Shown here in pieces: positions 1 through 64,000 of a DNA stretch of 64,000 nucleotides. The position numbers and the translations under genes were made by a program. The DNA is taken from positions 1-64,000 of the forward strand of contig JAUVXR010000007.1 of assembly GCA_030603495.1 (NCBI GenBank), written 5' to 3'. Every line of letters starts with the position of its first letter. Positions within the stretch are counted from its first letter, which is position 1. Origin of the DNA: a bacterium (GTDB lineage Bacteria > Armatimonadota > Zipacnadia > Zipacnadales > Zipacnadaceae). The notes under the pieces were generated by a model that was not told the origin of the DNA, made no database searches, and saw only the letters and a list, made by a program, of their open reading frames with translations.

Positions 1-2
1 CA

Positions 3-1079
3 CTGCACCAGATTGGCGATATCATTATCAGCGTCATTGATGACGACGGCTACCTGAATCTGGACACTTTCGAGTTAGCCGAGGACCTAGACGTGCCGCT
101 TGAGCAAGTCAAGTGGGCTCTGGACTACGTCCAGCAGCTTAGCCCGCCTGGCGTTGGTGCCCGCTCCTTGCGCGAATGCTTGCAGCTTCAGATCCGGGCC
201 AAGTGCGAGAACAACGAGCCCGTCCCTGACGAAGTCGTCCGGGTCGTTGACCACTTCGCGGCTTGCTACGAGGACAACATCGAAGAGCAACTGGCCCAAG
301 CTACTGGGCTAACCCTCGAGCAGGTCCGTACCGCGCTCGACGACATTCGCCGCAATTTCCATCCCTATCCCGGTCAGCAATTCCGTGCTGAGATTCCTCG
401 ACCGCACACCGACCAGCACATCTATCCCGATGCAATCATCTACTACGATGGCGAAGACCTGCAGGTGGACATCCCCCAGAGTCAGTCTACAGCGCTTTGT
501 CTTAACGGTGCTTACCTGCGCCTGGAGCGGCTTCTGAAACGCCAGCAGGCCTCGACGAGTCCCGCTGAGCTGTCTGACATGGACCCCACGCAGGTCCGAG
601 ATATTCAGGAGCAGATCGGACGCGCGCGCTGCTTCATCCAGATGCTCGAGCAGCGCCGTACCACGATGCAGCTTATCACCGAGGCTATCGTCGAGCACCA
701 AGAGGGCCTGATCCTGCGCGGCGTGATGGCCCTGCGCCCCCTGACCAAAAAGCAGATTGCCCGCCAGACCCAGATGCACGAGTCCACCGTCTCGCGGGCC
801 ACCCGCAACAAGTACGTGATGCTGCCTGCTGGCCAGCTTCTACCCTTTGACCTCTTCTTTGAAGACGCCCTGCCTGTCAAAGCGCTGGTGCTCCAGATAA
901 TCCAGCAGGAAGACCCCGCGCACTCGCTTACTGACAAGCAGATCGAGCAGATCCTGGCTGAGTACGGCTACCGGCTGGCCCGGCGCACCGTGACCAAGTA
1001 CCGCCAACAGATGGGCATCCCCTCGTCCCGCCGGCGCGGCGGCGCTTTCAAGCTCACCTGCGCCGAGTTCCTCCCCTAG
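3..1079 (+). CDS. rpoN: RNA polymerase sigma-54 factor, C-terminal part
   Basis: Cut by the left edge; the frame is open from base 3, so the true start lies outside the window. About 358 codons are visible. They cover the core-binding region (IGDIIISVIDDDGYL near the edge), the helix-turn-helix that reads the -12 element (HESTVSRATRNKYV) and the C-terminal RpoN box ARRTVTKYR, which reads the -24 element. Sigma-54 directs core polymerase to -24/-12 promoters and needs an AAA+ enhancer-binding activator; none is encoded in this window. The stop TAG is at 1077-1079. The family identity is secure from the RpoN box alone. The N-terminal activator-interaction region is not visible. Confidence 0.97.
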   Translation: MHQIGDIIISVIDDDGYLNLDTFELAEDLDVPLEQVKWALDYVQQLSPPGVGARSLRECLQLQIRAKCENNEPVPDEVVRVVDHFAACYEDNIEEQLAQATGLTLEQVRTALDDIRRNFHPYPGQQFRAEIPRPHTDQHIYPDAIIYYDGEDLQVDIPQSQSTALCLNGAYLRLERLLKRQQASTSPAELSDMDPTQVRDIQEQIGRARCFIQMLEQRRTTMQLITEAIVEHQEGLILRGVMALRPLTKKQIARQTQMHESTVSRATRNKYVMLPAGQLLPFDLFFEDALPVKALVLQIIQQEDPAHSLTDKQIEQILAEYGYRLARRTVTKYRQQMGIPSSRRRGGAFKLTCAEFLP

Positions 1080-1084
1080 GCTCC

Positions 1085-1170
1085 CCTGTTCCGTTGCCGT
1101 TTATGTCCCCCAACCAGCAGCCGTAAACCTTGTCGCGGTAAATCTCTTCTTCGATACGGATCGGCCGCAT
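1085..1170 (-). pseudogene. Remnant of an ADP-ribosylglycohydrolase N-terminus
   Basis: Reading the minus strand from an ATG at 1170 gives MRPIRIEEEIYRDKVYGCWL followed by GDINGNGTGEP. This resembles the family opening 'YRDKVYGCWLGKN-GGTLGEP' seen in ADP-ribosylglycohydrolase-like proteins. The similarity stops where the fragment runs into the 3' end of rpoN, so only about 28 codons survive. The loss of the canonical KN-G spacing suggests decay. It sits tail-to-tail with rpoN in a 280-base gap that holds no other gene I recognise. The identification rests on remembered family consensus. Confidence 0.45.
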
Positions 1171-1359
1171 TGCTTATCCCCAAAGCTGCAGCGTTGATAG
1201 GCCTGAGTCAGTGGTCGGCCCAGGCGATGTTGCCCACAATATAGCAGAACTCACGCAGCAAATCAACTCGCCGGCCCCCCCGTTGACCGCGCTTGTCGGT
1301 TGGTGTAAGCTTAGAAGTAGAGTGTTATTGGGTATTTGAAACTTCGTTCGAGGTGAACT

Positions 1360-2613
1360 ATGACCATTACAGAGAAAATCCTGGCGCAGGCGGCTAGGCG
1401 CGATGAAGTCCGTCCTGGCGAGTTTGTCACCTGCCGGCTGGACCTCGTTATGGCCAACGACATCACTGCGCCGATCGCTATTGAAGAGTTCGCGAAGATG
1501 GGTGCAGCGCGGGTCTTTGATGTCGAGAAGGTCGTGCTGGTCGCCGACCACTTCACACCCAATAAGGACATCAAGTCTGCCACGCAGGCCAAGCTCCTGC
1601 GCGATTTCGCCCGCGAGCAGGGACTGACCCACTTCTACGAGGCCCAGACCGGCGGCATCGAGCATATCATCCTGCCCGATAAGGGACTGGTACTGCCGGG
1701 AGAGGTCGTTATCGGTGCCGACTCCCACACCTGTACCTATGGCGCACTCGGGGCGTTTGCCACCGGTGTCGGCTCGACCGACTTCGCGGCGGGGATGGCC
1801 CTGGGCGAGTGCTGGTTTCGCGTACCCGCCAGTCTCAAGTTCATCTTCACCGGTCAGCTCAGCAAGTGGGTCTGCGGCAAGGACCTGATTCTGTACACAA
1901 TCGGCCAGATTGGTGTGGATGGCGCCCGCTACATGGCGATGGAGTTCGCCGGACCGGTGATCGAGAATCTGCCTATGGCTGACCGCTTCACCATCTGTAA
2001 TATGGCCATCGAGGCCGGTGCGAAGAATGGGATAATCGCTCCCGACGATATCACGTTGGACTGGGTCAACTCCCGCACAACACGCGATTTCGAGGTCTTC
2101 AACAGCGATCGTGACGCTGAGTACGCCGAGGTCTACGAATGGGACGCCGCTGACATCGAACCGCAGGTGGCCTTCCCGCACCTGCCCGAGAATACGCGCG
2201 GTATCTCCGAGGTGGGTGAGATCACCATTGACCAGGCGGTTATCGGCGCGTGCACTAACGGCCGGCTCGAGGACCTGCGTATCGCCGCCGCAATCCTGCG
2301 GGGCCGCCAGGTCGCCAAGGGCGTGCGCTGTATCGTCATTCCTGGGAGCCAGGAGATTCATCTGGCAGCGACCCGCGAGGGTCTCGTCGAAACATTCCTT
2401 GCTGCCGGCTGCCTGGTCAGCACGCCCACCTGCGGGCCGTGTCTGGGCGGGCACATGGGCGTGCTGGCGGCGGGTGAGCGGGCCATCGCCACCACCAACC
2501 GCAACTTCGTCGGGCGCATGGGCCATTCCGAGAGCCAAGTCTACCTGGCCAGTCCGGCCGTAGCTGCTGCCTCGGCAGTCACCGGCAGAATCTGCGGGCC
2601 GGAGGATTTGTAG
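1360..2613 (+). CDS. leuC: 3-isopropylmalate dehydratase large subunit (LeuC/HacA type)
   Basis: Catalyses isomerisation of 2- to 3-isopropylmalate in leucine synthesis together with LeuD at 4244. The protein is 417 aa, the short archaeal/thermophile-type length rather than the roughly 466 aa enterobacterial type. Aconitase-family signatures are [13 protein letters not shown] and [12 protein letters not shown] (first Fe-S cysteine), then [14 protein letters not shown] (the other two cysteines of the [4Fe-4S] cluster). The start ATG is preceded by GAGGT. Short-type LeuC proteins are closely related to homoaconitase and methylthioalkylmalate isomerase, so the physiological substrate is an inference. 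leuD is not adjacent: a hypothetical gene and palindromic repeats lie between the two subunits. Confidence 0.93.
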
Positions 2614-2629
2614 GGGAAAAGAACGGCTC

Positions 2630-2668
2630 GCGGGGAACCCCTCTTTTGGAAAAGAGCGGCTTCCCCGC
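2630..2668. repeat. Long hairpin after leuC
   Basis: GCGGGGAA (2630-2637) pairs with TTCCCCGC (2661-2668), and inside it CTCTTTT (2641-2647) pairs perfectly with AAAAGAG (2650-2656) across a two-base loop. The result is an almost continuous rod of about 39 nt beginning 16 nt after the leuC stop. There is no T-run directly after it, so it may be a dispersed palindromic element or mRNA-stabilising hairpin rather than a classical terminator. Confidence 0.6.
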
Positions 2669-2697
2669 ACCCCTCCGCAGAAAACTTTATATTGGAG

Positions 2698-2720
2698 TAC
2701 GACAGGCGTCTCGCCTGTCG
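2698..2720 (+). repeat. GACAGGCG/CGCCTGTC palindromic repeat, copy 1
   Basis: GACAGGCG-TCT-CGCCTGTC, preceded by GTAC. This is the first of a dispersed family in the window (others near 4161, 17131, 27988, 50074, 52645 and 56413). A second small hairpin, CGACA-GTGG-TGTCG, follows at about 2735-2748. It lies between leuC and the next gene. Confidence 0.8.
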
Positions 2721-2774
2721 AAAACTGGTAGGAGCGACAGTGGTGTCGTCACGGAGGAATGGTGAGGCACGGTT

Positions 2775-4148
2775 ATGTGGAGCCGAAGCACGAAGATGAA
2801 GGTTCTGGTGGGGATCCTGAGCTTATTCCTGGTAGCGTTAGCATTGGGGGTTTGGTTCGGCGCGCGAGCCCTGCGGCGAACGGAAGCTGGGTCCGCTGCG
2901 TGGGATTTCGGTAAGATCATGCTCACTTCTGGAAAAAAGATCCACGCTGACCTTGAGGGTGAACTGCAGAAGATCAAGGAAGCGAGTGAACCGTTGACAC
3001 TGGCCGACCTTGCGTTGCCGTCGGTGGCCGATGATGAGAATGCAGCAGTGATTTACGCTAAGGCTTTTGAGCAGCTTAATCTGAGCGATTCAGACATAGA
3101 AATGCTTGGTAGTCTTACGCGCAACCATGTAGCTGTGCCCGACAGGGAGATACCGCTTGCTGAACTCGGCCGCATTGTCGAGAGGAACCCCGCTGCGATA
3201 GAGCTGCTAGTAGAGGCCGCCAAGCGGCCAAGATGCCGTTTTGCTATTGACTGGGATGCGGGCATAGAAACTGAGTTGCCGCACTTGCCACAATTGAAGA
3301 ATAGTGCTTACCTGCTAGCCGCAAAGATTCTCTGGCATGCTGACCGTAACCAAATGAGACAGGCGCTGGCGACCGCCCGGGTGAGTCTGGCGATAGGTGA
3401 CAGCGTTGCCGACGAGGGGACGGTGATCTCACAGTTGTTTCGCTATGCTATAACTGGGACTACCCTCACGGTCGTGCAATATGCTCTGCACGAGCGGTCG
3501 GCGCCCACAGGGTCATGCCGCAAGCTGTACGGGTATCTGGGTGAGATGGAGTTCATGGACTCGTTTGTTGAGACAATGAGCAGGGAGCGAGTAATGGGCA
3601 TTTCGGGCTTCGCGCTCTGGCGTCAACAGATCACCGAAAAGAAAGCCGAGCGCGGCGGGTTCTCTTGGACACCATTAGACAAACTAACCGACTATGACCA
3701 AGTACAGTACCTTCGGTTGATGTCCGAGGTGATAGCTGTTGCTGAGAGTCCGTACCGAAACTCACGGGAAGCATTCAGTGACATCAAACGGCGTCTAAGC
3801 GAGGATGTGCCTGTGTGTCTCTTAACCAGAACGCTGCTGCCTGTTACTTGGGCTCCTGTCATCAAGCGCGATGTGATCATCGCCCGCGTCGGCCTCGCGC
3901 AGGTGGCGCTGGCGCTGAAGGCCTACAAGAACAAGAAGGGCCGGTATCCCGAGTCATTGGCCAAGCTGCGGGAGGTCATTGACTGGGGGAAGTTGCCCGA
4001 AGACCCGTTCAGCGCTGAGGATTTTATCTACCGGCACGAGGGCGAGGGCTTCCTGGTTTACAGTATTGGGGTCAACCTAATAGACGATGGCGGGCAGGTC
4101 GAGCAGGACTGGGAGGAAGGCGACATCGTCTGGCGGTGCGAGAGGTAG
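2775..4148 (+). CDS. Membrane-anchored hypothetical protein with pseudopilin-like C-terminus
   Basis: 457 aa, family not recognised. The N-terminus carries one hydrophobic segment (KVLVGILSLFLVALALGVWF), which fits a signal anchor; the rest is probably extracytoplasmic. Helical central region. The last 90 residues contain RVGLAQVALALKAYKNKKGR, then YPESLAKL, DPFSAEDFIYRHEGEGF and VYSIGVN. This pattern resembles the C-terminal part of type II secretion G-type pseudopilins, which turns up in planctomycete-like hypothetical proteins. An alternative start is ATG 2796; the GGAGG at 2753-2757 is rather far from either start. It sits between leuC and leuD on the same strand, but nothing ties it to leucine synthesis. 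Confidence 0.8.
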   Translation: MWSRSTKMKVLVGILSLFLVALALGVWFGARALRRTEAGSAAWDFGKIMLTSGKKIHADLEGELQKIKEASEPLTLADLALPSVADDENAAVIYAKAFEQLNLSDSDIEMLGSLTRNHVAVPDREIPLAELGRIVERNPAAIELLVEAAKRPRCRFAIDWDAGIETELPHLPQLKNSAYLLAAKILWHADRNQMRQALATARVSLAIGDSVADEGTVISQLFRYAITGTTLTVVQYALHERSAPTGSCRKLYGYLGEMEFMDSFVETMSRERVMGISGFALWRQQITEKKAERGGFSWTPLDKLTDYDQVQYLRLMSEVIAVAESPYRNSREAFSDIKRRLSEDVPVCLLTRTLLPVTWAPVIKRDVIIARVGLAQVALALKAYKNKKGRYPESLAKLREVIDWGKLPEDPFSAEDFIYRHEGEGFLVYSIGVNLIDDGGQVEQDWEEGDIVWRCER

Positions 4149-4160
4149 GTATGAGCGATC

Positions 4161-4217
4161 GGTACGACAGGCGTCCCGCCTGTCGACACTGCGGACAGGC
4201 GAGACGCCTGTCCTACC
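4161..4217. repeat. Inverted pair of GACAGGCG palindromic repeats, copy 2
   Basis: A forward unit (4161-4185, GGTACGACAGGCGTCCCGCC...) and a reverse unit (4193-4217, ...AGACGCCTGTCCTACC) are separated by ACACTGC. The pair is itself one large imperfect palindrome with each half self-complementary. It lies 26 nt upstream of the leuD start and can fold as a cruciform or long mRNA hairpin. Confidence 0.85.
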
Positions 4218-4243
4218 TGAATCAATAAATAGGGAGGAACATT

Positions 4244-4738
4244 ATGCCAATCCACGGCAAGGCCCACAAGTACGGCGATCATATTGACACGGACGCAATC
4301 ATTCCGGCGCGGTATCTGAATATGACCGACCCCGACGAGCTGGCCGGGCACTGTATGGAGGATATTGACAGCGGTTTCGTCAGCAAGGTCCGGCGGGGTG
4401 ACGTGATGGTGGCCGGGAAGAACTTTGGCTGCGGGTCGTCGCGCGAGCATGCGCCGATTGCCCTCAAGGCGGCCGGTATCGCGGTGGTGATTGCCGAGAC
4501 CTTCGCCCGTATCTTCTACCGCAACGGCTTCAACATCGGCCTGCCGCTTATTGAGAGTGCCGGGGCCGCGCAGGGCATTGACGATGGCGACGAGGTCGAG
4601 ATTGACCTGGAAAGCGGCGTGGTGCGCAATGTGACGAAGGGGGAGGAGTACCAGTTTGCGCCGATTACTGGTATTGCCGCCGAGCTGCTGGAAATCGGTG
4701 GCCTGCGCGAGCGCGTCAAGCGGCAGCTCGCCTCGTAG
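4244..4738 (+). CDS. leuD: 3-isopropylmalate dehydratase small subunit
   Basis: 164 aa, the usual length of the short LeuD/HacB family. It forms the swivelling domain that completes the active site of LeuC. Visible signatures are DTDAIIPARYLNM near the N-terminus, the GKNFGCGSSREHAP motif that closes over substrate, and FARIFYRNGFNIGLPLIE. The loop beginning ARYLNM lies in the region that sets substrate chain length in this family, so leucine versus longer-chain isomerisation should be checked there. The ATG follows AGGGAGGA at a good distance. It is separated from leuC by 1.6 kb. Confidence 0.94.
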   Translation: MPIHGKAHKYGDHIDTDAIIPARYLNMTDPDELAGHCMEDIDSGFVSKVRRGDVMVAGKNFGCGSSREHAPIALKAAGIAVVIAETFARIFYRNGFNIGLPLIESAGAAQGIDDGDEVEIDLESGVVRNVTKGEEYQFAPITGIAAELLEIGGLRERVKRQLAS

Positions 4739-4740
4739 GA

Positions 4741-4756
4741 GCGGCATTCCTGCCGC
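4741..4756. repeat. Short GCGGCA-TTCC-TGCCGC hairpin
   Basis: Perfect 6-bp stem with a TTCC loop, embedded in TAGGAGCGGCATTCCTGCCGCG directly after the leuD stop. A TTCC-looped hairpin of the same style recurs at 20885-20900, and a variant occurs inside the hairpin at 6996-7022. The remaining ~170 bases to the next gene hold nothing else I recognise. Confidence 0.5.
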
Positions 4757-4932
4757 GATTCAGTAGAGTGCCCCTTGACCCTTCGGCAAACCCAGGGCCT
4801 ATCAGAAGTTCGGGACTGGCGCAGGAAACTTCCTGACGGGTTAGAACGTCTAAGAAAATGGCAATACTGTAAACGAGGATAAGGAACGGAAATGGTGTGG
4901 CCGCGCAACTTCTGCCTGAGGAGGTGCGAGTA

Positions 4933-5337
4933 ATGAAGACTGTGAGCGCCTGTCTAGTCGGAACACTGTTGGTGGTTGCGGTAGTGGCAGTAGCTGGCCC
5001 GGCGACGGCCCAGGACAAGTTGTACTACCGGGGGTATTTTGACGGCGAGGTGGAAACGCTGAACAAGGGCATCGGCTGGTATAAGTACAAGCCAGCTCCG
5101 AATGCGGCGTTTCCCCTCCTGGAGTACCGCCATACCTCGCCGTGGTGGTACCTGGTTGGGCCGGAGGACGAGAAGGAGGAGAATGAAAGCTTCCTGAATC
5201 CTTCGCGGACGAGGGTACACACGCTCAGTCCGCTGCCTGGTCAGTACTGGCACAAGAAGCCCGCCCACTACAACTTCAGTACGCCCCAAAACAACCTCGG
5301 CTGGCCCTACCGGAAATACAATGACCGGTACTGGTAG
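4933..5337 (+). CDS. Small secreted protein of unknown function
   Basis: 134 aa. It begins with a textbook signal peptide (MKTVSACLVGTLLVVAVVAV, then AGPATAQ) and probable cleavage after ATAQ. The mature part is about 110 residues, rich in Tyr, Trp, Pro and Lys (DKLYYRGYFDGEV, WYKYKPAPNAAFP, PWWYLVGPEDE, NNLGWPYRKYNDRYW) with no cysteine, suggesting a small soluble or surface-associated beta-rich protein. ATG 4933 was chosen because GAGGAG lies about 10 nt upstream and it starts the signal peptide exactly. Family not recognised. Confidence 0.75.
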   Translation: MKTVSACLVGTLLVVAVVAVAGPATAQDKLYYRGYFDGEVETLNKGIGWYKYKPAPNAAFPLLEYRHTSPWWYLVGPEDEKEENESFLNPSRTRVHTLSPLPGQYWHKKPAHYNFSTPQNNLGWPYRKYNDRYW

Positions 5338-5376
5338 TCTGCGCCGTTAGTACGGTGCCACGGAAGGCTATCGAGT

Positions 5377-5676
5377 ATGGACATTCTCGGTAAGGCCAAG
5401 GAGGCGTTCACCCCGCTGGCTGGCAGCGCGACCGAGCAGGGTGACTATATGAAGCTGCAGGCGCAGTTGAGTAGCCTGGAAAGCGAACAGACCCAACTGG
5501 AGCGGCAGTTTCGAGAGGTTACCAAGCGCGCCCAACAGTCGCCCTGTATGCGCCAGATCAGCGCCCGAGAGTTGAATGTGCTCATGGAGCGCATCAACGA
5601 GATCGAAGAGCAGATAGAAGAGCTGCGCGAAGAGGTCAAACGGCATGGCCAGGAGTCAGCGTCGAACTCTTCTTGA
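5377..5676 (+). CDS. Small coiled-coil protein
   Basis: 99 aa, highly charged and without a signal peptide. Two heptad-rich stretches (residues about 24-47, LQAQLSSLESEQTQLERQF, and about 68-90, LNVLMERINEIEEQIEELRE) predict an antiparallel helical hairpin. One Cys sits between them (QSPCMRQ). It lies 39 nt after the secreted protein on the same strand and is followed by a strong terminator, so the two may share a transcript. Function unknown. Confidence 0.7.
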   Translation: MDILGKAKEAFTPLAGSATEQGDYMKLQAQLSSLESEQTQLERQFREVTKRAQQSPCMRQISARELNVLMERINEIEEQIEELREEVKRHGQESASNSS

Positions 5677-5704
5677 GAAAACAGCCGAAGCCGGACACAT
5701 CACG

Positions 5705-5733
5705 GGGCTGCCCAACACTGGGCAGCCCTGTTT
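5705..5733. terminator. Intrinsic terminator between convergent genes
   Basis: GGGCTGCCC (5705-5713), loop AACACT, GGGCAGCCC (5720-5728), then TGTTT. It is a perfect 9-bp GC-rich stem in the 77-nt gap between the coiled-coil gene (plus) and tyrS (minus). It most plausibly ends the plus-strand transcript and may act in both directions. Confidence 0.8.
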
Positions 5734-5753
5734 CTGAGCATCAGTAGATTTGC

Positions 5754-6956
5754 CTATTGTACGACGATCCTGGCGAACCGCCGCTTGCCGACGCGCAATA
5801 CGTCGCCCGTCTTCACTTCCACTTGCGCCATCTCGTCGGTGATTACTTCGTCGTTGATGGATATGCCCTTCTGATGGATTAAGCGCCGTGCTTCGCTCTT
5901 GCTGGCCGCGAACTCTGCGCGCATCACCAGGTCAATAATCCAGATGCGGCCGTCCTCGACTTCAGCGGCCGAAATCGTCAAATTGGGCATATCTGATGGC
6001 CGCTCGCCCTGGGCAAAGACCCGGTCGAACTCCTCGCGAGCGCGAGTTGCAGCCTCTGGTGAGTGATACATCGCGACGACGGCCTCGGCCAGGTCGGCCT
6101 TGACCTCGCGCGGATGCAGCTCGTTGTGGTCAAGGGCAGGTTCGAGCTCTTCGGCTCGGGTCTTGTCGACCAGCAGGCCGTAGTAGTCGAGCATCACCTT
6201 GTCGGGGATAGACATCAGCTTGCCGAACATCTCGCCGGGCGGCTCGGTGATGCCGACGTAGTTACCCAGCGACTTGCTCATCTTTTTCTGTCCGTCGGTG
6301 CCCACCAGCAATGGAAGAGTAAGCACAACCTGCGGCTCCAGCCCGTAAGCACGCATAATGTCGCGGCCGACCAGGAAGTTGAAAAGCTGGTCGGTGCCGC
6401 CGATCTCGACGTCGGCTTCGACGGCGACCGAGTCGTAGCCCTGAATCAGTGGGTAGAGCAGCTCCAGCACTGTGATGGGCAGCTCATTCTTCAGCCGCAG
6501 GGCGAAGTCGTCGCGCTCGAGTATGCGCGCCACGCTATACTTCGAAGCCAGATTGAGCAGCTCAGCAGTGGTCATCTCCGCGAACCACGAGCTGTTGTAG
6601 ACGATCTCACAGCGCTCGGTGTCGAGGATATTGCCGACCTGTTCGACATAGGTGGCAGCGTTGGCCTTGATCTGCTCATCGGTGAGTATCGGGCGCGTCT
6701 TGGTGCGGCCGGAGGGGTCGCCGACGCGGCCGGTGAAGTCGCCGATGATGAAGATGACCTGGTGACCGAGGTCCTGGAACTGCCTGAGCCGGCGCAACGG
6801 AATGCTGTGGCCCAGGTGCAGGTCCGGCGCACTGGGGTCGGCGCCGTACTTGATGCGCAGCGGCCGCCCCTGTTTGAGCTTCTCCAGGAGCTGGTCGGAA
6901 CTGATCAGGTCAACGCAGTTAGCGGTTAGCAGCTCTAGTTGCTCTTCGGGACTCAT
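5754..6956 (-). CDS. tyrS: Tyrosyl-tRNA synthetase
   Basis: Charges tRNA-Tyr with tyrosine. 400 aa, normal for bacterial TyrS of the type-2 subfamily. Class I signatures: the HIGH variant in DLHLGHSIPLRRL and the KMSKS loop in KKMSKSLGNYVG. The tyrosine-recognition region includes GYDSVAVEADVEIGGTDQLF. A C-terminal S4 RNA-binding domain (SEARRLIHQKGISINDEV ... LRVGKRRFARIV) completes the enzyme. It is transcribed leftward, convergent with the coiled-coil gene. A strong hairpin lies 40 nt upstream of its start. Confidence 0.97.
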   Translation of the reverse strand: MSPEEQLELLTANCVDLISSDQLLEKLKQGRPLRIKYGADPSAPDLHLGHSIPLRRLRQFQDLGHQVIFIIGDFTGRVGDPSGRTKTRPILTDEQIKANAATYVEQVGNILDTERCEIVYNSSWFAEMTTAELLNLASKYSVARILERDDFALRLKNELPITVLELLYPLIQGYDSVAVEADVEIGGTDQLFNFLVGRDIMRAYGLEPQVVLTLPLLVGTDGQKKMSKSLGNYVGITEPPGEMFGKLMSIPDKVMLDYYGLLVDKTRAEELEPALDHNELHPREVKADLAEAVVAMYHSPEAATRAREEFDRVFAQGERPSDMPNLTISAAEVEDGRIWIIDLVMRAEFAASKSEARRLIHQKGISINDEVITDEMAQVEVKTGDVLRVGKRRFARIVVQ

Positions 6957-6995
6957 GGTCTACATGGCTTTCCTGCGCTGACAGCATAGGTTCGA

Positions 6996-7022
6996 GCACC
7001 AGGGGCCTTCCGGTCCTGGTGC
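6996..7022. repeat. Hairpin upstream of tyrS
   Basis: GCACCAGG (6996-7003) pairs with CCTGGTGC (7015-7022), and inside it GCC-TTCC-GGT adds three more pairs. There is no T-run on either strand, so termination of the upstream minus-strand gene is possible but not shown. No T-box features were seen. Confidence 0.55.
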
Positions 7023-7069
7023 AAGCAGCGCAAGTAGGTGGACGCACGCAGCGTGCCTGCCCGTGACAG

Positions 7070-7819
7070 TTACTCTGCCCCTGCCGCCTCTGCCTTGATC
7101 GTGATGCGTATCTTCTTGCCGCACTCGGGGCAGGTGATAGTGAAGCTCATCTCGCCCTCGCCGATGACGGTTGCGGGAGCCTCGATTACCAGGGGTGGTG
7201 GTAGCGACACCTCCACCTCGCTGGGCGGCGGCTCCGCTGGCGGGGCTTCCGCCGGTGGCGCTTCGGCGGGTGGTGTTACCACTGGTGGTGCTTCGGCTGG
7301 CGGGGTTTCCGCTGGCAGCGGCTCGCCCAGTACTATCTTGCTGATGAAGTTGTCGGGCGAGAAGTCGGTGCCCGCCAGTGGGAAGGCGTGGACGGCGGGC
7401 TGTCCCTCAATACTGAGTTCGCTGGCGTGAATCAGCCAGGTCGGCTTACCTCTGATGACCTGGCCGTCCTTGGCGGTCAGGGTGATCTCCTGGATCTTCC
7501 AGCGGGGCTCCTGCTCGGTGCCCTCATTGGCCCACCTGGCCTCCATCATTTTCAGGTCAGAGGCCGCGACGGTGCGCTGCTCTTCGCCAACACGGATGGT
7601 GAAGGCGCCGCCCTGCTGTAGCAACGTGCCAATGCCGGAGCCGCCTACTACACCCAATTCAGCGATGCGGATTACGCCGCTGAGCGTCTGGCCACTGCGC
7701 AAGCACACTGTGCCCTTGACTTGATCGGGGCTTTCTTGTGCAGATGCGGTAGTGGCGATTACCAAAGTGCTGAGCAGGGCCATCAACGTCCAAGCTGTGC
7801 GAAGTCTCACGTCTACCAC
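7070..7819 (-). CDS. Secreted proline/alanine-rich protein with CPxCG tail
   Basis: 249 aa, family not recognised. Signal peptide around WTLMALLSTLVIATTASAQ. The mature part has a beta-rich N-terminal domain of about 120 residues (VCLRSGQTLSGVIRIAELG, RTVAASDLKMMEARW) reminiscent of proteins where a short SH3/PegA-like domain is modified by 'L..G.I' strands. A Pro-Ala-Glu linker follows, built from repeats of (A)PPAE/V (about residues 170-205). The tail FTITCPECGKKIRITIK keeps only one CxxC knuckle of a zinc ribbon. The start is GTG 7819; the gene lies 35 nt before the HgdB-like gene stop, same strand. Confidence 0.7.
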   Translation of the reverse strand: MVDVRLRTAWTLMALLSTLVIATTASAQESPDQVKGTVCLRSGQTLSGVIRIAELGVVGGSGIGTLLQQGGAFTIRVGEEQRTVAASDLKMMEARWANEGTEQEPRWKIQEITLTAKDGQVIRGKPTWLIHASELSIEGQPAVHAFPLAGTDFSPDNFISKIVLGEPLPAETPPAEAPPVVTPPAEAPPAEAPPAEPPPSEVEVSLPPPLVIEAPATVIGEGEMSFTITCPECGKKIRITIKAEAAGAE

Positions 7820-7854
7820 CGTCCTTTCAATGATTGGCAGCTAACCACGGAATG

Positions 7855-8859
7855 CTATCGAGGCTTATTGCTAAGCGCTCGAAAGCACAGTGTCTCGATG
7901 AAAGCTTCGATGCGTAGCTTGTTACGGGCGTCGAGCGGTGCGGGCCGCTCGCCCTGAATGGTCAACACCGGGCAGTTCACCCCCTGCTTGATGAGCAGGT
8001 CCTCGATCTCCCGAAAGCAGAAGGTCTGCGTGTAATGAATTACCCCGTCCAGACGTCTCTGCGCAACCTGGCGATTGATATCCTCGATGCGTCCGAAGAT
8101 GTCGTATGGATAAGTGTACCGCTGGTATTGCGTCACTAGGTCGTCTTCCAGCGCATCAATCATGGTGAACTGGCGCTGGACCTCGTTGTAGACGACCCGG
8201 CCCCCCAGGCTTTCAATGAACTCGTATAGGTCCGTTATTATCGGCGGGACGCCCGTGTAACCGAGCCGGATGGTCTCCTTCCGCGCAGGCCGGCTCTGTG
8301 CCTGCTGGTAGAACTCTTGCGCCTCTTTGAAAAAGGCCCCAGCGTCGCGATTGAAGTCGGAACAGCACACTTGCCAGTAGTGATTCTCCGCGCCGGTGGT
8401 TTTTCCTTCCTGCCAGGTCAACTTATCTATTTCACTTACCAGTTCGCGGACCGGCTTGAGCGCGGCGCGCGCCTTTTCGACCTGGACCCAGTCCACACCG
8501 AAGCGGTCTATGAAGCGCAGCATCTGCTGCTCAAGCAGGATACGGTCACGATCGTAGGGGTAGGCGAAGGGGACGATCTCGATGCCGGCGGCCTGGAGGG
8601 TCTCCATCAGCGCGTGGGTCTGGGAGCAGTCGCCCTGGGTGACTGCGACAACGCGCTTGATGCCGTAGCGCAGGGCTGTCGCGTAGATGCCCTTGATCCA
8701 GCCACAGGCGTTGCGGGGATAGCCGGACAGCTCGGCCTGGCGGACCAGCGCCTCCGGGTCAGGGTCGGTGATGAAGACGTTGTTGAGGTCTACCGGCACA
8801 TCGCCGGCGGCGAGGATTACTTCAACGGGAATTGTCGTGGTGAGACCGACCTCAGCCAT
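7855..8859 (-). CDS. 2-hydroxyacyl-CoA dehydratase D-component-like Fe-S protein
   Basis: 334 aa from ATG 8859, chosen because GAGGT sits 9 nt upstream; an in-frame ATG at 8901 would overlap queE. It matches the HgdB/FldB/double-cubane-cluster superfamily (PF06050-like): conserved cysteines at NACGWIKG (C52), QGDCSQ (C78), YTQTFCFREIEDLLIK and GVNCPVLTIQGE, and the C-terminal IQGE...LRIEAFIETL pattern. Such proteins carry out ATP-driven low-potential reductions or dehydrations and need an ATPase activator (HgdC type), which is absent here. It is the third gene of a compact minus-strand cluster after DUF366 and queE, with only 14 nt to queE. That raises the possibility of a role linked to 7-deazaguanine metabolism. 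The family is fairly sure; the substrate is unknown. Confidence 0.85.
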   Translation of the reverse strand: MAEVGLTTTIPVEVILAAGDVPVDLNNVFITDPDPEALVRQAELSGYPRNACGWIKGIYATALRYGIKRVVAVTQGDCSQTHALMETLQAAGIEIVPFAYPYDRDRILLEQQMLRFIDRFGVDWVQVEKARAALKPVRELVSEIDKLTWQEGKTTGAENHYWQVCCSDFNRDAGAFFKEAQEFYQQAQSRPARKETIRLGYTGVPPIITDLYEFIESLGGRVVYNEVQRQFTMIDALEDDLVTQYQRYTYPYDIFGRIEDINRQVAQRRLDGVIHYTQTFCFREIEDLLIKQGVNCPVLTIQGERPAPLDARNKLRIEAFIETLCFRALSNKPR

Positions 8860-8873
8860 CAACGCTACCTCAT

Positions 8874-9650
8874 TCAGCGGCAACCGACGATCCTGTGGCA
8901 CTGGGGAATGATGCGTACGTCATCCAGAAAGATTGTGGCCGTTGCCTGCCAGCGGAGCAGAGCGTCGGCATCAGGGGGGCGGCAAGTATTGTTGATGGGG
9001 GTAACCGGTTGGAGAACCAGCCGAAACGTGCGAGTGATACTGCCCATGGCGCGGAAGGCTTCAAGCAGTTCTTCCTCGGAGGTGTCGTCGGTCACTACCA
9101 TCTTGATGAAACAGTCTCGGTGTTGGACAATGTGCAGGGATTCGACCCAGCGCGAGGTAGGTATCGGCTCAGCCAGCGTCGAGGGCAGCTTCCAGTCCAT
9201 TGCCACCCAGTCCACCTCCGGTATGACCTGCGCCAGGGCTTCAGGTAGATGGCCGGCGGTCTCCAGATACACACGCTGGCCCAGATCGCGCAGGCTGGCC
9301 GCCAGCCAGATGAGATACCCAGGATACAGCAGCGGCTCGCCGCCGGTGAGCGCAATGGAGTGCTGGGCGTGGTTGTCTGCACTTATCAGGCGTTCGATGA
9401 TCAGCAGCAACTCGTCCACCGACAGGGGATTGTCGCGGGGCGCGAATTTGCCGCTGCCAGGTGTCTTTTCAATCTGGCACGAGCCTGTGGTGCGGCGAGC
9501 CTGAGGCGTGTCGCAATAGAGACAGTCGAGGTCGCAGCCGCGGAAGCGGATAAACAGTTGGCGTACGCCCACCAGTAGGCCCTCGCCCTGCGCCGAGGTG
9601 AAGACCTCGCAGATGGGTGCACGGGGCTGACTACCGCCAGCGGCTGCCAT
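8874..9650 (-). CDS. queE: 7-carboxy-7-deazaguanine synthase (radical SAM)
   Basis: Converts 6-carboxytetrahydropterin to 7-carboxy-7-deazaguanine, on the path to preQ0 and queuosine. 258 aa. The N-terminus reads PICEVFTSAQGEGLLVGVRQ, a QueE hallmark. The cluster motif RGCDLDCLYCDT is the CxxxCxxC that binds the SAM-coordinating [4Fe-4S]. ALTGGEPLLYPGYL is the GGEP motif. Start ATG 9650 overlaps the stop of the DUF366 gene by one base (TGATG) and has GGGAGGTG upstream, which implies translational coupling. QueD and QueC are not in the window. Confidence 0.94.
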   Translation of the reverse strand: MAAAGGSQPRAPICEVFTSAQGEGLLVGVRQLFIRFRGCDLDCLYCDTPQARRTTGSCQIEKTPGSGKFAPRDNPLSVDELLLIIERLISADNHAQHSIALTGGEPLLYPGYLIWLAASLRDLGQRVYLETAGHLPEALAQVIPEVDWVAMDWKLPSTLAEPIPTSRWVESLHIVQHRDCFIKMVVTDDTSEEELLEAFRAMGSITRTFRLVLQPVTPINNTCRPPDADALLRWQATATIFLDDVRIIPQCHRIVGCR

Positions 9651-10204
9651 CAAGACACCTCCCGGACCTTGGCGCAGGCCGCCTGGCAAGACTGTAGCTC
9701 GGCGGCGTAGGCCGTCATTACCTGCTGGGCTAGCACCGGCGCTGATATTCCCAGCTCGGCCAAGCCCACCGCTGGCACCGGAGCGCCGGCGGGGTCAATG
9801 TTCAGCCCCAAATGGATCAGGGCTGAGACTGGCGAGGTCGTGGCGATCGAGACCGACAGCTTGCGCTCTCCCACGAATAGGTCATCGCCGTCGCGGCGTA
9901 ACTGGCAAACAGAAGCCGCACTTAGCATCTCGGCGGCCAGACAGACCAGGAGGCGCTGGCGCAGTACTGCCGTGGCGAGGTCGGTGTCGAAGTGCTCGGC
10001 AATAAAATGCAGCATCTGGGCAGCGCTGATACCCACTCCCCGGCGGGCGTCTTCGAGGTCCACCAGGTGCTCGACTGCCACATTGCACGGGCCGACGAAG
10101 GCGATAAGGGCATCGCCTTCGAGGCCCGCTGTCTCGGCGATCCAGTGGGAGCGCAGCTCGCGGCCGCTGTACACAATCTCCTCAGGCAACCAACGCCATT
10201 CCAT
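9650..10204 (-). CDS. DUF366 family protein
   Basis: 184 aa. It matches the DUF366 family as I know it: opening YSGRELRSHWIAE, then ALIAFVGPCNVAVEHLVDLED, MLHFIAEHFDTDL, a FVGERKLSVSIATTSPVS block and LIHLGLNIDPAGAPVPAVGL. The conserved His, Asp, Glu and Cys residues suggest a small metal-dependent enzyme. DUF366 genes are known to neighbour queuosine genes, and here the stop overlaps the queE start by one base (TGATG). Function is not established. It is the first gene of the cluster, 21 nt after the pyk stop on the same strand, so it may also be carried on the pyk transcript. Confidence 0.85.
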   Translation of the reverse strand: MEWRWLPEEIVYSGRELRSHWIAETAGLEGDALIAFVGPCNVAVEHLVDLEDARRGVGISAAQMLHFIAEHFDTDLATAVLRQRLLVCLAAEMLSAASVCQLRRDGDDLFVGERKLSVSIATTSPVSALIHLGLNIDPAGAPVPAVGLAELGISAPVLAQQVMTAYAAELQSCQAACAKVREVS

Positions 10205-10225
10205 AGCCGGGCGTCCTCTTTTGCG

Positions 10226-11662
10226 TTAGCTAATGACCTGGAGCTTCATCATATTGGTGGTTCCCGGCGCGCCAATCGGGCTGCCCGCGGTAATGATGGC
10301 TACGTCGCCGGACTTGACGACGCCCAGATCACGGACGCGTCGCTCGATCTCGGCGATCATATCGTCGGTGCTGCGGGCCGGCTCGATGAGCATAGGGTAT
10401 ACGCCCCAGTAGAGGCTGGAGCGCCGGGCCGTCGAGGCCAGCGGCGTGGCAGCGACGATGGGACAGCGGGGGCGGCATTTCGAGGCCAGCCGCGCCGTAG
10501 AACCAGATTGGGTGAAGGCAATGATCGCGTTGGCCTTGACGTCCTCGGCGATTCGTGCTGCCGCCCGACTGAGCGCGTCGGCGAAGTCCAGGAACTCTGA
10601 CGTTGTTTCGGTGCGCAGGTGACGCCCCGCCAGTTGCTCCTGCTCGGCGGCAGCGGCGATGCGGCGCATCATCGCCACCGACTCGACAGGATACTGGCCA
10701 ATGGCGGTCTCGCCGGAGAGCATGACGGCGTCGGTGCCGTCAAAGATGGCGTTGGCCACATCGGAAGTCTCGGCGCGCGTTGGGCGGGGGTGATCGCGCA
10801 TTGAGTCCAGCATCTGGGTGGCGGTTATGACGGGCTTGCGCAGCCGTGAGCATAAGTTGATAATCTGCTTCTGGAGCACCGGCACCTGCTCCGGCGGCAG
10901 CTCGACACCTAAGTCCCCGCGTGCGACCATAACTGCGTCAGCGACATCGAGAATCTCATCAAGGTGGCGGATGGCTTCAGGCTTCTCGAGTTTGGCGATA
11001 ACGGGGATGTCTGCTCCTGCGTCTTGGATGAGCGCTTTAAGCTCGCGGAGGTCGTCGGCGCTGCGCACAAAGCTCAGCGCAACGTAGTCAACCTGATTCT
11101 CCAGCGCGAACTGCAGATCTCGGCGATCCTTGTCGGTAAGCGCTGGGGCGCTGATGGCAACACCGGGCAGGTTTATCCCCTTGTGCTCTCCGAGTAGACC
11201 GCCGATAATGATCTTACAGCGCACCTGCGACGCTGTGGTGGCGAGGGCCTCAAGCTCCATTTTGCCGTCGTCCACGAAAATACGGTCGCCTGGCTTGACG
11301 TCATCTGGCAGCGACTGGTAAGTGGTGCTCACGCGCTCGCCGGTTCCTGGGATGTCCTCAACGGTGATAACCAGCTCGCCACCGGCGACCAGTTGAATCG
11401 GGGTCCCACCCACCAGTCGGCCGGTACGAATTTTGGGGCCCTGGAGGTCAGCGATGATGGCCGTGTGCCTTTGGCAGGCGGCGGCCACGGTCCGAACTCC
11501 CTGAACATACTGCAGGTGGTCGTCGTAATCGCCGTGGGAGAAGTTGAGGCGGACAGCGTCGGCCCCTTCCTTAATCAGATTACGAAGGACCTCTTCATCC
11601 CTCGAAGCCGGGCCCAGCGTGGCGACTATCTTGGTCCGATTCTCTTTTTCCAGGTGAAGCAT
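10226..11662 (-). CDS. pyk: Pyruvate kinase
   Basis: Transfers phosphate from phosphoenolpyruvate to ADP in glycolysis. 478 aa, the ordinary bacterial length. It opens with NRTKIVATLGPASRDEEVLR and AVRLNFSHGDYDDH (substrate and K+/phosphate site). IPVIAKLEKPEA holds the catalytic Lys-Glu, and VMVARGDLGVELP the metal-binding Glu/Asp loop. The C-terminal alpha/beta domain ends SPIGAPGTTNMMKL. The start ATG 11662 has AGGCGGC upstream. A promoter with perfect -35 reads into it from 11765. It heads a minus-strand run with DUF366, queE and the HgdB-like gene. Confidence 0.97.
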   Translation of the reverse strand: MLHLEKENRTKIVATLGPASRDEEVLRNLIKEGADAVRLNFSHGDYDDHLQYVQGVRTVAAACQRHTAIIADLQGPKIRTGRLVGGTPIQLVAGGELVITVEDIPGTGERVSTTYQSLPDDVKPGDRIFVDDGKMELEALATTASQVRCKIIIGGLLGEHKGINLPGVAISAPALTDKDRRDLQFALENQVDYVALSFVRSADDLRELKALIQDAGADIPVIAKLEKPEAIRHLDEILDVADAVMVARGDLGVELPPEQVPVLQKQIINLCSRLRKPVITATQMLDSMRDHPRPTRAETSDVANAIFDGTDAVMLSGETAIGQYPVESVAMMRRIAAAAEQEQLAGRHLRTETTSEFLDFADALSRAAARIAEDVKANAIIAFTQSGSTARLASKCRPRCPIVAATPLASTARRSSLYWGVYPMLIEPARSTDDMIAEIERRVRDLGVVKSGDVAIITAGSPIGAPGTTNMMKLQVIS

Positions 11663-11678
11663 CGCGGTGCCGCCTGCG

Positions 11679-11707
11679 TTTACATAGCTGAGGGCCTGTG
11701 CTATAAT
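11679..11707 (+). promoter_or_regulatory. Sigma-70-type promoter for the 11809 operon
   Basis: TTTACA (11679-11684), 17-nt spacer, TATAAT (11702-11707). Start of transcription expected near 11714, about 95 nt before ATG 11809. Its -35 and -10 lie in the pyk leader, so it overlaps the opposing pyk transcription unit. Confidence 0.6.
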
Positions 11708-11736
11708 CGCTGCCGGAAGTCATCAGCAATAGTGCG

Positions 11737-11765
11737 ATAGTACTAAAGCTGATTGGGTCTGTCAA
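11737..11765 (-). promoter_or_regulatory. Sigma-70-type promoter for pyk
   Basis: On the minus strand TTGACA (11765-11760), 17-nt spacer, TACTAT (11742-11737). Start of transcription expected near 11730, giving a leader of about 68 nt. The two opposing promoters face each other and their transcripts overlap. Confidence 0.6.
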
Positions 11766-11808
11766 CTCTGGGCGAGGTGATCGTCGCCCTATTGAGGAGG
11801 TGCGGGCT

Positions 11809-12441
11809 ATGGCTGAAGAGCTCGATGCCGAAGAACTGTGGCGCCGGATGCAAGAATTGCTGCAAAGAGGCGACCTGAATCCGCCCCTGTGGGCGGCGGT
11901 GGACGCGGTGAGACCGCTGACTGTGGATGGAGATACGATGGTTGTGTCCGTACAGACGGCCGAGATGCAGCACGCCGGTTACATCGAAAGCGGGCGCAAC
12001 AAGGCCCAACTTCAACAGCTTCTCGAGCAGGTCAGGGGCCAGCGCTTAGATATACGTGTCATTGATGGTACGACGGTGGCGGACTGGGAACGCATCAAAC
12101 AGCGAGAGGCGGCGGGTGCAGAAGCAGCGGCGGCGCAAGCACAGGCCCGAACTGCGCAAAAAGGGGCGCAGGCCCTCTGGCGGCAGGGCGCTGAGAAGGT
12201 CGTCGCCATCTTCACGGGGGCGCGGGCGCGTGCTCGGGGCACTGATCTGGCGCGCTTAATGCTCGAGAGTGTGGCGGCGATGTACGAAGTGGAGCAGGCC
12301 GCCCGCGAGGACAGTCCGGACGATGAGGAGCTTCACAGCCAGCAGCTAAATCGCGTTATTGACCGGGTGGCCACTTACTGCAGCGTACCGCCGCCGGTCG
12401 TGGCGCTGGAGTATGTGCGCTACTGTCGTGACAAGGATTGA
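11809..12441 (+). CDS. Conserved hypothetical protein with DnaA-N-like front half
   Basis: 210 aa, cytoplasmic. The first ~95 residues (ELWRRMQELLQRG, then NPPLWAAVDAVRPL, TVDGDTMVVSVQ, YIESGRNKAQLQQLLEQ, LDIRVIDGTTVADWERIKQR) recall the fold order of a DnaA domain I/KH-like module: a helix, beta strands that expose 'L-V-V-x-V', and a terminal strand. An Ala/Gln-rich charged linker and a helical C-terminal part (LMLESVAAMYEVEQ ... VVALEYVRYC) follow. No ATPase motif. ATG 11809 is preceded by GAGGAGGTG. The stop overlaps the next start (TGATG), so the two genes are probably coupled. Family name unknown to me. Confidence 0.75.
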   Translation: MAEELDAEELWRRMQELLQRGDLNPPLWAAVDAVRPLTVDGDTMVVSVQTAEMQHAGYIESGRNKAQLQQLLEQVRGQRLDIRVIDGTTVADWERIKQREAAGAEAAAAQAQARTAQKGAQALWRQGAEKVVAIFTGARARARGTDLARLMLESVAAMYEVEQAAREDSPDDEELHSQQLNRVIDRVATYCSVPPPVVALEYVRYCRDKD

Positions 12442-14330
12442 TGCCAAATAGTCTGGCGACCGCGCGGTTTATGTTGAACCAGAAGCTGATAAATCCCCAG
12501 AAGACCCGAGCGCAAGCAATATTCTTAGCTTTGGTCGTGCTACTGTCTGTCAGTCTGCGGTTGGCGACTACGGCCTGGGCCGACGACGAAGCCGCGCTGG
12601 TCACAGTGGTGACCATCAATTCGCGAGTGGTCTTCTGTGACCCTCCGGGTCGGTACGACGGTGAGACGGCCTATCTGCCCGCGTCGTTTGTCAGCCGTTA
12701 CCTGGGTATCAACGTGAAGCGTACCTCTGCCGTGGGCACTTATGCCCTCAGCGCCTACGATAATACACTGAGTCTGGCCGTGGGGGCCAGCGTTGGCCAG
12801 CTTAATCAGGAGATCCTCGATATCCAGACTCCGCAGGAGCGCGACGGGGAGCTGCTCGTGCCAGTGGAGTTGCTGGTGCAGGGCTTTGCGGTTGGGGCTG
12901 AGATTGAAGAACCAGCACAGACTGCTCCGATAGTGAAGCTGACGTTGCCTGGGGCAAATGTCCAGGACATTCGGTTGGGGGAGCATCCGGATAGGGTGCG
13001 GGTCGTCCTGGATTTGGACCGGCCAGCGGGGTATATCTGGTCAGTGGACCGCGACACGGTGGCTGTGGAAGTAGCGGTGCCCGCGGGCCAGCCGCACGAA
13101 CCGCCCGGGCTGCGTCTGCTGAGCTTCGATAGCCCGGCAGTTGAGCGCATCGCGCAGTCGCCCACGGCTGACGGGTTTACGCGGGTGGTGATCGCCGGTC
13201 GGGAATGTGAACTGCGCCGAATCTTTACGCTGTCCAATCCCCCGCGCATTGTCGTGGATCTGGCGATACCTCAGCCGCCGAAGCCCGAGCTACCGATCGC
13301 TCCGCCTCCCGGGGTAAGACCCGACGCCGGACGATGGCAGAAGCGCAACCTCTCCACGCCGCGCGGACCGGTTACTGGCTATGTGCTCACCATCAATCCC
13401 GCCCGGGATGGGCTGGAGGTCCGGCCAGCGCTGGCCGACCAGACAGTTCATTGCCGCAGTTCGGTCTTGCACATTGCACGTCGGGCTGGTGCGGTTGCTG
13501 CGCTCAATGGTGGTTTCTTTGCCCGCCAGGGTCCACCGCTGGGTTTGCTGATCGTTGACGGAGAGTGGATTAAGCACCCGATATTTCATCGTACGGCGTT
13601 GGGAGTAACTGCGGGCGGCAAGCTGCTGATGGACCGCCTGTCCTTTGACGGGCGACTGTACTTCGAGCGTCATGGGTACTTGCAGCTGGACGGGATCAAC
13701 CGGGGGCACGACGAGCTCTACTGGCTGGTCGTCTACACTCCGCGCTGGGGCGAGTCCCTGGCAGCAGCCGGCGGCGCCACGCGACTGGCGGTGACCGGAG
13801 ACGGGCAGATTACTGCAAAGGAAACGACCGGGGCAAAGGTGGCGATTCCTGAGGGCGGCTATGTAATCTCCGGGCAGGGACGATACGCTGAGCTGCTCGA
13901 CAGGGTCCAAGTTGGTGAGCGGGTACGGATGGACCTGTCTACCACTCCGATCTGGAATAACATACGCCACGCGATTGGAGGGGGACCACGGTTAGTGAAA
14001 GAGGGGCGGCTGCATGTGACGGCCTCGCCGGAACGATTCCGCGCTGACATTGCGCTGGGCGCGACGTCGCGCTCGGCCCTCGCTATCACCGCCAATGGTG
14101 GGCTCATGCTCGTGGCAGTTGAAACACCTCCGGACCAGCCGGGGGACGGGGTGACTCTGGCGGAGTTCGCACAGATCCTGGTCAAGCTGGGGGCACGCGA
14201 CGCGATGAACCTCGATGGCGGCGGCTCGGTGACTGTGGTGCAGGATACCCAGGTCATCAACAACCCGTCCGATGGCTGGACCCGAGCGGTATCGAACGCG
14301 CTAGTCGTCGTCCCCGTGGGGACGGGATAA
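12441..14330 (+). CDS. Secreted AMIN + phosphodiester glycosidase (NAGPA/DUF2233) protein
   Basis: 629 aa. Domains in order: a signal/anchor segment (AIFLALVVLLSVSLRLATTAWA, residues about 28-49); a copper-amine-oxidase-N-like module (INSRVVFCD ... YLPASFVSRYLGI ... LLVPVELLVQGF); an AMIN-like beta domain (DRVRVVLDLDRPAGY ... PPRIVVDLAIP), usually a cell-wall or pole-targeting module; and a C-terminal NAGPA domain (AAVAALNGGFFARQGPPLG ... AMNLDGGGSVTVV ... RAVSNALVVVP) whose relatives cleave phosphodiester-linked sugars. The architecture fits a periplasmic or wall-associated enzyme acting on glycan phosphodiesters, but the substrate is unknown. ATG 12441 was chosen because it overlaps the upstream stop by one base. 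Confidence 0.88.
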   Translation: MPNSLATARFMLNQKLINPQKTRAQAIFLALVVLLSVSLRLATTAWADDEAALVTVVTINSRVVFCDPPGRYDGETAYLPASFVSRYLGINVKRTSAVGTYALSAYDNTLSLAVGASVGQLNQEILDIQTPQERDGELLVPVELLVQGFAVGAEIEEPAQTAPIVKLTLPGANVQDIRLGEHPDRVRVVLDLDRPAGYIWSVDRDTVAVEVAVPAGQPHEPPGLRLLSFDSPAVERIAQSPTADGFTRVVIAGRECELRRIFTLSNPPRIVVDLAIPQPPKPELPIAPPPGVRPDAGRWQKRNLSTPRGPVTGYVLTINPARDGLEVRPALADQTVHCRSSVLHIARRAGAVAALNGGFFARQGPPLGLLIVDGEWIKHPIFHRTALGVTAGGKLLMDRLSFDGRLYFERHGYLQLDGINRGHDELYWLVVYTPRWGESLAAAGGATRLAVTGDGQITAKETTGAKVAIPEGGYVISGQGRYAELLDRVQVGERVRMDLSTTPIWNNIRHAIGGGPRLVKEGRLHVTASPERFRADIALGATSRSALAITANGGLMLVAVETPPDQPGDGVTLAEFAQILVKLGARDAMNLDGGGSVTVVQDTQVINNPSDGWTRAVSNALVVVPVGTG

Positions 14331-14385
14331 GCCCGGCGGCGGGCACTATCTGCACAAGTTTCATTGTCAAGCGGAGCGCTGCAAT

Positions 14386-17088
14386 ATGAGTATACGGATC
14401 TGGCTGGCAAGCATCGTCATCCCCGTGGTGGTTTGCGGCGGGTGCGATCTGTTCACCGCCGCTAGCCACAACCGAGAGCACGCCGCTCCCTCCGAGCAGG
14501 AGTTGCTCAGTTCCCGTCCGTGGCTGACCGACTATTTCTCTCACTGGCAGGAGGAGGTCAGCCTGGCAGGCGAGCCGTGGCCGGGCTACTCCGATTTGGC
14601 GGTCTTTCCCATCGGTAACGGCCAGATATTTGCCCATGAGGGTACGAAGTATCCGCTGGGGACGCTCACGAACCTCGTGGGGCCGACCTATCAGAAGAAT
14701 GGCTTCCTGGGTGATATTGTCCCGCTGCTGTATGCGGGCAGCCAAATTGTGGATTGGCAAACGCAGCGGGTACGCTGGGTGAAGCCTGGCGGCATCGTCA
14801 ACACCGAGTCGCTCACCAAGGATGGCTTGCGACTGACCACTTATGACTTCGTCCCGCCTGATCTCCCCGCCATTTGCCGGATCATGATTGTGAGCAATGA
14901 GGGTGAGTCGGTGCAGCGTGCGGTGACGGTGGCACTGGCCTTTGGGGCGCTGGCTGCGGAGCGGGCAGAGGGCGGCATTCGCCTTCAGCGAGGGTCTGCG
15001 GTCATCCAGGCCGGGTTCCTGGCAGCTCGGACGAAACTCGAAGAGCGCACGCCGGATATCCCCCTGGCTGAGAACCTGGACCGGGAAACCGAGCCGGGGC
15101 TGATGGGCGATAGTGCGCCGCTGCTACGATGCGAATTGGGTACTTTTCACCCAGGCGACAGCGTGGCCAAACTGGCCTACTTCGTCATTGCCCAAGGTGA
15201 AGATGAAGCGGCGGAGCTGCTCGGCCAAGTCCAGGAGCGGGGCTTTGCGCTGGTGGACGATACGTATGAATACTGGCGACAGTGGGACGAGCGCACCGTC
15301 ACGGTAGAAACACCCCAGCAGCCCGAGGTGGGCGACCTGCTCACCATCTCAAAGTACCTCTGTGCGGTTCAGCAGGCAACCGAGGGCGGCTTCTCGCCGA
15401 TGGACGGCTACAGTTATACCTGGATCCGCGACAGCAACGGGCCGGTGCGTTACTTGAGCGCCGTTGGTGACTTCGAGGCAGTCCGGCGGCACCTGGAGTA
15501 CCATTTTCGGGGCTGTGCGCTAAGACAGAGGGTGGGGAACAACCTACCGCTGGACCTGGACGTAGCGGGCGACATTGTTCAGCCGGACTGGGCCCAAATC
15601 CCCGTTGAACGGGCGGAAAGCTCGAGTTTCGTGATATTGCAGCACTACTGGTATTACCGCCACAGCGGGGACCTGGGACTGATTCGCGGACACTGGCCGA
15701 TGCTGCGCCGCTGTCTGCTGGGTCAGGATGTGGACGAGCGCGGCCTGCTGCCCTTCCACGGTGATGAGACCTACCGCTTCCCCGGATACACTTTCTTCGA
15801 GGCTGGGCGGGACGTGGACTACTACGTGAACCTGGAAGCGCGCTCAGCCGATTCGGGCTTTGAGTATGTCGCCGCTGCTGGGGCGTTGGCCGAGATGGCC
15901 AAGCAACTGGGCAAGGGTGATGAAGCGGCGGATTACTGCGATCGTGCCGATCGTGTACGGCGGGCTACTGAGAAGTATTACTGGCAGGCGGATGGCGGCT
16001 ATTACGCTTCGGCAATGTCTGACCTCTCTGAGCAGGTGCAGACGAGTCCGTTTGCCCCCATCAATATGCGCCCGCTGTGGGTCGGCTATGCTCCGGACAG
16101 CGCCCGGCAACGGCAGAACGTGCTGGAGTCGTTGAAGTACCTGTGGCGCGAGGACGGCACGCTCAAGACTACGCCCGAGTTCGAGCCGTACGTAACGATG
16201 ATCCCTGGCTACGGGCTGTACGCGCTGGCGACGATTGGGCATCCTGCTGCCGAAGTTGCCCTGAACGGCGTGCTCACTGCGGCGGAGAAGTCCGGCGGCT
16301 TTGCCGAGATGAATGAGCCGGATAACCGGCCCAGCGACGAAGTCTGGGGCCAGCACCGCATCCGGCCCTGGGAAGGCGGCATCAATGCGGAGGCCATTCT
16401 GTACTATCTTACCGGGCTCGAGGTTGACGCCGCCCGTGGTTTGTTCTCCCTGCGTCCCCAGATGCCTGTATCGTGGCGGGAGATGGACATCCATAACCTA
16501 CCAATCAAGCAGGCGCGTTTTGACCTGGCAGTGACGCGGGAGGCCGTGACGGTGACGCGGACGGATGAGAGCGATTTCGAGTTGGAGCTTGCGGCGGCGC
16601 CACTGCGTAGCCATGTCGGGGAAGCTATGTCGGTGCCGATTCAGCCGGGAGAAACGCTGAAGAGGCCTGCCCCGGAGCTATCCTTCTCTCAGTGGCCCCA
16701 GCAAGGGCTTCCGCCAGCTCAGCCATTTGAGTGGGGGCCTCCGCAGATACCCAGCGGTGCGAAGACGGTGGTGCTTACGTGGAGTAAAGAGACGGCTGAG
16801 GAATGTCGGGCGAAGTATGGGCCGGCTACTGTGGTGTTTGACGCGAAGCTGCCGTGGCCCGCGGAGTTTCTCCACGCTGTGCTGCTGAGGTCGGAGGGCA
16901 CGCGCCGAGTGGATATGCTGGCACTCGATGTCAGCCACTTCCCCGGGGCGTTCAAGCGCGAGGAATTCTGGGCTGACGACGGTCCCGGCGGGAAGATCGT
17001 TGCAGCCTTCGAAGAGGCGGGCGGCCAGGTCGTAGACCCGCCGACCATTCGCAAGCGCGGCGCCGGGTTGGCCGGCCTGCCACACTGA
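14386..17088 (+). CDS. Secreted six-hairpin (GH15-like) glycosidase
   Basis: 900 aa. The N-terminus IRIWLASIVIPVVVCGGCDLF resembles a lipoprotein signal, with an imperfect lipobox ending GGC, so the enzyme may be lipid-anchored. Residues about 40-290 form a beta-rich N-domain (DLAVFPIGNGQIFAHEGTKY). Residues about 310-690 look like an (alpha/alpha)6 barrel with GYSYTWIRDSNGPVRYL, typical of GH15/trehalase-type enzymes, and VWGQHRIRPWEGGINAEAIL near the end, which may hold a catalytic acid. A C-terminal beta domain follows. Expected role is hydrolysis of alpha-linked glucans or trehalose-like sugars; exact family not assignable by eye. GGAG lies 9 nt before the ATG. Confidence 0.8.
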   Translation: MSIRIWLASIVIPVVVCGGCDLFTAASHNREHAAPSEQELLSSRPWLTDYFSHWQEEVSLAGEPWPGYSDLAVFPIGNGQIFAHEGTKYPLGTLTNLVGPTYQKNGFLGDIVPLLYAGSQIVDWQTQRVRWVKPGGIVNTESLTKDGLRLTTYDFVPPDLPAICRIMIVSNEGESVQRAVTVALAFGALAAERAEGGIRLQRGSAVIQAGFLAARTKLEERTPDIPLAENLDRETEPGLMGDSAPLLRCELGTFHPGDSVAKLAYFVIAQGEDEAAELLGQVQERGFALVDDTYEYWRQWDERTVTVETPQQPEVGDLLTISKYLCAVQQATEGGFSPMDGYSYTWIRDSNGPVRYLSAVGDFEAVRRHLEYHFRGCALRQRVGNNLPLDLDVAGDIVQPDWAQIPVERAESSSFVILQHYWYYRHSGDLGLIRGHWPMLRRCLLGQDVDERGLLPFHGDETYRFPGYTFFEAGRDVDYYVNLEARSADSGFEYVAAAGALAEMAKQLGKGDEAADYCDRADRVRRATEKYYWQADGGYYASAMSDLSEQVQTSPFAPINMRPLWVGYAPDSARQRQNVLESLKYLWREDGTLKTTPEFEPYVTMIPGYGLYALATIGHPAAEVALNGVLTAAEKSGGFAEMNEPDNRPSDEVWGQHRIRPWEGGINAEAILYYLTGLEVDAARGLFSLRPQMPVSWREMDIHNLPIKQARFDLAVTREAVTVTRTDESDFELELAAAPLRSHVGEAMSVPIQPGETLKRPAPELSFSQWPQQGLPPAQPFEWGPPQIPSGAKTVVLTWSKETAEECRAKYGPATVVFDAKLPWPAEFLHAVLLRSEGTRRVDMLALDVSHFPGAFKREEFWADDGPGGKIVAAFEEAGGQVVDPPTIRKRGAGLAGLPH

Positions 17089-17130
17089 TCGGTGTGCAAC
17101 TGAAACCCACAAGACGGTATACCTAGAGCC

Positions 17131-17155
17131 GGTACGACAGGCGTCTCGCCTGTCC
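17131..17155 (+). repeat. GACAGGCG palindromic repeat, copy 3
   Basis: GGTACGACAGGCGTCTCGCC continuing TGTCC, same orientation as copy 1. It lies between the convergent glycosidase gene and the zinc-ribbon membrane gene, overlapping neither, where it could serve as a shared 3' hairpin. Confidence 0.85.
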
Positions 17156-17157
17156 CC

Positions 17158-17727
17158 TCACCGGGGCAGATGGGTACGGCCCGTGCGAGGGGCCTCGGGC
17201 GGCGGCAGTGCTGACTCGATAATCATGCCGATGCTGAAACCCGCTACCGCGCCTAAAACCGGCGTAACCCAACCGTTGACGGCGAAGCCGATACCCAGCC
17301 CCAGCAGCAGGGCGACTCCAGGGCTCCACCGTTTTTGCTCAATCACGAAGCCGATCATTAAGCCGCGCAACACACCGTATGCCAACCCGAAGCCGAAGAT
17401 GGGCATTATCCCACCAAGTTGCAGCCCGATGACACTGCCGACTTTGCGCTCGCCGGTAAAAGCCAGGATAGCCATCTCGACGATGGCGAAGCCGAGCGAG
17501 GTCATAACCGCTTTGGCAATCGGGGGCACCTCGCCGGCTTTGGCTGCCGCCGGTTCCTCGGGCACTGTCGGTTCAGGGCCAGGCGTCTCGGCTGGGGGCT
17601 CCTCGATGGCCTCATGCTGAGGCCTCTGCGGAGCCGGTTCGGTCAGCGATGCCCCGCAGCTCATGCATACCTGGTCAGTGTCGTAGTTCTCTGCGCCACA
17701 GCTAGGACAGGCAGTCTTCTCGGCCAT
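17158..17727 (-). CDS. Zinc-ribbon membrane protein
   Basis: 189 aa. An N-terminal zinc ribbon (TACPSCGAENYDTDQVCMSC, two CxxC knuckles 14 residues apart) is followed by a Pro/Glu-rich linker and about four hydrophobic segments from residue 70 onward (AVMTSLGFAIVEMAILAF, IGLQLGGIMPIFGFGLAYGV, VALLLGLGIGFAVNGW, VLGAVAGFSIGMII). The last segments are glycine-zipper-like. Ribbon and linker would be cytoplasmic. GGAGGGAG precedes the ATG. Function unknown; it is the 3'-most gene of the minus-strand run. Confidence 0.8.
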   Translation of the reverse strand: MAEKTACPSCGAENYDTDQVCMSCGASLTEPAPQRPQHEAIEEPPAETPGPEPTVPEEPAAAKAGEVPPIAKAVMTSLGFAIVEMAILAFTGERKVGSVIGLQLGGIMPIFGFGLAYGVLRGLMIGFVIEQKRWSPGVALLLGLGIGFAVNGWVTPVLGAVAGFSIGMIIESALPPPEAPRTGRTHLPR

Positions 17728-17789
17728 TGTGTGGTCAACTCCCTCCAGTATGTCAGATACGCAGTTCCATCAGACCTGTGAGTATATCA

Positions 17790-18980
17790 TCACTCAGCCC
17801 ACGCGGGCCGCGTGGCCTGTGCGGTGGCCTCTTGTGCCAGGTAAGGCAGGTACTGCTCGGCGAACTGCTCGTTGTACTTAAAGACGATGAAACCGGCGGC
17901 GCCGAAGGCACGGGCAATTTCAATCTGCTCTACAAGCTGCTGCGGACCGGCAAACTGGCAGGCATCACTGAACGGGCCGGTGCCCACAATCAGCGGAGTG
18001 CACCCAGCGACTGCCTTGCGCTGCCGCAGAAACCAAGTAGCGAAGTCCAGGCGGTCGGCGGTGTAGTTCATCGGGCAGACGAAATCGAGCAGCCCCCGCT
18101 CGACCCACGTCTGGGCACACTGCCCGAAGTTCTCGGCATGGACCTGCCAACGCGGGAAGACCGCTGCTGAGATGAGAATGTCCGGACGGGTAGTGTGCGC
18201 CGCCGCCACCAGTTCCTCCAGCAAGTCTGTCAGTTGCTGCTGCCGCCACGTGCTGAACTCCTCGGATAGCGCACCCTCCGTGGTGACATCCGCCGGCCAG
18301 TCGTCAATATGCATGCCCGTATCCGCTGCAAACTGTGCCCGGCAGCGTTGGCAGACGCAGCAATCCTTCCACGGGTAACGCAAGTAGTCGAATTGCAGCC
18401 CCTCAATATTATAGTTCCTCGCAAGTTCCACGACTACCTGCTTCAGCAGGCGGCGGTTTCGAGAATCACTGGGACACAGCCAGGGAAGCGCGTCGCCGGA
18501 GGCATTGACCATCAGGCGACCGGCCTGTTCCATGGCAGTCTTGGTGGCATCAGCCGCGAAGAGCAGTTCCAGGGCAATGATCCGGGCGTGGACTGCGATG
18601 CCGTACTTGCGGCCGGCGGTGACGGCCTCGTTGAGGTAGTCGTGGTCCTGCGCATACTTCGAGACCGGCAGGACCTCGCTGGCGTAGTAGGCTACTCCCG
18701 GGCTGCATACGTAGGGGAAGACAGCGTTGAAGTTGGCCTGGCGCAGGTTTTGCATCGCCGTCTCCCAATCGGGCTCTACCCGATAGCCGCTCCAGACTCC
18801 ACGCAGCTCACCGACCGACGCTGGCGTGGCCGCATCCGCCGCCGCGAGCTGAGCACTGGCGGTTCCCGGGCGGGCGGCTAAAGACCAGGCCGCTGCGACT
18901 ATCAGTCCGGCAACTCCGGCCAGAGCGCAAGCGACGCATACGGCTGGCTTACTGTGCCAATGAATCATTAGTCTTAGCAT
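17790..18980 (-). CDS. Glycosyl hydrolase-like 10 (DUF187/GHL10) secreted protein
   Basis: 396 aa with an N-terminal hydrophobic segment (AVCVACALAGVAGLIVAAAW) that acts as signal or anchor. The rest is a TIM barrel of the GHL10 family: ELRGVWSGYR at the first strand, NFNAVFPYVCSPG, YNIEGLQFDYLRYPWKDC (a characteristic 'G-x-x-x-D-Y-x-R-Y' strand), LDFVCPMNYTADRLDF and GFIVFKYNEQF. The family resembles alpha-amylase-type or GH13-like folds but few members are characterised. A small Cys cluster (DCCVCQRC) is inserted after the DYLRYP strand, possibly a metal or disulfide loop. The alternative start M5 at 18968 is also possible. Confidence 0.85.
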   Translation of the reverse strand: MLRLMIHWHSKPAVCVACALAGVAGLIVAAAWSLAARPGTASAQLAAADAATPASVGELRGVWSGYRVEPDWETAMQNLRQANFNAVFPYVCSPGVAYYASEVLPVSKYAQDHDYLNEAVTAGRKYGIAVHARIIALELLFAADATKTAMEQAGRLMVNASGDALPWLCPSDSRNRRLLKQVVVELARNYNIEGLQFDYLRYPWKDCCVCQRCRAQFAADTGMHIDDWPADVTTEGALSEEFSTWRQQQLTDLLEELVAAAHTTRPDILISAAVFPRWQVHAENFGQCAQTWVERGLLDFVCPMNYTADRLDFATWFLRQRKAVAGCTPLIVGTGPFSDACQFAGPQQLVEQIEIARAFGAAGFIVFKYNEQFAEQYLPYLAQEATAQATRPAWAE

Positions 18981-19013
18981 GTGGATGGCTGGAATTCCTG
19001 GTCTGACAAGATC

Positions 19014-20813
19014 TCAGGCTTCGGCCTCCTGCGTTGGCTCTCCGGGCTGTCGAAACTGCACCTTGCAGAGCCTTTCGTAGATGCCTCCGGCTGCTCGTAG
19101 CTCCTCATGTGTGCCGCGCTCTGCTATCTTGCCGTCAGCAACAACCAGAATCAGATCGGCGTTAATGACCGTAGACAGGCGGTGAGCGATGATGAAGGTC
19201 GTGCGGTTCTTCATTAGCTTGTCCAATGCATCCTGGATGAGGGCCTCGGATTCCGAGTCGAGGTCAGAGGTGGCTTCGTCCAGAATGAGGATGCGCGGAT
19301 TGGACAGAATGGCGCGGGCAATAGTGATGCGCTGGCGCTGGCCGCCGGAGAGGCGCGCACCCCGTTCCCCCACGCGCGTCTCGTAGCCATCGGGGAAGTC
19401 CATAATGAAATCGTGGGCGTTGGCAGCGATGGCAGCCTGAACCACCTCTTCGTCGGTCGCCTCGGGTCGGCCATACTTGATGTTATCGCGCAGGGTCCCA
19501 GCGAACAAGAAGCTCTCCTGCATAACCATGCCGATGTTCTCCCGCAAGCTCCTGATAGAGACGTCGCGCAGGTCGTGACCGTCAATGAGCATCTGGCCGG
19601 AAATCGGATCGTAGAAGCGGGGGATGAGATGAACCAGCGTCGTCTTACCGCCACCCGATGGCCCTACCAGCGCGATCATCTGGCCAGGCTCGACCTCGAA
19701 GTTGACATCGCGTAGTACTGTCTCATTGGGCTCGTAGGCGAAGGAGACGTGACGCATCTCGACGCGGCCGGCGACCTTGCCCAGCCGCAGGGGCTGCTCG
19801 GCCTCCTGGATATCCGGGACAGTGTCGAGTGTCTCGAAGATGCGCTCGATGGCGGCCGCAGCCCAGTTGATGACATCGCTGATGTGGACCAGGGCAATTA
19901 TGGGAGCATAGAGCATGGCCACATAGCCTCGGATGGCCGCCAGGTCACCGATGGTCAGGGTATTAAGATAGATAATCTGATAGCACCCGACCAAAATGAT
20001 GACAAGATTGGCTACCTGGGTGATGAGGTTGGCATTGATGCCCAGTACCGCTCGTCGGATGCCAAGGTTGATATTGAGCGTGATGCTTTCGCGGATTTCC
20101 TTAACAAAGCGTCGGGCCTCCCCCTGTTCCCGGCCGAACGACTGAATGACCCGGATTCCTGAGATGGACTCGTCCAAAACACTGTAGATCTGGGAGTATT
20201 GATCACGGGCCTCCCGGGAGAGGCGACGGATACGCCGCTTCATTAGCATGAAGTTCAATACATATATGGGCAGAGCAACAGTGGCGATGAGCGCGAGTTG
20301 CCAGTTATAAGCGTAGAGGATCACCATAGCGACGACGACGGTGACGGCGTGACTGATGATATTCACAAGCTGGTCACTGAGCACGCTTTGTACAGCTTCA
20401 ACATCGTAAAGCACGCGAGACATAATCCAGCCGTGGCGATGGGTCTCAAAATAGCGTAGGGAAAGTCGCTGGAGGTGGCGGAAGAGCTGCTGGCGGATGT
20501 CGAACACCACACGGTTGCCGACGGTCAGCAGCAGACGACCGCGGATATAACTGATGACATACCCGGCCAGATAGATCCCGCCGAGTGCAACGCACATCAG
20601 GATGACGAAGTGCCAGATCTCATCGGGATCGCCCGCTGCTATTGCCGTGGTATCCGGCCCGCCGATCGGCGTGGCGAATTGGTTAATGATCTTGCCCCAG
20701 ATAGCGGGCAGCAACATATTGGTGCCGGTGGCCACAAAGACGAGTGCCAAAGCCGACACTATTCTCCATTTGTAGCGGCGGGTGAATTGCAGCGCGCGTA
20801 GAAAAGTGGACAT
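19014..20813 (-). CDS. ABC transporter, fused permease and ATPase (MsbA-like)
   Basis: 599 aa half-transporter that should dimerise. Six transmembrane helices in the first ~320 residues, then a nucleotide-binding domain with Walker A GPSGGGKTTLVHLIP, Q-loop MVMQESFLFAGTL, signature LSGGQRQRITIARAIL, Walker B RILILDEATSDLDSES and the switch His in FIIAHRLSTV. It belongs to the lipid/multidrug exporter group. Substrate cannot be read from sequence; lipid or glycolipid export is plausible given envelope genes nearby. It lies 33 nt before the GHL10 start on the same strand. Confidence 0.93.
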   Translation of the reverse strand: MSTFLRALQFTRRYKWRIVSALALVFVATGTNMLLPAIWGKIINQFATPIGGPDTTAIAAGDPDEIWHFVILMCVALGGIYLAGYVISYIRGRLLLTVGNRVVFDIRQQLFRHLQRLSLRYFETHRHGWIMSRVLYDVEAVQSVLSDQLVNIISHAVTVVVAMVILYAYNWQLALIATVALPIYVLNFMLMKRRIRRLSREARDQYSQIYSVLDESISGIRVIQSFGREQGEARRFVKEIRESITLNINLGIRRAVLGINANLITQVANLVIILVGCYQIIYLNTLTIGDLAAIRGYVAMLYAPIIALVHISDVINWAAAAIERIFETLDTVPDIQEAEQPLRLGKVAGRVEMRHVSFAYEPNETVLRDVNFEVEPGQMIALVGPSGGGKTTLVHLIPRFYDPISGQMLIDGHDLRDVSIRSLRENIGMVMQESFLFAGTLRDNIKYGRPEATDEEVVQAAIAANAHDFIMDFPDGYETRVGERGARLSGGQRQRITIARAILSNPRILILDEATSDLDSESEALIQDALDKLMKNRTTFIIAHRLSTVINADLILVVADGKIAERGTHEELRAAGGIYERLCKVQFRQPGEPTQEAEA

Positions 20814-20855
20814 CGGTGTCGCTCAGGTCTCCGGGCGGAGGAAATCTAGCAAATC

Positions 20856-20900
20856 AGGGACGCCAGTCTCTAGCGTCCCTGCGGGGCGGCTTCCGCCGCC
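20856..20900. repeat. Double hairpin between response regulator and ABC genes
   Basis: Two consecutive stems: AGGGACGC (20856-20863) with GCGTCCCT (20873-20880), then GGCGGC-TTCC-GCCGCC (20885-20900). Read on the minus strand they follow the response-regulator stop and precede the ABC gene. There is no clear T-run, so a stabilising or dispersed palindromic element is as likely as a terminator. Confidence 0.55.
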
Positions 20901-20969
20901 AGTTGCGTCGTCTGACTAGCTGATGGTCAGCCATCAGCGCCTCCTCGGTACAACTTACCCAGAGGTTCT

Positions 20970-21386
20970 TTACACCTCCCAGGTGGGTTCCGAGTCGTAT
21001 TCGTCAGCGGGGTGCTCCAGGCTCTGGAAGATGCGCTCCACGAAGGCAAGTAGTTCACGGGGGTTAAAGGGCTTGGTAAGATATGAGTCAACACCCGATG
21101 ACCAGCCCTTAAAGATATCGGCATCTTGGGCCTTAGCTGTGAGCATGATAACAGGAATATCTTTGGTCTCGGCATTGCCCCTCAGTTCCTTGAGCACCTC
21201 GAAGCCGTCCATACGGGGCATCATTACGTCAAGGATTATCATATTCGGCTTCTCCGCCTTGGTCTGCTCAATCGCCTCGATGCCGTCATAAGCCGTAACC
21301 ACATCGTACCCGGTGCGCTGCAGGTTGACCTCCACCAGGCGAACGATATGTCGTTCGTCGTCTACTACCAGAATCTTCTTGGCCAT
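20970..21386 (-). CDS. Response regulator, single receiver domain
   Basis: 138 aa consisting of one CheY-like receiver and a short acidic tail, with no output domain. Acidic pocket D9-D10 (KKILVVDDERHIVRL), phosphoacceptor D53 (MIILDVMMPRMDGFEVL), switch T83 (IPVIMLTAKAQ) and K105 (YLTKPFNP). ATG 21386 was chosen because it begins the receiver precisely and has GGGAGG upstream; the frame runs open further back without homology. A consensus promoter at 21489-21460 would drive it. No histidine kinase is encoded nearby, so the partner is elsewhere. Confidence 0.93.
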   Translation of the reverse strand: MAKKILVVDDERHIVRLVEVNLQRTGYDVVTAYDGIEAIEQTKAEKPNMIILDVMMPRMDGFEVLKELRGNAETKDIPVIMLTAKAQDADIFKGWSSGVDSYLTKPFNPRELLAFVERIFQSLEHPADEYDSEPTWEV

Positions 21387-21459
21387 TTCTGCTAGGCCCT
21401 CCCTTGCTGGCTTGCCGTTGCTCGGGGGCAGATGGCACTGTCGTCCCAAGCCTGGTTGT

Positions 21460-21489
21460 ATTATAGCAGACCCACCTTGCACTTGTCAA
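21460..21489 (-). promoter_or_regulatory. Promoter of the response regulator, flanked by inverted repeat
   Basis: On the minus strand TTGACA (21489-21484), 18-nt spacer, TATAAT (21465-21460). A 9-bp inverted repeat flanks it: AAGCCTGGT (21448-21456) and ACCAGGCTT (21498-21506), which could be an operator or the stem of a cruciform. Start of transcription is expected near 21453, inside the inner repeat arm. Confidence 0.65.
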
Positions 21490-21493
21490 ACTG

Positions 21494-23035
21494 TTATACC
21501 AGGCTTGCTTCGATTAGCCGCTGGTCTGCGACGAAGCTGGACTTCAGTTGGCGGTACAACTGCTGATATAGACAATAGTACGGCTTATAGAGTTCGCAGT
21601 GCTCGGGAAGTGGGGGCAATTCATCAACCACTCTAATCGTCGCGGCACAGGCTTCGGGCACACTCGACCAGACACCAGTGCCTACGCCGGCCAGCAGGCC
21701 GACTCCGAAGGCGGGACCTTCGTCTACATTGATCGTACAGTGCGCCTGGCCGGTGACGTCGGCCTGGATCTGCCGCCACAGCTTGCTGCGTGCTCCTCCC
21801 CCCGAAGCGCGGACCTGCCTGGCCTCAACGCCCATTGTACGAATTATCTCGAAGGAATCGCGCATGGCGAAGGCAACTCCCTCCATCACTGCGCGGATTA
21901 TGTGTGCCCTGGTATGCCGGATGGTCAAGCCGAACAGCACGCCCCTGGCGTTGGGATCCGCGTGCGGAGTGCGCTCGCCAGTGAGATAGGGCAGGAAAAC
22001 AAGTCCTTCTGCGCCGGCTGGGACGGAGGCGGCGGCTTGTGTCATAAGCTCGTACGGATCGCGGTCCGCACTCTCGGCGGCGGCAATCTCCTCGGCGCAC
22101 AGCGTGTCACGCAGCCAGCGAAATGAGCCGCCTGCCGCCAGCACTACGCCCATAACGTGCCACTTGCCCGGCACGGCGTGGCAGAAGGTATGCGTGCGCA
22201 GCTGCTCGTCCCTCAGCGGCTCGTCGAGGTAGGCGAAGACTACGCCAGAAGTACCTACAGTGGACGAGATGATACCAGTTTCTACGATGCCGTTGCCGAC
22301 GGCGCCCGCCGCTTGGTCTCCGCCGCCGCCGACCACGGGCGTGCCCGCCGCGAGGCCCGTCGCTGCGGCTGCTGCCTCCGTAATCTGCCCGGTGACCTCG
22401 GGCGACTCGTAGACGTCGGGGAGCACCTCGCCGGGCAGGTCAATGCGTTCCAGGATCAGGTCGGACCAGCGCCGCTGGGGCACGTTGAACAGCGAGGTCC
22501 CGGAAGCGTCGCTGACTTCAGTGGCATACTCACCGGTGAGCCGGAAACGAACGTAGTCCTTGGGCAGCAACACCTTGCGCAGCCGGTCATAGTTCTCTGG
22601 CTCGTTCTGTCGCAGCCAGATGATCTTGGGCGCAGTGAAGCCGGTCAGAACGGGGTTACAGGTCTCGGCGATAATATCGTCTTCACCAACCGCCTCCGTT
22701 ATCCAGGCGCATTGCTCGGAAGTACGTTGATCGCACCACAGAATCGCCGGGCGGATGACCTCGTCGTCTTCGTCGAGGAAGACCGACCCGTGCATCTGGC
22801 CGGACAACCCAATGCCGGAGATTTCACCGCCGCTGATGTTAGTCTCGGCGAGCACGGCCCGAATCGTCTCGCAGGTCGCTCGCCACCAGTCGGCCGGGTC
22901 CTGCTCTGCCCAGTTCGGGCGGGGGGTAGCCAGGGGATACTCAGACAGTGCGCTCGCGACGATAGCGCCAGTCTCGTCAATGAGCAGAGCCTTCGTGCCC
23001 GTTGTCCCGACATCTAAGCCCAGCAGGTATGCCAC
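21494..23035 (-). CDS. xylB: Xylulokinase-like FGGY sugar kinase
   Basis: Phosphorylates D-xylulose (or a related ketose) with ATP for entry into the pentose phosphate pathway. 513 aa. The N-terminal ATPase fold opens AYLLGLDVGTTGTKALLID. The catalytic region reads GIGLSGQMHGSVFLD (xylulokinase-type 'SGQMHG'), then WCDQRTSEQC, and the C-domain has GGGGDQAAGAVGNGI and ASGGGARSKLWRQI. Start is GTG 23035, with GGGAGG 8 nt upstream; earlier in-frame codons have no homology. It lies downstream of TIM-barrel isomerase genes, consistent with pentose or ketose catabolism. Confidence 0.93.
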   Translation of the reverse strand: MAYLLGLDVGTTGTKALLIDETGAIVASALSEYPLATPRPNWAEQDPADWWRATCETIRAVLAETNISGGEISGIGLSGQMHGSVFLDEDDEVIRPAILWCDQRTSEQCAWITEAVGEDDIIAETCNPVLTGFTAPKIIWLRQNEPENYDRLRKVLLPKDYVRFRLTGEYATEVSDASGTSLFNVPQRRWSDLILERIDLPGEVLPDVYESPEVTGQITEAAAAATGLAAGTPVVGGGGDQAAGAVGNGIVETGIISSTVGTSGVVFAYLDEPLRDEQLRTHTFCHAVPGKWHVMGVVLAAGGSFRWLRDTLCAEEIAAAESADRDPYELMTQAAASVPAGAEGLVFLPYLTGERTPHADPNARGVLFGLTIRHTRAHIIRAVMEGVAFAMRDSFEIIRTMGVEARQVRASGGGARSKLWRQIQADVTGQAHCTINVDEGPAFGVGLLAGVGTGVWSSVPEACAATIRVVDELPPLPEHCELYKPYYCLYQQLYRQLKSSFVADQRLIEASLV

Positions 23036-23052
23036 GGATTTGCCTCCCCTAT

Positions 23053-23064
23053 GCCTGTCGTACC
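23053..23064 (-). repeat. Half-site of the GACAGGCG repeat
   Basis: GCCTGTCGTACC is one outer arm of the dispersed palindrome, without its partner arm. It lies upstream of the xylB start and looks like a decayed or truncated copy. Confidence 0.4.
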
Positions 23065-23126
23065 GCAACGGGACCTTTCTCTTGCACAAAATCTGAGCAA
23101 CGCTATTGAGTCCACTTCTGGGGACA

Positions 23127-23501
23127 CTACTCAGCCTGGGAGACAACGATCTTTGCTCCGGCCGGAACCGACTTGAACACTGTCGGGTCGCCCTCGAGCT
23201 TGCCCCAGACGGTTACCGGGCTGGCGGGGCGGATTTCGTCGCCCTGGCTCATCGGCGTCGGCCCGAAGAAGATGCACATCGCCGAACCCGGCGGCCAGTA
23301 GCCCAGATCGCCCAGCTCGACGGTCTCCTGCGGGGCCTCGTTACCGGCTTTGATGGGGATTTCGAAGTAGATTTCGCCCCCCCAGGTCGAGGCCGAGGCC
23401 TCGATGGGCAGCGCCTCCCAGATCGTCTGGGCCAGATTAGTGTCATTGAGCACTGCATACGCTGTTACGTCGCCAGCCGTTATCTCGATGCGTTTAGCCA
23501 T
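23127..23501 (-). CDS. Cyclophilin-like domain protein
   Basis: 124 aa. It matches the small beta-barrel family (PF04126, Cyclophil_like, TM1367 type): opening RIEITAGDVTAYAVLNDTNL, then IWEALPIEASASTWGGEIYF, the diagnostic GYWPPGSAMCIFFGPTP block and VWGKLEGD. These proteins have the cyclophilin fold but lack the classical prolyl-isomerase active site, and their role is unknown. GGGAG precedes the ATG. It stands 92 nt upstream of xylB on the same strand. Confidence 0.85.
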   Translation of the reverse strand: MAKRIEITAGDVTAYAVLNDTNLAQTIWEALPIEASASTWGGEIYFEIPIKAGNEAPQETVELGDLGYWPPGSAMCIFFGPTPMSQGDEIRPASPVTVWGKLEGDPTVFKSVPAGAKIVVSQAE

Positions 23502-23595
23502 TGGGTTAGTCTCCCGTATAGGATTGTGCTCAAGGGCTGCTATCGCGGCCTACCTGTTTTCACAGTGCATGGTATGTGTCGGTGCAAGCGGTGCG

Positions 23596-24933
23596 CTATG
23601 GTCGTAGGTCATAGATGGCGACTCCCGCAAGCGGTTTGGGATAGAAGTGTGTTCCCTTCTGCGGCATGTAATCTCCGGCAGCAGCGACTTCCATCACATC
23701 CTGGATGCTGGGTGGGTTGATCAGGAAGGCAGCCGCTGACTCCCCTGTGTCCACTGAGGCGATGGCCGCTTCTGCGCTTCGCGTGAAGAAGATGTTCTTC
23801 TGGCTCTCAGCATACTGCCCACTGAGGCGCATCAGCCCCTGGATTATGGCATAGTGCAGCACAGCCACGTCGAGATTCCGCCAGGCCGGGCAGCTCTCTG
23901 GGGCGAGGTCACGTAGAGCGGCTGTGCCGTGGGGGGCCTTCAGCAGGCAAAGATCGTTGTCGCCGGTGTACAGGCCGAACTGATGCTGGTTGGCGCCAGC
24001 CTCGTGCATCTTGGCCAGGAAGGCCCGTAGCGCGGTGTTCCGCTCGGCAGGAGCTGTAGGCAGTTCGCAGCGGCTGATGGCGAATACCCCTGCAGCCGGA
24101 TCGCGCAGGTATTCGTATGCCGACGGTGGGAGTTCTCGGATTAATCGGTGCAAGGGAAGTATAGTCAAAGTCTCGGCATCTACGTTACACAGAAACATGG
24201 TTGTGTATTGCCATGGTGCACAGGCCTCGGCACCGTGCTCGGCGCGCATCTGGTCGCGGTAGGCCAAAGCCGCCGAATAGCGGTGATGGCCATCGGCGAT
24301 GACGATTTGCTTGTCAGCCATCACTGTGCTGATGCCGTGAATGACCTCAGGGTCAACGACGCACCACATGCGATGGACTACACCCTCGTCGTCAGCGACT
24401 ACGAAGAGCGGCTCGGATGGAAGCGCTGAGTATAGCAGCTCATCAACGGCCAGGCTAGGGTCACTGAACAGAGCAAAAATCTGGCTAAAGGCACACTGGC
24501 AGGCGCGCATCATCCCCAGCCGGTCGGTCTTGACTGCCGGTCGGATCTGCTCATGAGGCAGGATAACCTGCTCCTCGTAGTCGTGGAGCTTGACCGCTGC
24601 GATGTGGCCGCGGCGGCTGATTGGCCCGCGCAGTGGGTCCAGGTAGTCCTGTTCGTAGACGTAGAGGGCCGGGGTCTGTTCCTGGGTGAATATGCCCTGG
24701 TCACGCCAGTGGTGCCAGTAATCGGCGGCGCGCGGGTACCGCGACAAATATGGGTCGGGAGAAAAGGGGGCCCCGCCCAACGTCAGGTGGACGATATTGT
24801 AAGGGCTGCGGGCAGAATAATCGGCGTGGTGGGCCTCGCTGATGAGATCGTATGGAGGCGCCAGCACGCTGGACATGTTCTTTATCTTCTGCGGATTGTA
24901 GCGCCAACCGCGAAAAGCCTTAACCGTTGCCAT
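23596..24933 (-). CDS. DUF1015 family protein
   Basis: 445 aa, cytoplasmic. Matches the DUF1015 family: opening VKAFRGWRYNPQKI, VLAPPYDLISEAH, YNIVHLTLG, LYVYEQDYLDP, then VIADGHHRYSAALAYRDQMR (a likely catalytic or metal-binding 'DGHHR') and YTTMFLCNVDAETLTILPLHR. The C-terminus carries NIFFTRSAEAAIASVDTGES and AAFLINPPSIQDV. The function is not established in what I can recall with certainty. It sits within the sugar island, 27 nt after the broken isomerase gene. Confidence 0.9.
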   Translation of the reverse strand: MATVKAFRGWRYNPQKIKNMSSVLAPPYDLISEAHHADYSARSPYNIVHLTLGGAPFSPDPYLSRYPRAADYWHHWRDQGIFTQEQTPALYVYEQDYLDPLRGPISRRGHIAAVKLHDYEEQVILPHEQIRPAVKTDRLGMMRACQCAFSQIFALFSDPSLAVDELLYSALPSEPLFVVADDEGVVHRMWCVVDPEVIHGISTVMADKQIVIADGHHRYSAALAYRDQMRAEHGAEACAPWQYTTMFLCNVDAETLTILPLHRLIRELPPSAYEYLRDPAAGVFAISRCELPTAPAERNTALRAFLAKMHEAGANQHQFGLYTGDNDLCLLKAPHGTAALRDLAPESCPAWRNLDVAVLHYAIIQGLMRLSGQYAESQKNIFFTRSAEAAIASVDTGESAAAFLINPPSIQDVMEVAAAGDYMPQKGTHFYPKPLAGVAIYDLRP

Positions 24934-24960
24934 ATTGGATTACCTATCGCTTGCTCTGTT

Positions 24961-25781
24961 CTACACGAACTGCCTCAGGTGCTGGAGGCCCTTGATGAAA
25001 CCTTCCTCGCGTCCCCAGGTTGAATCTTCGTGCTCGATGCTTAGCACGCCGTCGTAGCCGTGGTGGCGCAGGCGGCCGATGTAGGTGCCCCAGTCAATCT
25101 CGCCGAAGCCGGGAATGACGTACCGCCAGAACTCGTGGTTCTGGTTGCCGGTATAGGCCAGCTGGTTGTAGCGGATCTCGGTGTCCTTGGCGTGGGTATG
25201 GAAGATGCGGTCGGCGAACTTCTCGACCGCCGCCAGGTAATCAATATCCTGCCAGACGAGATGGGAGGGGTCGAAGTTCAGCCCAAAGTTGGCGTCGGGC
25301 ACCAGGTCGAAGAGCAGGTCCCACTGACCCAGGTGCATTATGTTGGTGGCAGTCCAGTTTTCCAGTGCAATCTTAACTCCGACGTCCGCTGCTTTCGCGC
25401 ACAGTCCGGAGAAAAACGGCGCCGCGATCTGCTCTATCGCCTCCTCGCGACTCATGCCCTCAGGCGGCAGGCCGGCCATGCAGCAGAGCACATCTACGTC
25501 CGCCTCCCGGCAGATTTCGACCAGCCCCGTGAGCCATGCTTGATGATGAGCGCGCTCGGCGGGGTCAGTCGCCGTGACGTTGATATAGGCGGCCAGGCTG
25601 GAGATCTCCAGACCGGCGTTGCGCGCGATCACGGGCAGGTCCTCCGCTGAGTCGGGTTCAAAGTGCGCGATGCCTCTTCGGCGCGGATTTCCAGGCAGTC
25701 GAAGCCCGCCTCTGCCGCGAACTCAACTACTGTTTCGATGTCGTCACTGCTGAACGGGAGGGTCAGCAATCCAACTTTCAT
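24961..25781 (-). pseudogene. Xylose-isomerase-like TIM-barrel protein, frameshifted
   Basis: Two overlapping reading frames together make one sugar-phosphate isomerase/epimerase-type TIM barrel. The N-terminus (MKVGLLTLPFSSDDIETVVE ... GFDCLEIRAEEAS) starts at ATG 25781 behind AAAGGAGG. The frame is then lost near 25660-25675 and continues one register over as AHFEPDSAEDLPVIARNAGL, then EISSLAAYINVTATDPAERA to the stop at 24961. Metal-ligand stretches KIALENWTATN, GLNFDPSHLVWQ, FHTHAKDTE and SIEHEDSTW are intact. A single base gained or lost explains it: either a real inactivating mutation or an assembly error. The next-door glycerate kinase ends one base away from its start. If repaired it would be about 273 aa. 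Confidence 0.88.
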
Positions 25782-25782
25782 G

Positions 25783-26961
25783 TCAATGGCCTCCTTTGGG
25801 AGAATGAGTACAGTTGCAACGGCGCCCGGCGAGCCAAGTGCGGATGATCTGCTCAGCCGCAAAGCTGAGCATCTCCCGGGCCGTGTCCGGACGCATCGCT
25901 TCCGCGAGACTCATTGGTGCCCTGAGACACGAGAACAGAGCAGTGAAGCCGTGCTGGATGAGTTGACCCGCGTCAGCAGCGACGCTGCCGCCGACGGCAA
26001 TGACCGGTATACCCAGCTCCTGGCCGACGCGCAGCGGGCCGGTGGGCGCTTTGCCAAAAGGTGTCTGCGCATCGAGCCGGCCTTCGCCGGTGATGATCAG
26101 GTCCGCGTCCTGCGCTTGTTCAGCCAAGTCAACTACCTCAAGCACTATCTCTATGCCCGACTCGAGCGTAGCGTCGCAGAAGGCCAGCAGCCCGGCGCCC
26201 AGCCCGCCGGCAGCGCCGGCACCCGGTACGTCCGCGACGGACTTGCCCACGTCTCGTTCCAGTACCTCGGCGTAATGAGCCAACCCCGCTTCGAGCTGCT
26301 CTACCTGCTCGGGTGTAGCACCTTTTTGCGGAGCATAGATCCGGGCCGCGCCGTGCGGACCCAGCAGCGGATTGTCCACATCGCAGGCTACCCGCACCGT
26401 GCAGTCGGCCAGACGTTGATCTATAGCCGAGACGTCAATCGCGGCTATATCCTGGAGCCGTCCTCCGCTCACCCGGGATATTTCCCGCCCCTGCCCATCG
26501 AGCATCCGGGCGCCCAGCGCCTGCGCCATAGCGGCCCCGCCGTCGGTAGTCGCGCTGCCCCCAACGCCGATGATGAGGCTGCGGCAGCCGGCATCCAGAG
26601 CTGCACTGATGAGTTGCCCGGTGCCATACGTGGTGGTACGAGTCGGATCACGCTCGTCTTCGGGTACCAGCGGAAGGCCGGAGGCAGCGGCCATTTCGAT
26701 AGCTGCGGTCTGCCCGTCGCCCAAGAGGCCAAACTGCGCCTCGACCGGTTGGCCCAGCGGCCCCTCCACCCTCTCAGCAGCGAAGTACCCACCGGTGGTG
26801 TGGACGAGTGCGTCCACGGTGCCTTCGCCGCCGTCGGCCAGGGGGACCTCAACCACCTCGATGTCCAGGTCGGCGTCGGAGATACCCTTATGCAACGCCC
26901 GGCATACCTCAGCCGCCGACAAACAGCCCTTGAATGAGTCTGGCGCAACTACGATCTTCAC
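25783..26961 (-). CDS. Glycerate kinase
   Basis: Phosphorylates D-glycerate using ATP. 392 aa, typical of the GarK/GlxK family. Opens MKIVVAPDSFKGCLSAAEVC; ADGGEGTVDALVHTTGG is the conserved glycerate-kinase segment; LIIGVGGSATTDGGAAMAQALG, CDVDNPLLGPHGAARIYAPQKGA and ITGEGRLDAQTPFGKAPTG are signature blocks. Start codon is GTG 26961. It ends one base before the start of the frameshifted isomerase, so they are surely co-transcribed. Which carbon is phosphorylated (2 or 3) cannot be read by eye. Confidence 0.94.
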   Translation of the reverse strand: MKIVVAPDSFKGCLSAAEVCRALHKGISDADLDIEVVEVPLADGGEGTVDALVHTTGGYFAAERVEGPLGQPVEAQFGLLGDGQTAAIEMAAASGLPLVPEDERDPTRTTTYGTGQLISAALDAGCRSLIIGVGGSATTDGGAAMAQALGARMLDGQGREISRVSGGRLQDIAAIDVSAIDQRLADCTVRVACDVDNPLLGPHGAARIYAPQKGATPEQVEQLEAGLAHYAEVLERDVGKSVADVPGAGAAGGLGAGLLAFCDATLESGIEIVLEVVDLAEQAQDADLIITGEGRLDAQTPFGKAPTGPLRVGQELGIPVIAVGGSVAADAGQLIQHGFTALFSCLRAPMSLAEAMRPDTAREMLSFAAEQIIRTWLAGRRCNCTHSPKGGH

Positions 26962-27011
26962 GCTACCACTCTCAGCCCGTCAGCGCACAAGCCGTTGATC
27001 TGTTTGTGTCG

Positions 27012-27941
27012 TTAAAGCTCCGCCCACATCCGCCGCCAGGTGCGCTTAGTCTGGGCGACAATCAGGTCGGAGTCCTCGTCGCCGACCGGCTTGACCTCGA
27101 AGCTCAGCACCGGCTTGGCGGTGGGCACCTCGGCCTGGAAGTAGCCCGCATAGATGAGGCTCTCGACGTACTCCTTGAGCTCGGAAACACCATTCTCACC
27201 GCCGGAATAGCCGAAGCGCGGGTGCAGATCGCCGTAGGCCGGATCACTGTTGTCGGCCATTACGCAGTTACCTGCGTGCGTGTGGATGACGTAGTCCGCG
27301 AGGTGACTGAGACATTCACCAGGCGACTCCCACAGTAGCGGCAGATGCGAGAGGTCAATGGTAATGCCGAAGTTGTCCGCCAGCTCGCGGACTCGGGCCG
27401 CCAGCTCCGCTGCCCGCTCGCTGGGGCCAATAAGACACGCCTTGTCTATCTTCTCGTCGAAGGCCTCCAGCGATATCCAGCAGACGTAGTCGGTGGCCTT
27501 GCTCTCGGCGTACTGGCACAACTCCACGCACGAGTCCACCAGCAGGTCCATCTGCTGGGCGCGGTCGGCGTCACCCGGGTCCTTGCCGCTGAGTACGGCG
27601 GTGATTTTGGCGTTGAGCTCGTACGCTGCGTCAATGGACTTTTTTACCTCGTCAATCGCTGCCTGACGGCCCGCCTCGTCGGGATCGTTGAGGTTGAGTT
27701 GGCCGCCGAGCAGGTTGGGCTGCGCGGCCATGCCGTAGCTGATGCCGCTCTGCTCGGCAATTGCCCGCAGTTCATCGTGAACGCCGGGCACATCTACGCG
27801 CTTGATCTCCAGCACATCCCAGAAATCGTCCCGCGCCAGCTTGCGGACGGTCTCCTGCACCGCCGGCGGCTCGGTCGCCTCCGGGTATGCCATGAAGTGA
27901 ATCAACCCCAGGTCCATCAGTTGTCGCCATGATTCGACCAT
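27012..27941 (-). CDS. Xylose-isomerase-like TIM-barrel protein
   Basis: 309 aa, cytoplasmic sugar isomerase/epimerase-type barrel. GLIHFMAYPEATEPP starts the first strand; WDVLEIKRVDVPGVHDEL, KITAVLSGKDPGDADRAQQM, VCWISLEAFDEKIDK, GITIDLSHLPLLWESP and DYVIHTHAGNCVM carry the Glu, Asp and His typical of the metal site, and KPVLSFEVKPVGDEDSD the last Glu. AGAGGAGA precedes the ATG. The substrate is unknown; together with iolB and glycerate kinase it suggests inositol, uronate or related sugar breakdown. Confidence 0.85.
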   Translation of the reverse strand: MVESWRQLMDLGLIHFMAYPEATEPPAVQETVRKLARDDFWDVLEIKRVDVPGVHDELRAIAEQSGISYGMAAQPNLLGGQLNLNDPDEAGRQAAIDEVKKSIDAAYELNAKITAVLSGKDPGDADRAQQMDLLVDSCVELCQYAESKATDYVCWISLEAFDEKIDKACLIGPSERAAELAARVRELADNFGITIDLSHLPLLWESPGECLSHLADYVIHTHAGNCVMADNSDPAYGDLHPRFGYSGGENGVSELKEYVESLIYAGYFQAEVPTAKPVLSFEVKPVGDEDSDLIVAQTKRTWRRMWAEL

Positions 27942-27987
27942 TTCAATCTCCTCTCATACAGTTTGGAAGTAGTGACGCTTGTTTGGC

Positions 27988-28041
27988 GGAACGGGCATCC
28001 TGTCTGTTGACATTGTGGGCAGGCGAGACGCCTGTCCTACC
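27988..28041. repeat. Degenerate inverted pair of GACAGGCG repeats, copy 4
   Basis: The right half is well preserved (GGGCAGGCGAGACGCCTGTC plus CTACC at 28017-28041). The left half (from 27988, GGAACGGGCATCCTGTCTGT) keeps only part of the pattern. It lies between the TIM-barrel gene and iolB, close to the iolB stop. Confidence 0.7.
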
Positions 28042-28053
28042 GTTGACAAACAG

Positions 28054-28881
28054 TTAGAATCCCATATCTGCGGCCATTGTGCCGACGGCCTTCACCCAGG
28101 CATGAGTGGGATCGTCCATGGGAGCCATGCGCCGGTCGGTCACGCCCGCCATCATCCACAGGTAGTAGAGCTGATAGCCCGGTGCCGCGACCACCGGGTG
28201 ATAGCCGCGCGGGAGAATAGTGTTGTCGTTGTTCCGGACGATGTAAGCTTGGTCAATGTCCAGATCATCGGTGTACATCACCTGGACACCGAAGCCCTGC
28301 GGCGGATTCACTCGGAAGTGGTAGATCTCCTGCATATTGACCTGGTGGGGGTAGTCGTCTTCCTCGTGCTTATGCGGCGGGTAGCCGGACCAGTTGCCCG
28401 GCGGGTTGAAGGTCTCGCCGATGAGTAAGCGCTGGGCCTGGGGCACGTTCGTGCCGATGACATTGTGCACGTCGCGCCGCCAGTTCCAATTTCCGGCGTG
28501 GTTGACCTGGACGTCGTCAGGCATAATGACCTGCGCCGGGCCGGAGCTTTCCGAGGGGCTGGAGCATACCGCCAACTCGACGGCGCTGTCCGCCTGCACG
28601 CGCCAGGCAGTGCCCGGCGGCAGGTACGCGCCGGTGGCCTTGCCGGCGAAGACGGAGGTGCGGCCCCCCAGGCCGGGATGCTGCTCGCCGGCGATGTCCA
28701 GCGACAGGACACCGCTGAGTATTATCAGGCCGTATTCCCCGTCGCCGGTTTCGCTGCTATAGCTTTCACCGGCGGCTAAACTGATGATGGAGAAGCTGAG
28801 CAAGTCCAGCGGCCCGTCGCCTGCCTCGTATATTACGTTCTCGCCGCTGGTCAACTCTTTCGAGATTAGATAGTCTGCCAT
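28054..28881 (-). CDS. iolB: 5-deoxy-glucuronate isomerase
   Basis: Converts 5-deoxy-glucuronate to 5-dehydro-2-deoxygluconate in myo-inositol breakdown. 275 aa, a bicupin of the KduI/IolB family. Signature stretches: GEYGLIILSGVLSLDIAG (first cupin), AYLPPGTAWRVQ, then RLLIGETFNPPGNWSGYPPH and KHEEDDYPHQVNMQEIYHFR with the metal-binding His/Glu set, and GYHPVVAAPGYQLYYLWMMA. AAGGAGAC precedes the ATG. No other inositol genes (iolC, D, E, G) are certain here, though the TIM-barrel neighbour could fill an IolE/IolH-like role. Confidence 0.93.
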   Translation of the reverse strand: MADYLISKELTSGENVIYEAGDGPLDLLSFSIISLAAGESYSSETGDGEYGLIILSGVLSLDIAGEQHPGLGGRTSVFAGKATGAYLPPGTAWRVQADSAVELAVCSSPSESSGPAQVIMPDDVQVNHAGNWNWRRDVHNVIGTNVPQAQRLLIGETFNPPGNWSGYPPHKHEEDDYPHQVNMQEIYHFRVNPPQGFGVQVMYTDDLDIDQAYIVRNNDNTILPRGYHPVVAAPGYQLYYLWMMAGVTDRRMAPMDDPTHAWVKAVGTMAADMGF

Positions 28882-29073
28882 CTAGAGTCTCCTTCGTGAA
28901 ATTGTACGGATGACTATTCGCCTTCGATTGGGCTATTCCTCCTTACTGTTACCCAACGGCGTAGCAACTTGTGCAGGTCTGTACTGGCTGGCTGGCGAAA
29001 TGACACGTGCATGACCAAACAAACGGCTCATAGGATAGCACGCCACCAGCTATTGGGCAAGGAGGACTGAGCG

Positions 29074-29751
29074 ATGAAACGGTCGGAGATTAATCAGGCA
29101 ATTGACGGCGGCATAGCCTTTTGCAAGCGGATGAACTTCCACCTGCCGCCTTTTGCGTACTGGTCGCTGGCAGAGTGGACGACCAAAGGACATGAGTACG
29201 ACGAGATTCGGGACAATATGCTGGGGTGGGACGCGACCGATTTCGGCCTGGGCAAGTTCGACGAGATGGGTGGCCTGCTCTTTACCATTCGTAACGGCAA
29301 CCATAAGTCAGACAAGTACGTAAAGCCGTACTGCGAGAAGCTGCTGCTTATCGGCCAGGACCAAGTCACGCCTTACCACTTCCATTTCGCCAAGATGGAA
29401 GACATCATCAACCGCGGTGGAGGAGAGCTGATGATCCAAGTCTACAATGCTGATGGGGACGAGCAGCTTGCGGATACGCCGGTGCAGGTCAACACCGACG
29501 GGCACATCTACACTGTCGAAGCCGGCGCGATCATCCGGCTCACTCCGGGCGAGAGCATCACGCTGCCGCCGTATCTTTATCACAAGTTCTGGGCGGAGAG
29601 TGAGGCGGTGCTGTGCGGCGAGGTCTCGATGGTCAACGACGATACCGTTGACAACCGCTTCTTGGAAGAGGTGGGCCGCTATCCGGACATAGAAGACGAC
29701 GAGCCAGCGCGTTACCTGCTGTGCCATGAGTATCCGCCGGCGCTTGAATAA
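29074..29751 (+). CDS. D-lyxose isomerase
   Basis: Interconverts D-lyxose and D-xylulose (or D-mannose and D-fructose), delivering substrate for the xylulokinase at 21494. 225 aa cupin of the PF07385 family: FAYWSLAEWTTKGHEYDEI, GWDATDFGLGKFDEMG, then TPYHFHFAKMEDIINRGGG (two metal-binding His and the Glu), SITLPPYLYHKFWAE with the fourth ligand His, and CGEVSMVNDDTVDNRF. AGGAGG lies before the ATG. It is divergent from iolB across a 192-bp gap that includes the imperfect palindrome ATGACACGTGCAT (29000-29012). Confidence 0.93.
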   Translation: MKRSEINQAIDGGIAFCKRMNFHLPPFAYWSLAEWTTKGHEYDEIRDNMLGWDATDFGLGKFDEMGGLLFTIRNGNHKSDKYVKPYCEKLLLIGQDQVTPYHFHFAKMEDIINRGGGELMIQVYNADGDEQLADTPVQVNTDGHIYTVEAGAIIRLTPGESITLPPYLYHKFWAESEAVLCGEVSMVNDDTVDNRFLEEVGRYPDIEDDEPARYLLCHEYPPALE

Positions 29752-29843
29752 TCCGGTGGGGGGGAGACCTGTGGCCCGGTTCCGGGCGGCGGAGTCCTTT
29801 TGTGGCGGCAAGGGTGCCCCTCGCGCAGCTTCATTGCGGTATA

Positions 29844-29877
29844 GAAAGGGGGAAGGCTGCTGGGCCTTCCCCCTTTC
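29844..29877 (+). terminator. Strong hairpin after D-lyxose isomerase
   Basis: GAAAGGGGGAAGGC (29844-29857), loop TGCTGG, GCCTTCCCCCTTTC (29864-29877): a perfect 14-bp stem ending in CTTTCTCC. Its 3' T-run is short and lies within the stem, but strength and position about 90 nt after the stop fit a terminator. Confidence 0.7.
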
Positions 29878-29926
29878 TCCACAGCAGGAGAGCCTGGGCT
29901 GTTGTCATGGGACTGGCGAGCCTTCC

Positions 29927-29954
29927 TTGACGATACCTGTCGGTGTAGTATAAT
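29927..29954 (+). promoter_or_regulatory. Promoter immediately upstream of PBP1A
   Basis: TTGACG (29927-29932), 16-nt spacer, TATAAT (29949-29954). The expected start of transcription (about 29960-29962) is only 4-6 nt before ATG 29966, so the mRNA would be almost leaderless, which agrees with the absence of a ribosome binding site. Confidence 0.6.
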
Positions 29955-29965
29955 CACATTGCGTC

Positions 29966-32419
29966 ATGAACCGAAGAAGCAGCCGAAAAAGTCGGCGCAA
30001 AAGCCCCCGAAAGAGTTCCTACGCACATATTGCGCGCTGGTTTCGCTACGTGAATGCTCTTCTGCTGTTAGGAGCGACGGTGTTCATAGCGGCGTGGGCG
30101 GGGGGGCTAGTGGGACTGCGCGGTGCCTTCCAGGGCGAGCGGCAACTAGTGGACTATCGGCCGCGCCTGACCACTCAGATCTACTCCACTGAGCGCCATC
30201 CCGACGGCGAGCCCACGCATACACTCATTGGGCAGGTCTACAAGGAGAACCGCCAGCTTGTGCGCCTGCGTGACATACCCAGGGAACTGCAGCAGGCGAC
30301 CATTGCCATCGAAGATCACCGCTTCTGGAAACACCGGGGGATCAGCCCGCGGGATATGCTGCGGGCCGCCTGGGTCAACCTGCGCGGCGGTACGATGAGG
30401 CAGGGCGCCAGCACCCTCACCCAGCAGCTCGTGCGCAATATCTGGCTCAGCCACGAGCGCACCTGGGACCGCAAGCTCAAGGAGATACTGCTATCTATCG
30501 AAGTGGAGCGGCGCTTCTCCAAGCAGGAGATCCTCGAGATGTACCTCAACGAGGTCTACTATGGTCATGGCGCCTACGGCATCGGCACCGCGGCGCGTAC
30601 TCTCTTTGGCAAGCAACCGGCCGAACTGACACTCGGCGAAGTCACGCTATTGGCCGGCTTGCCTCGAGCGCCGGCGTATTATTCTCCGTTTAACTATCCC
30701 GACCACGCCAAGAAGCGGCGGCAGGAAGTGCTGGCAGCGATGCAGCGCGAGGGATATATCACCAGCCGCCAGGCAGAAGCGGCGGCTGACGAGCAGATCC
30801 AAAGCCGCCTCCAGCCCGAGGCGCAAGCGGTGGGAATCGTTGCCCGTCACGCACCGTACTTCACTCACCTGGTGATTCGGGTGTTGTGTCAGCAGTACGG
30901 TGTGGATCGGGTGTACGAGGGCGGCTGGCGTGTCTACACGACTTTGGATAAGCGCATCCAGGAGATCGCCGAAGATGAACTGACGGGGCAAGTCGAGGAA
31001 CTCCGCAAGCAGCGGCGCATCAAAGGCAACCTCGTTGGGCAGGGGGCGCTGGCTTGCGTGGATGTGCATACCGGTGACGTGCTGGCCATGGTCGGTGGCG
31101 TGGGGCCCTACGAAGAGATCCAGTACAACCGCGCCCATCCCGGGCCGCCTGGCTACGGGCGGCAGCCGGGCTCATCATTTAAACCCTATGTCTGGGCGGC
31201 TGGCCTGGAGTCGGGCTATGGGCCGAATTCGGTCTTCAGCGCCGATCCCCTCGCCATCCGAGTGGGGCGGGACATTTGGCAACCCAAAAACTACTCGGCG
31301 GGCCAAAGCGGCAACTACACGCTGCGTCGGGCACTGGCCGATTCGGTAAACCTCGTAGCAGTCCGGCTGCTGCAAAAGATTGGCGCGAAGAAGGTCGTCG
31401 GGTATGCTGCACGGATGCTGGATATCCCGGAGCAGCGACTAGCCGAAGTCCCGGCGCTGGCGCTGGGTGTGTCAAATCTCTCGCCGCTGGAACAGGCCTC
31501 GGGGTATGCCTGCTTCGCCAGCGGTGGCCTACGTGCCAGGCGCCGTTTCTTCACCCGCATTGAAAACCACCGGGGCGAGGTGATTGTAGACAATCCACTG
31601 CAAGTGACCCGGGTCCTGCGTCCGGCCACCGCCCTAAGTATGATTTCTATGCTGAAAACGGTGGTTACGTCTGGTACCGGTACCACAGCGCAGATAAGGG
31701 GCGTGGCAGCGGGCGGCAAGACGGGAACAACCCAGGATGGACGCGATGCCTGGTGGGTGGGCTTCACTCCGGACCTGTCCGCGGCGGTCTGGGTCGGGAA
31801 CAACGATAACAAGCCGATGCGAAGCTCAAGCGGCCGCCGTTTCTGCGCGCCGGTCTGGCAGAAGTTTATGAAACGCGTCACTGAGATGCTGCAATGTGGC
31901 GGGGAGTTTCCCAAAGGTAAGGGGGTTGTTGCTACCAGGCCCGACGAAGTCGGAGAAGAGGAAGAAGAGGAGGACGAAGGGGTCGTTAGGCCCATTTGTA
32001 CGGCTAGCGGGCGGCGAGCGACTGCCTATTGCCCGCAGACTACAGACGAGTTCTTCGCGGCTGGCGAGGACCTGCCGGGTCCGTGCACTATGCATCGGAA
32101 GGTGGCCACCCCGGCTGGCAGTCGGCCGGGTGACTCCGGCGAGCAGCCGGGCCCACCGGCGGAGCGGACGATTCGGGTGACGATCTGCCAGGATTCCGGG
32201 AAGCTGGCGACGCCTTTTTGCCCGCAGACACGGGAGATCGAGGTTCCGGTTGGGTCGGCTCCCACTGGCTCATGCGACCTGCACACGCCGCCAGCACCTC
32301 CGCCCCAGCCAACTGCGCCGAGTGATGCTGGTCCTGGGGAGCGGCAGGAGGCGGAGCCAGGGGACCAGCCGGTCATTGAGCCAACCCGCCGCGACGAATC
32401 CGTCAACGAATTGCCCTGA
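29966..32419 (+). CDS. Class A penicillin-binding protein 1A family
   Basis: 817 aa bifunctional peptidoglycan synthase. A basic cytoplasmic N-terminus (RRSSRKSRRKSPRKSS) precedes one TM helix (ALLLLGATVFIAAWAGGLVG). The GT51 transglycosylase domain has VAIEDHRFWKHRGI, GASTLTQQLVRN and IEVERRFSKQEILEMYLNEV. The transpeptidase has SxxK in GSSFKPYVWA, SxN in ADSVNLVAV and KTG in GGKTGTTQDGRD. After an acidic run of Glu/Asp, the C-terminus carries two copies of a Cys motif, ICTASGRRATAYCPQT...CTMH and ICQDSGKLATPFCPQT...CDLH. The stop overlaps the next start (TGATG). Confidence 0.95.
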   Translation: MNRRSSRKSRRKSPRKSSYAHIARWFRYVNALLLLGATVFIAAWAGGLVGLRGAFQGERQLVDYRPRLTTQIYSTERHPDGEPTHTLIGQVYKENRQLVRLRDIPRELQQATIAIEDHRFWKHRGISPRDMLRAAWVNLRGGTMRQGASTLTQQLVRNIWLSHERTWDRKLKEILLSIEVERRFSKQEILEMYLNEVYYGHGAYGIGTAARTLFGKQPAELTLGEVTLLAGLPRAPAYYSPFNYPDHAKKRRQEVLAAMQREGYITSRQAEAAADEQIQSRLQPEAQAVGIVARHAPYFTHLVIRVLCQQYGVDRVYEGGWRVYTTLDKRIQEIAEDELTGQVEELRKQRRIKGNLVGQGALACVDVHTGDVLAMVGGVGPYEEIQYNRAHPGPPGYGRQPGSSFKPYVWAAGLESGYGPNSVFSADPLAIRVGRDIWQPKNYSAGQSGNYTLRRALADSVNLVAVRLLQKIGAKKVVGYAARMLDIPEQRLAEVPALALGVSNLSPLEQASGYACFASGGLRARRRFFTRIENHRGEVIVDNPLQVTRVLRPATALSMISMLKTVVTSGTGTTAQIRGVAAGGKTGTTQDGRDAWWVGFTPDLSAAVWVGNNDNKPMRSSSGRRFCAPVWQKFMKRVTEMLQCGGEFPKGKGVVATRPDEVGEEEEEEDEGVVRPICTASGRRATAYCPQTTDEFFAAGEDLPGPCTMHRKVATPAGSRPGDSGEQPGPPAERTIRVTICQDSGKLATPFCPQTREIEVPVGSAPTGSCDLHTPPAPPPQPTAPSDAGPGERQEAEPGDQPVIEPTRRDESVNELP

Positions 32420-34395
32420 TGGACAGCTTCACAGATCAAAAGGCTGTGTTTTCGATTCGGCTGCGTGCTATAGCCATCGCTATCGCAGTGGTCTTTGCAG
32501 TGTTTGCTGGGCGGCTGTGGCTACTGCAGCTTACGCACTGGACGGCCTATGCTGAGCGGGCCGTCGGCAATCGCACTAAGATAGTCTGGGAAGAGGCGGC
32601 GCGGGGGTTGATCTACGACCGCAGCGGGCGAGTTCTCGCAGAAAACGAGCCTGGTTGGAACGTTGAGATCGTGCCGGCGGACTTGCCCCGCGATCCCGAG
32701 CGAGTCGAGGAGATCATCGCCCAACTGGCCAGCATTCTGGGGCCGGAAAAGGGCACTTCAACGGTCGAAATCCGCGAGCGGATTGAAAAGATCTGTGCGC
32801 AGACCATTGTGGAGGCGATGCCGCTGGAGGAGATCGGGGAAAATGTCTCGCTTCGCGTAGTGCAGGCGATCGAGGCCCGGCAGTATGAGATGCCCGGCGT
32901 GGTGATCAAGGAGGTCCTCAGACGCCGCTATCCAGGTGGGGAGTTGGCAGCGCACGTAATCGGCTTTGTGCGTGGGATCACTGACCTGCAGCTTGAGCGT
33001 GTTAGGGACTACCGTTGGCCCCAGTCAGGGCAAACAGCTAACAGGCTGCTGGATATTCCCGAGTTATCCGAGGAGCGCATATACACGGCCAGTTCTCAAT
33101 TTGGACAGGAGGGGGTTGAAGCTTCGTACGAATGGCGGGAGCGCAACGGGAAGGTGCTGCCCATCTTACAGGGCCGTAGAGGCTATCACCTGTACGAGGT
33201 CAATGCCGCCGGCCACCCCGTGCGAGAGATCGAATCCCGGTCGGCTGAGCCGGGAGCAGCCATATACTTGAGTATTGATAGCAATGTGCAAAGGGTGGCG
33301 GAAAAGGCTTTGGAGGAAGCGATTGGCAGCCGGCTCAGCGGTGCAGCGGTGATGATTGACGTGCAGACTGGTGAGATAATCGCCCTGGCGAGTAAGCCAA
33401 GTCTGGACGCCAACATCTGGACCGAGCCGATTCCACCCGACAGGTGGCAGCGTATTGAGAGCGACGAGCGTCATCCTCTCCAGAACAAGGCGATCGCCGG
33501 CGAGTATCAGCCGGCCTCCGTCTTCAAGCTGATTTCAGCAACCGCGGCTTTGCAGGCTACCTCTCTCACTACCGCCACCGGATTCCATTGCGACGGGTCC
33601 ATCACCGTGGGGCGCCACCATCAACTGTTCAAGTGTTGGAAGAGCCGTCCTGGGCACGGCTCGGTGAGCTTCTACAAGGGCATAGCCGAGTCCTGTGACG
33701 TCTACTTCTACGAGCTGGTGCGCAAAGCGGGCTTGACCAGCCGTAACCTGGCGCGTTACGCTCGATTATTTGGGCTGGGCAGCGTAACTGGCATTGACAT
33801 CCCCGGCGAGGAAGAGGGGCTGGTGCCGGACCGTGAGTGGAAGGACACAGTAGAGCGTGCGCCGTGGTCCACCGGTGATACGCTTAATATGGTCATTGGC
33901 CAGGGGTGGCTCCAGGCGACGCCCCTGCAGATGGCAGTGGTAACGGCGGCGGTAGCCAATGGGGGAAAGGTGCTTACCCCGCGGGTGGTGCGCAAGATTC
34001 AGTGGCCCCGCTGGCTTGATGGGCGGACGGAGATGCTGCAGCAACCGCCAGCCCGCCAGCTTGACCTTGATGAGAAGACCTTGGCCAGGGTACGTGCCGG
34101 CATGCGGCGCGCGGTCACTGACGCACACGGTACGGCCCGTGCTGTCGGCAACTTAGGAGTGTCCGTCGCTGGGAAGACCGGTTCCGCTCAGCATATTCCG
34201 AATCGTCCGACTCATGCCTGGTTCGTCTGCTTTGCTCCTTATGAGCAGCCCAAGTATGCGGTAGCAGTCTTTGTATGGGAAGGCGGTGGCGGAGGCAAAA
34301 CGGCTGCGCCCATCGCTCGCCGCATTCTGGCTGCAGCCTTCGGCACAGCGGGAGCGGGCCGCGGGCTGGCCACGCTTCCTGTCGCCTCGGACTGA
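32419..34395 (+). CDS. mrdA: Class B penicillin-binding protein 2
   Basis: 658 aa transpeptidase for elongation-type wall synthesis, partner of RodA (not in this window). A short cytoplasmic tail and one TM helix (LRAIAIAIAVVFAVFAGRLW) are followed by a dimerisation domain (RGLIYDRSGRVLAENEPGWN). The catalytic domain has SxxK in QPASVFKLISA, SxN as SCD in IAESCDVYFYEL and KTG in VAGKTGSAQH. ATG 32419 overlaps the PBP1A stop (TGATG), so they are coupled. Assignment to PBP2 rather than FtsI rests on length and the dimerisation-domain pattern. Confidence 0.9.
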   Translation: MDSFTDQKAVFSIRLRAIAIAIAVVFAVFAGRLWLLQLTHWTAYAERAVGNRTKIVWEEAARGLIYDRSGRVLAENEPGWNVEIVPADLPRDPERVEEIIAQLASILGPEKGTSTVEIRERIEKICAQTIVEAMPLEEIGENVSLRVVQAIEARQYEMPGVVIKEVLRRRYPGGELAAHVIGFVRGITDLQLERVRDYRWPQSGQTANRLLDIPELSEERIYTASSQFGQEGVEASYEWRERNGKVLPILQGRRGYHLYEVNAAGHPVREIESRSAEPGAAIYLSIDSNVQRVAEKALEEAIGSRLSGAAVMIDVQTGEIIALASKPSLDANIWTEPIPPDRWQRIESDERHPLQNKAIAGEYQPASVFKLISATAALQATSLTTATGFHCDGSITVGRHHQLFKCWKSRPGHGSVSFYKGIAESCDVYFYELVRKAGLTSRNLARYARLFGLGSVTGIDIPGEEEGLVPDREWKDTVERAPWSTGDTLNMVIGQGWLQATPLQMAVVTAAVANGGKVLTPRVVRKIQWPRWLDGRTEMLQQPPARQLDLDEKTLARVRAGMRRAVTDAHGTARAVGNLGVSVAGKTGSAQHIPNRPTHAWFVCFAPYEQPKYAVAVFVWEGGGGGKTAAPIARRILAAAFGTAGAGRGLATLPVASD

Positions 34396-34412
34396 GGCCG
34401 GCGCTGCCGGCG

Positions 34413-34441
34413 TTGGCACGGACCTGGCGCCGTGATATGAT
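34413..34441 (+). promoter_or_regulatory. Promoter of the sigma/anti-sigma operon
   Basis: TTGGCA (34413-34418), 17-nt spacer, TATGAT (34436-34441); each hexamer differs from consensus by one base. Start of transcription expected near 34448. Confidence 0.55.
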
Positions 34442-34497
34442 ATAGAGCCCTGCACCGCGTTATCATGACTGGTATCGGCCGTGTTGCGGGTGAGAAT

Positions 34498-35211
34498 ATG
34501 CGGGTCCGGGACTCTGACAACCGAACAATTTTGCCTCCTCAGGTGTTTATAGTAACAAGCGAGGAGCCAAATAGTGCTGAGTGCGAGCCGGCGGCAGCCG
34601 GCATGGATGATAATGCCGTAGTAGACGCAGTGCAGCGGGGCGATAGTGAGGCGTTTGGGACACTGGTGGATCGCTATCATACCGAGGTATACGGACTAGC
34701 CGCACGGATGTGTGGCCTGGAGGCGGCTGAGGATTTGACCCAGGATATCTTTCTCAAGGTGCTCACGGCGCTGCGTCAGTTCCGGTTCCGGCGCGAGGCG
34801 AGTTTCCGCACTTGGCTCTATCGGATTGCTATGAATGGTGCGATAAACGAGTTGCGGCGGCGCAAACGACGTCAGCAGTTTAAGGGCCCGTCTCTGGACG
34901 AGCCGGTGCCGACCGAGGACGGGTACCGGAGCCGACAACTGGCTGATAGCACTGATGAACCATACCAACGTGTCGTGCGGAGCGAGCTGGAACAGGCCGT
35001 GCACGACGTGCTGGAGCTGCTTACGCCCAAGCAGCGGGCGGCGCTGGTTCTGATAGACCTAGAAGGACTCAATTACGAAGAGGCAGCGAATGTGCTGGGT
35101 TGCCCACTGGGCACCTTAAAGTCGCGTCTGGTGCGTGCCCGGAGTGCCTTCGCTCAGAAGTTCCAGCAGTACTGGCCGCAGTGGGCGCCGACCAGCGCCG
35201 CGAGCAGCTAG
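34498..35211 (+). CDS. ECF-type RNA polymerase sigma factor
   Basis: 237 aa from ATG 34498 (GGGTGAG upstream); ATG 34465 and ATG 34603 are alternatives, and homology begins near the last. Sigma region 2: DAVQRGDSEAFGTLVDRYHT ... AEDLTQDIFLKVL ... FRFRREASFRTWLYRIAMNG, which binds core and the -10. Region 4: LELLTPKQRAALVLIDLEGL, NYEEAANVLGCPLGTLKSRL, the -35-reading helix-turn-helix. The next gene is a zinc anti-sigma factor 55 nt away, so activity is probably held in check until an envelope signal releases it. Located after the PBP operon, which may be one of its targets (inference). Confidence 0.93.
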   Translation: MRVRDSDNRTILPPQVFIVTSEEPNSAECEPAAAGMDDNAVVDAVQRGDSEAFGTLVDRYHTEVYGLAARMCGLEAAEDLTQDIFLKVLTALRQFRFRREASFRTWLYRIAMNGAINELRRRKRRQQFKGPSLDEPVPTEDGYRSRQLADSTDEPYQRVVRSELEQAVHDVLELLTPKQRAALVLIDLEGLNYEEAANVLGCPLGTLKSRLVRARSAFAQKFQQYWPQWAPTSAASS

Positions 35212-35266
35212 GAGAGACTGAAGCGGCATAGTCAGTAGCCGACTTCACTGGGATGAGGTAGACAGT

Positions 35267-36253
35267 ATGCAATGCCGAGAATGCCGCAAGTGGATGCAAC
35301 CGTACCTGGCGGAGACGTTGCCGGGGAAACGGAGGGAGGATTTCGACCGCCATCTCTCCGAGTGCGCCCACTGCGCCCGGGAACTTGCCGCCAAGCAGGA
35401 GATTATTGAGCTGCTCCACGAGTTGCCGGCGCCCACGCCTCCTGCCGACCTGTCCGTCCGCATCAAGCTCATGGCCGATGCGGCGTTGAGCCCGTCGGCG
35501 CAGGTTACTCGGAGACCGGTGGCGGCGTATCTCAAGCTTGCCGGTGCTGGGGCTGCCGCGTTGCTCTTGGCGATGGCAACGGTGGTGCTCCTGGGGCCGC
35601 CTGGGCCGCAACGGGCCCAACCGGTCGTTGCGGTAGCGCCGGTTGCCCATAGGGATGCGACTATTTCGGAACAAGTAGACACGACTCCTCCATCAGTGGT
35701 GGTAGTGGAGCGCACCCGTCCGTCACTATCGCGTCCATCTCGGCTTAGGCCGGCGCCCCGTGCCCGGGTGGTACCTGATCACGCGGCGCCGAAGAGTTCC
35801 GCGTCGGTTGCCGAACGGCTGGTAGAGGAGAATCCCGGCGGGCGCACTGCCAGCATAATGCCAGCGGTCGTGCCGCCTCCGGCGGAGCACTCGGGGCCAA
35901 CTGTGGTCAACGTGCTCGATAAGGCGCCCAGTGCTCGAATGGTGCAGACGGCCGACGAGCGAGATGCCTGTGTCCCGGTGATCTTGGCAGAGGCTGCGCC
36001 TCGCACCGGCCCTTCCCGGGGGGGAGGACCGGCTCCCACGGCGACGACAGGCCGCGGTGCAGCGGACGAAGCCGCCGGAACACTGGTGGGCACGCTGGTG
36101 GCCAATGCCGTGGTCAACCGCTACGTCCGGGAAGCGGTTATCGAGAGCGATGCGACGATAATGTTGCTGGCAACATCGGCGCCGGCCTCACTGAGCGATG
36201 TGGGTTTCCTGGTCAGAGAGGCCGAGGACGAAGAGGCTAACAATGGGTGGTAG
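35267..36253 (+). CDS. Zinc-finger anti-sigma factor (zf-HC2) with TM segment
   Basis: 328 aa. The N-terminal zinc-anti-sigma module (MQCRECRKWMQPYLAETLPG ... FDRHLSECAHCARELA) has the HxxxCxxC ligand set plus an N-terminal Cys and would clamp the sigma factor at 34498. One TM helix follows at about residues 90-110 (LAGAGAAALLLAMATVVLLG). The extracytoplasmic part of ~210 residues is low-complexity, Pro/Ala/Arg-rich, with a more ordered end (TLVGTLVANAVVNRYVREAV ... SDVGFLVREAED). GAGGT precedes the ATG. It is 6 nt from the repeat protein, suggesting a shared response. Confidence 0.88.
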   Translation: MQCRECRKWMQPYLAETLPGKRREDFDRHLSECAHCARELAAKQEIIELLHELPAPTPPADLSVRIKLMADAALSPSAQVTRRPVAAYLKLAGAGAAALLLAMATVVLLGPPGPQRAQPVVAVAPVAHRDATISEQVDTTPPSVVVVERTRPSLSRPSRLRPAPRARVVPDHAAPKSSASVAERLVEENPGGRTASIMPAVVPPPAEHSGPTVVNVLDKAPSARMVQTADERDACVPVILAEAAPRTGPSRGGGPAPTATTGRGAADEAAGTLVGTLVANAVVNRYVREAVIESDATIMLLATSAPASLSDVGFLVREAEDEEANNGW

Positions 36254-36259
36254 CAGCTT

Positions 36260-37099
36260 ATGAGTAAGGCAGCTCTTGTAGCGCTGGCCATTGGATTGCT
36301 CAGCGCGTTATCCGGGGGCCAACTGCGCGGTGACGAGGTAGGCGTGAACGAGACATCAACCGCGGCCGGGGCAGCGGTGGCGCCACCAGTTCTGGACATC
36401 TTTTCGATGATCGAGCGGGCGAGCGTCGAGCAGCGGGCAAGGATGAGTCGCTTCCTGGTCAACAAGCACCCCACGCTCGCTACCGACCTGTTTGAGGTCT
36501 TCGCCGCTCAGGCGCCTGAGGCGCTCGGCGAGGTATCCGGCTACATTGACCATCTGGTCAAGACCAAGTATCCGCAGATCCCCACGCTGATTTCCGCGGA
36601 GTTGCAGATGGTGCCGGCAGTTCGGTCCACTGTCGTGCAGGTTATCAGCGAAAAGTACCCTGAATTGGTAGCAGACCTCCGGGAGGTGCCCGCGGGGGAG
36701 AATGTGCAGACTCGCGCCGCACAGCTAATCAACGAGAAATACCCGGAACTGCTGAAGGATGTGCTAGGAACGATCACCCTTAAGTTTTCCGGCTTGCTGG
36801 TAAGCCTTCAGCACAAGGTCATTAGTAATCATCCGGAGATCGTAATTGATGTGGCGCGGATGGTACAGGAGAAATACCCAGGGCTGACCAACGAAGTGCT
36901 GATTCTACTCCTGACCAAGTACCCGGACGTGCTGCCGGGCCTGATAGCGGTACTCACTGGCCCACCTGCGGCGGATTCCGCAGAAGCGCAGCCCGATGGT
37001 GCGGGGGCGTTGGATCCAGGGGCGAGGGAGACTCCGGCTGTACCGGCGGCCCCTCGCGTACCGTCAGAGGCCATTGGGGAATCGGCTGAGGGAGAATAG
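36260..37099 (+). CDS. Secreted protein with 'KYPxL' helical repeats
   Basis: 279 aa, family not recognised. Signal peptide SKAALVALAIGLLSALSGGQ. Residues about 65-230 contain seven imperfect repeats, each with a Lys/Asn-x-His/Tyr-Pro core: NKHPTLATDL, KTKYPQIPTL, SEKYPELVADL, NEKYPELLKDV, SNHPEIVIDV, QEKYPGLTNEV and LTKYPDVLPGL. Spacing is about 20-35 residues, typical of stacked two-helix repeats. The Pro/Ala-rich tail has no anchor. It is third in the sigma/anti-sigma operon, so it could be a sensor or effector for that system. Function unknown. Confidence 0.75.
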   Translation: MSKAALVALAIGLLSALSGGQLRGDEVGVNETSTAAGAAVAPPVLDIFSMIERASVEQRARMSRFLVNKHPTLATDLFEVFAAQAPEALGEVSGYIDHLVKTKYPQIPTLISAELQMVPAVRSTVVQVISEKYPELVADLREVPAGENVQTRAAQLINEKYPELLKDVLGTITLKFSGLLVSLQHKVISNHPEIVIDVARMVQEKYPGLTNEVLILLLTKYPDVLPGLIAVLTGPPAADSAEAQPDGAGALDPGARETPAVPAAPRVPSEAIGESAEGE

Positions 37100-37211
37100 T
37101 GGCGACGGGCTCTCTATCGCGAGCAATAATGCAGCCCAGGCTTCGGTAGCCGGGGCTGTTTCGTTTCATTAGCTGGTCCGCGTCGAAAATAGGCCGGCGT
37201 CGAGGCTGCTG

Positions 37212-37499
37212 CTATCGCGATTCGTTCTTTGGTGCTTCGGTGGAGGTATCTGATTTCTCGGAGGGACCCTCGGTAGTGGCCGATTTCGGCTGCTCCGATT
37301 TCGGCCGGTCGTTGCCTCGGCCGTAGTCCGTCACGTAAAAGCCGCTGCCCTTGAAGATAATCGCAGGCGGCGAAAAGACCTGGTACACGGGCCCGCGGCA
37401 GCCGTCGTTTTGACACTCAGTTAGGCGGTCGTCGTCGAAGCTTTGGCGAACTTCAAAGCGGTATCCGCATTTTTGGCACTGATACTCGTAAATCGGCAC
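37212..37499 (-). CDS. FmdB family zinc-ribbon protein
   Basis: 95 aa. The N-terminal zinc ribbon starts PIYEYQCQKCGYRFEVRQSF and closes with LTECQNDGCRG, two Cys pairs as in the FmdB/YHS-like putative regulatory family. The following segment VYQVFSPPAIIFKGSGFYVT is the family's conserved 'I-F-K-G-S-G-F-Y' block. The rest is a low-complexity Ser/Glu/Lys tail. Start is GTG 37499, which begins the conserved block; AGGGG lies 12 nt upstream. A perfect-consensus promoter sits 140 nt upstream. Molecular role is not established. Confidence 0.88.
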   Translation of the reverse strand: MPIYEYQCQKCGYRFEVRQSFDDDRLTECQNDGCRGPVYQVFSPPAIIFKGSGFYVTDYGRGNDRPKSEQPKSATTEGPSEKSDTSTEAPKNESR

Positions 37500-37645
37500 A
37501 CTGATTAGCCCCTGATTCCTGGGGAGGTAGTCAACGCCCAGACGACGAAACTTCCCTGGTGATACTTGAGCGACCACAGCCCGCACGGGTCAGACAGAAA
37601 CCCCGGGAAGCGGGTTGAGCCATTACCGGCTAGATTGTCGCTGGT

Positions 37646-37674
37646 ATTATACGTGGCAATCAGTCCTGTGTCAA
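37646..37674 (-). promoter_or_regulatory. Consensus sigma-70 promoter toward the FmdB-like gene
   Basis: On the minus strand TTGACA (37674-37669), 17-nt spacer, TATAAT (37651-37646), an exact consensus. Transcription would start near 37639 and give a leader of about 140 nt. The CIRCE-like element lies just upstream of the -35. Confidence 0.65.
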
Positions 37675-37688
37675 TAACCGTGAGTCAA

Positions 37689-37715
37689 CTGGCACTCGCG
37701 TTGATAGAGTGCTAA
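37689..37715. promoter_or_regulatory. CIRCE-like HrcA operator
   Basis: CTGGCACTC-N9-GAGTGCTAA. The right arm is identical to the CIRCE consensus arm GAGTGCTAA; the left arm matches TTAGCACTC at 7 of 9 positions, and the spacer has the required 9 bases. CIRCE is bound by HrcA to repress heat-shock genes. No hrcA, groEL or dnaK gene is near; the element lies between the divergent FmdB-like gene and the C4-zinc-ribbon gene at 37752. Confidence 0.6.
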
Positions 37716-37751
37716 ATAGACACACAGCGCGCTCGGCGAGGAGAGACGCAT

Positions 37752-38471
37752 ATGAAGGAAAAATTGGCGCTCCTGCACAAGCTGCAGCAGACCGATAGCC
37801 AGATCAGTGCAGATCAGGCGGAATTGGCTGGTCTCGACGAGGGGGCCGAATTAACGGCGCAGCTAGAACACGAGCGAGCGGAGGTGGAAGAACATCAAGA
37901 GAACGTGGCGGCGACGCAGGCCCAACTCCACGACCAGCAGCTTCAGTTGCAGGGCGCTGAGGACGACCGCCAGCGCAAGTGGGATCAAACCTACGGGGGA
38001 ACGGTTTCCGATCCCAAAGAGCTCAGCGCCCTGGAGCAGAAGATCGAGGAGCTTGACCGGCGCAAAGATAAGCTGGAAGAAGATATCATAATGCTGCTAG
38101 ACGATGTGGAGAACATGCAGGCCGTGGCTGCAGAGAAGCAGACGGAATTGGATGGGCTCAGCGGCAGCCTGGCCCGAACGCAACAACATTTCGCCCAGCG
38201 CTCGGCGGAGCTCGAGGCCGAACTGGAACATCTAGCGCGGCAACGACAGGAACTGATTGAGCAGATTGCCCCCTCGCTGCTCGTCGAGTACGACCGGTTT
38301 CGCAGGCGCATTAGTGACCTTGCCGTGTCGGTCGTGGAGGGTAAGACGTGCAGTGCCTGTCATACCGCGGTCGCCGGCAGTCTGCTGGGGGAGCTGGAGG
38401 CACCTTTGCGAGTTGTCAAGTGCGAGAGCTGTCGGCGGATTCTGGTGCTCGACAGGTGGGTGGAGGGTTAA
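37752..38471 (+). CDS. Coiled-coil protein with C4 zinc ribbon (CdsZ-like)
   Basis: 239 aa. Long antiparallel coiled coil over residues about 5-180 (LALLHKLQQTDSQISADQAE ... SDPKELSALEQKIEELDRRK), then a C-terminal zinc ribbon VEGKTCSACHTAV ... VVKCESCRRILVLD with two CxxC. This is the PF02591-type protein found in many bacteria and thought to bind nucleic acid or assist secretion or RNA metabolism; its exact function is uncertain. GAGGAGAG precedes the ATG. A CIRCE-like site 37 nt upstream suggests heat-shock control. Its 3' end overlaps that of the convergent amidase by 4 nt. Confidence 0.88.
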   Translation: MKEKLALLHKLQQTDSQISADQAELAGLDEGAELTAQLEHERAEVEEHQENVAATQAQLHDQQLQLQGAEDDRQRKWDQTYGGTVSDPKELSALEQKIEELDRRKDKLEEDIIMLLDDVENMQAVAAEKQTELDGLSGSLARTQQHFAQRSAELEAELEHLARQRQELIEQIAPSLLVEYDRFRRRISDLAVSVVEGKTCSACHTAVAGSLLGELEAPLRVVKCESCRRILVLDRWVEG

Positions 38472-39082
38472 CCACCGCAGCGGGCCTTAACCCGAGCGAC
38501 AATTCTCTCCCACGGGACACCGGCGCCAGGGCATTCGGTGGCACCCAGGTCTCCATGCCGGTAGAGTCGGGCTAGCGGGAGGCTGTGTTTTTTCAGTTGC
38601 TGGCAGAGCAGTGCCACCAGCGCATCAATCTGGGCCTGCGTGGGAGGGGCTGTGCCGTCTACACGCTGGCTAAAGTCACCCACCAGACAGATGCCCAGAC
38701 AGTTGTTATGGCCCACGGTGTGGGCTCCGGGCATCCATTCGGGGCGACCGACTTCCACGGTGCCATCGGGCAGGATAATGTAGTGATAACCGATGTGGTA
38801 GACGCGATCGCCGTGCCGGATTCCCCAGCCCTGGCTGGCGTGGACCTCGTCCAGGAAGGCAGCATCAACACGTCGGCCCTCGACATAGGTCGGAGTAGCA
38901 CTGTGGTGGACGACGATCCCACGGGGGCACAGGGGCAGCAACCGGTAATACCACGCTGGGCCCAGGCGCACGCTGAGCCCGCCCGCGAGCACCGTGGCGG
39001 TCGCAGCAAGCACCAGCACGGCGCTGACAGGGCGCAGACGTGCTCCTGACGGTTGGGTTTTTCTGTGCCGGGCGGTTGGCAT
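38468..39082 (-). CDS. Secreted N-acetylmuramoyl-L-alanine amidase (amidase_2/PGRP fold)
   Basis: 204 aa. One N-terminal hydrophobic segment (VSAVLVLAATATVLAGGLSV) serves as signal or anchor. The catalytic domain has the zinc ligands and active site of the amidase_2 family: RGIVVHHSATPTYVEGRR (His), YHIGYHYIILPDGTVEVGRP (active-site Tyr), GHNNCLGICLVGDF, and LYRHGDLGATECPGAGVP with the last His and Cys. It should cleave the lactyl-Ala bond in peptidoglycan. It ends 4 nt inside the convergent zinc-ribbon gene. Confidence 0.92.
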   Translation of the reverse strand: MPTARHRKTQPSGARLRPVSAVLVLAATATVLAGGLSVRLGPAWYYRLLPLCPRGIVVHHSATPTYVEGRRVDAAFLDEVHASQGWGIRHGDRVYHIGYHYIILPDGTVEVGRPEWMPGAHTVGHNNCLGICLVGDFSQRVDGTAPPTQAQIDALVALLCQQLKKHSLPLARLYRHGDLGATECPGAGVPWERIVARVKARCGG

Positions 39083-39192
39083 AGTGGATGGCGAAGTCTA
39101 CCCTGTCCCTTGATGACAACTTCGCCAGGGGCAGTTCCAGACCTGCCTTGACAGTGGGGGAGGTAGTTGGTAAGAATATCACGCGAATCGGT

Positions 39193-39219
39193 CTGCCACC
39201 TGTGAAAGTGGCGGTTTTT
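39193..39219 (+). terminator. Intrinsic terminator in the nfnA leader
   Basis: CTGCCAC (39193-39199), loop CTGTGAAA, GTGGCGG (39108 offset: 39208-39214), then TTTTT (39215-39219). A -35-like TTGACA lies at 39148-39153 with a weak TAAGAA -10 17 nt later. The terminator is 43 nt upstream of the nfnA ATG and on the same strand, so it may attenuate that operon. Confidence 0.55.
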
Positions 39220-39261
39220 GTCTGAGCAACGTCAACACGATTGGGGAGTCAGGCCCAAGTA

Positions 39262-40119
39262 ATGTTCAAGATTCTAGACAAGCAGGAACTAGCAGAGAGT
39301 ATCATCGAGTATACCATTGAAGCCCGCGATATCGCCCGCCACCACCACGCCGGGCAGTTCTGCATTATCCGGGTGCACAGTCACTGCGAGCGCATCCCGC
39401 TGTCCATCGCCGAGACCAACTCGCAGGCAGGCACAATAACTCTCGTTGTGCAGATCGCGGGACACTCCACCCAGGAACTAGCGCAGCTCGAGGCAGGCGA
39501 CAGCATCCTGGATGTAGTTGGCCCACTTGGGCAGCCCACCAAAATCGGCAGCCCCAGGCGAGGTATCTTCGTGGGCGGTGGGGTGGGTGTGCCGGCGGGC
39601 AGCTCGATGGTCCGGCAGATGAAGCAGGCGGGCGCACAGGTTTTGGCGATCATCGGCTTCCGCAGTAAGGACTTGATCATCTACGAGGAGAAGATGAGGG
39701 CCGTAGCTGATGAACTTGTTGTTACCACCGACGACGGCTCGTACGGCTATCATGGGCTCGTCACCGAGCCGCTACAGGAGCGCCTGGCGGCCGGGGAGAA
39801 ATATGACGTAGTCATCACGGTCGGACCGGTGGTAATGATGCGGGCAGTGGCCGAGGTGACGCGGCCGTACGGCACGCATACCATCGCCAGCCTCAATCCG
39901 ATAATGGTGGACGGGACGGGGATGTGCGGCGCTTGCCGGGTCACCGTCGGCGGCGAGACGAAGTTCGCCTGCGTGGACGGCCCGGAGTTTGACGCCCACC
40001 AGGTGGACTTTGCCGAGCTAGCCCAGCGCCTGGAGATCTATCGGGATGAGGAACTCCGCGCGCACGAGGCCGGCCCGCACGAGTGCCGCCTCGAACAGGC
40101 CCTGAAGGAATTGGGATAA
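39262..40119 (+). CDS. nfnA: NADH-dependent ferredoxin:NADP oxidoreductase small subunit
   Basis: 285 aa, FNR-like with FAD and NAD(P) domains plus a C-terminal [2Fe-2S] site. RIPLSIAETNSQAGTITLVV is the flavin-binding barrel; RGIFVGGGVGVPAGSSMVRQ binds nucleotide; the cluster ligands lie in VDGTGMCGACRVTVGGETKF and ACVDGPEFDAHQVDF. It pairs with NfnB to bifurcate electrons among NADPH, NADH and ferredoxin. ATG 39262 starts the conserved 'FKILDKQEL' block; GGGGAG lies upstream. It is 3 nt from nfnB. Confidence 0.92.
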   Translation: MFKILDKQELAESIIEYTIEARDIARHHHAGQFCIIRVHSHCERIPLSIAETNSQAGTITLVVQIAGHSTQELAQLEAGDSILDVVGPLGQPTKIGSPRRGIFVGGGVGVPAGSSMVRQMKQAGAQVLAIIGFRSKDLIIYEEKMRAVADELVVTTDDGSYGYHGLVTEPLQERLAAGEKYDVVITVGPVVMMRAVAEVTRPYGTHTIASLNPIMVDGTGMCGACRVTVGGETKFACVDGPEFDAHQVDFAELAQRLEIYRDEELRAHEAGPHECRLEQALKELG

Positions 40120-40122
40120 CTG

Positions 40123-41517
40123 ATGGATGCCAAGGAGCGAATGAAACTCGAGCCGGTGCCGATGCGCGAGCGAGATGTGAGCGAACGTGTGGCCGGCTTT
40201 GAGGAAGTGAACCGGGGTTACTCGGAGCAGGAGGCCCGGGCTGAGGCGGAGCGCTGCCTGCAATGCAAGAAGGCCCCTTGTCGTGAGGGCTGTCCGGTGG
40301 ACGTGGACATACCCGGATTCATCTGTCTGGTCTGTGAGGGCAGGTATGCCGAGGCAGGCCTGAAAATCAAGGAGAGCAATGCTTTTCCGGCGATCTGCGG
40401 GCGAGTCTGTCCGCAGGAGCGCCAGTGCCAGGCGACGTGCGTACTCTCCAAGCAGGGCAAACCGATCAATATTGGTTACCTCGAGCGCTTCGTGGGCGAC
40501 TATTTGATAGAATATCCCCCAGAACAGGTCGGCTCGACCGCGCCCACGGGCAAGAAGGTCGCCGTGGTCGGCTCAGGTCCGGCCGGACTGGCGGCAGCGG
40601 GTGACTTGGCTAAAGCGGGCCACCAGGTGACGGTCTTCGAGGCGCTGCATGAGCCTGGTGGTGTGCTGATATACGGCATCCCCGAGTTCCGCCTGCCCAA
40701 TCTTACCGTCGGCCACGAAATTCAGGCTCTGCTCGAGATGGGAGTGCAGGTCAGGACTAATACGATCATTGGCCGCACACTGACCGTGCCAGAGCTCCTG
40801 GGAGTCATTGGCTTTAAGGCGGTCTTCCTGGCCCTGGGTGCCGGAGCGCCGATCTTCCTGGGTATTGAGGGGGAGAACCTCCCGGGTGTCTTTTCGGCTA
40901 ACGAGTTTCTGACGCGCGTGAACCTGATGCGTGCCTTCCGGGATGATTACGATACGCCCGTTCAGCGGGGGCGGAACGTCGTGGTCATCGGCGGCGGGAA
41001 CGTGGCGATGGACTCCTGCCGCAGCGCACTGCGCCTGGGAGCCGATAGCGTTACGCTGCTCTACCGGCGCACACGCGCGGAGATGCCTGCGCGGATCGAA
41101 GAAGTACGCCATGCAGAGGAAGAAGGGGTTGATTTTCAGTTGTTGGTAGCGCCCACCCGCTTCCTGGGAAGGGACGGCCGCCTCGCCGCCGTGGAGTGCC
41201 TGCGGATGGAACTGGGGGAGCCGGACGAGTCGGGCCGGCGTCGGCCGGTCCCACTCGAGGGCTCCGAGTTCACCGTCGAGATCGACCAGGCAATTGTGGC
41301 GGTCGGTGCGCGGGTGAATCCCTCTGCCCGACTGGTAATGCCCGGTATGAGTCAGGACGAGCGGGGTCACATTATTGTTGACCCCGAGACGCTGATGACC
41401 AGCGTTGAGGGTGTGTTTGCCGGTGGGGACGTCATCGGCGGGGAGGAGACGGTCATCGAGGCCCTCAGCCACGGCCGCCGAGCCGCCCGGGCGATAGACG
41501 AATACCTAAATTCCTGA
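40123..41517 (+). CDS. nfnB: NADH-dependent ferredoxin:NADP oxidoreductase large subunit (GltD-like)
   Basis: 464 aa. N-terminal Fe-S region with two Cys clusters (AERCLQCKKAPCREGCPVDV ... FPAICGRVCPQERQCQATCV), then a glutamate-synthase-small-subunit-like flavoprotein: first dinucleotide fold KVAVVGSGPAGLAAAGDLAK, second NVVVIGGGNVAMDSCRSALR, and FAGGDVIGGEETVIEALSHG for flavin binding. Adjacent to nfnA, which favours the Nfn complex over a stand-alone GltD. In this organism it would link ferredoxin pools to NADPH. Confidence 0.93.
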   Translation: MDAKERMKLEPVPMRERDVSERVAGFEEVNRGYSEQEARAEAERCLQCKKAPCREGCPVDVDIPGFICLVCEGRYAEAGLKIKESNAFPAICGRVCPQERQCQATCVLSKQGKPINIGYLERFVGDYLIEYPPEQVGSTAPTGKKVAVVGSGPAGLAAAGDLAKAGHQVTVFEALHEPGGVLIYGIPEFRLPNLTVGHEIQALLEMGVQVRTNTIIGRTLTVPELLGVIGFKAVFLALGAGAPIFLGIEGENLPGVFSANEFLTRVNLMRAFRDDYDTPVQRGRNVVVIGGGNVAMDSCRSALRLGADSVTLLYRRTRAEMPARIEEVRHAEEEGVDFQLLVAPTRFLGRDGRLAAVECLRMELGEPDESGRRRPVPLEGSEFTVEIDQAIVAVGARVNPSARLVMPGMSQDERGHIIVDPETLMTSVEGVFAGGDVIGGEETVIEALSHGRRAARAIDEYLNS

Positions 41518-41574
41518 AGACCAAGTCGCCGACGTTCCAGGCTGTGGAGTTTGAGCTTGTGCCAGAAGGACACT

Positions 41575-42507
41575 ATGCTTAGCCCCAAAGTCGGGGTCAT
41601 TATTCTCAACTGGAATGGCGCCGATAACACTATAGAATGCTTGGCCTCCCTCGCCGACAGCTCCTATACCAATCTAGAGATCATTGTATTGGATAATGGT
41701 TCGGTTGATGATTCCGTGCCACGCCTCCGCGCAACATTCCCCGAGGTTACTCTCCTTTGTTCCCCTACCAACATTGGCTGTGCCGCCGGTAACAACTGGG
41801 GCACCAGAGCTGCCTTGGCCCGAGGGTGCCAGTACGTCCTACTGCTCAATAGCGACACAGTTGTCGAGCCAGACATGGTTGCTAAGATGGTAGCGGCCTA
41901 CCCGACTGTCCTCGACATCGGCTTCCTCGGGGTCAAGGAGTGCCGCTACGATGACCGCCACATCCTCCACGGAATTGGGATATGCTGGTCGCCCGTCACG
42001 TGTAAGGCGTACTCGCCGTGTGAAGGGCGAAACGAAAGGGAGTGTGCTCATTCGCAGCCTGTACAGGTGGAGGCTGTGTCCGCATGTGCGATGATGTTTT
42101 CTGCTGAAGTGCCAAGAAAGATTGGCCTTATCGACGAATTCTTCTTTGCATATTATGAAGAGCTTGACTGGTGCCTGCGCGCGCGCGACGCGGGCCTGCG
42201 CAACTACTGCTTGACCAATACCAGAGTATTCCACAAGGGAAGCAGGAGTACACGGGATAATTCACCCCGGGGCAAGAAAGCTGCTTACCTGATCTATCGG
42301 GGTTGGGGACTGATTGCACGCAAACATGGGCAAGGGCCATATCGTTGGTTTGCCTTCTTGCAGGCGCTCCGCAAAGTCTCTCAGAGTCTGCTGTGGGGTG
42401 CTCTTACGCGTGATAGGGAATATCGTGACTACGCACGGGCAAAGCTGGCCGGCTTCAGAGACGGTTGGCTGCACCGGCCGTGCGATACGCGCAGATTATC
42501 GAGTTGA
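41575..42507 (+). CDS. Family 2 glycosyltransferase (rhamnosyltransferase-like)
   Basis: 310 aa, cytoplasmic. GT-A fold: PKVGVIILNWNGADNTIECL, LEIIVLDNGSVDDSVPRLR, NIGCAAGNNWGTRAALARGC, then the DxD-like LLLNSDTVVEPD and acceptor region EEFFFAYYEELDWCLRARDAG, as in the GT2 rhamnosyl/galactofuranosyl-type enzymes. It likely decorates surface polysaccharide. ATG 41575 is preceded by AAGGA. Base composition appears somewhat lower in GC than its neighbours, suggesting possible transfer. It lies 57 nt after nfnB. Confidence 0.88.
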   Translation: MLSPKVGVIILNWNGADNTIECLASLADSSYTNLEIIVLDNGSVDDSVPRLRATFPEVTLLCSPTNIGCAAGNNWGTRAALARGCQYVLLLNSDTVVEPDMVAKMVAAYPTVLDIGFLGVKECRYDDRHILHGIGICWSPVTCKAYSPCEGRNERECAHSQPVQVEAVSACAMMFSAEVPRKIGLIDEFFFAYYEELDWCLRARDAGLRNYCLTNTRVFHKGSRSTRDNSPRGKKAAYLIYRGWGLIARKHGQGPYRWFAFLQALRKVSQSLLWGALTRDREYRDYARAKLAGFRDGWLHRPCDTRRLSS

Positions 42508-42676
42508 GCTAAGGTAGGGAGTCTGCCGGCCGTGTGCGGGTAGCTACTGGGCCCGGACGCTGCTTACTGCACGAAGGTATTCCCTGCTTGTCGGGGAACT
42601 CTCTCCACCAATTTGAGTGGCAAAGACCACTTGCGATGACCAATCCTACTGTGCAACTCCACTGGGAGGACATGTT

Positions 42677-43678
42677 ATGACCGTCAAATGGGGCATCATC
42701 GGCTGTGGAGGTGTTGCTGAGCACAAGGGTGGGCCCGCCCTGTACAAGGCTGAGGATTCTGAGCTGGTCGCGGTGATGCGCCGCGACCAGCAGCTTGCTG
42801 CCGAGTTCGCCGAGCGCCACGGCGCACAACGGCATTACTCGACGGTCGAGCAGATCCTGGCCGACGACCAGGTCAACGCCGTCTATGTTGCCACGCCCCC
42901 GCACGTTCATGCCGAACAGACCATCGCTGCCGCTCAGGCCGGCAAGCACGTACTCTGCGAAAAGCCGATGGCGATGAGTGTCGCCGAGTGCCGGGATATG
43001 ATTGCGGCGTGTGAAGGCAACGGCGTGCAGCTTATGATCGCCTACTATCGTCGCTTCTGGCCGGTTGCCCAGAAGATGAAGCAGCTTATTGCCGACGGCG
43101 CAGTCGGGGAGCCGACAATGGCCCGCGCCCACTGCACGTCCCTGTGGCATCCACCCACGGACGGCTCAGTACCCTGGCGCATCCGCCCCGAAATAGCCGG
43201 AGGAGGCTTCCTGTGGGACATCGGGGCTCACCGCCTCGACCTGTTGCTCCAGATGATGGGCGATGTAGAATCCGCGGCTGCTCTGGTAGACGCAATACAC
43301 TTCGATATCGAGGTGGACGATTCCAGTTCACTGGTGATGCAGTTTGCCAGTGGCGCACAGGGTGTGGGCATGTTTTACTGGACGGTCGGGGCGAATGTGG
43401 ACGAACTGGAAGTGGCCGGGCCGGGTGGGCGGTTGATTGCTACCAACGTTGACACAGGTGATATCACGCTGACCCAGGGAGGTAAGGCCGAACAGTTCCA
43501 TCTCCCGTGGCCCAACCCTACCCACCTGTTGCTCGTTGAGCACTACGTGCAGTGCCTCATCTCCGGCGAGCCCAATGCCCTACCCGGGGAAGAAGGCATG
43601 AAGACAACCGCCATCATCGAAGCTGCTGGACAGTCAGCCAAGACCGGCAGCTTTGTCGCGCTCGACACTCTCGGTTAG
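42677..43678 (+). CDS. Gfo/Idh/MocA family oxidoreductase
   Basis: 333 aa NAD(P)-dependent sugar dehydrogenase. Rossmann motif VKWGIIGCGGVAEHKGGPAL, then DQVNAVYVATPPHVHAEQTI and GKHVLCEKPMAMSVAECRDM (the EKP motif with catalytic Lys), and GGFLWDIGAHRLDLLLQMMG (conserved D-x-G-x-H). Substrate unknown; myo-inositol, UDP-sugar or ketose oxidation are all possible in the family. GGGAGGA precedes the ATG. Upstream 170 bases (42508-42676) hold nothing I recognise. Confidence 0.92.
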   Translation: MTVKWGIIGCGGVAEHKGGPALYKAEDSELVAVMRRDQQLAAEFAERHGAQRHYSTVEQILADDQVNAVYVATPPHVHAEQTIAAAQAGKHVLCEKPMAMSVAECRDMIAACEGNGVQLMIAYYRRFWPVAQKMKQLIADGAVGEPTMARAHCTSLWHPPTDGSVPWRIRPEIAGGGFLWDIGAHRLDLLLQMMGDVESAAALVDAIHFDIEVDDSSSLVMQFASGAQGVGMFYWTVGANVDELEVAGPGGRLIATNVDTGDITLTQGGKAEQFHLPWPNPTHLLLVEHYVQCLISGEPNALPGEEGMKTTAIIEAAGQSAKTGSFVALDTLG

Positions 43679-43693
43679 CGGGGAGCATCTCGC

Positions 43694-43825
43694 ATGCGCA
43701 AGATCATCATGATTACAATTGATTGCGATCTGTGCACCAAGGATATGGCACTGCGTCGGGCGGCGTTGGAGGAATTGTTTGATGCTTTCGTGGCAGGCGG
43801 GGCAACCGGTCATCGGCGGCATTGA
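43694..43825 (+). pseudogene. Fragmentary ORF of unknown origin
   Basis: An ATG behind GGGGAG opens a 43-codon frame (MRKIIMITIDCDLCTKDMAL ... ELFDAFVAGGATG) that reads like the start of a metabolic protein and ends abruptly at TGA 43823. Past the stop, a second frame contains QPVIGGIDHNMVDALAGIIG and WLGYDVELANIDECREAIEN up to 43930, again protein-like. The two may be pieces of one gene broken by indels between the oxidoreductase and the aminotransferase. No family assigned. Confidence 0.4.
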
Positions 43826-43926
43826 CCACAACATGGTGGATGCGCTGGCAGGAATCATAGGGCCAGTGTGGTTGGGCTACGACGTTGAACTTGCGAACAT
43901 TGACGAATGTCGGGAGGCAATTGAGA

Positions 43927-45153
43927 ATGGCTAAGCTGGCAATAAATGGCGGCACGCCAGTGCGCAGCGAACCGTTTGCGGTCTGGCCGCAGTACACTGA
44001 AGAAGAGGCCCAGGCGGCGGCCGATGTAGTCCGCGGCGGCTGGTTAGTTGCTCACCACGGCGGACCCAGGCACGTCGAGGGATTCCAGGAGGCCTACGCG
44101 GAATATCACGGCGCAGCACATGCCATCGCCACCAGCAACGGGACAACCGCACTGCACGTTGCGCTGATGGCGGCGGGTATCGGCCCGGCTGACGAGGTGA
44201 TCGTTCCGCCGATGACCTTCCTGGCCACCGCGAGCAGCGTGCTGATGGCCAATGCCATACCGGTATTTGCCGACATCGAGCCGCAAACGCTGGGCCTTGA
44301 CCCGGAGGCCGTCCGGGCCAGGCTTACGCCGCGCACCAAGGCGATGATCGTAGTCCATCTCAACGGCTTCCCCGCCGATATGGATGGGCTGATGGCGGTT
44401 GCCGATGAGCATGACCTGGTGGTGATCGAAGACTGCGCCCACGCTCACGGCGCTGAGCATAACGGCCGCAAGGTCGGCACCATCGGCGACCTGGGCTGCT
44501 TCAGCTTCCAGCACAAGAAGCTTCTGTCGCTCGGCGAGGGCGGGATGGTTACCACCAACAGCGACGAACTGGCCGAGCGGGCTGCCGGGTTAAGAACCTT
44601 CAGTGGCCTACCCCTCTCGTACAACCTACGCATGACCGGGATCCACGCCGCCATCGGCAATATCCGCCTGGGCCGGCTCGACGCCGAGAATGACCAGCGC
44701 CGCCGCAATGCCGCCTACCTGGATGAGCGTTTTAGTCAGCTGCCGGGAATTACTCCCCAGCAGGCGCACGAGAACAGCACGGTCGCTTACTATAACTATG
44801 TGCTCCATTGCAGCAGAGCCGGGTTTGGCGTCAGTCATGAGAAGCTGCAGGAGGCCTTGCTCGCTGAGGGGCTGCCCGGAGCCTACGGCTACTCCCCGCT
44901 CCAGCGCCATGTCACTTTCCAGATGTGCGATGGCTACGGCCGGGGCTGTCCGTTTAAGTGCCCCTTCTATACTGAGATTACAACGCCTGAGCAGCGCCCG
45001 GTCTACGATGAAGCAGACACGCCCGTCGCGGTGGACATGTATGATAATGTAGTTGTTCAGTTTACCATCCACCCGCCCAACGGCGAAGCGGAGATGAAAG
45101 ATATCGCCGATATCTTCGAGAAGGTGATTACCAACATTGATGAGCTGAGGTAG
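43927..45153 (+). CDS. DegT/DnrJ/EryC1/StrS family PLP aminotransferase
   Basis: 408 aa. Opens LAINGGTPVRSEPFAVWPQY; AIATSNGTTALHVALMAAGI and DEVIVPPMTFLATASSVLMA are the cofactor phosphate region; VIEDCAHAHGAEHNGRKVGT binds the PLP ring; CFSFQHKKLLSLGEGGMVTT holds the Schiff-base Lys. These enzymes aminate keto-sugars for polysaccharides or antibiotics; some act on cyclic ketones such as scyllo-inosose. GGGAGG precedes ATG 43927. With the oxidoreductase before it, the pair could convert an oxidised cyclitol or sugar to an amino sugar. Confidence 0.93.
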   Translation: MAKLAINGGTPVRSEPFAVWPQYTEEEAQAAADVVRGGWLVAHHGGPRHVEGFQEAYAEYHGAAHAIATSNGTTALHVALMAAGIGPADEVIVPPMTFLATASSVLMANAIPVFADIEPQTLGLDPEAVRARLTPRTKAMIVVHLNGFPADMDGLMAVADEHDLVVIEDCAHAHGAEHNGRKVGTIGDLGCFSFQHKKLLSLGEGGMVTTNSDELAERAAGLRTFSGLPLSYNLRMTGIHAAIGNIRLGRLDAENDQRRRNAAYLDERFSQLPGITPQQAHENSTVAYYNYVLHCSRAGFGVSHEKLQEALLAEGLPGAYGYSPLQRHVTFQMCDGYGRGCPFKCPFYTEITTPEQRPVYDEADTPVAVDMYDNVVVQFTIHPPNGEAEMKDIADIFEKVITNIDELR

Positions 45154-45157
45154 GAGT

Positions 45158-45436
45158 ATGTTCTGGCACAGTCGGGGGGGGGGGGGAATGACCGACAAGG
45201 AGTTACATCGCGGGTAGCGGTTGGGGTCGCTGCCGGTTGCGGTCATGGGGATGGGACTGCCCCATATCAACACCCGACTGCGTAAGTTCCTGTTTCGCCT
45301 GGCCGGCCTGAAGGTAGGCAAGGGCGGCTTCATCGGCATGCGCGGCTGGATTAACGGCTTTTGCACCACCGCATCGCCATCTGAGGCGATGTGGTGATGC
45401 CCTTCCCGGTCACGTTGGTTGCCCACGGCCCCAGGC
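45158..45436 (+). pseudogene. Decayed hexapeptide acyltransferase with 13-G tract
   Basis: A start ATG at 45158 (GAGG upstream) leads through a run of 13 consecutive G (45174-45186) into MTDKELHRG, an in-frame TAG at 45215-45217, then the clearly acyltransferase-like INTRLRKFLFRLAGLKVGKG and GFIGMRGWINGF. The frame shifts near 45365, after which DVVMPFPVTLVAHGPRL continues in another register. This is the front of a WbbJ/maltose-O-acetyltransferase-type left-handed-helix protein carrying at least one stop and one frameshift. It is truncated where IS1380 remnants begin. The G-run could be a hotspot for slippage. Confidence 0.65.
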
Positions 45437-45487
45437 TCACAGTGCTCCCCACAACGCTCCGGGGAAGGCCCAGAAAACGGCCGGTCC

Positions 45488-45646
45488 CAAGGCGGGGAGT
45501 TCAGGTCCACCCAGCAGGCGGCCAGCTGGCAACGGCCGCGGCGGGTAGTGGCCAAGGTGGAGTGGCACTGCGGGGAGTTGTTCCCGCGAGTAGGCTTTGT
45601 GGTGACGAACCTGCGGGCCACACCGCAAGCGGTAGTGGCATTCAAA
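45488..45646 (+). mobile_element. IS1380-family transposase fragment
   Basis: The frame GGEFRSTQQAASWQRPRRVV continuing AKVEWHCGELFPRVGFVVTN and LRATPQAVVAF closely matches the conserved block of IS1380 DDE transposases (typically 'EFRY-A-SW--PRRVVAKVEWH-GELFPRVGF-VTNL'). The domains on either side are absent, so this is a relic of about 53 codons. I could not see terminal inverted repeats. The ~250 bases that follow, up to the UroD-like gene, are without a recognisable gene. Confidence 0.75.
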
Positions 45647-45899
45647 AGCCAAATGGTAAATCTCGGATACAGGCTGTAGGACTGACATAGCAACTGGTAC
45701 AACAAATTGTGGCAATTCATCTCTGAAGAACGATGAGAATGTGCTCGTCACCGAGGATGGCTACGAGTGGCTGCCCCCGCTTACCAATGACCTATGGGTT
45801 AGTCGAGAAGTGAGACCATCGGTGCACAAAGGTGCCGGCCTGGCTGTCGTCGAAAACCAGATCAGCAATACAACAGCGAACGTTAGGAGAACTGAGAAG

Positions 45900-46997
45900 A
45901 TGAACGCCAAAGAACGAGTCCGTATAGCTATGAGTGGAGGCACGCCGGATCGGGTGCCGGTAGTACCCCAAATCTGCCCACCGCATGCCATCCGAGTTGC
46001 CGGTCTGCCCTTCAAGGAGACGATTGTAGATCGGCTGCGCAACCCCCGCAAGTACGACCTACTTGAACCCGAGTGTGCCCTGGGCTACGGTGTTGATGGT
46101 GTGCGGGTCTGGATAGGAGCCAGTCCCCGCAATATTGAGTGGCAGGGCGAGAACGCTTACGAGGTGGATGTAGAGACTGGCGAGCGGATTGGCATGGTAG
46201 ATTTTATGGGTGGTGGAGAGGTGTTGCGCCTACCCTCGCAGCGCCGGCAACTCACCGACGAGGACATAGAGGCGATTGAGGTTGTCCCAGCAGAAGACCT
46301 ATTGGAGAGCGAAGCGCTCATACCAATGAAAAAAGTGGTAGCAGAATACGGCGACAAGCTCTTCATCATTGGCCCGCCGGGCGGATTCAACCTTGAGACG
46401 CTCAGCGTCACCCAGGGCATCGAGCCGACTCTGATCGACATAATTGAGCGTCCTGACTTTATCAAGCGGCATAGCGAGAAAATGCTGGCGGTTACGATCC
46501 AGAGAGCTATTGCCATGGCAAAAGCTGGGGCCGAAGCATTCTACATTGGCCAGACCTTCGGCCAATTCATGAGCCCAGATCAGTTCAAGGAGCTTTTCCT
46601 ACCGTACTTCCAGCAGTTTGTGCAGACCTTGCGGCCTTACGGTCCGCTCATCTACTTGCACATGTGTGGACAGGTGACGCACCTACTCGATCTGATGGTC
46701 GAGACCGGGGTGGACTGCGTGGAACCAATGGATGAGGTGGGCGGGACTTCGGTTGCGCAGACAAAGCAGCGCATTGGTGACCAGGTGGCACTGATGGGCG
46801 GCGTTAATACCGTGGTTCTGGCCCACGGCACGCTCGAGGAAGTCAGGGAGGACTGCATCCGCTGCATTGGCGAGGCGGGCGCTGATGGTGGCTACATCCT
46901 GGCGGCTGGTGACATGCTGCCCACGGAGACCGATCCCGAAAAGGTGAAAGTGATGCTCGAGTGCGCGAAAGAGGTCGGACGGTACGACTGTGGCTAA
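45900..46997 (+). CDS. Uroporphyrinogen decarboxylase family protein
   Basis: 365 aa TIM barrel of the UroD/MtaA/CmuA superfamily. AKERVRIAMSGGTPDRVPVV is the family opening; EAFYIGQTFGQFMSPDQFKE, LIYLHMCGQVTHLLDLMVET and QVALMGGVNTVVLAHGTLEE with GYILAAGDMLPTETDPEK are diagnostic. The His-x-Cys (HMC) motif resembles the zinc-binding site of corrinoid methyltransferases rather than true heme-pathway HemE, so a methyl-transfer role is more likely. ATG 45900 was chosen (AGGAG upstream). The gene follows decayed sequences and precedes a broken GntR regulator on the opposite strand. Confidence 0.88.
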   Translation: MNAKERVRIAMSGGTPDRVPVVPQICPPHAIRVAGLPFKETIVDRLRNPRKYDLLEPECALGYGVDGVRVWIGASPRNIEWQGENAYEVDVETGERIGMVDFMGGGEVLRLPSQRRQLTDEDIEAIEVVPAEDLLESEALIPMKKVVAEYGDKLFIIGPPGGFNLETLSVTQGIEPTLIDIIERPDFIKRHSEKMLAVTIQRAIAMAKAGAEAFYIGQTFGQFMSPDQFKELFLPYFQQFVQTLRPYGPLIYLHMCGQVTHLLDLMVETGVDCVEPMDEVGGTSVAQTKQRIGDQVALMGGVNTVVLAHGTLEEVREDCIRCIGEAGADGGYILAAGDMLPTETDPEKVKVMLECAKEVGRYDCG

Positions 46998-46999
46998 CC

Positions 47000-47219
47000 A
47001 GGGGCCCCCAATAATCCAAACTCTTGCCGCTGTATTGAACGTAATATTACACCTGCGAGACCGTGGCTGATCTGGATGATACAGGCCAGGCAGGCGCCCG
47101 CCGCCAGTGCGCGCCGGCACACCGCTGCCCAGCAGACCAGACAGAATGCGCACGGCCACCCCGTCGGCGAGTTGTTGATACGCAGGAATACCACACTTGT
47201 AGTCAATCTCTATTATCAT
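47000..47219 (-). pseudogene. Remnant of a GntR-family transcriptional regulator
   Basis: On the minus strand an ATG at 47219 gives MIIEIDYKCGIPAYQQLADG, then AVRILSGLLGSG, which matches the start of YtrA/GntR-type regulators ('I-I-DYKSGVPIYQQI-D-V---I-SG-L--GD-LP'). The helix-turn-helix is scrambled after that, but ITFNTAARVW still recalls 'INPNTVARVY'. The frame then runs into the 3' end of the UroD-like gene. This is a broken regulator in the 460-base gap before nuoA. Confidence 0.5.
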
Positions 47220-47280
47220 CGCCCACCGGTGTGTAGTTCGACGGTGCACCTGCTTTGTCCTTGTGCTGCCGGAAAGACTC

Positions 47281-47309
47281 TTGACAACGGCGCATAATAC
47301 TGGTACACT
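47281..47309 (+). promoter_or_regulatory. Promoter candidate of the nuo operon
   Basis: TTGACA (47281-47286, exact -35), 17-nt spacer, TACACT (47304-47309, 4 of 6 -10 bases). It would start transcription near 47316, some 144 nt before nuoA. No terminator is seen in that leader. Confidence 0.5.
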
Positions 47310-47459
47310 CTGTTTGTTGCTTGGCCGACAATCTCCTCAGAGTGAATTCTCGCCCCTACGCATAGTCAGGGGCATCTGAGTGTTGAGTAATGGTAGCTTC
47401 GTCGGCCTCGATTCTCATCGTCTCCGAATTTGGACGTTAACGTAAGGTCTGAACGAACA

Positions 47460-47834
47460 ATGGCACTTGAGTACGGACCAGTCGGCCTGTTTGTTATAGG
47501 CGGCTTTGTCTTTGCCATTGTGGCTCTGGGCATTGCCTACCTTATTCGCCCGGCTGATACCTACGACCGCAAGCTGATCACCTACGAATGTGGCATAGTC
47601 CCGCTCACCCCGGCGTGGCACCGCTTCCGCATCAGCTACTACATCATCGCTCTGCTGTTCTTGATATTCGAAGTCGAGGCAGCCTTCCTGTTTCCCTGGG
47701 CGGTGGTGCTGCGCGATCTGAGTGGTCCGCAAGCGTGGGGATTGTTGCCGCTGGCCGAGATGGGCATATTCCTGGGGATTCTGCTGCTGGGGCTGGTTTA
47801 CGCGTGGCGCAAGGGTGATTTGCAGTGGAACTGA
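47460..47834 (+). CDS. nuoA: NADH-quinone oxidoreductase subunit A
   Basis: 124 aa membrane subunit of complex I, three TM helices. [20 protein letters not shown] is TM1; [17 protein letters not shown] is the loop with the conserved Cys that changes exposure during turnover; [20 protein letters not shown] is TM2 with the conserved Glu pair. ATG 47460 is preceded by AAGG. It starts an 11-gene operon. Confidence 0.95.
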
Positions 47835-47836
47835 GC

Positions 47837-48403
47837 ATGATGGACGAACCGCTGCGCCGCCTTGCCCGCAAATACCGGGAAACACCGGCGGCGCGGGCGC
47901 TTATTAAGGTGGTGGACAAGATCCTCAACACTGGTCGGGCCTGCTCGGTCTGGCCGCTGGGCTTTGGTCTGGCCTGCTGCGCCATCGAGATGATGGCCTC
48001 GGCAGCGTCCCGCTACGACCTCGACCGGTTCGGCATGATCCTGCGCCCGTCGCCACGTCAGGCGGATCTGATGATCGTGGCGGGTACCGTCACGATGAAG
48101 ATGGCGCCCATCCTGGAGCGGCTCTACCACCAGATGCCCGAGCCCAAGTACGTTATGGCGCTGGGCAACTGTGCGATAAGTGGCGGGCGGTTCTACCGGG
48201 ATGCCTACAGTGTTGTCAATGGCGTAGACCGGATCATGCCAGTTGATGTCTACGTGCCGGGCTGTCCGCCTCGTCCCGAAGGGCTAATCAACGGACTGCT
48301 GGAGATCCATGATATCATTCGCCGGGACTCGCTCGCGGACGGGCCTTATGTCGAAGGCCGTCGGCCCGAGTACCGGCAGTACCCTAGAATAGAAGATGAG
48401 TGA
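47837..48403 (+). CDS. nuoB: NADH-quinone oxidoreductase subunit B
   Basis: 188 aa peripheral-arm subunit carrying the N2 [4Fe-4S] cluster that reduces quinone. Ligands: [11 protein letters not shown] (adjacent Cys pair), LGNCAISGG and [11 protein letters not shown]. The start ATG lies 2 nt after nuoA; a GTG at 47825 is also in frame. The C-terminus overlaps the nuoC start by 8 nt. Confidence 0.96.
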
Positions 48404-48941
48404 TAGCCGGAACAATCTGGGCATTGCCACCGAATTGCGTAGGCGGTTCGGCGAGGGGCTCCTTCGGGCGGAGGAGGATGAGCCTGGTACGCTGCACGTG
48501 GAGGTTGATGCGGGCGTCATTGTCGAGGTCTGCCGCTTCCTGTCCGAGCAAGCGCAGCCGCCGTATCCGTATCTGTCCGATGCTTTCGGCGCTGACTACG
48601 AGGATCACTTGCAGGTGGTCTACCACCTGTTCCGACCCGAGACCGGTGAAGGTGCACTGGTGCGCGCCAATATGGCGCGTGACGAAGCCGTACTGCCTAC
48701 GCTGGCAGGTCTGTACAACACGGCGAACTGGGCCGAGCGTGAGATTGCCGAGATGTTTGGGGTTACCTTTGACGGTCATCCTGATCCCCGTAAATTGTTG
48801 CTGCCAGATGATTGGGTCGGCTATCCGCTGCGCAAGGACTATAACCTCCCGGACCACGTGTATCTGAGGCCCGAGCCGCTGCACGAGGATCCGCAGGCCT
48901 TCCTCGCAGGGGAAGCTGAACCCGAAGTGACCGACGAATGA
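48396..48941 (+). CDS. nuoC: NADH-quinone oxidoreductase subunit C
   Basis: 181 aa, separate from NuoD (not the fused CD form). [20 protein letters not shown], then [20 protein letters not shown] and [19 protein letters not shown] are the conserved 30-kDa-subunit motifs. Overlaps nuoB upstream and nuoD downstream (ATGA at 48938). Confidence 0.95.
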
Positions 48942-50056
48942 GCGAGACCACGGTAGCCGGCCTGACAACCGAAGAGATGATCGTTAACGTGGGGCCGCAG
49001 CATCCCAGCACTCACGGTGTGCTGCGCTTTGTTGTGACCCTGGACGGCGAGAGAGTCAACGAGTGCGTCTCTCATATCGGCTACCTGCACAGCTCGTTGG
49101 AGAAGATTGCCGAGACGCTGCGCTATGAGCAATATATCACCAACACCGACCGCTTCGATTATCTCAACGGCCTGGGCAACGAACTGTGCTACGTCCAGGC
49201 CGTGGAGAAGCTGCTGGGCATTGAGCCGCCGCTCCGCACCAGGTTCATCCGCACGGTGATGGCCGAGCTTAAGCGCATATCCAGCCATCTGGTCTATCTG
49301 GGCTGTTACGGTAATGACATCGGCGCCGTCACCATATTCCTGCACGCCTTCCGCGAGCGTGAACTGCTGATGGATATATTCGAGGCAGTGACCGGGGGGC
49401 GGCTGCTGTATAACTACTTGCGCATCGGCGGGCTCCGCAACGACCTGCCCACCGGCTTTGGGGATCAGGTGCACAGGTTCCTAGACCACTTCCCCCGGCG
49501 CCTGACAGAGATGACCGACCTGCTTACCGAGAACCGTATCTTCATCGGCCGGACGCGGGGTGTGGGCATGCTCACCGCCGAACAGGCGCTCAGCTATGGC
49601 GTGACCGGCCCGTCACTACGGGGCTGCGGCGTGCCCTATGATCTGCGCAAGTTGCGACCGTATGCTGCCTATGACCAGGTCGAATTCGACATTCCCACAT
49701 TTCCTGAGGGCGATTGCCTGTCGCGGCATCTGGTACGCATGGAGGAGATGCGCCAGAGTCTGCGAATAGTGCGCCAGCTTCTGGACAAGATGCCCGACGG
49801 CGAAATACAGGCGGAGGTGCCGCGGCGCCTCAGGCCGGAGGCGGGCGAAGTTTACGAGCGGGTCGAGTCGCCGCGCGGCGAACTCGGTTGTTATCTGGTT
49901 AGCGATGGTAGTGACAAGCCCTACCGAATGCACTGGCGGGGCCCGTCATTCTATAACCTGCAGGTGCTGCCGGAAATGGTACGCGGGGGCCTGGTCGCTG
50001 ACTTCATTGCCACGCTCGGTAGCCTGGACCCAGTGGCCCCGGATATAGATCGGTAG
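48938..50056 (+). CDS. nuoD: NADH-quinone oxidoreductase subunit D
   Basis: 372 aa, the 49-kDa subunit that forms the quinone cavity with NuoB. NVGPQHPSTHGVLRFVVTLD, the opening HPSTHG loop with quinone-facing His; YLHSSLEKIAETLRYEQYI; and SPRGELGCYLVSDGSDKPYR with FYNLQVLPEMVRGGLVADF near the C-terminus. Related to NiFe hydrogenase large subunits but without their metal-binding Cys. The last residues lead into a cluster of palindromic repeats before nuoH. Confidence 0.96.
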   Translation: MSETTVAGLTTEEMIVNVGPQHPSTHGVLRFVVTLDGERVNECVSHIGYLHSSLEKIAETLRYEQYITNTDRFDYLNGLGNELCYVQAVEKLLGIEPPLRTRFIRTVMAELKRISSHLVYLGCYGNDIGAVTIFLHAFRERELLMDIFEAVTGGRLLYNYLRIGGLRNDLPTGFGDQVHRFLDHFPRRLTEMTDLLTENRIFIGRTRGVGMLTAEQALSYGVTGPSLRGCGVPYDLRKLRPYAAYDQVEFDIPTFPEGDCLSRHLVRMEEMRQSLRIVRQLLDKMPDGEIQAEVPRRLRPEAGEVYERVESPRGELGCYLVSDGSDKPYRMHWRGPSFYNLQVLPEMVRGGLVADFIATLGSLDPVAPDIDR

Positions 50057-50073
50057 GACAGGCACATAAGGGC

Positions 50074-50145
50074 GGTAGGACAGGCGTCTCGCCTGTCCAC
50101 CTTAAACCTTAAACCTTTGGCGACAGGCGCGACGCCTGTCGTACC
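50074..50145. repeat. Inverted pair of GACAGGCG repeats inside the nuo operon, copy 5
   Basis: Forward unit 50074-50098 (GGTAGGACAGGCGTCTCGCC...) and reverse unit 50119-50145 (GGCGACAGGCGCGACGCCTG...TACC), with a further partial copy at 50051-50064. The direct repeat CTTAAACCTTAAACCTT sits between them. The pair occupies nearly the whole nuoD-nuoH gap and ends 7 nt before the nuoH ATG, leaving no room for a ribosome binding site. Confidence 0.85.
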
Positions 50146-50152
50146 GAAACAA

Positions 50153-51253
50153 ATGGCAAACACAGTGGTGAAGACAATTCTGGATGTGATTCGCGTCTGG
50201 GCGGAAAACCTCGCCCGGCACTGGGGCATACCCCCTGTGTTTGTGAGCATCCTGGCGTGGATTGCCGCTTTTGTGTTCGTGATTGTACTGGTCCTGCTGA
50301 TGGTCCTGCTGGCCGTGTACCTGGAGCGCAAGGTCAGCGGCTATATCCAGTCGCGGCTGGGGCCGATGCGGGTGGGGCCGATCGGTCTGTTCCAGACACC
50401 GATGGACGCGCTGAAGATTCTGACCAAGGAAGACATTGTCCCCCGCGACGCCGACAAGATTATGCACACCATTGGGCCGGTCTTCTTCTTCGTCGTTGCG
50501 GTGGCAGGTTACGTGGTGATTCCGTGGGACCGAGGTGCGATCGCTGCCCGGGTAGTTGACCTGAACATCGGCGTCCTGTTGGTTATGGCTCTGTCTTCGT
50601 TGGGTCTGCTGGGGATTATGGTCGGCGGCTGGGGCTCGAATAACAAGTGGTCGCTGCTCGGCGCGATGCGCGCTGTGGCCCAGATGATCAGCTATGAAGT
50701 TGCCCTGCTGCTAGCGATTGTCTGCGTAGTTATGCAAGCCGGCTCGCTGTCACTGGCGGCGATAACTGCCGACCAGGGCGGCAGCCTCCTCCAGTGGAAT
50801 ATCCTGCGCTGGTGGATGTGGCCGGCGCTACTCCTGTATGTGATTGCATCCGCCGCTGAGTCTAAGCGCATTCCCTTTGACATCCCGGAGGCGGAAAGCG
50901 AGCTGGTCTCTGGATACCACACCGAATACTCGGGGATGAAGTTCGGCTTCTTCTTCCTGGGCGAGTACGCACATCTGTTTGTCATCGCACTCATCGGTAC
51001 GATACTGTTCTTGGGCGGCTGGCAGTCACCACTGCCCGGGTCCATCGCCGACTTTGTCCCTGGTTTCATCTGGCTGATGGCCAAGGCTCTTGCCATCATC
51101 ATCATAACGATGTGGGTTCGCTGGACGCTGCCCCGGTTGCGGGTTGACCAGCTTATGCAATTTGCCTGGAAGGGGCTCGTCCCGCTGGGCTTTGTCGCGA
51201 TTCTGGTAACTGGGCTGGCCGTTGCTCTGGGACTGGGTGGAGGGGGAATATAG
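50153..51253 (+). CDS. nuoH: NADH-quinone oxidoreductase subunit H
   Basis: 366 aa, eight to nine TM helices, linking the quinone cavity to the proton pumps. AVYLERKVSGYIQSRLGPMR is the conserved loop; VGPIGLFQTPMDALKILTKE, SAAESKRIPFDIPEAESELV and GYHTEYSGMKFGFFFLGEYA are signature segments with the carboxylates of the E-channel. ATG 50153 was chosen because residues before it are translated palindromic repeat. Confidence 0.96.
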   Translation: MANTVVKTILDVIRVWAENLARHWGIPPVFVSILAWIAAFVFVIVLVLLMVLLAVYLERKVSGYIQSRLGPMRVGPIGLFQTPMDALKILTKEDIVPRDADKIMHTIGPVFFFVVAVAGYVVIPWDRGAIAARVVDLNIGVLLVMALSSLGLLGIMVGGWGSNNKWSLLGAMRAVAQMISYEVALLLAIVCVVMQAGSLSLAAITADQGGSLLQWNILRWWMWPALLLYVIASAAESKRIPFDIPEAESELVSGYHTEYSGMKFGFFFLGEYAHLFVIALIGTILFLGGWQSPLPGSIADFVPGFIWLMAKALAIIIITMWVRWTLPRLRVDQLMQFAWKGLVPLGFVAILVTGLAVALGLGGGGI

Positions 51254-51256
51254 CGG

Positions 51257-51733
51257 ATGTGGGGCTACGTGCGCGATATCTGGCAGGGCGCCAAGAGCAT
51301 CGTCGTGGGTCATATTGTGACTTTTCGCAACTTCTGGCGACCGAAGATCACCGACCGCTACCCCCACAGCGATGCAGGCAAGAATTGGCGGCCAGGGCCG
51401 GGTTACCGCGGTGGCTTTGCCCTGCTGAAAAGTGATGAAGAAGACCGAGAACTGCGCTGCACGGCTTGCATGAGCTGCGCGCGGGCCTGCCCGGTGGGTT
51501 GCATTCACATTGAGGGCGAAGGTAAGGGCAAAGAGCGCCATCCCGTGTCGTTTTACATAGACATGGGCTTGTGTGTCTATTGCCATCAGTGCGTAGAGGC
51601 CTGCCCCAAGGATGCGCTGACGATGACCGACGAGTACGAAATCTCCGGGACGAGCCGCGCAGTGCTGGTCCGTAATCTGGAGGAGCTTGTGGCTGCCGGT
51701 GAGGGCCGAACGGAGGTCTCACGAGTAGTATGA
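51257..51733 (+). CDS. nuoI: NADH-quinone oxidoreductase subunit I
   Basis: 158 aa ferredoxin-like subunit with two [4Fe-4S] clusters (N6a, N6b). Ligands: CTACMSCARACPVGCI and CVYCHQCVEACPKDAL. It passes electrons to N2 in NuoB. Three bases after nuoH; its stop overlaps nuoJ (ATGA). In complexes without NuoEFG, this is the likely docking area for the electron donor. Confidence 0.96.
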   Translation: MWGYVRDIWQGAKSIVVGHIVTFRNFWRPKITDRYPHSDAGKNWRPGPGYRGGFALLKSDEEDRELRCTACMSCARACPVGCIHIEGEGKGKERHPVSFYIDMGLCVYCHQCVEACPKDALTMTDEYEISGTSRAVLVRNLEELVAAGEGRTEVSRVV

Positions 51734-52314
51734 CTTGGGCGGACTGGTTTGACCAATTGGCCTTCTTCGTGGTAGCCGGGATTACTATTGTTGCCGCCGC
51801 CGGTGTGGTCTTTGTTCCCCGGATTATCCACGCCTGCCTTTGTCTACTGGTAGCGTTGATCGGCATCGCGGGACTATATGGGTTGATGGCGGCGCATCTG
51901 CTCCTGGCGATCCAGTTACTCGTCTACGCCGGCGGTATTGCCGTTCTGATTCTGTTTGCGATTATGCTGCTCCATCGGCGCAGCGATGGGGGAATTCTCG
52001 GCGGCACGCGCAACCTGATTATCGGGCTGCCTGCGACGGTCATCGTCTGGTTTGTGGTCGCAGCGGCGGTGATATTCAGCAAGTGGCACTATCTGCCGGG
52101 CGGCGGCACCGTCTCACCGCAAGCGGACAGTAACGTGCGCATCATTGGCGAATTGCTGCTCAGTCGGCATCTGCTGGCGTTTGAGCTGGTATCAGTGGTG
52201 ATGCTGATGGCACTGGTCGGTGCGATAATCATTGCTCGGGAGGATAGGTCAACAGACAGTGGCCAGCAAGTGGCTGGGCAGCAGACTGGGGAATCAGGAG
52301 GTAATGCGCAATGA
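51730..52314 (+). CDS. nuoJ: NADH-quinone oxidoreductase subunit J
   Basis: 194 aa membrane subunit. AFFVVAGITIVAAAGVVFVP, IHACLCLLVALIGIAGLYGL and LAIQLLVYAGGIAVLILFAI are TM helices, with the conserved 'Q-L-x-V-Y-x-G-x-I-x-V-L-x-x-F' of the pi-bulge helix, and a C-terminal VSVVMLMALVGAIIIAREDR. It overlaps nuoI and nuoK by 4 nt each. Confidence 0.94.
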   Translation: MTWADWFDQLAFFVVAGITIVAAAGVVFVPRIIHACLCLLVALIGIAGLYGLMAAHLLLAIQLLVYAGGIAVLILFAIMLLHRRSDGGILGGTRNLIIGLPATVIVWFVVAAAVIFSKWHYLPGGGTVSPQADSNVRIIGELLLSRHLLAFELVSVVMLMALVGAIIIAREDRSTDSGQQVAGQQTGESGGNAQ

Positions 52315-52637
52315 TTCTCCCCCCGGTCGGCCTGCTGCATTATCTGATACTGTCGGTCTGCCTGTTTTGCTTCGGGCTATTGGCGGTGATTACTCGTCGC
52401 CATGCGATCGGCATTCTCCTGGGCATCGAACTGATGCTCAATTCTGCCAACATCAACCTGGTCGCCTTCAGCCATTTCCTGAGTCCGCCCCATCCCGTGC
52501 TGGATGGTCAGGTCTTTGCCTTGATGGTCATCGCGCTGGCCGCCTGTGAAGCCGCGGTAGGGCTGGCGATTATTCTGCGCTTCTACCGCCAGACTACTGT
52601 GACCGATGTTGCCGATGCTAAGTTGCTCAAGTGGTAG
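52311..52637 (+). CDS. nuoK: NADH-quinone oxidoreductase subunit K
   Basis: 108 aa, MrpC-like, three TM helices. GLLHYLILSVCLFCFGLLAV, RRHAIGILLGIELMLNSANI (conserved Glu in TM2) and QVFALMVIALAACEAAVGLA (second Glu) provide half of a proton channel. Starts with ATGA overlap to nuoJ. Confidence 0.95.
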   Translation: MILPPVGLLHYLILSVCLFCFGLLAVITRRHAIGILLGIELMLNSANINLVAFSHFLSPPHPVLDGQVFALMVIALAACEAAVGLAIILRFYRQTTVTDVADAKLLKW

Positions 52638-52644
52638 CCGGCGT

Positions 52645-52669
52645 GGTAGGACAGGCGTCTCGCCTGTCC
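52645..52669 (+). repeat. GACAGGCG palindromic repeat, copy 6
   Basis: GGTAGGACAGGCGTCTCGCC continuing TGTCC, between nuoK and nuoL, within the operon. Single, forward-oriented. Confidence 0.85.
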
Positions 52670-52715
52670 CGGACCCGGTGGACGTAACGCCCATCGCACC
52701 GAAAGACAAACTGTT

Positions 52716-54782
52716 ATGCTAGAGCTTGCCTGGATCATACCGTTGCTGTCCTTCGCGGCCTGCGCGGTGCTGCTGTTCTTCGGCAGTACCCTGCAGCGGC
52801 GTATGGGTGAAGCCGTAGGGTGGATCAGCGTGGCCGGAATCGCCGCGGGAATCCCGCTGGCAGTTGGTAGTCTGGTCGAGTTGGCGCGCGGTGCTACTCC
52901 GGTGCACTATTCCTTCCTGTGGGCTCCGCTGGGCGTACGGCTGGGCGGAGCATCGTCGAATCTGCACTTCGGCTTGGCCGTAGACGCCCTGGCCGCCGTG
53001 ATGCTGGTGATGGTTACGGTGGTAGCTAGTTGCATTGTCGTGTACTCGATCGGCTACATGCACGGTGACAAGCGCTACAGCCGCTTCTTCGCGTATATGT
53101 CGCTCTTCACGGGCTCAATGCTGCTGCTAGTGCTGGCTGACAACTTCCTGGTCCTGTACGTGGGCTGGGAGCTGGTCGGGCTGTGCTCGTACCTGCTTAT
53201 CGGCTTCTGGTTCGAACGACGCTCAGCGGCCAATGCCGCCAAGAAGGCGTTCATCACGACGCGGATAGCCGATGTCGGCTTCGCTGTCGGCATATTGATG
53301 CTCTTCTCCTACGTGCCCAGTCTGAATTTCGCGGAAGTCTTTGCCGCGGCGAGAGCAGGATTGATTCCGGTCACCATCGTCGGAGTGGCGGCGGCATTCC
53401 TGTTTATCGGGGCGATGGGGAAGAGCGCCCAGTTTCCCCTGCACACCTGGCTGCCCGACGCCATGGAGGGCCCGACTCCGGTCAGCGCGCTCATTCACGC
53501 CGCCACAATGGTCGCCGCCGGCGTCTATATGGTCGCGCGGTTGTTCCCGCTCTTCATCATTTCGTTCGGTAGCGCGGTGCTTTGGGGGGTGCCGGCACTG
53601 CTCATTGTCGGCATAATCGGCCTGATAACGGCGCTAGTGGCCGCTACGCTGGGGCTAGTGCAGAGTGACATCAAGCGTGTGCTGGCCTACTCGACGATCT
53701 CTCAGCTTGGCTACATGATGGCAGCGTTGGGCATGGGCGTCGTTGGCTTTGCCGCCGCAGTTCTCCATCTAATTGTGCATGCCTTCTTCAAGGCTCTGCT
53801 GTTTATGTGTTCGGGGAGTGTCATTCACGGGTGCAACGGCGAGCAGGATATGAGGAATATGGGTGGGTTGGCCAAGCGGATGCCGGTGACCTACTGGACG
53901 ACGTGGGCGGGAGCATTGGCGCTGGCGGGGATCTTCCCGCTGGCCGGCTTCTGGAGCAAGGATCACATGATGGCGGCGGTCTGGGACCAGTCGCTCGCCC
54001 AGCCGGTCTACTGGATATTCTTCCTGGGCCTGGAGCTGGCGGCAATAATGACTGCCGCATACATCGGCCGGATGTGCTTCTTGACATTCGCGGGCACGGC
54101 CCGCAGCGAAGCAGCAGGAGAAGCGCACGAAAGCCCGGCCGTGATGACCGTGCCGCTGGTCATTCTGGCCACATTCACAGTGCTGCTGGGGATTGTGGGA
54201 ATGCAGTTCATCGGCGGGAACCTGTTCAACAGCTTCGTCAGCACGGAGATGCCTGGCAGCATGGCCGTGGCCGGGTTGCACGGACTGGCGCATGGCGAGC
54301 ACGGGTTCAACTGGGCAGTTGCAGGCATCTCAACTCTGATGGCGCTGAGTGGCCTGCTGATTTCCGCGGTCATCTACAAGTATCGCCTGGTTGACACCGG
54401 GTTGCTCAAGCGCTATCTCGCGCCGTGGTATAGAGCGGCGCTAAATCGCTATTATATTGATGATTTTTTCCAGGCCACGGTGGTGCGCGGTACGCTGGCA
54501 CTTGCCGAGGTCACCCGCATTTGCGATAAGTACATCATTGACGGTACAGTCAACGCTGTCGGCTGGGGCACGCGGGTCGTGGTTGCTACCGTTATCCGCC
54601 TGTTCGACGATTTCGTGATAGATGGTGCCATAAATGTGGGGGCTTGGGTCACCGGCTTTGTGGGTCGGACCAGCGCTCGCGCCGTTCATAATGGCGAGGT
54701 CCAGGAATACATCGCTGGCTTCGTCGTAATCGCAGCGGGGCTCGCGGGAATGGTCTACCTGGTGGTTATGTTGGGCTGGTAA
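52716..54782 (+). CDS. nuoL: NADH-quinone oxidoreductase subunit L
   Basis: 688 aa antiporter-like subunit, slightly long for the family. FVLYVGWELVGLCSYLLIGF holds the key Glu; MGKSAQFPLHTWLPDAMEGP the key Lys; ALIHAATMVAAGVYMVARLF and SDIKRVLAYSTISQLGYMMA the central helices; FPLAGFWSKDHMMAAVW the second-channel Lys. The lateral helix/C-terminus seems duplicated: YIIDGTVNAVGWGTR recurs as FVIDGAINVGAWVTG. The start has no ribosome site and follows AAACTGTT. Confidence 0.95.
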   Translation: MLELAWIIPLLSFAACAVLLFFGSTLQRRMGEAVGWISVAGIAAGIPLAVGSLVELARGATPVHYSFLWAPLGVRLGGASSNLHFGLAVDALAAVMLVMVTVVASCIVVYSIGYMHGDKRYSRFFAYMSLFTGSMLLLVLADNFLVLYVGWELVGLCSYLLIGFWFERRSAANAAKKAFITTRIADVGFAVGILMLFSYVPSLNFAEVFAAARAGLIPVTIVGVAAAFLFIGAMGKSAQFPLHTWLPDAMEGPTPVSALIHAATMVAAGVYMVARLFPLFIISFGSAVLWGVPALLIVGIIGLITALVAATLGLVQSDIKRVLAYSTISQLGYMMAALGMGVVGFAAAVLHLIVHAFFKALLFMCSGSVIHGCNGEQDMRNMGGLAKRMPVTYWTTWAGALALAGIFPLAGFWSKDHMMAAVWDQSLAQPVYWIFFLGLELAAIMTAAYIGRMCFLTFAGTARSEAAGEAHESPAVMTVPLVILATFTVLLGIVGMQFIGGNLFNSFVSTEMPGSMAVAGLHGLAHGEHGFNWAVAGISTLMALSGLLISAVIYKYRLVDTGLLKRYLAPWYRAALNRYYIDDFFQATVVRGTLALAEVTRICDKYIIDGTVNAVGWGTRVVVATVIRLFDDFVIDGAINVGAWVTGFVGRTSARAVHNGEVQEYIAGFVVIAAGLAGMVYLVVMLGW

Positions 54783-54840
54783 GCTTGATGATGATATGTC
54801 GCACAACTGATAGCTCTGACCAAATGTTAAAGGATGGGCT

Positions 54841-56403
54841 GTGCTGATGCCTATACTTACTTTTCTCATCTTTGTACCGCTCGTCGGGGCGATTCTGATC
54901 CTCTTCATGGATAGGGCGAGGCACGGCTACGCGATTCGGTGGACCGCTACCGTCGCTTCGGCTGTGGCTTTCGTGTTGTCCCTGGGGGTCTGGGTGCTAT
55001 TTGAGCCGGCTATCTCCGGCCTGCAACTCAAAGAGTACGCCCGGTGGATTGACGCGCTGAATATTTTCTATCATCTGGGTATTGACGGCCTGAGTCTGCC
55101 GCTGATTGTGCTGACCACACTGCTTTCCCTGCTTTCGATAATCTACTCCTGGCGCATCACCGACCGGATCAAGGAGTATATGTTCTTCTTCCTGCTGCTG
55201 GAGACGGGGATGCTCGGCGTTTTCTGCGCGCTGGACTTCTTCCTATTCTACATATTCTGGGAGATCAGCCTGGTGCCCATGTTTTTCCTCATCGGCATCT
55301 GGGGCGGCCCCAACCGCCAGTACGCAGCCATCAAGTTCTTTATATATACCTTGATCGGCAGTCTGGCGATGCTGCTGGCCATCCTGGCTCTATACTTCGC
55401 CTCGACACCCCATACTTTCGACATGATTGAGTTGGCGAGGCAGCACCCGATGGCCGGTGCCGGCCTCCCCGCAGTGCTAGTTTTCTGGGGCTTGTTCCTG
55501 GGCTTCGCCATCAAGGTGCCGCTATTCCCGTTTCATACGTGGTTGCCTGATGCGCACGTCGAGGCCCCTACCGCCGGCAGTGTCATCCTGGCGGGCGTAC
55601 TGCTGAAGATGGGTACCTACGGCTTCATCCGCGTGAGCCTGCCCATTCTGCCCGAGGCCAGTCGTCAGTTTGCGTTATGGATCGCGATCCTGGCGCTGAT
55701 AAGCATCATCTACGGGGCGCTCTGCGCGATGGCGCAGAAGGACCTCAAGCGAATGATCGCCTACTCCAGCGTCAACCATATGGGCTACGTAATGCTGGGT
55801 ATCGCGGTATCGGTGGCGGCTGTGGGGCCCGGGGCGATCAGTGAGGCGGTTCACCACAGCCGTATCACCGCGCTCAACGGCGCGGTGCTTCAGATGGTGG
55901 CCCACGGGATCATCACCGGCGCGCTCTTCTTCCTGGTCGGTGTTATCTACGAGCGCACGCACCTACGCGACATTGATGCCTTTGGTGGACTGGCCCAGCG
56001 GATGCCGATATATGCCGGGCTGATGATGATGGCCTCGTTCGCCTCGCTGGGGCTGCCAGGATTGGCCGGATTCGTCGCCGAGTTCCTGGTCTTCCTGGGG
56101 GCATTCGGCATCTACAAGCTGATTACCGGGTTGGCCTTGCTCGGTGTAGCCGTAACCGCAGCATACTTCCTGTGGATGATCCAGCGCATCTTCCTGGGTG
56201 AGCTGCGGGAGCGCTGGCAGAATCTCCGCGATATGGATACCGGCGAACTGATCGCCGTTGTGCCCCTGGCCGCGCTGATGTTGGCAATTGGTCTCTATCC
56301 GTCGCCGATTCTGGCTATCATTGGTAGCGCCAGCACGGTACTGATAAACAACCTGGAGCAGTTCTATCAGATGACCGATGTGATCACCTTCTTCGGCGGA
56401 TAG
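54841..56403 (+). CDS. nuoM: NADH-quinone oxidoreductase subunit M
   Basis: 520 aa antiporter-like proton-pumping subunit. Conserved features: LFYIFWEISLVPMFFLIGIW (Glu on TM5), IKVPLFPFHTWLPDAHVEAP (Lys), KDLKRMIAYSSVNHMGYVML, LGLPGLAGFVAEFLVFLGAF. Start GTG 54841 has AAAGGA 6 nt upstream; ATG 54847 is the alternative. Separated from nuoL by 58 nt. Confidence 0.95.
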   Translation: MLMPILTFLIFVPLVGAILILFMDRARHGYAIRWTATVASAVAFVLSLGVWVLFEPAISGLQLKEYARWIDALNIFYHLGIDGLSLPLIVLTTLLSLLSIIYSWRITDRIKEYMFFFLLLETGMLGVFCALDFFLFYIFWEISLVPMFFLIGIWGGPNRQYAAIKFFIYTLIGSLAMLLAILALYFASTPHTFDMIELARQHPMAGAGLPAVLVFWGLFLGFAIKVPLFPFHTWLPDAHVEAPTAGSVILAGVLLKMGTYGFIRVSLPILPEASRQFALWIAILALISIIYGALCAMAQKDLKRMIAYSSVNHMGYVMLGIAVSVAAVGPGAISEAVHHSRITALNGAVLQMVAHGIITGALFFLVGVIYERTHLRDIDAFGGLAQRMPIYAGLMMMASFASLGLPGLAGFVAEFLVFLGAFGIYKLITGLALLGVAVTAAYFLWMIQRIFLGELRERWQNLRDMDTGELIAVVPLAALMLAIGLYPSPILAIIGSASTVLINNLEQFYQMTDVITFFGG

Positions 56404-56412
56404 GTAGGAGAC

Positions 56413-56508
56413 GGTACGACGGGCGTCCCGCCCGTCGCTTCCCGCCTTCGCGAGCCGTAGCCTGCTAGGGCAGGCGAGGGCTGGGACAGGCGAGACGCCT
56501 GTCCTACC
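56413..56508. repeat. GACAGGCG repeats in inverted orientation, copy 7
   Basis: Forward variant 56413-56437 (GGTACGACGGGCGTCCCGCC...), where the paired changes CAGG/CGGG and CCTG/CCCG keep the stem intact, and reverse unit 56484-56508 (GGACAGGCGAGACGCCTGTC plus CTACC). They flank 46 nt in the nuoM-nuoN gap. The compensatory substitution argues that the structure, not the sequence alone, matters. Confidence 0.85.
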
Positions 56509-56532
56509 GGAGATTGATGGCAGGAAACAGTT

Positions 56533-58050
56533 ATGCCTTATAGTAACCTGAGCGTATTTGCGCCTGAACTGAGCTTGTGTGGCCTGGCGATATTGGTGCT
56601 TGTGGCCGATCTGATCGTGCCGCGTGCGTGGCGGCGATTGCCTGCCGGGCTGGCGGCAGTGGGTCTGGTGGTACCGCTGTATTTCGTGGCCCGGCTCTGG
56701 CAGAAGGCGCCTCAGTCGGAGTTCATGGGTGCTTATGCGATTGACGGCTTGTCTGGCGCTTTCAAGATATTGCTGCTGGTGACCGGCTTCCTCGTTATCC
56801 TATTATCATTTGACTACCTGCGCAAGCTGCAGCGCGGTTACGGGGAGTACTTTGCCCTGCTGCTGTTCTCATTGACGGGTATGATGCTGCTTACCGGCGC
56901 GGCGGACCTAATTGTCATCTACCTGGCCTTTGAGATGATTAGCCTATCCTGCTACGTGCTAACCGGCTACATGAAGCGGGATCCCCGGTCCAACGAGGCA
57001 GCGCTGAAGTACTTCCTATACGGCGCTGCTGCCTCGGGTGTGATGCTCTACGGTATTTCGCTGCTGTATGGCCTGGGCGGCTCAACGCGTATTATAGACA
57101 TTGCCGCTCGATTCATGGCCTCTGGGCCGGCCGCGGCTGTCGCTGTGCAGCCAGCCTTCTTGCAGAGCGCGCTGGTCCAGGCGGGCGTGCCTGAGCTATA
57201 CGTGATGCGGCTGGCCGGGCTGATGATGCCGCTGGCGGTGGTGCTGGTCACGGTGGGATTGGGCTTTAAGATCGCGATGGTGCCGTTCCACGCGTGGGCG
57301 CCGGATGCGTACGAGGGTGCGCCCACACCCATCACCGCGTTCTTGTCGGTGGCGCCTAAAGTTGCCGGCTTTGCGCTGATTCTCCGCCTGCTGCTGGTGT
57401 GGTATCCGGAGCTGATGGGGCATTGGCCAGCGCTGCTGGCTTCGCTGGCGACGATTACCATGTTCGGCGGCAATCTGTGGGCGATCCGGCAGACCAACAT
57501 CAAGCGAATGTTAGCGTACTCGTCAATTGCCCATGCTGGCTACCTGCTCATTGGTGTGGTAGTGGCGGCCACGAATTCGATGGGTCTGCACGGAATTATC
57601 GTTTATCTTGTAGCCTACCTGTTTATGAACCTGGGCGCTTTTGCGATCGTTCTCCTGGTAGCGCGCAATATGGATGGCGAGGAAATCTCTGATTTCTCCG
57701 GACTGTACCACACGGCACCAGCGCTGGCAGCGGTGATGATCATCTTCCTGCTGTCGCTCACCGGGATTCCGCCCACCGCTGGCTTCCTGGGCAAGCTGTT
57801 CATTTTCGGGGCGGCTATTGGCAGCGGAGAGTGGGCGTGGCTGGCGGTAGTGGGTATCATAAACAGTGCGATCTCGCTCTATTACTATATGAACGTCGCC
57901 CGGGTGATGTACTTCGGTAAACCCGGCGAGCAGGTACTGACGGTGTGCCCGGCGGGTGTGGTGGTGGTGGCGGTGGTCTGTCTGCTGGGGACGCTGGGTC
58001 TCGGCTTGTTCCCCGGGCTCATCATCAAGCTCATCCAGCAATGCGTGTAG
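56533..58050 (+). CDS. nuoN: NADH-quinone oxidoreductase subunit N
   Basis: 505 aa, last antiporter-like subunit. LIVIYLAFEMISLSCYVLTG (Glu), FKIAMVPFHAWAPDAYEGAP (Lys), TNIKRMLAYSSIAHAGYLLI and LTGIPPTAGFLGKLFIFGAA are conserved. Completes the set A, B, C, D, H, I, J, K, L, M, N; no E, F or G gene is present on either side. Confidence 0.95.
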   Translation: MPYSNLSVFAPELSLCGLAILVLVADLIVPRAWRRLPAGLAAVGLVVPLYFVARLWQKAPQSEFMGAYAIDGLSGAFKILLLVTGFLVILLSFDYLRKLQRGYGEYFALLLFSLTGMMLLTGAADLIVIYLAFEMISLSCYVLTGYMKRDPRSNEAALKYFLYGAAASGVMLYGISLLYGLGGSTRIIDIAARFMASGPAAAVAVQPAFLQSALVQAGVPELYVMRLAGLMMPLAVVLVTVGLGFKIAMVPFHAWAPDAYEGAPTPITAFLSVAPKVAGFALILRLLLVWYPELMGHWPALLASLATITMFGGNLWAIRQTNIKRMLAYSSIAHAGYLLIGVVVAATNSMGLHGIIVYLVAYLFMNLGAFAIVLLVARNMDGEEISDFSGLYHTAPALAAVMIIFLLSLTGIPPTAGFLGKLFIFGAAIGSGEWAWLAVVGIINSAISLYYYMNVARVMYFGKPGEQVLTVCPAGVVVVAVVCLLGTLGLGLFPGLIIKLIQQCV

Positions 58051-58075
58051 CAGAGCGTGACGCTGCGAACATTCT

Positions 58076-59092
58076 ATGACTAACCAAAGCGCGCCAACAG
58101 AGAGGGTCTGTCCGGCAGCGGAGAGTCCGTGGCAGGAGTTGTTCGTGCCTGTAGAGCAACAGCTTGCTCAGGCCGAGCGGGTGCTGGCGGAGATGGTGGA
58201 GAGTCGCTCGCCCGCGGCCCGAGATGTGATCAATTCCACCATCGGCTCCGGCGGCAAGCGGCTGCGGCCAGCGCTGGTGCTGCTGTGTGCGGACGCGTGC
58301 GGGGAGTGCGCTGAGCAGGCGGTGCACCTGGCGGCGACGGTGGAGCTGTTGCACTCCGGCTCGCTGCTCCATGACGATGTCTTTGACAGCTCCCCAACCC
58401 AGCGGGGCAACGAGTCGGCGGGGCGCAGATGGGGGACCCCGGCGGCAGTTCTGGTGGGCGACTTCATGGCTGCCGCGGTCTACCAACACCTGTCGGTTCA
58501 CGGTGACAATGGCGCAATGGGGATTTTAGCTGAGACGGTAATTGAGATGTGCCAGGCAGAACTGCTCAACCCGGAGTGGGGCAGCGAGATTGATGAAGCC
58601 ACCTATCTGGAGACCATCTCTGGGAAGACTGCCGCACTATTCTCGGCAAGCTGCCGCCTGGGTGCTGTGGCCGCTGGTGCATCGGCCGACGTTCAGTCTG
58701 CGCTGACCGCGTACGGGCAGAATCTGGGCATGGCCTTCCAGATTACCGATGATTTGCTCGATCTGTACGGCGACCCCGAGAAGTTGGGGAAGTCGGTCGG
58801 CCAGGACCAGGCCCGGGGCCTGCTGACTCTAGCGGTCATTCGTGGGTTGGAAGTTGATGATAGCGGGGAGATCGCCGGAATGACGGCTAGCCTCGCGGAT
58901 GGCACGGGGGATGGGCGGGTGGCAGCTCGGCTGGCCGAGCGGGTCGCGGAGGTAGGGGGGCGTCGCTACGCCGCCGACCGTGCCCGGGCCTTTGCAGCAG
59001 CAGCGACGCAGTACCTGGAAAGCCTGGCCGCTTCGCCCAGCAAGGACTCGCTCCTGGCGATGCCTGAGCAGATCCTGGGCCGCATTATGTAG
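58076..59092 (+). CDS. Polyprenyl diphosphate synthase
   Basis: 338 aa trans-prenyl transferase building the side chain of menaquinone or ubiquinone from IPP. First aspartate-rich motif in LLHDDVFDSSPTQRG (DDxxD), second in FQITDDLLDLYGDPEKLGK; GSGGKRLRPALVLL binds substrate. Residues before the first DDxxD decide chain length (octaprenyl/heptaprenyl cannot be told by eye). It follows nuoN by 26 nt, which suggests a link to quinone supply for complex I. Confidence 0.93.
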   Translation: MTNQSAPTERVCPAAESPWQELFVPVEQQLAQAERVLAEMVESRSPAARDVINSTIGSGGKRLRPALVLLCADACGECAEQAVHLAATVELLHSGSLLHDDVFDSSPTQRGNESAGRRWGTPAAVLVGDFMAAAVYQHLSVHGDNGAMGILAETVIEMCQAELLNPEWGSEIDEATYLETISGKTAALFSASCRLGAVAAGASADVQSALTAYGQNLGMAFQITDDLLDLYGDPEKLGKSVGQDQARGLLTLAVIRGLEVDDSGEIAGMTASLADGTGDGRVAARLAERVAEVGGRRYAADRARAFAAAATQYLESLAASPSKDSLLAMPEQILGRIM

Positions 59093-59337
59093 GCAGCCTG
59101 TGGAGTTAGCGCAACTCCGGTCGCGAGCGGTGCCTGTCGGTGTATTGTCGAAGAAAACCTGGCAGCAAGAGAAGGTTGCCTCGCCAGCAAAACAGAATAC
59201 GAATCCGAGGGAGGGGCTGGCGCGACCGGTCTGGTGCAGGGCAGGAGAGCGGATGATTGCTCCTGTGGGCCATGCATTTCCGCTGGAGTCGTTTGCAGAG
59301 ATCGTCTATTCCGTGGATGGAGGTTATCGCCACTACC

Positions 59338-60006
59338 ATGATCATCAGCGAAAGCAAGCCTCTTGAAGAAGTACTGGAAATGCTGGCGGGGTACGATAGC
59401 GTGTTTGTCGTCGGTTGCGGGGAATGTGCTACCGAGTGTCAGACCGGAGGCGAGTACGAGGTCAACGAGATTGGCAAAATGCTTACTGAGGCGGGCAAGA
59501 CCGTCACTGGGAGCCTGGTACCGGATGTCACGTGCCAGGTTCTCGACACTGGCCGTCTACTGCGTAAGAGCAAAGAAGCCGTCAGTCGCGCCGATGTTAT
59601 CCTTGTGATAGCGTGTGGTGGGGGCGCCCAAGCTGTGGCGGCATCCGTGGACAAACCCGTTGTCTCCGGTGTGGACACTTTATTCTTGGGTGACACCGTT
59701 CGCCACGGCCAGTTCTACGAGTGGTGTTCCGCCTGCGGTAGTTGCGTTCTTCACGAGTACGGCGGAATCTGTCCGGTCACGCGTTGTCCTAAGGGCCAGG
59801 TTCACGGACCGTGCGGTGGCACCACTGACGAGGGCAAGTGCGAGGTCAACTCGGAGAATGACTGTGTTTGGGTGCTTATCTGGGAGCGTCTGGATGAGAT
59901 CGGCGCCAACAAGGATGCGGTTGCCTCTGCTGCGCACGAACCCCGGGATTATAGTGTCCACCAACGGCCAGCCTCCCGCATCTTCGAGCCGCGGCGAACC
60001 AAGTAG
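59338..60006 (+). CDS. metV: MetV-like methylenetetrahydrofolate reductase partner (zinc/Fe-S protein)
   Basis: 222 aa. Matches the MetV/MTHFR C-terminal family of acetogens and methylotrophs: SVFVVGCGECATECQTGGEY (Cys-rich), VTGSLVPDVTCQVLDTGRLL, VILVIACGGGAQAVAASVD, then WCSACGSCVLHEYGGICPVT and RCPKGQVHGPCGGTTDEGKC. MetV forms a complex with MetF that reduces methylene-THF using ferredoxin or NADH. ATG 59338 was chosen for the family start, with GGAGG about 14 nt upstream. No metF adjacent. The preceding 245 bases hold nothing I recognise. Next upstream of the CODH region. Confidence 0.88.
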   Translation: MIISESKPLEEVLEMLAGYDSVFVVGCGECATECQTGGEYEVNEIGKMLTEAGKTVTGSLVPDVTCQVLDTGRLLRKSKEAVSRADVILVIACGGGAQAVAASVDKPVVSGVDTLFLGDTVRHGQFYEWCSACGSCVLHEYGGICPVTRCPKGQVHGPCGGTTDEGKCEVNSENDCVWVLIWERLDEIGANKDAVASAAHEPRDYSVHQRPASRIFEPRRTK

Positions 60007-60066
60007 CGATCGCATAGCCACCCTGGCCAGGCTGGCGCAAGGCTCCCATTGAGCACAATTTGTTGC

Positions 60067-60095
60067 TTGACAGAGGCCCGAGTTCAACATATAAT
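60067..60095 (+). promoter_or_regulatory. Exact-consensus promoter upstream of a predicted RNA
   Basis: TTGACA (60067-60072), 17-nt spacer, TATAAT (60090-60095): both hexamers and the spacer are ideal. Start expected at about 60102. Downstream is not a gene but a leader ending in a terminator at 60229-60254. Confidence 0.75.
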
Positions 60096-60101
60096 GTGCT
60101 A

Positions 60102-60254
60102 GCAGCCTTGCTATATGATTGACTCGGTCTACCAAGGACGACGTGGAGCGCTGTGTGGCTCTGATTCTGTACGGATAATGCCATAATATATGTAGCCTGG
60201 CTGGATTGTGTGGCTCAGATAGCAGCTTGGGAGCAATCTCGCTCCCCCTTTTTT
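60102..60254 (+). ncRNA. Predicted ~150-nt small RNA or attenuator leader upstream of cooS
   Basis: Bounded by the ideal promoter and an intrinsic terminator. Its 5' end can form a hairpin TAGCA-GCCT-TGCTA (60100-60113). The same TTGCTAT can instead pair with ATAGCAG at 60219-60225, because TAGCAGC occurs twice (60100 and 60220); this long-range pairing would close the molecule. A CCAAG (60132-60136) can pair with CTTGG (60226-60230), which would disturb the terminator's first bases. No known riboswitch or 6S/SRP core motif was recognised. The start codon of cooS is 240 nt further on. Confidence 0.55.
60229..60254 (+). terminator. Intrinsic terminator of the cooS upstream RNA
   Basis: GGGAGC (60229-60234), loop AATCTC, GCTCCC (60241-60246), CC and six T (60249-60254). 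A textbook rho-independent terminator. Confidence 0.8.
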
Positions 60255-60333
60255 GTCTGCGGGTTTACGACAGAGCGATGCTGTCTGCCTGACGCTACGC
60301 GATGACCGGCAGCCACAGGAAGAGCCCAATGCT

Positions 60334-60459
60334 ATGCAGCTACGTGAACGTGTCCACGAGATAGTGAAGAACAATCAGGGCGGAGGGCTCGTCATAACAA
60401 GGAGACTGCTAACGATGGTGTGCCTTGCACGTGGGTGCCATCACTGTTCGGCGCTATAA
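60334..60459 (+). CDS. Possible Cys/His-rich micro-ORF
   Basis: 41 codons (MQLRERVHEIVKNNQ...LLTMVCLARGCHHCSAL) ending 37 nt before cooS. AGGAAGAG lies about 13 nt upstream of the ATG. The tail CLARGCHHC could bind metal. Nothing else supports it: no homology recalled and no clear ribosome spacing. It fills part of the 240 bases between the predicted terminator and cooS that otherwise hold no gene. Confidence 0.25.
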   Translation: MQLRERVHEIVKNNQGGGLVITRRLLTMVCLARGCHHCSAL

Positions 60460-60496
60460 CCACCCTCGCATGACCAATAAGAAGGATTATGATACG

Positions 60497-62428
60497 ATGA
60501 AGGAACCCAGCAGGCGTTCAGTTGATTCAGCTGCTCAACAGATGATTGCCCGGGCTGCGGAGGACCAAGTGGATCTGGTTTGGGACCGGTACGAGGCGAT
60601 GCAGCCGCAGTGCGGTTTCGGCCAATTGGGGATATGCTGCCGCATCTGCCATATGGGTCCATGTCGGGTTGATCCGTTCGGTGATGGCCCCCAGGAGGGT
60701 GTCTGCGGGGCGGACGCCAATGCTATCGCCGCTCGTAACCTGGTGCGGATGATTGCCGCCGGAGCCGCCGCTCATTCCGACCACGGCCGGGATGTCGCCC
60801 TGGCACTGCTGGAGGCCGCGCGTAACCCCGATAGCGGTTACAAAATCCGGGATCCACAGAAGCTGGCGGTGATCGCCCAGGAATACGGACTGGACACGGA
60901 GGGCAAATCGGTGCCCGAAATCGCCGAGGCAGTGGCACAACAAGCGCTGGCCGAGTTTGGGCAGCAGGAGGGCGAGTTGAAGTTCGCACTTCGTGCCCCC
61001 GCGTCTCGGGTCAAGGTGTGGCGTGAGCGGGGGCTCATGCCCCGGGGGATAGACCGCGAAATTGTGGAGTTGATGCATCAGACTGCCATGGGTGTGGATG
61101 CTGACTACAGAAACATAATCAAGCAGGGCATGCGTGCAGCGCTGGCCGATGGTTGGGGCGGCTCGATGATTGCCACTGACTTGCAGGACGTTTTGTTCGG
61201 CTCGCCGCAGCCGATCCGTGCCAAGACCAACCTGGGCGTGTTGAAAGAGGATCATGTCAACATCGTGGTTCACGGTCATGAACCTGTCCTATCCGAGATG
61301 ATAGTCGAGGCGGCGCGGGATTCTGAGCTGCTTGCGCGCGCCCGAGAGCTGGGTGCAGATGGCATAAACCTGGCGGGCCAGTGTTGCACGGGCAACGAGC
61401 TGCTTATGCGCAAGGGCATTCCTTCCGCCGGGACTTTCCTGCATCAGGAGCTGGCCATAATGACCGGTGCAGTTGATGCCATGGTGGTGGATGTCCAGTG
61501 TGTTATGCCACGGCTTGCCGAGCTGACCCAGCGGTTTCACACGCAACTGTTGACCACTTCACGCAAGGCCAAGATTCCCCATGTGCAGCACCTGGAATTC
61601 CGGGAGGGTCAGGCGCTGACGACTGCGAAGGAAATCGTGTCAGTGGGCGTCGAGAACTTTGCCAACCGCAACGGTCAACGCGTCCAAATCCCGGCGGAAC
61701 AGATGGACCTGATCGCCGGCTTCACGGCAGAATATGTCAATACGCTGCTCGGTGGCCGCTTCCGGCCGTCTTATCGCCCGCTGAACGATGCGATTATGAC
61801 GGGGCGGATACGAGGAGTTGCCGGGGTAGTCGGCTGCGAGAATCCGCAGGTCCCGCAGGGCTCTGGCCACATCGCCATGAGCAAAGAACTTATCAAGAAT
61901 GATGTGCTGGTCGTCGTCACCGGCTGCTCGGCCCTGGCTGATGCCCGAGCGGGACTACTGTGCCCCGAGGCAGCGCTGGAATGGGCGGGCGAGGGTCTCA
62001 AGGAGGTCTGTGAAGCTATCGGGATGCCACCGGTCTTGCACGTTGGCTCCTGCGTGGATAACAGTCGCATTTTGATTGCCTGCACCAACATGGTGACGGA
62101 GGGCGGGCTGGGCGAGGACATAAGTGACTTGCCCGTGGCCGGCGCGGCGCCGGAGTGGATGTCAGAGAAGGCGATCACTATCGGATACTATGTGGTAGCA
62201 TCGGGCATCTACACGGTTTTTGGAACGCCACACAATGTGCTTGGGGCACCAGATTTGCACAAGCTGGTGGTGGACGAGCTTGAAGAGATGGTCGGGGCCC
62301 GCTTTGACTTCGAGCCCGACCCAATCAAGGCAGCGCACATGATGATTGCTCACATGGACAAAAAACGCGCTGCGCTGGGTCTGGACGAGATGATGTACGA
62401 GCAGGCAGCGCCGGTGGCCACCAGCTAG
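60497..62428 (+). CDS. cooS: Anaerobic carbon-monoxide dehydrogenase catalytic subunit
   Basis: Interconverts CO2 and CO for acetyl-CoA synthase and passes electrons to ferredoxin. 643 aa. The N-terminal cluster motif Cys39-x7-Cys47-Cys48-xx-Cys51-x4-Cys56 (CGFGQLGICCRICHMGPC) supplies the D and B [4Fe-4S] clusters, positions matching CooS. The C cluster (NiFe4S4) ligands lie in IVVHGHEPVLSE (His), GQCCTGNE, VVTGCSALADARAGLLCPEA and LHVGSCVDNSRIL. ATG 60497 has AAGGA upstream; ATG 60470 is an alternative. Next are an Fe-S protein and acsB, so this is the AcsA-type enzyme of the Wood-Ljungdahl pathway. Confidence 0.96.
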   Translation: MKEPSRRSVDSAAQQMIARAAEDQVDLVWDRYEAMQPQCGFGQLGICCRICHMGPCRVDPFGDGPQEGVCGADANAIAARNLVRMIAAGAAAHSDHGRDVALALLEAARNPDSGYKIRDPQKLAVIAQEYGLDTEGKSVPEIAEAVAQQALAEFGQQEGELKFALRAPASRVKVWRERGLMPRGIDREIVELMHQTAMGVDADYRNIIKQGMRAALADGWGGSMIATDLQDVLFGSPQPIRAKTNLGVLKEDHVNIVVHGHEPVLSEMIVEAARDSELLARARELGADGINLAGQCCTGNELLMRKGIPSAGTFLHQELAIMTGAVDAMVVDVQCVMPRLAELTQRFHTQLLTTSRKAKIPHVQHLEFREGQALTTAKEIVSVGVENFANRNGQRVQIPAEQMDLIAGFTAEYVNTLLGGRFRPSYRPLNDAIMTGRIRGVAGVVGCENPQVPQGSGHIAMSKELIKNDVLVVVTGCSALADARAGLLCPEAALEWAGEGLKEVCEAIGMPPVLHVGSCVDNSRILIACTNMVTEGGLGEDISDLPVAGAAPEWMSEKAITIGYYVVASGIYTVFGTPHNVLGAPDLHKLVVDELEEMVGARFDFEPDPIKAAHMMIAHMDKKRAALGLDEMMYEQAAPVATS

Positions 62429-62477
62429 TCTCGAGCGAGCTTCTAATTAGTCCTCCCAGGCAAAAAGAGGCAAGGCA

Positions 62478-63227
62478 ATGCCGCGAGTCATCATCGTAGA
62501 TGTCGAAAAATGTGTGGGCTGTCACAGTTGTGAGGTGGCTTGTGCTATAGCCCATTCGACAGCAAAGACGCTGGTCGAGGCGATGCAAGAGCAGCCACCG
62601 CCCCAGCCGAGTGTCGCGGTGGTGGCGGTTGGCGAGGCAGCGGTGCCGCTACAGTGTCGCCACTGCGAAGATGCGCCGTGCGTGCAGGTATGCCCAAGAG
62701 ATGCCTTGCAGCGCCCGGACCCTGAGGGGCCCGTACTAGTGGACCACGAGCTGTGCACGGGTTGCCAGGCGTGCGTCATTGTCTGTCCGTTCGGCATGAT
62801 TACAATGAGTAGTGACGGTAAGTCGGTAATCAAGTGCGATCTGTGCATCGAGCGGCTGGGTCGAGGTGAGCAGCCGGCATGTGTGGAGGCGTGCCCGACA
62901 GGGTCTCTACAATTGCTGGACACTGCCGACCCAGCGGCCCAGGAGCAGCGCCAAGCCGTCGAGGTCATTATGACAGCACCGGTGCAACAAGACACGCCGG
63001 GGGCTGGCGACCTGTCGGCAGGCGATACGGGGGGCGCAGACGGCCAGTGCAAGTTCTGTGGGGAGCTCGTCGCCCGCCCGGCGCGGATCAAGCGCCTGGC
63101 CGACGACCTGGGAATTGATGCTCAGGAGCTTTGCATCTGTCAGAAGTGCCGGCGAGCGAGATATTCCCAGCTTTTGTGCAAGTCAGAAGCCATGGGCAAT
63201 CCTGCCGACGGGCGGGGCGAGGCTTGA
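62478..63227 (+). CDS. CooF-like 4Fe-4S protein with C-terminal zinc ribbon
   Basis: 249 aa. Four Cys-rich Fe-S blocks: EKCVGCHSCEVACAIAH, QCRHCEDAPCVQVCPRDA, ELCTGCQACVIVCPFGM and KCDLCIERLGRGEQPACVEA with CPTG, giving up to four [4Fe-4S] clusters as in HycB/CooF electron carriers. After a Gln/Ala linker, the C-terminus has CKFCGELVARPARIKRLADD, then CICQKCRRARYS, a small metal-binding ribbon not usual in CooF. It probably shuttles electrons between CooS and acceptors such as ferredoxin or complex I. It starts 49 nt after cooS behind AGAGGCAAGG. Confidence 0.88.
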   Translation: MPRVIIVDVEKCVGCHSCEVACAIAHSTAKTLVEAMQEQPPPQPSVAVVAVGEAAVPLQCRHCEDAPCVQVCPRDALQRPDPEGPVLVDHELCTGCQACVIVCPFGMITMSSDGKSVIKCDLCIERLGRGEQPACVEACPTGSLQLLDTADPAAQEQRQAVEVIMTAPVQQDTPGAGDLSAGDTGGADGQCKFCGELVARPARIKRLADDLGIDAQELCICQKCRRARYSQLLCKSEAMGNPADGRGEA

Positions 63228-63307
63228 CTGGCAGCAGATGCGCGAGAGGGACTAATGCAGTTGATATCGGACACGAGCGTATGCGCTCTTGAGGAGGTCC
63301 GCCCGAG

Positions 63308-64000
63308 ATGTCCAAGCTGGTAGCAGCAGCCGCAGTACGAGGATCGCATGACGTAGTGAGCCGAGTTGATAAGCGGCTTACGCAGGCTCTGGAGAAGTTC
63401 GGTGAAGACCAGGAGGTCGGCTTCCCGGGAACTGCCTTTTACCTGCCGATGGCTTATGCGTTGCTCGGCGCCGAGGTGGAAACGCTCGGCGGGATACGCG
63501 AGGTGCTGGAGGAAACCAAGACCTTCCTGCATGAAGAGCCTACCGAGAAGCTCTGGCTGCCCTATTTGAGCAGTGCGCTAGACTCGGGGATCGCGACTCT
63601 GCTGGGGGAGGAGATGCTGGCCGCGCTGCGCTACTTGTACGGCGAGGAGCCCCGCGAGGGCTGGCACGGCTTCATCTCCGACACGATACTGCGTAGCCTG
63701 GGGATTCAGTTGGTAGACGGCCGCCTGCCCGGCTTCGCGGCGATAGTCGGCGCTGCCCCTGACGTCGAAACGGCCGAATACATCATCCGGGAGCTGCAAA
63801 AGCGCAGCATTCTCACCTTCCTGATTGGCAACCACGAAGGCCAGACCATGCGCGACCAGCTCATCGAGGCGAACGTCCTGCCCGATGACATCATTGAGAA
63901 TCCGGCCAGTGGCTGGGATATATACATTGTGCCCCTGGGCCCGGATACCGAATCCATAATCTATGCCCTCAATTGGGCGATGCGCGGCGCGCTGACCTTT
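63308..64000 (+). CDS. acsB: CO-methylating acetyl-CoA synthase, N-terminal part
   Basis: Joins CO, a methyl group and CoA to acetyl-CoA. Cut by the right edge after 231 codons; the frame is open to the end. The N-terminal CODH-tunnel domain is visible: GFPGTAFYLPMAYALLGAEV, WLPYLSSALDSGIATLLGEE, LPGFAAIVGAAPDVETAEYI, then IYIVPLGPDTESIIYALNWA, which match AcsB 'GFAAIVGAAP' and neighbouring blocks. The A-cluster Cys and nickel domain lie beyond the window. ATG 63308 follows GAGGAGG. Together with cooS and metV it shows a bacterial Wood-Ljungdahl carbonyl branch. Confidence 0.93.
   Translation, partial: MSKLVAAAAVRGSHDVVSRVDKRLTQALEKFGEDQEVGFPGTAFYLPMAYALLGAEVETLGGIREVLEETKTFLHEEPTEKLWLPYLSSALDSGIATLLGEEMLAALRYLYGEEPREGWHGFISDTILRSLGIQLVDGRLPGFAAIVGAAPDVETAEYIIRELQKRSILTFLIGNHEGQTMRDQLIEANVLPDDIIENPASGWDIYIVPLGPDTESIIYALNWAMRGALTF

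Follow-up and report, generated by a model that had tools for sequence, protein, structure and literature searches.

A conserved promoter-to-terminator unit upstream of cooS in a Zipacnadia bacterium, a candidate attenuating leader of the CODH/ACS genes

What is encoded by a stretch of DNA that has an ideal promoter at one end, an intrinsic terminator at the other and no recognisable gene between, and that lies just before the CODH/ACS genes? This arrangement was found in the 64,000-nt window analysed here (positions 1 to 64,000 of contig JAUVXR010000007.1), which comes from an uncultured sediment bacterium of the Armatimonadota (Ca. Zipacnadia). An initial sequence-only reading had proposed either a free small RNA or a conditional terminator governing the operon. 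Bacterial control of the carbonyl branch of the Wood-Ljungdahl pathway is poorly understood, and the locus raises the further question of whether CODH/ACS, a metal-rich and costly enzyme of central importance, is commonly controlled at the RNA level.

The gene downstream of the element is cooS as had been claimed (TIGR01702; Table 1). We moved its start from 60425/60470 to the ATG at 60497, because AAGAAGGA lies upstream of this codon and because the N-terminus then matches the MTAPEERSIDSAAQQM of the congeners; the terminator is therefore 243 nt away from the start codon. The CODH/ACS cluster is complete; it runs past the window with acsC, acsV, acsD, acsE and a MinD/ArsA-type ATPase gene that is probably cooC. 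The nearest named relatives of the window cooS are in Zipacnadia metagenome-assembled genomes, and Ca. Zipacnadia is a class reported to have the Wood-Ljungdahl pathway (PMC10290634). The upstream MetV-like gene is probably translated from a start further in than 59257, and the intergenic gap between metV and cooS is about 490 nt. As a separate observation, frames for a large serine recombinase (CcrB-like), a tyrosine-integrase-like protein and a primase-like protein lie just past the CODH/ACS cluster (L111:11400-18600), which suggests an integrated element adjoining it.

Table 1. Features of the metV-cooS region, in window coordinates
Feature	Position	Strand	Evidence or remark
MetV-like gene (methylenetetrahydrofolate reductase C-terminal), upstream	59257..60006	+	PF12225 1.5e-30
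Promoter upstream flank, possible regulator site	60007..60066	+	72-84% identity, three congeners
Sigma-70 promoter TTGACA-17-TATAAT	60067..60095	+	12/12, 17-nt spacer
DNA inverted repeat CCGAGTTCAACATATA / TATATGATTGACTCGG, possible operator	60078..60127	.	13/16, around -10 and +1
5' hairpin TAGCA-GCCT-TGCTA	60100..60113	+	invariant, three species
Predicted leader transcript, ~154 nt	60101..60254	+	84-87% identity in G004 and G006
Alternative long-range pairing, TTGCTAT (60108-60114) with ATAGCAG (60219-60225)	60108..60225	+	invariant
Hairpin H2, (C/U)GGAG(C/U)-loop-GCUC(C/U)G, then AUUYUG	60144..60163	+	four congeners found to carry cooS
Intrinsic terminator GGGAGC-AATCTC-GCTCCC-CC-TTTTTT	60229..60254	+	6-bp stem + T6
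Spacer to cooS, diverged	60255..60496	+	about 43-51% identity
cooS/acsA, Ni-CODH catalytic subunit, first gene of the cluster	60497..62428	+	PF03063; TIGR01702 663 bits
4Fe-4S protein and start of acsB	62478..64000	+	

The promoter is without mismatch and has the optimal spacer described for it (12/12, 17 nt, at 60067-60095). Perfect promoters number 48 in the genome, while the reversed control pattern gives 0, so the match is not due to chance. In congener G006 the promoter including its spacer is 100% identical. We note separately that one perfect promoter, TTGACAGCAAGCCCCCC..CTATAAT, is repeated in this genome (G000 contigs C22:88, C24:25845, C27:908, C28:29742, C32:123, C34:87, C38:90 and C60:137037); as it often lies near contig starts, it is probably part of a repeat at which the assembly breaks. 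The element under study is itself single-copy in the genome, and a repeated or mobile element was rejected as an explanation for it.

Conservation delimits the element sharply. A BLASTN search of 46 genomes of the class returned it from just two congeners, G006 (88%) and G004 (84%), and a covariance model run on 291 genomes of the phylum matched only the same three species; the covariance search suggested for related genomes thus recovered the element in both congeners, and no wider homologues were found by either search. Positions 60101-60254 align to G004 and G006 with zero indels, whereas fourfold sites are only 42-45% identical to the window in cooS and 37-40% in metV, which marks these species as distant from one another. 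The conserved block extends from the upstream flank of the promoter (72-84%) through the terminator, and identity between the window and its relatives drops to about 43-51% directly past the T-run. An element at 84-88% identity beside fourfold sites at 37-45%, with this collapse at the T-run, reflects strong selection on a non-coding unit whose end is the terminator. One caution is that the G006 and G004 spacers past the terminator are 94% identical to each other, so that this pair has either conserved or recently exchanged it.

The intrinsic terminator claimed at 60229-60254 can be confirmed in the sequence. Taken as a pattern alone, it occurs no more often than chance would give (1 found against 2.4 expected from 4-kb shuffles), and its support must therefore come from comparison. 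The terminator is conserved in the two congeners, and its stem is 6/6 paired in all three species, with one compensatory change (A-U to G-C) and two one-sided changes. Compensatory change in homologues had been named as a check on the element; the stem supplies one instance, but this covariation is one pair only, and among three close sequences 167/500 shuffles do equally well.

The element is also linked to cooS rather than to its upstream neighbor. In G006, metV and the element are ~1.5 kb apart, with a membrane-protein gene in the interval, and the element stays beside cooS; the insertion itself (L040:1352-2900) carries a 418-aa membrane-protein frame, and the metV end GCGGCGCACCAAGTAGCGATCGGACA is repeated on both sides of it. 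G001 lacks metV at this position; its cooS leader has a TTGACA-17-TAAGAT promoter and, at an unchanged distance from it, hairpin H2, with a 3' side closely matching those of G006 and G004. In all four congeners in which cooS was found, H2 is present a single time, within the cooS leader, and every change in it keeps the pairing. In the three orthologues its arms (60144-60149 with 60158-60163) are paired throughout, with three one-sided changes. A search of 46 genomes with the H2 pattern gave five matches, namely these four cooS leaders of the genus and one other; as the pattern was derived from those same four leaders, only the one additional match is informative.

Position assigns the promoter to cooS. 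In a sister genus, the cooS genes of G013 and G011 each follow directly on a perfect promoter, the spacers being 17 and 18 nt. In the window spacer the only promoters scoring at least 8/12 are two in the last ~30-35 nt before the start codon, and the corresponding spacers of G006 and G004 have none at this threshold. By position, the promoter at 60067-60095 appears to be the cooS promoter, with the terminator inside its leader.

We favor, with modest confidence, the reading of the element as a cis-acting cooS leader with a probably conditional terminator. Of the two original proposals it is the conditional terminator that the comparison favors, with the free small RNA the less favored. A promoter and an intrinsic terminator lie upstream of cooS and in line with it, and both are conserved in G004 and G006. 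Transcription would start near 60101, and a large share of the predicted transcripts would end at the 60254 terminator, termination being partial and regulated. Full expression of the CODH/ACS operon would need read-through, which would feed cooS. Formation of the terminator hairpin may be prevented by a change in the conserved leader fold, brought about by a metabolite, by a protein or by pausing of the polymerase. The leader would most likely be an RNA brake on transcription of the CODH/ACS genes.

Several observations count against the favored reading. First, 243 nt from terminator to start codon is long for an attenuator. Second, G001 has no T-run or terminator at the homologous place; a hairpin followed by a U-rich stretch (UUUUGCUUCUGUU) does lie just upstream of its cooS (L043:4935-4975), and may be that genome's own terminator. 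Third, the predicted global folds differ among the three orthologues, and the leader folds with an energy close to that of shuffled sequences (z -0.95 for the window, -1.29 for L040 and +0.95 for L041). An 11-bp helix (60110-60120 with 60204-60214) is paired in all three species and has three one-sided changes, all consistent with pairing; the fold predicted for G006 contains it, that predicted for the window does not.

These differences bear on the switch that had been proposed, in which two exclusive folds compete. TAGCAGC does occur at both ends of the predicted transcript (60100-60106 and 60220-60226). TTGCTAT can pair with either TAGCA copy in the three species, both pairings being invariant, and it is only for the window sequence that the partition function prefers the long-range one. 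The second proposed pairing fared worse: CCAAG (60132-60136) and CTTGG (60226-60230) are present, but one pair is missing in both relatives and the predicted probability is ~0, and we rejected it as an antiterminator. Swapping of H2 arms with terminator arms is allowed by sequence (GGAGC/GCUCC in both), and was likewise rejected at a predicted probability of ~0. When a conserved antiterminator was sought in the three orthologues, the candidates were either invariant or broken. An exclusive-fold switch of the leader thus seems only partly supported, the homologues being three close sequences from one genus. A direct repeat within the leader, TGTGTGGCTC(T/A)GAT at 60152-60165 and 60207-60220, was also noted; in G006 its two copies carry the same G to A substitution.

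A free, trans-acting sRNA of ~154 nt is the foremost alternative to the cooS leader. It would account for the perfect promoter, the clean terminator and the conservation halting at the T-run, and the unconserved spacer between window and relatives makes the element a discrete unit. cooS would then be transcribed either from a separate spacer promoter of a non-sigma-70 type or by reading from the metV side. We consider this unlikely, if well worth keeping in view, given that each of the four congeners with a cooS hit has the element next to that gene, that no copy away from cooS was found in the 291 phylum genomes, and that no good promoter follows the terminator in G004 and G006. Furthermore, the homologous promoter and hairpin of G001, without a terminator at that place, would fall inside a cooS mRNA leader.

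A second alternative puts control at the DNA level, with a regulator bound at an operator, the terminator acting as a leaky filter or insulator, and a leader RNA that senses nothing. The inverted repeat invites this explanation: its arms (60078-60093 with 60112-60127) overlap the -10 and +1, it is conserved in two congeners, and an equally good repeat arose in only 7/1000 shuffles of 60041-60160. The promoter spacer and upstream flank are conserved, and the stability of the RNA is not unusual. Set against this, a second genomic copy of the dyad half-site consensus was sought at up to 2 mismatches and none was found, so a regulon built on the dyad was rejected; nor does DNA-level control explain the conservation of the transcribed part or the compensatory change in the terminator stem. 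We regard it as rather improbable.

Control of the terminator by ribosome stalling on a leader peptide is far less probable. The claim that no gene lies between promoter and terminator holds, in that the same-strand frames found there overlap and have no ribosome binding site. Some appeal remains in the sole ATG-started frame (23 aa, from 60115), which together with a TTG frame overlaps the conserved hairpin, and in the lack of indels across three sequences; but the ATG is ATA in G004 and the variable columns have no clear triplet period, and the leader peptide was rejected.

The known housekeeping RNAs, 6S in particular, can be given almost no credence: the element resembles 6S RNA (RF00013) in size, in promoter strength and in the rod-like minimum-energy fold of the window sequence, but it has no score to that model, and the genome has its own 6S at G000:C10:70377-70552 (RF00013, 78 bits), as do most relatives by similar matches. 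More broadly, the earlier failure to place the element in a known RNA family was borne out, as a search of it against Rfam 15 gave no match even at E<=10, and the cooS leaders of the congeners also had no Rfam match.

Attenuation is a well-known class of mechanism; it is the leader sequence that is new. With attenuated leaders of the riboswitch, T-box and protein-bound types the element shares a strong promoter, a conserved leader and an intrinsic terminator before an operon; it differs in having no known aptamer (Rfam), a candidate antiterminator only, and a terminator 243 nt from the gene. The Methanosarcina cdh (CODH/ACS) operon reportedly has a long 5' leader that controls expression after initiation, according to work by Anderson and colleagues from 2009 in J Bacteriol. 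The shared trait is a long CODH/ACS 5' leader, likened here by description; cdh is archaeal, whereas the T6 terminator here is of bacterial type. In Acetobacterium bakii, the 5'-UTRs of acetogenesis genes are long and structured, and that of cooC1 altered reporter mRNA levels (PMC6239172), a precedent for leaders mattering here. The likeness lies in the long leaders of acetogenesis genes; for these Wood-Ljungdahl 5'-UTRs thermoregulation by mRNA stability was proposed, and a search for temperature-dependent attenuation of acetogenesis genes gave no clear sign of it (PMC6239172), which counts somewhat against the favored reading. In the literature covered, our search for RNA controlling bacterial CODH by termination found none, and no described RNA family matched the CODH/ACS leaders of this lineage in the searches reported here. 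It is conceivable, though we hold it doubtful, that this leader founds a new class of riboswitch or protein-responsive RNA, one that governs CODH/ACS transcription by termination in response to CO, nickel, corrinoid, folate or redox state, and that unrelated leader RNAs serve the same purpose in sister genera.

The leaders of the sister genus (g3; L042:4358-4520 and L104, minus strand, 3412-3578) are differently built and more conserved, and together with the Ca. Zipacnadia leader they provide precise sequences for testing RNA-level control. Over the 168 columns to the start codon, G013 and G011 share 94% identity in their cooS leaders, against only 37% at cooS fourfold sites. They have no clear sequence similarity to the window leader, match no Rfam family and were found in no other of the 291 genomes. 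At their 5' end the hairpins GGCAGC/GCUGCC and GGCCGGC/GCCGGCC (the latter followed by UUUAAUAAU) are mutually exclusive, and the former has one compensatory G-C to A-U change. In a further genus (G010), no gene is evident between a tRNA gene and cooS, and a strong terminator-like hairpin, ATCCCAT...ATGGGAT, TTTTCGTTTT (L107:1256-1300), lies about 200 nt before cooS.
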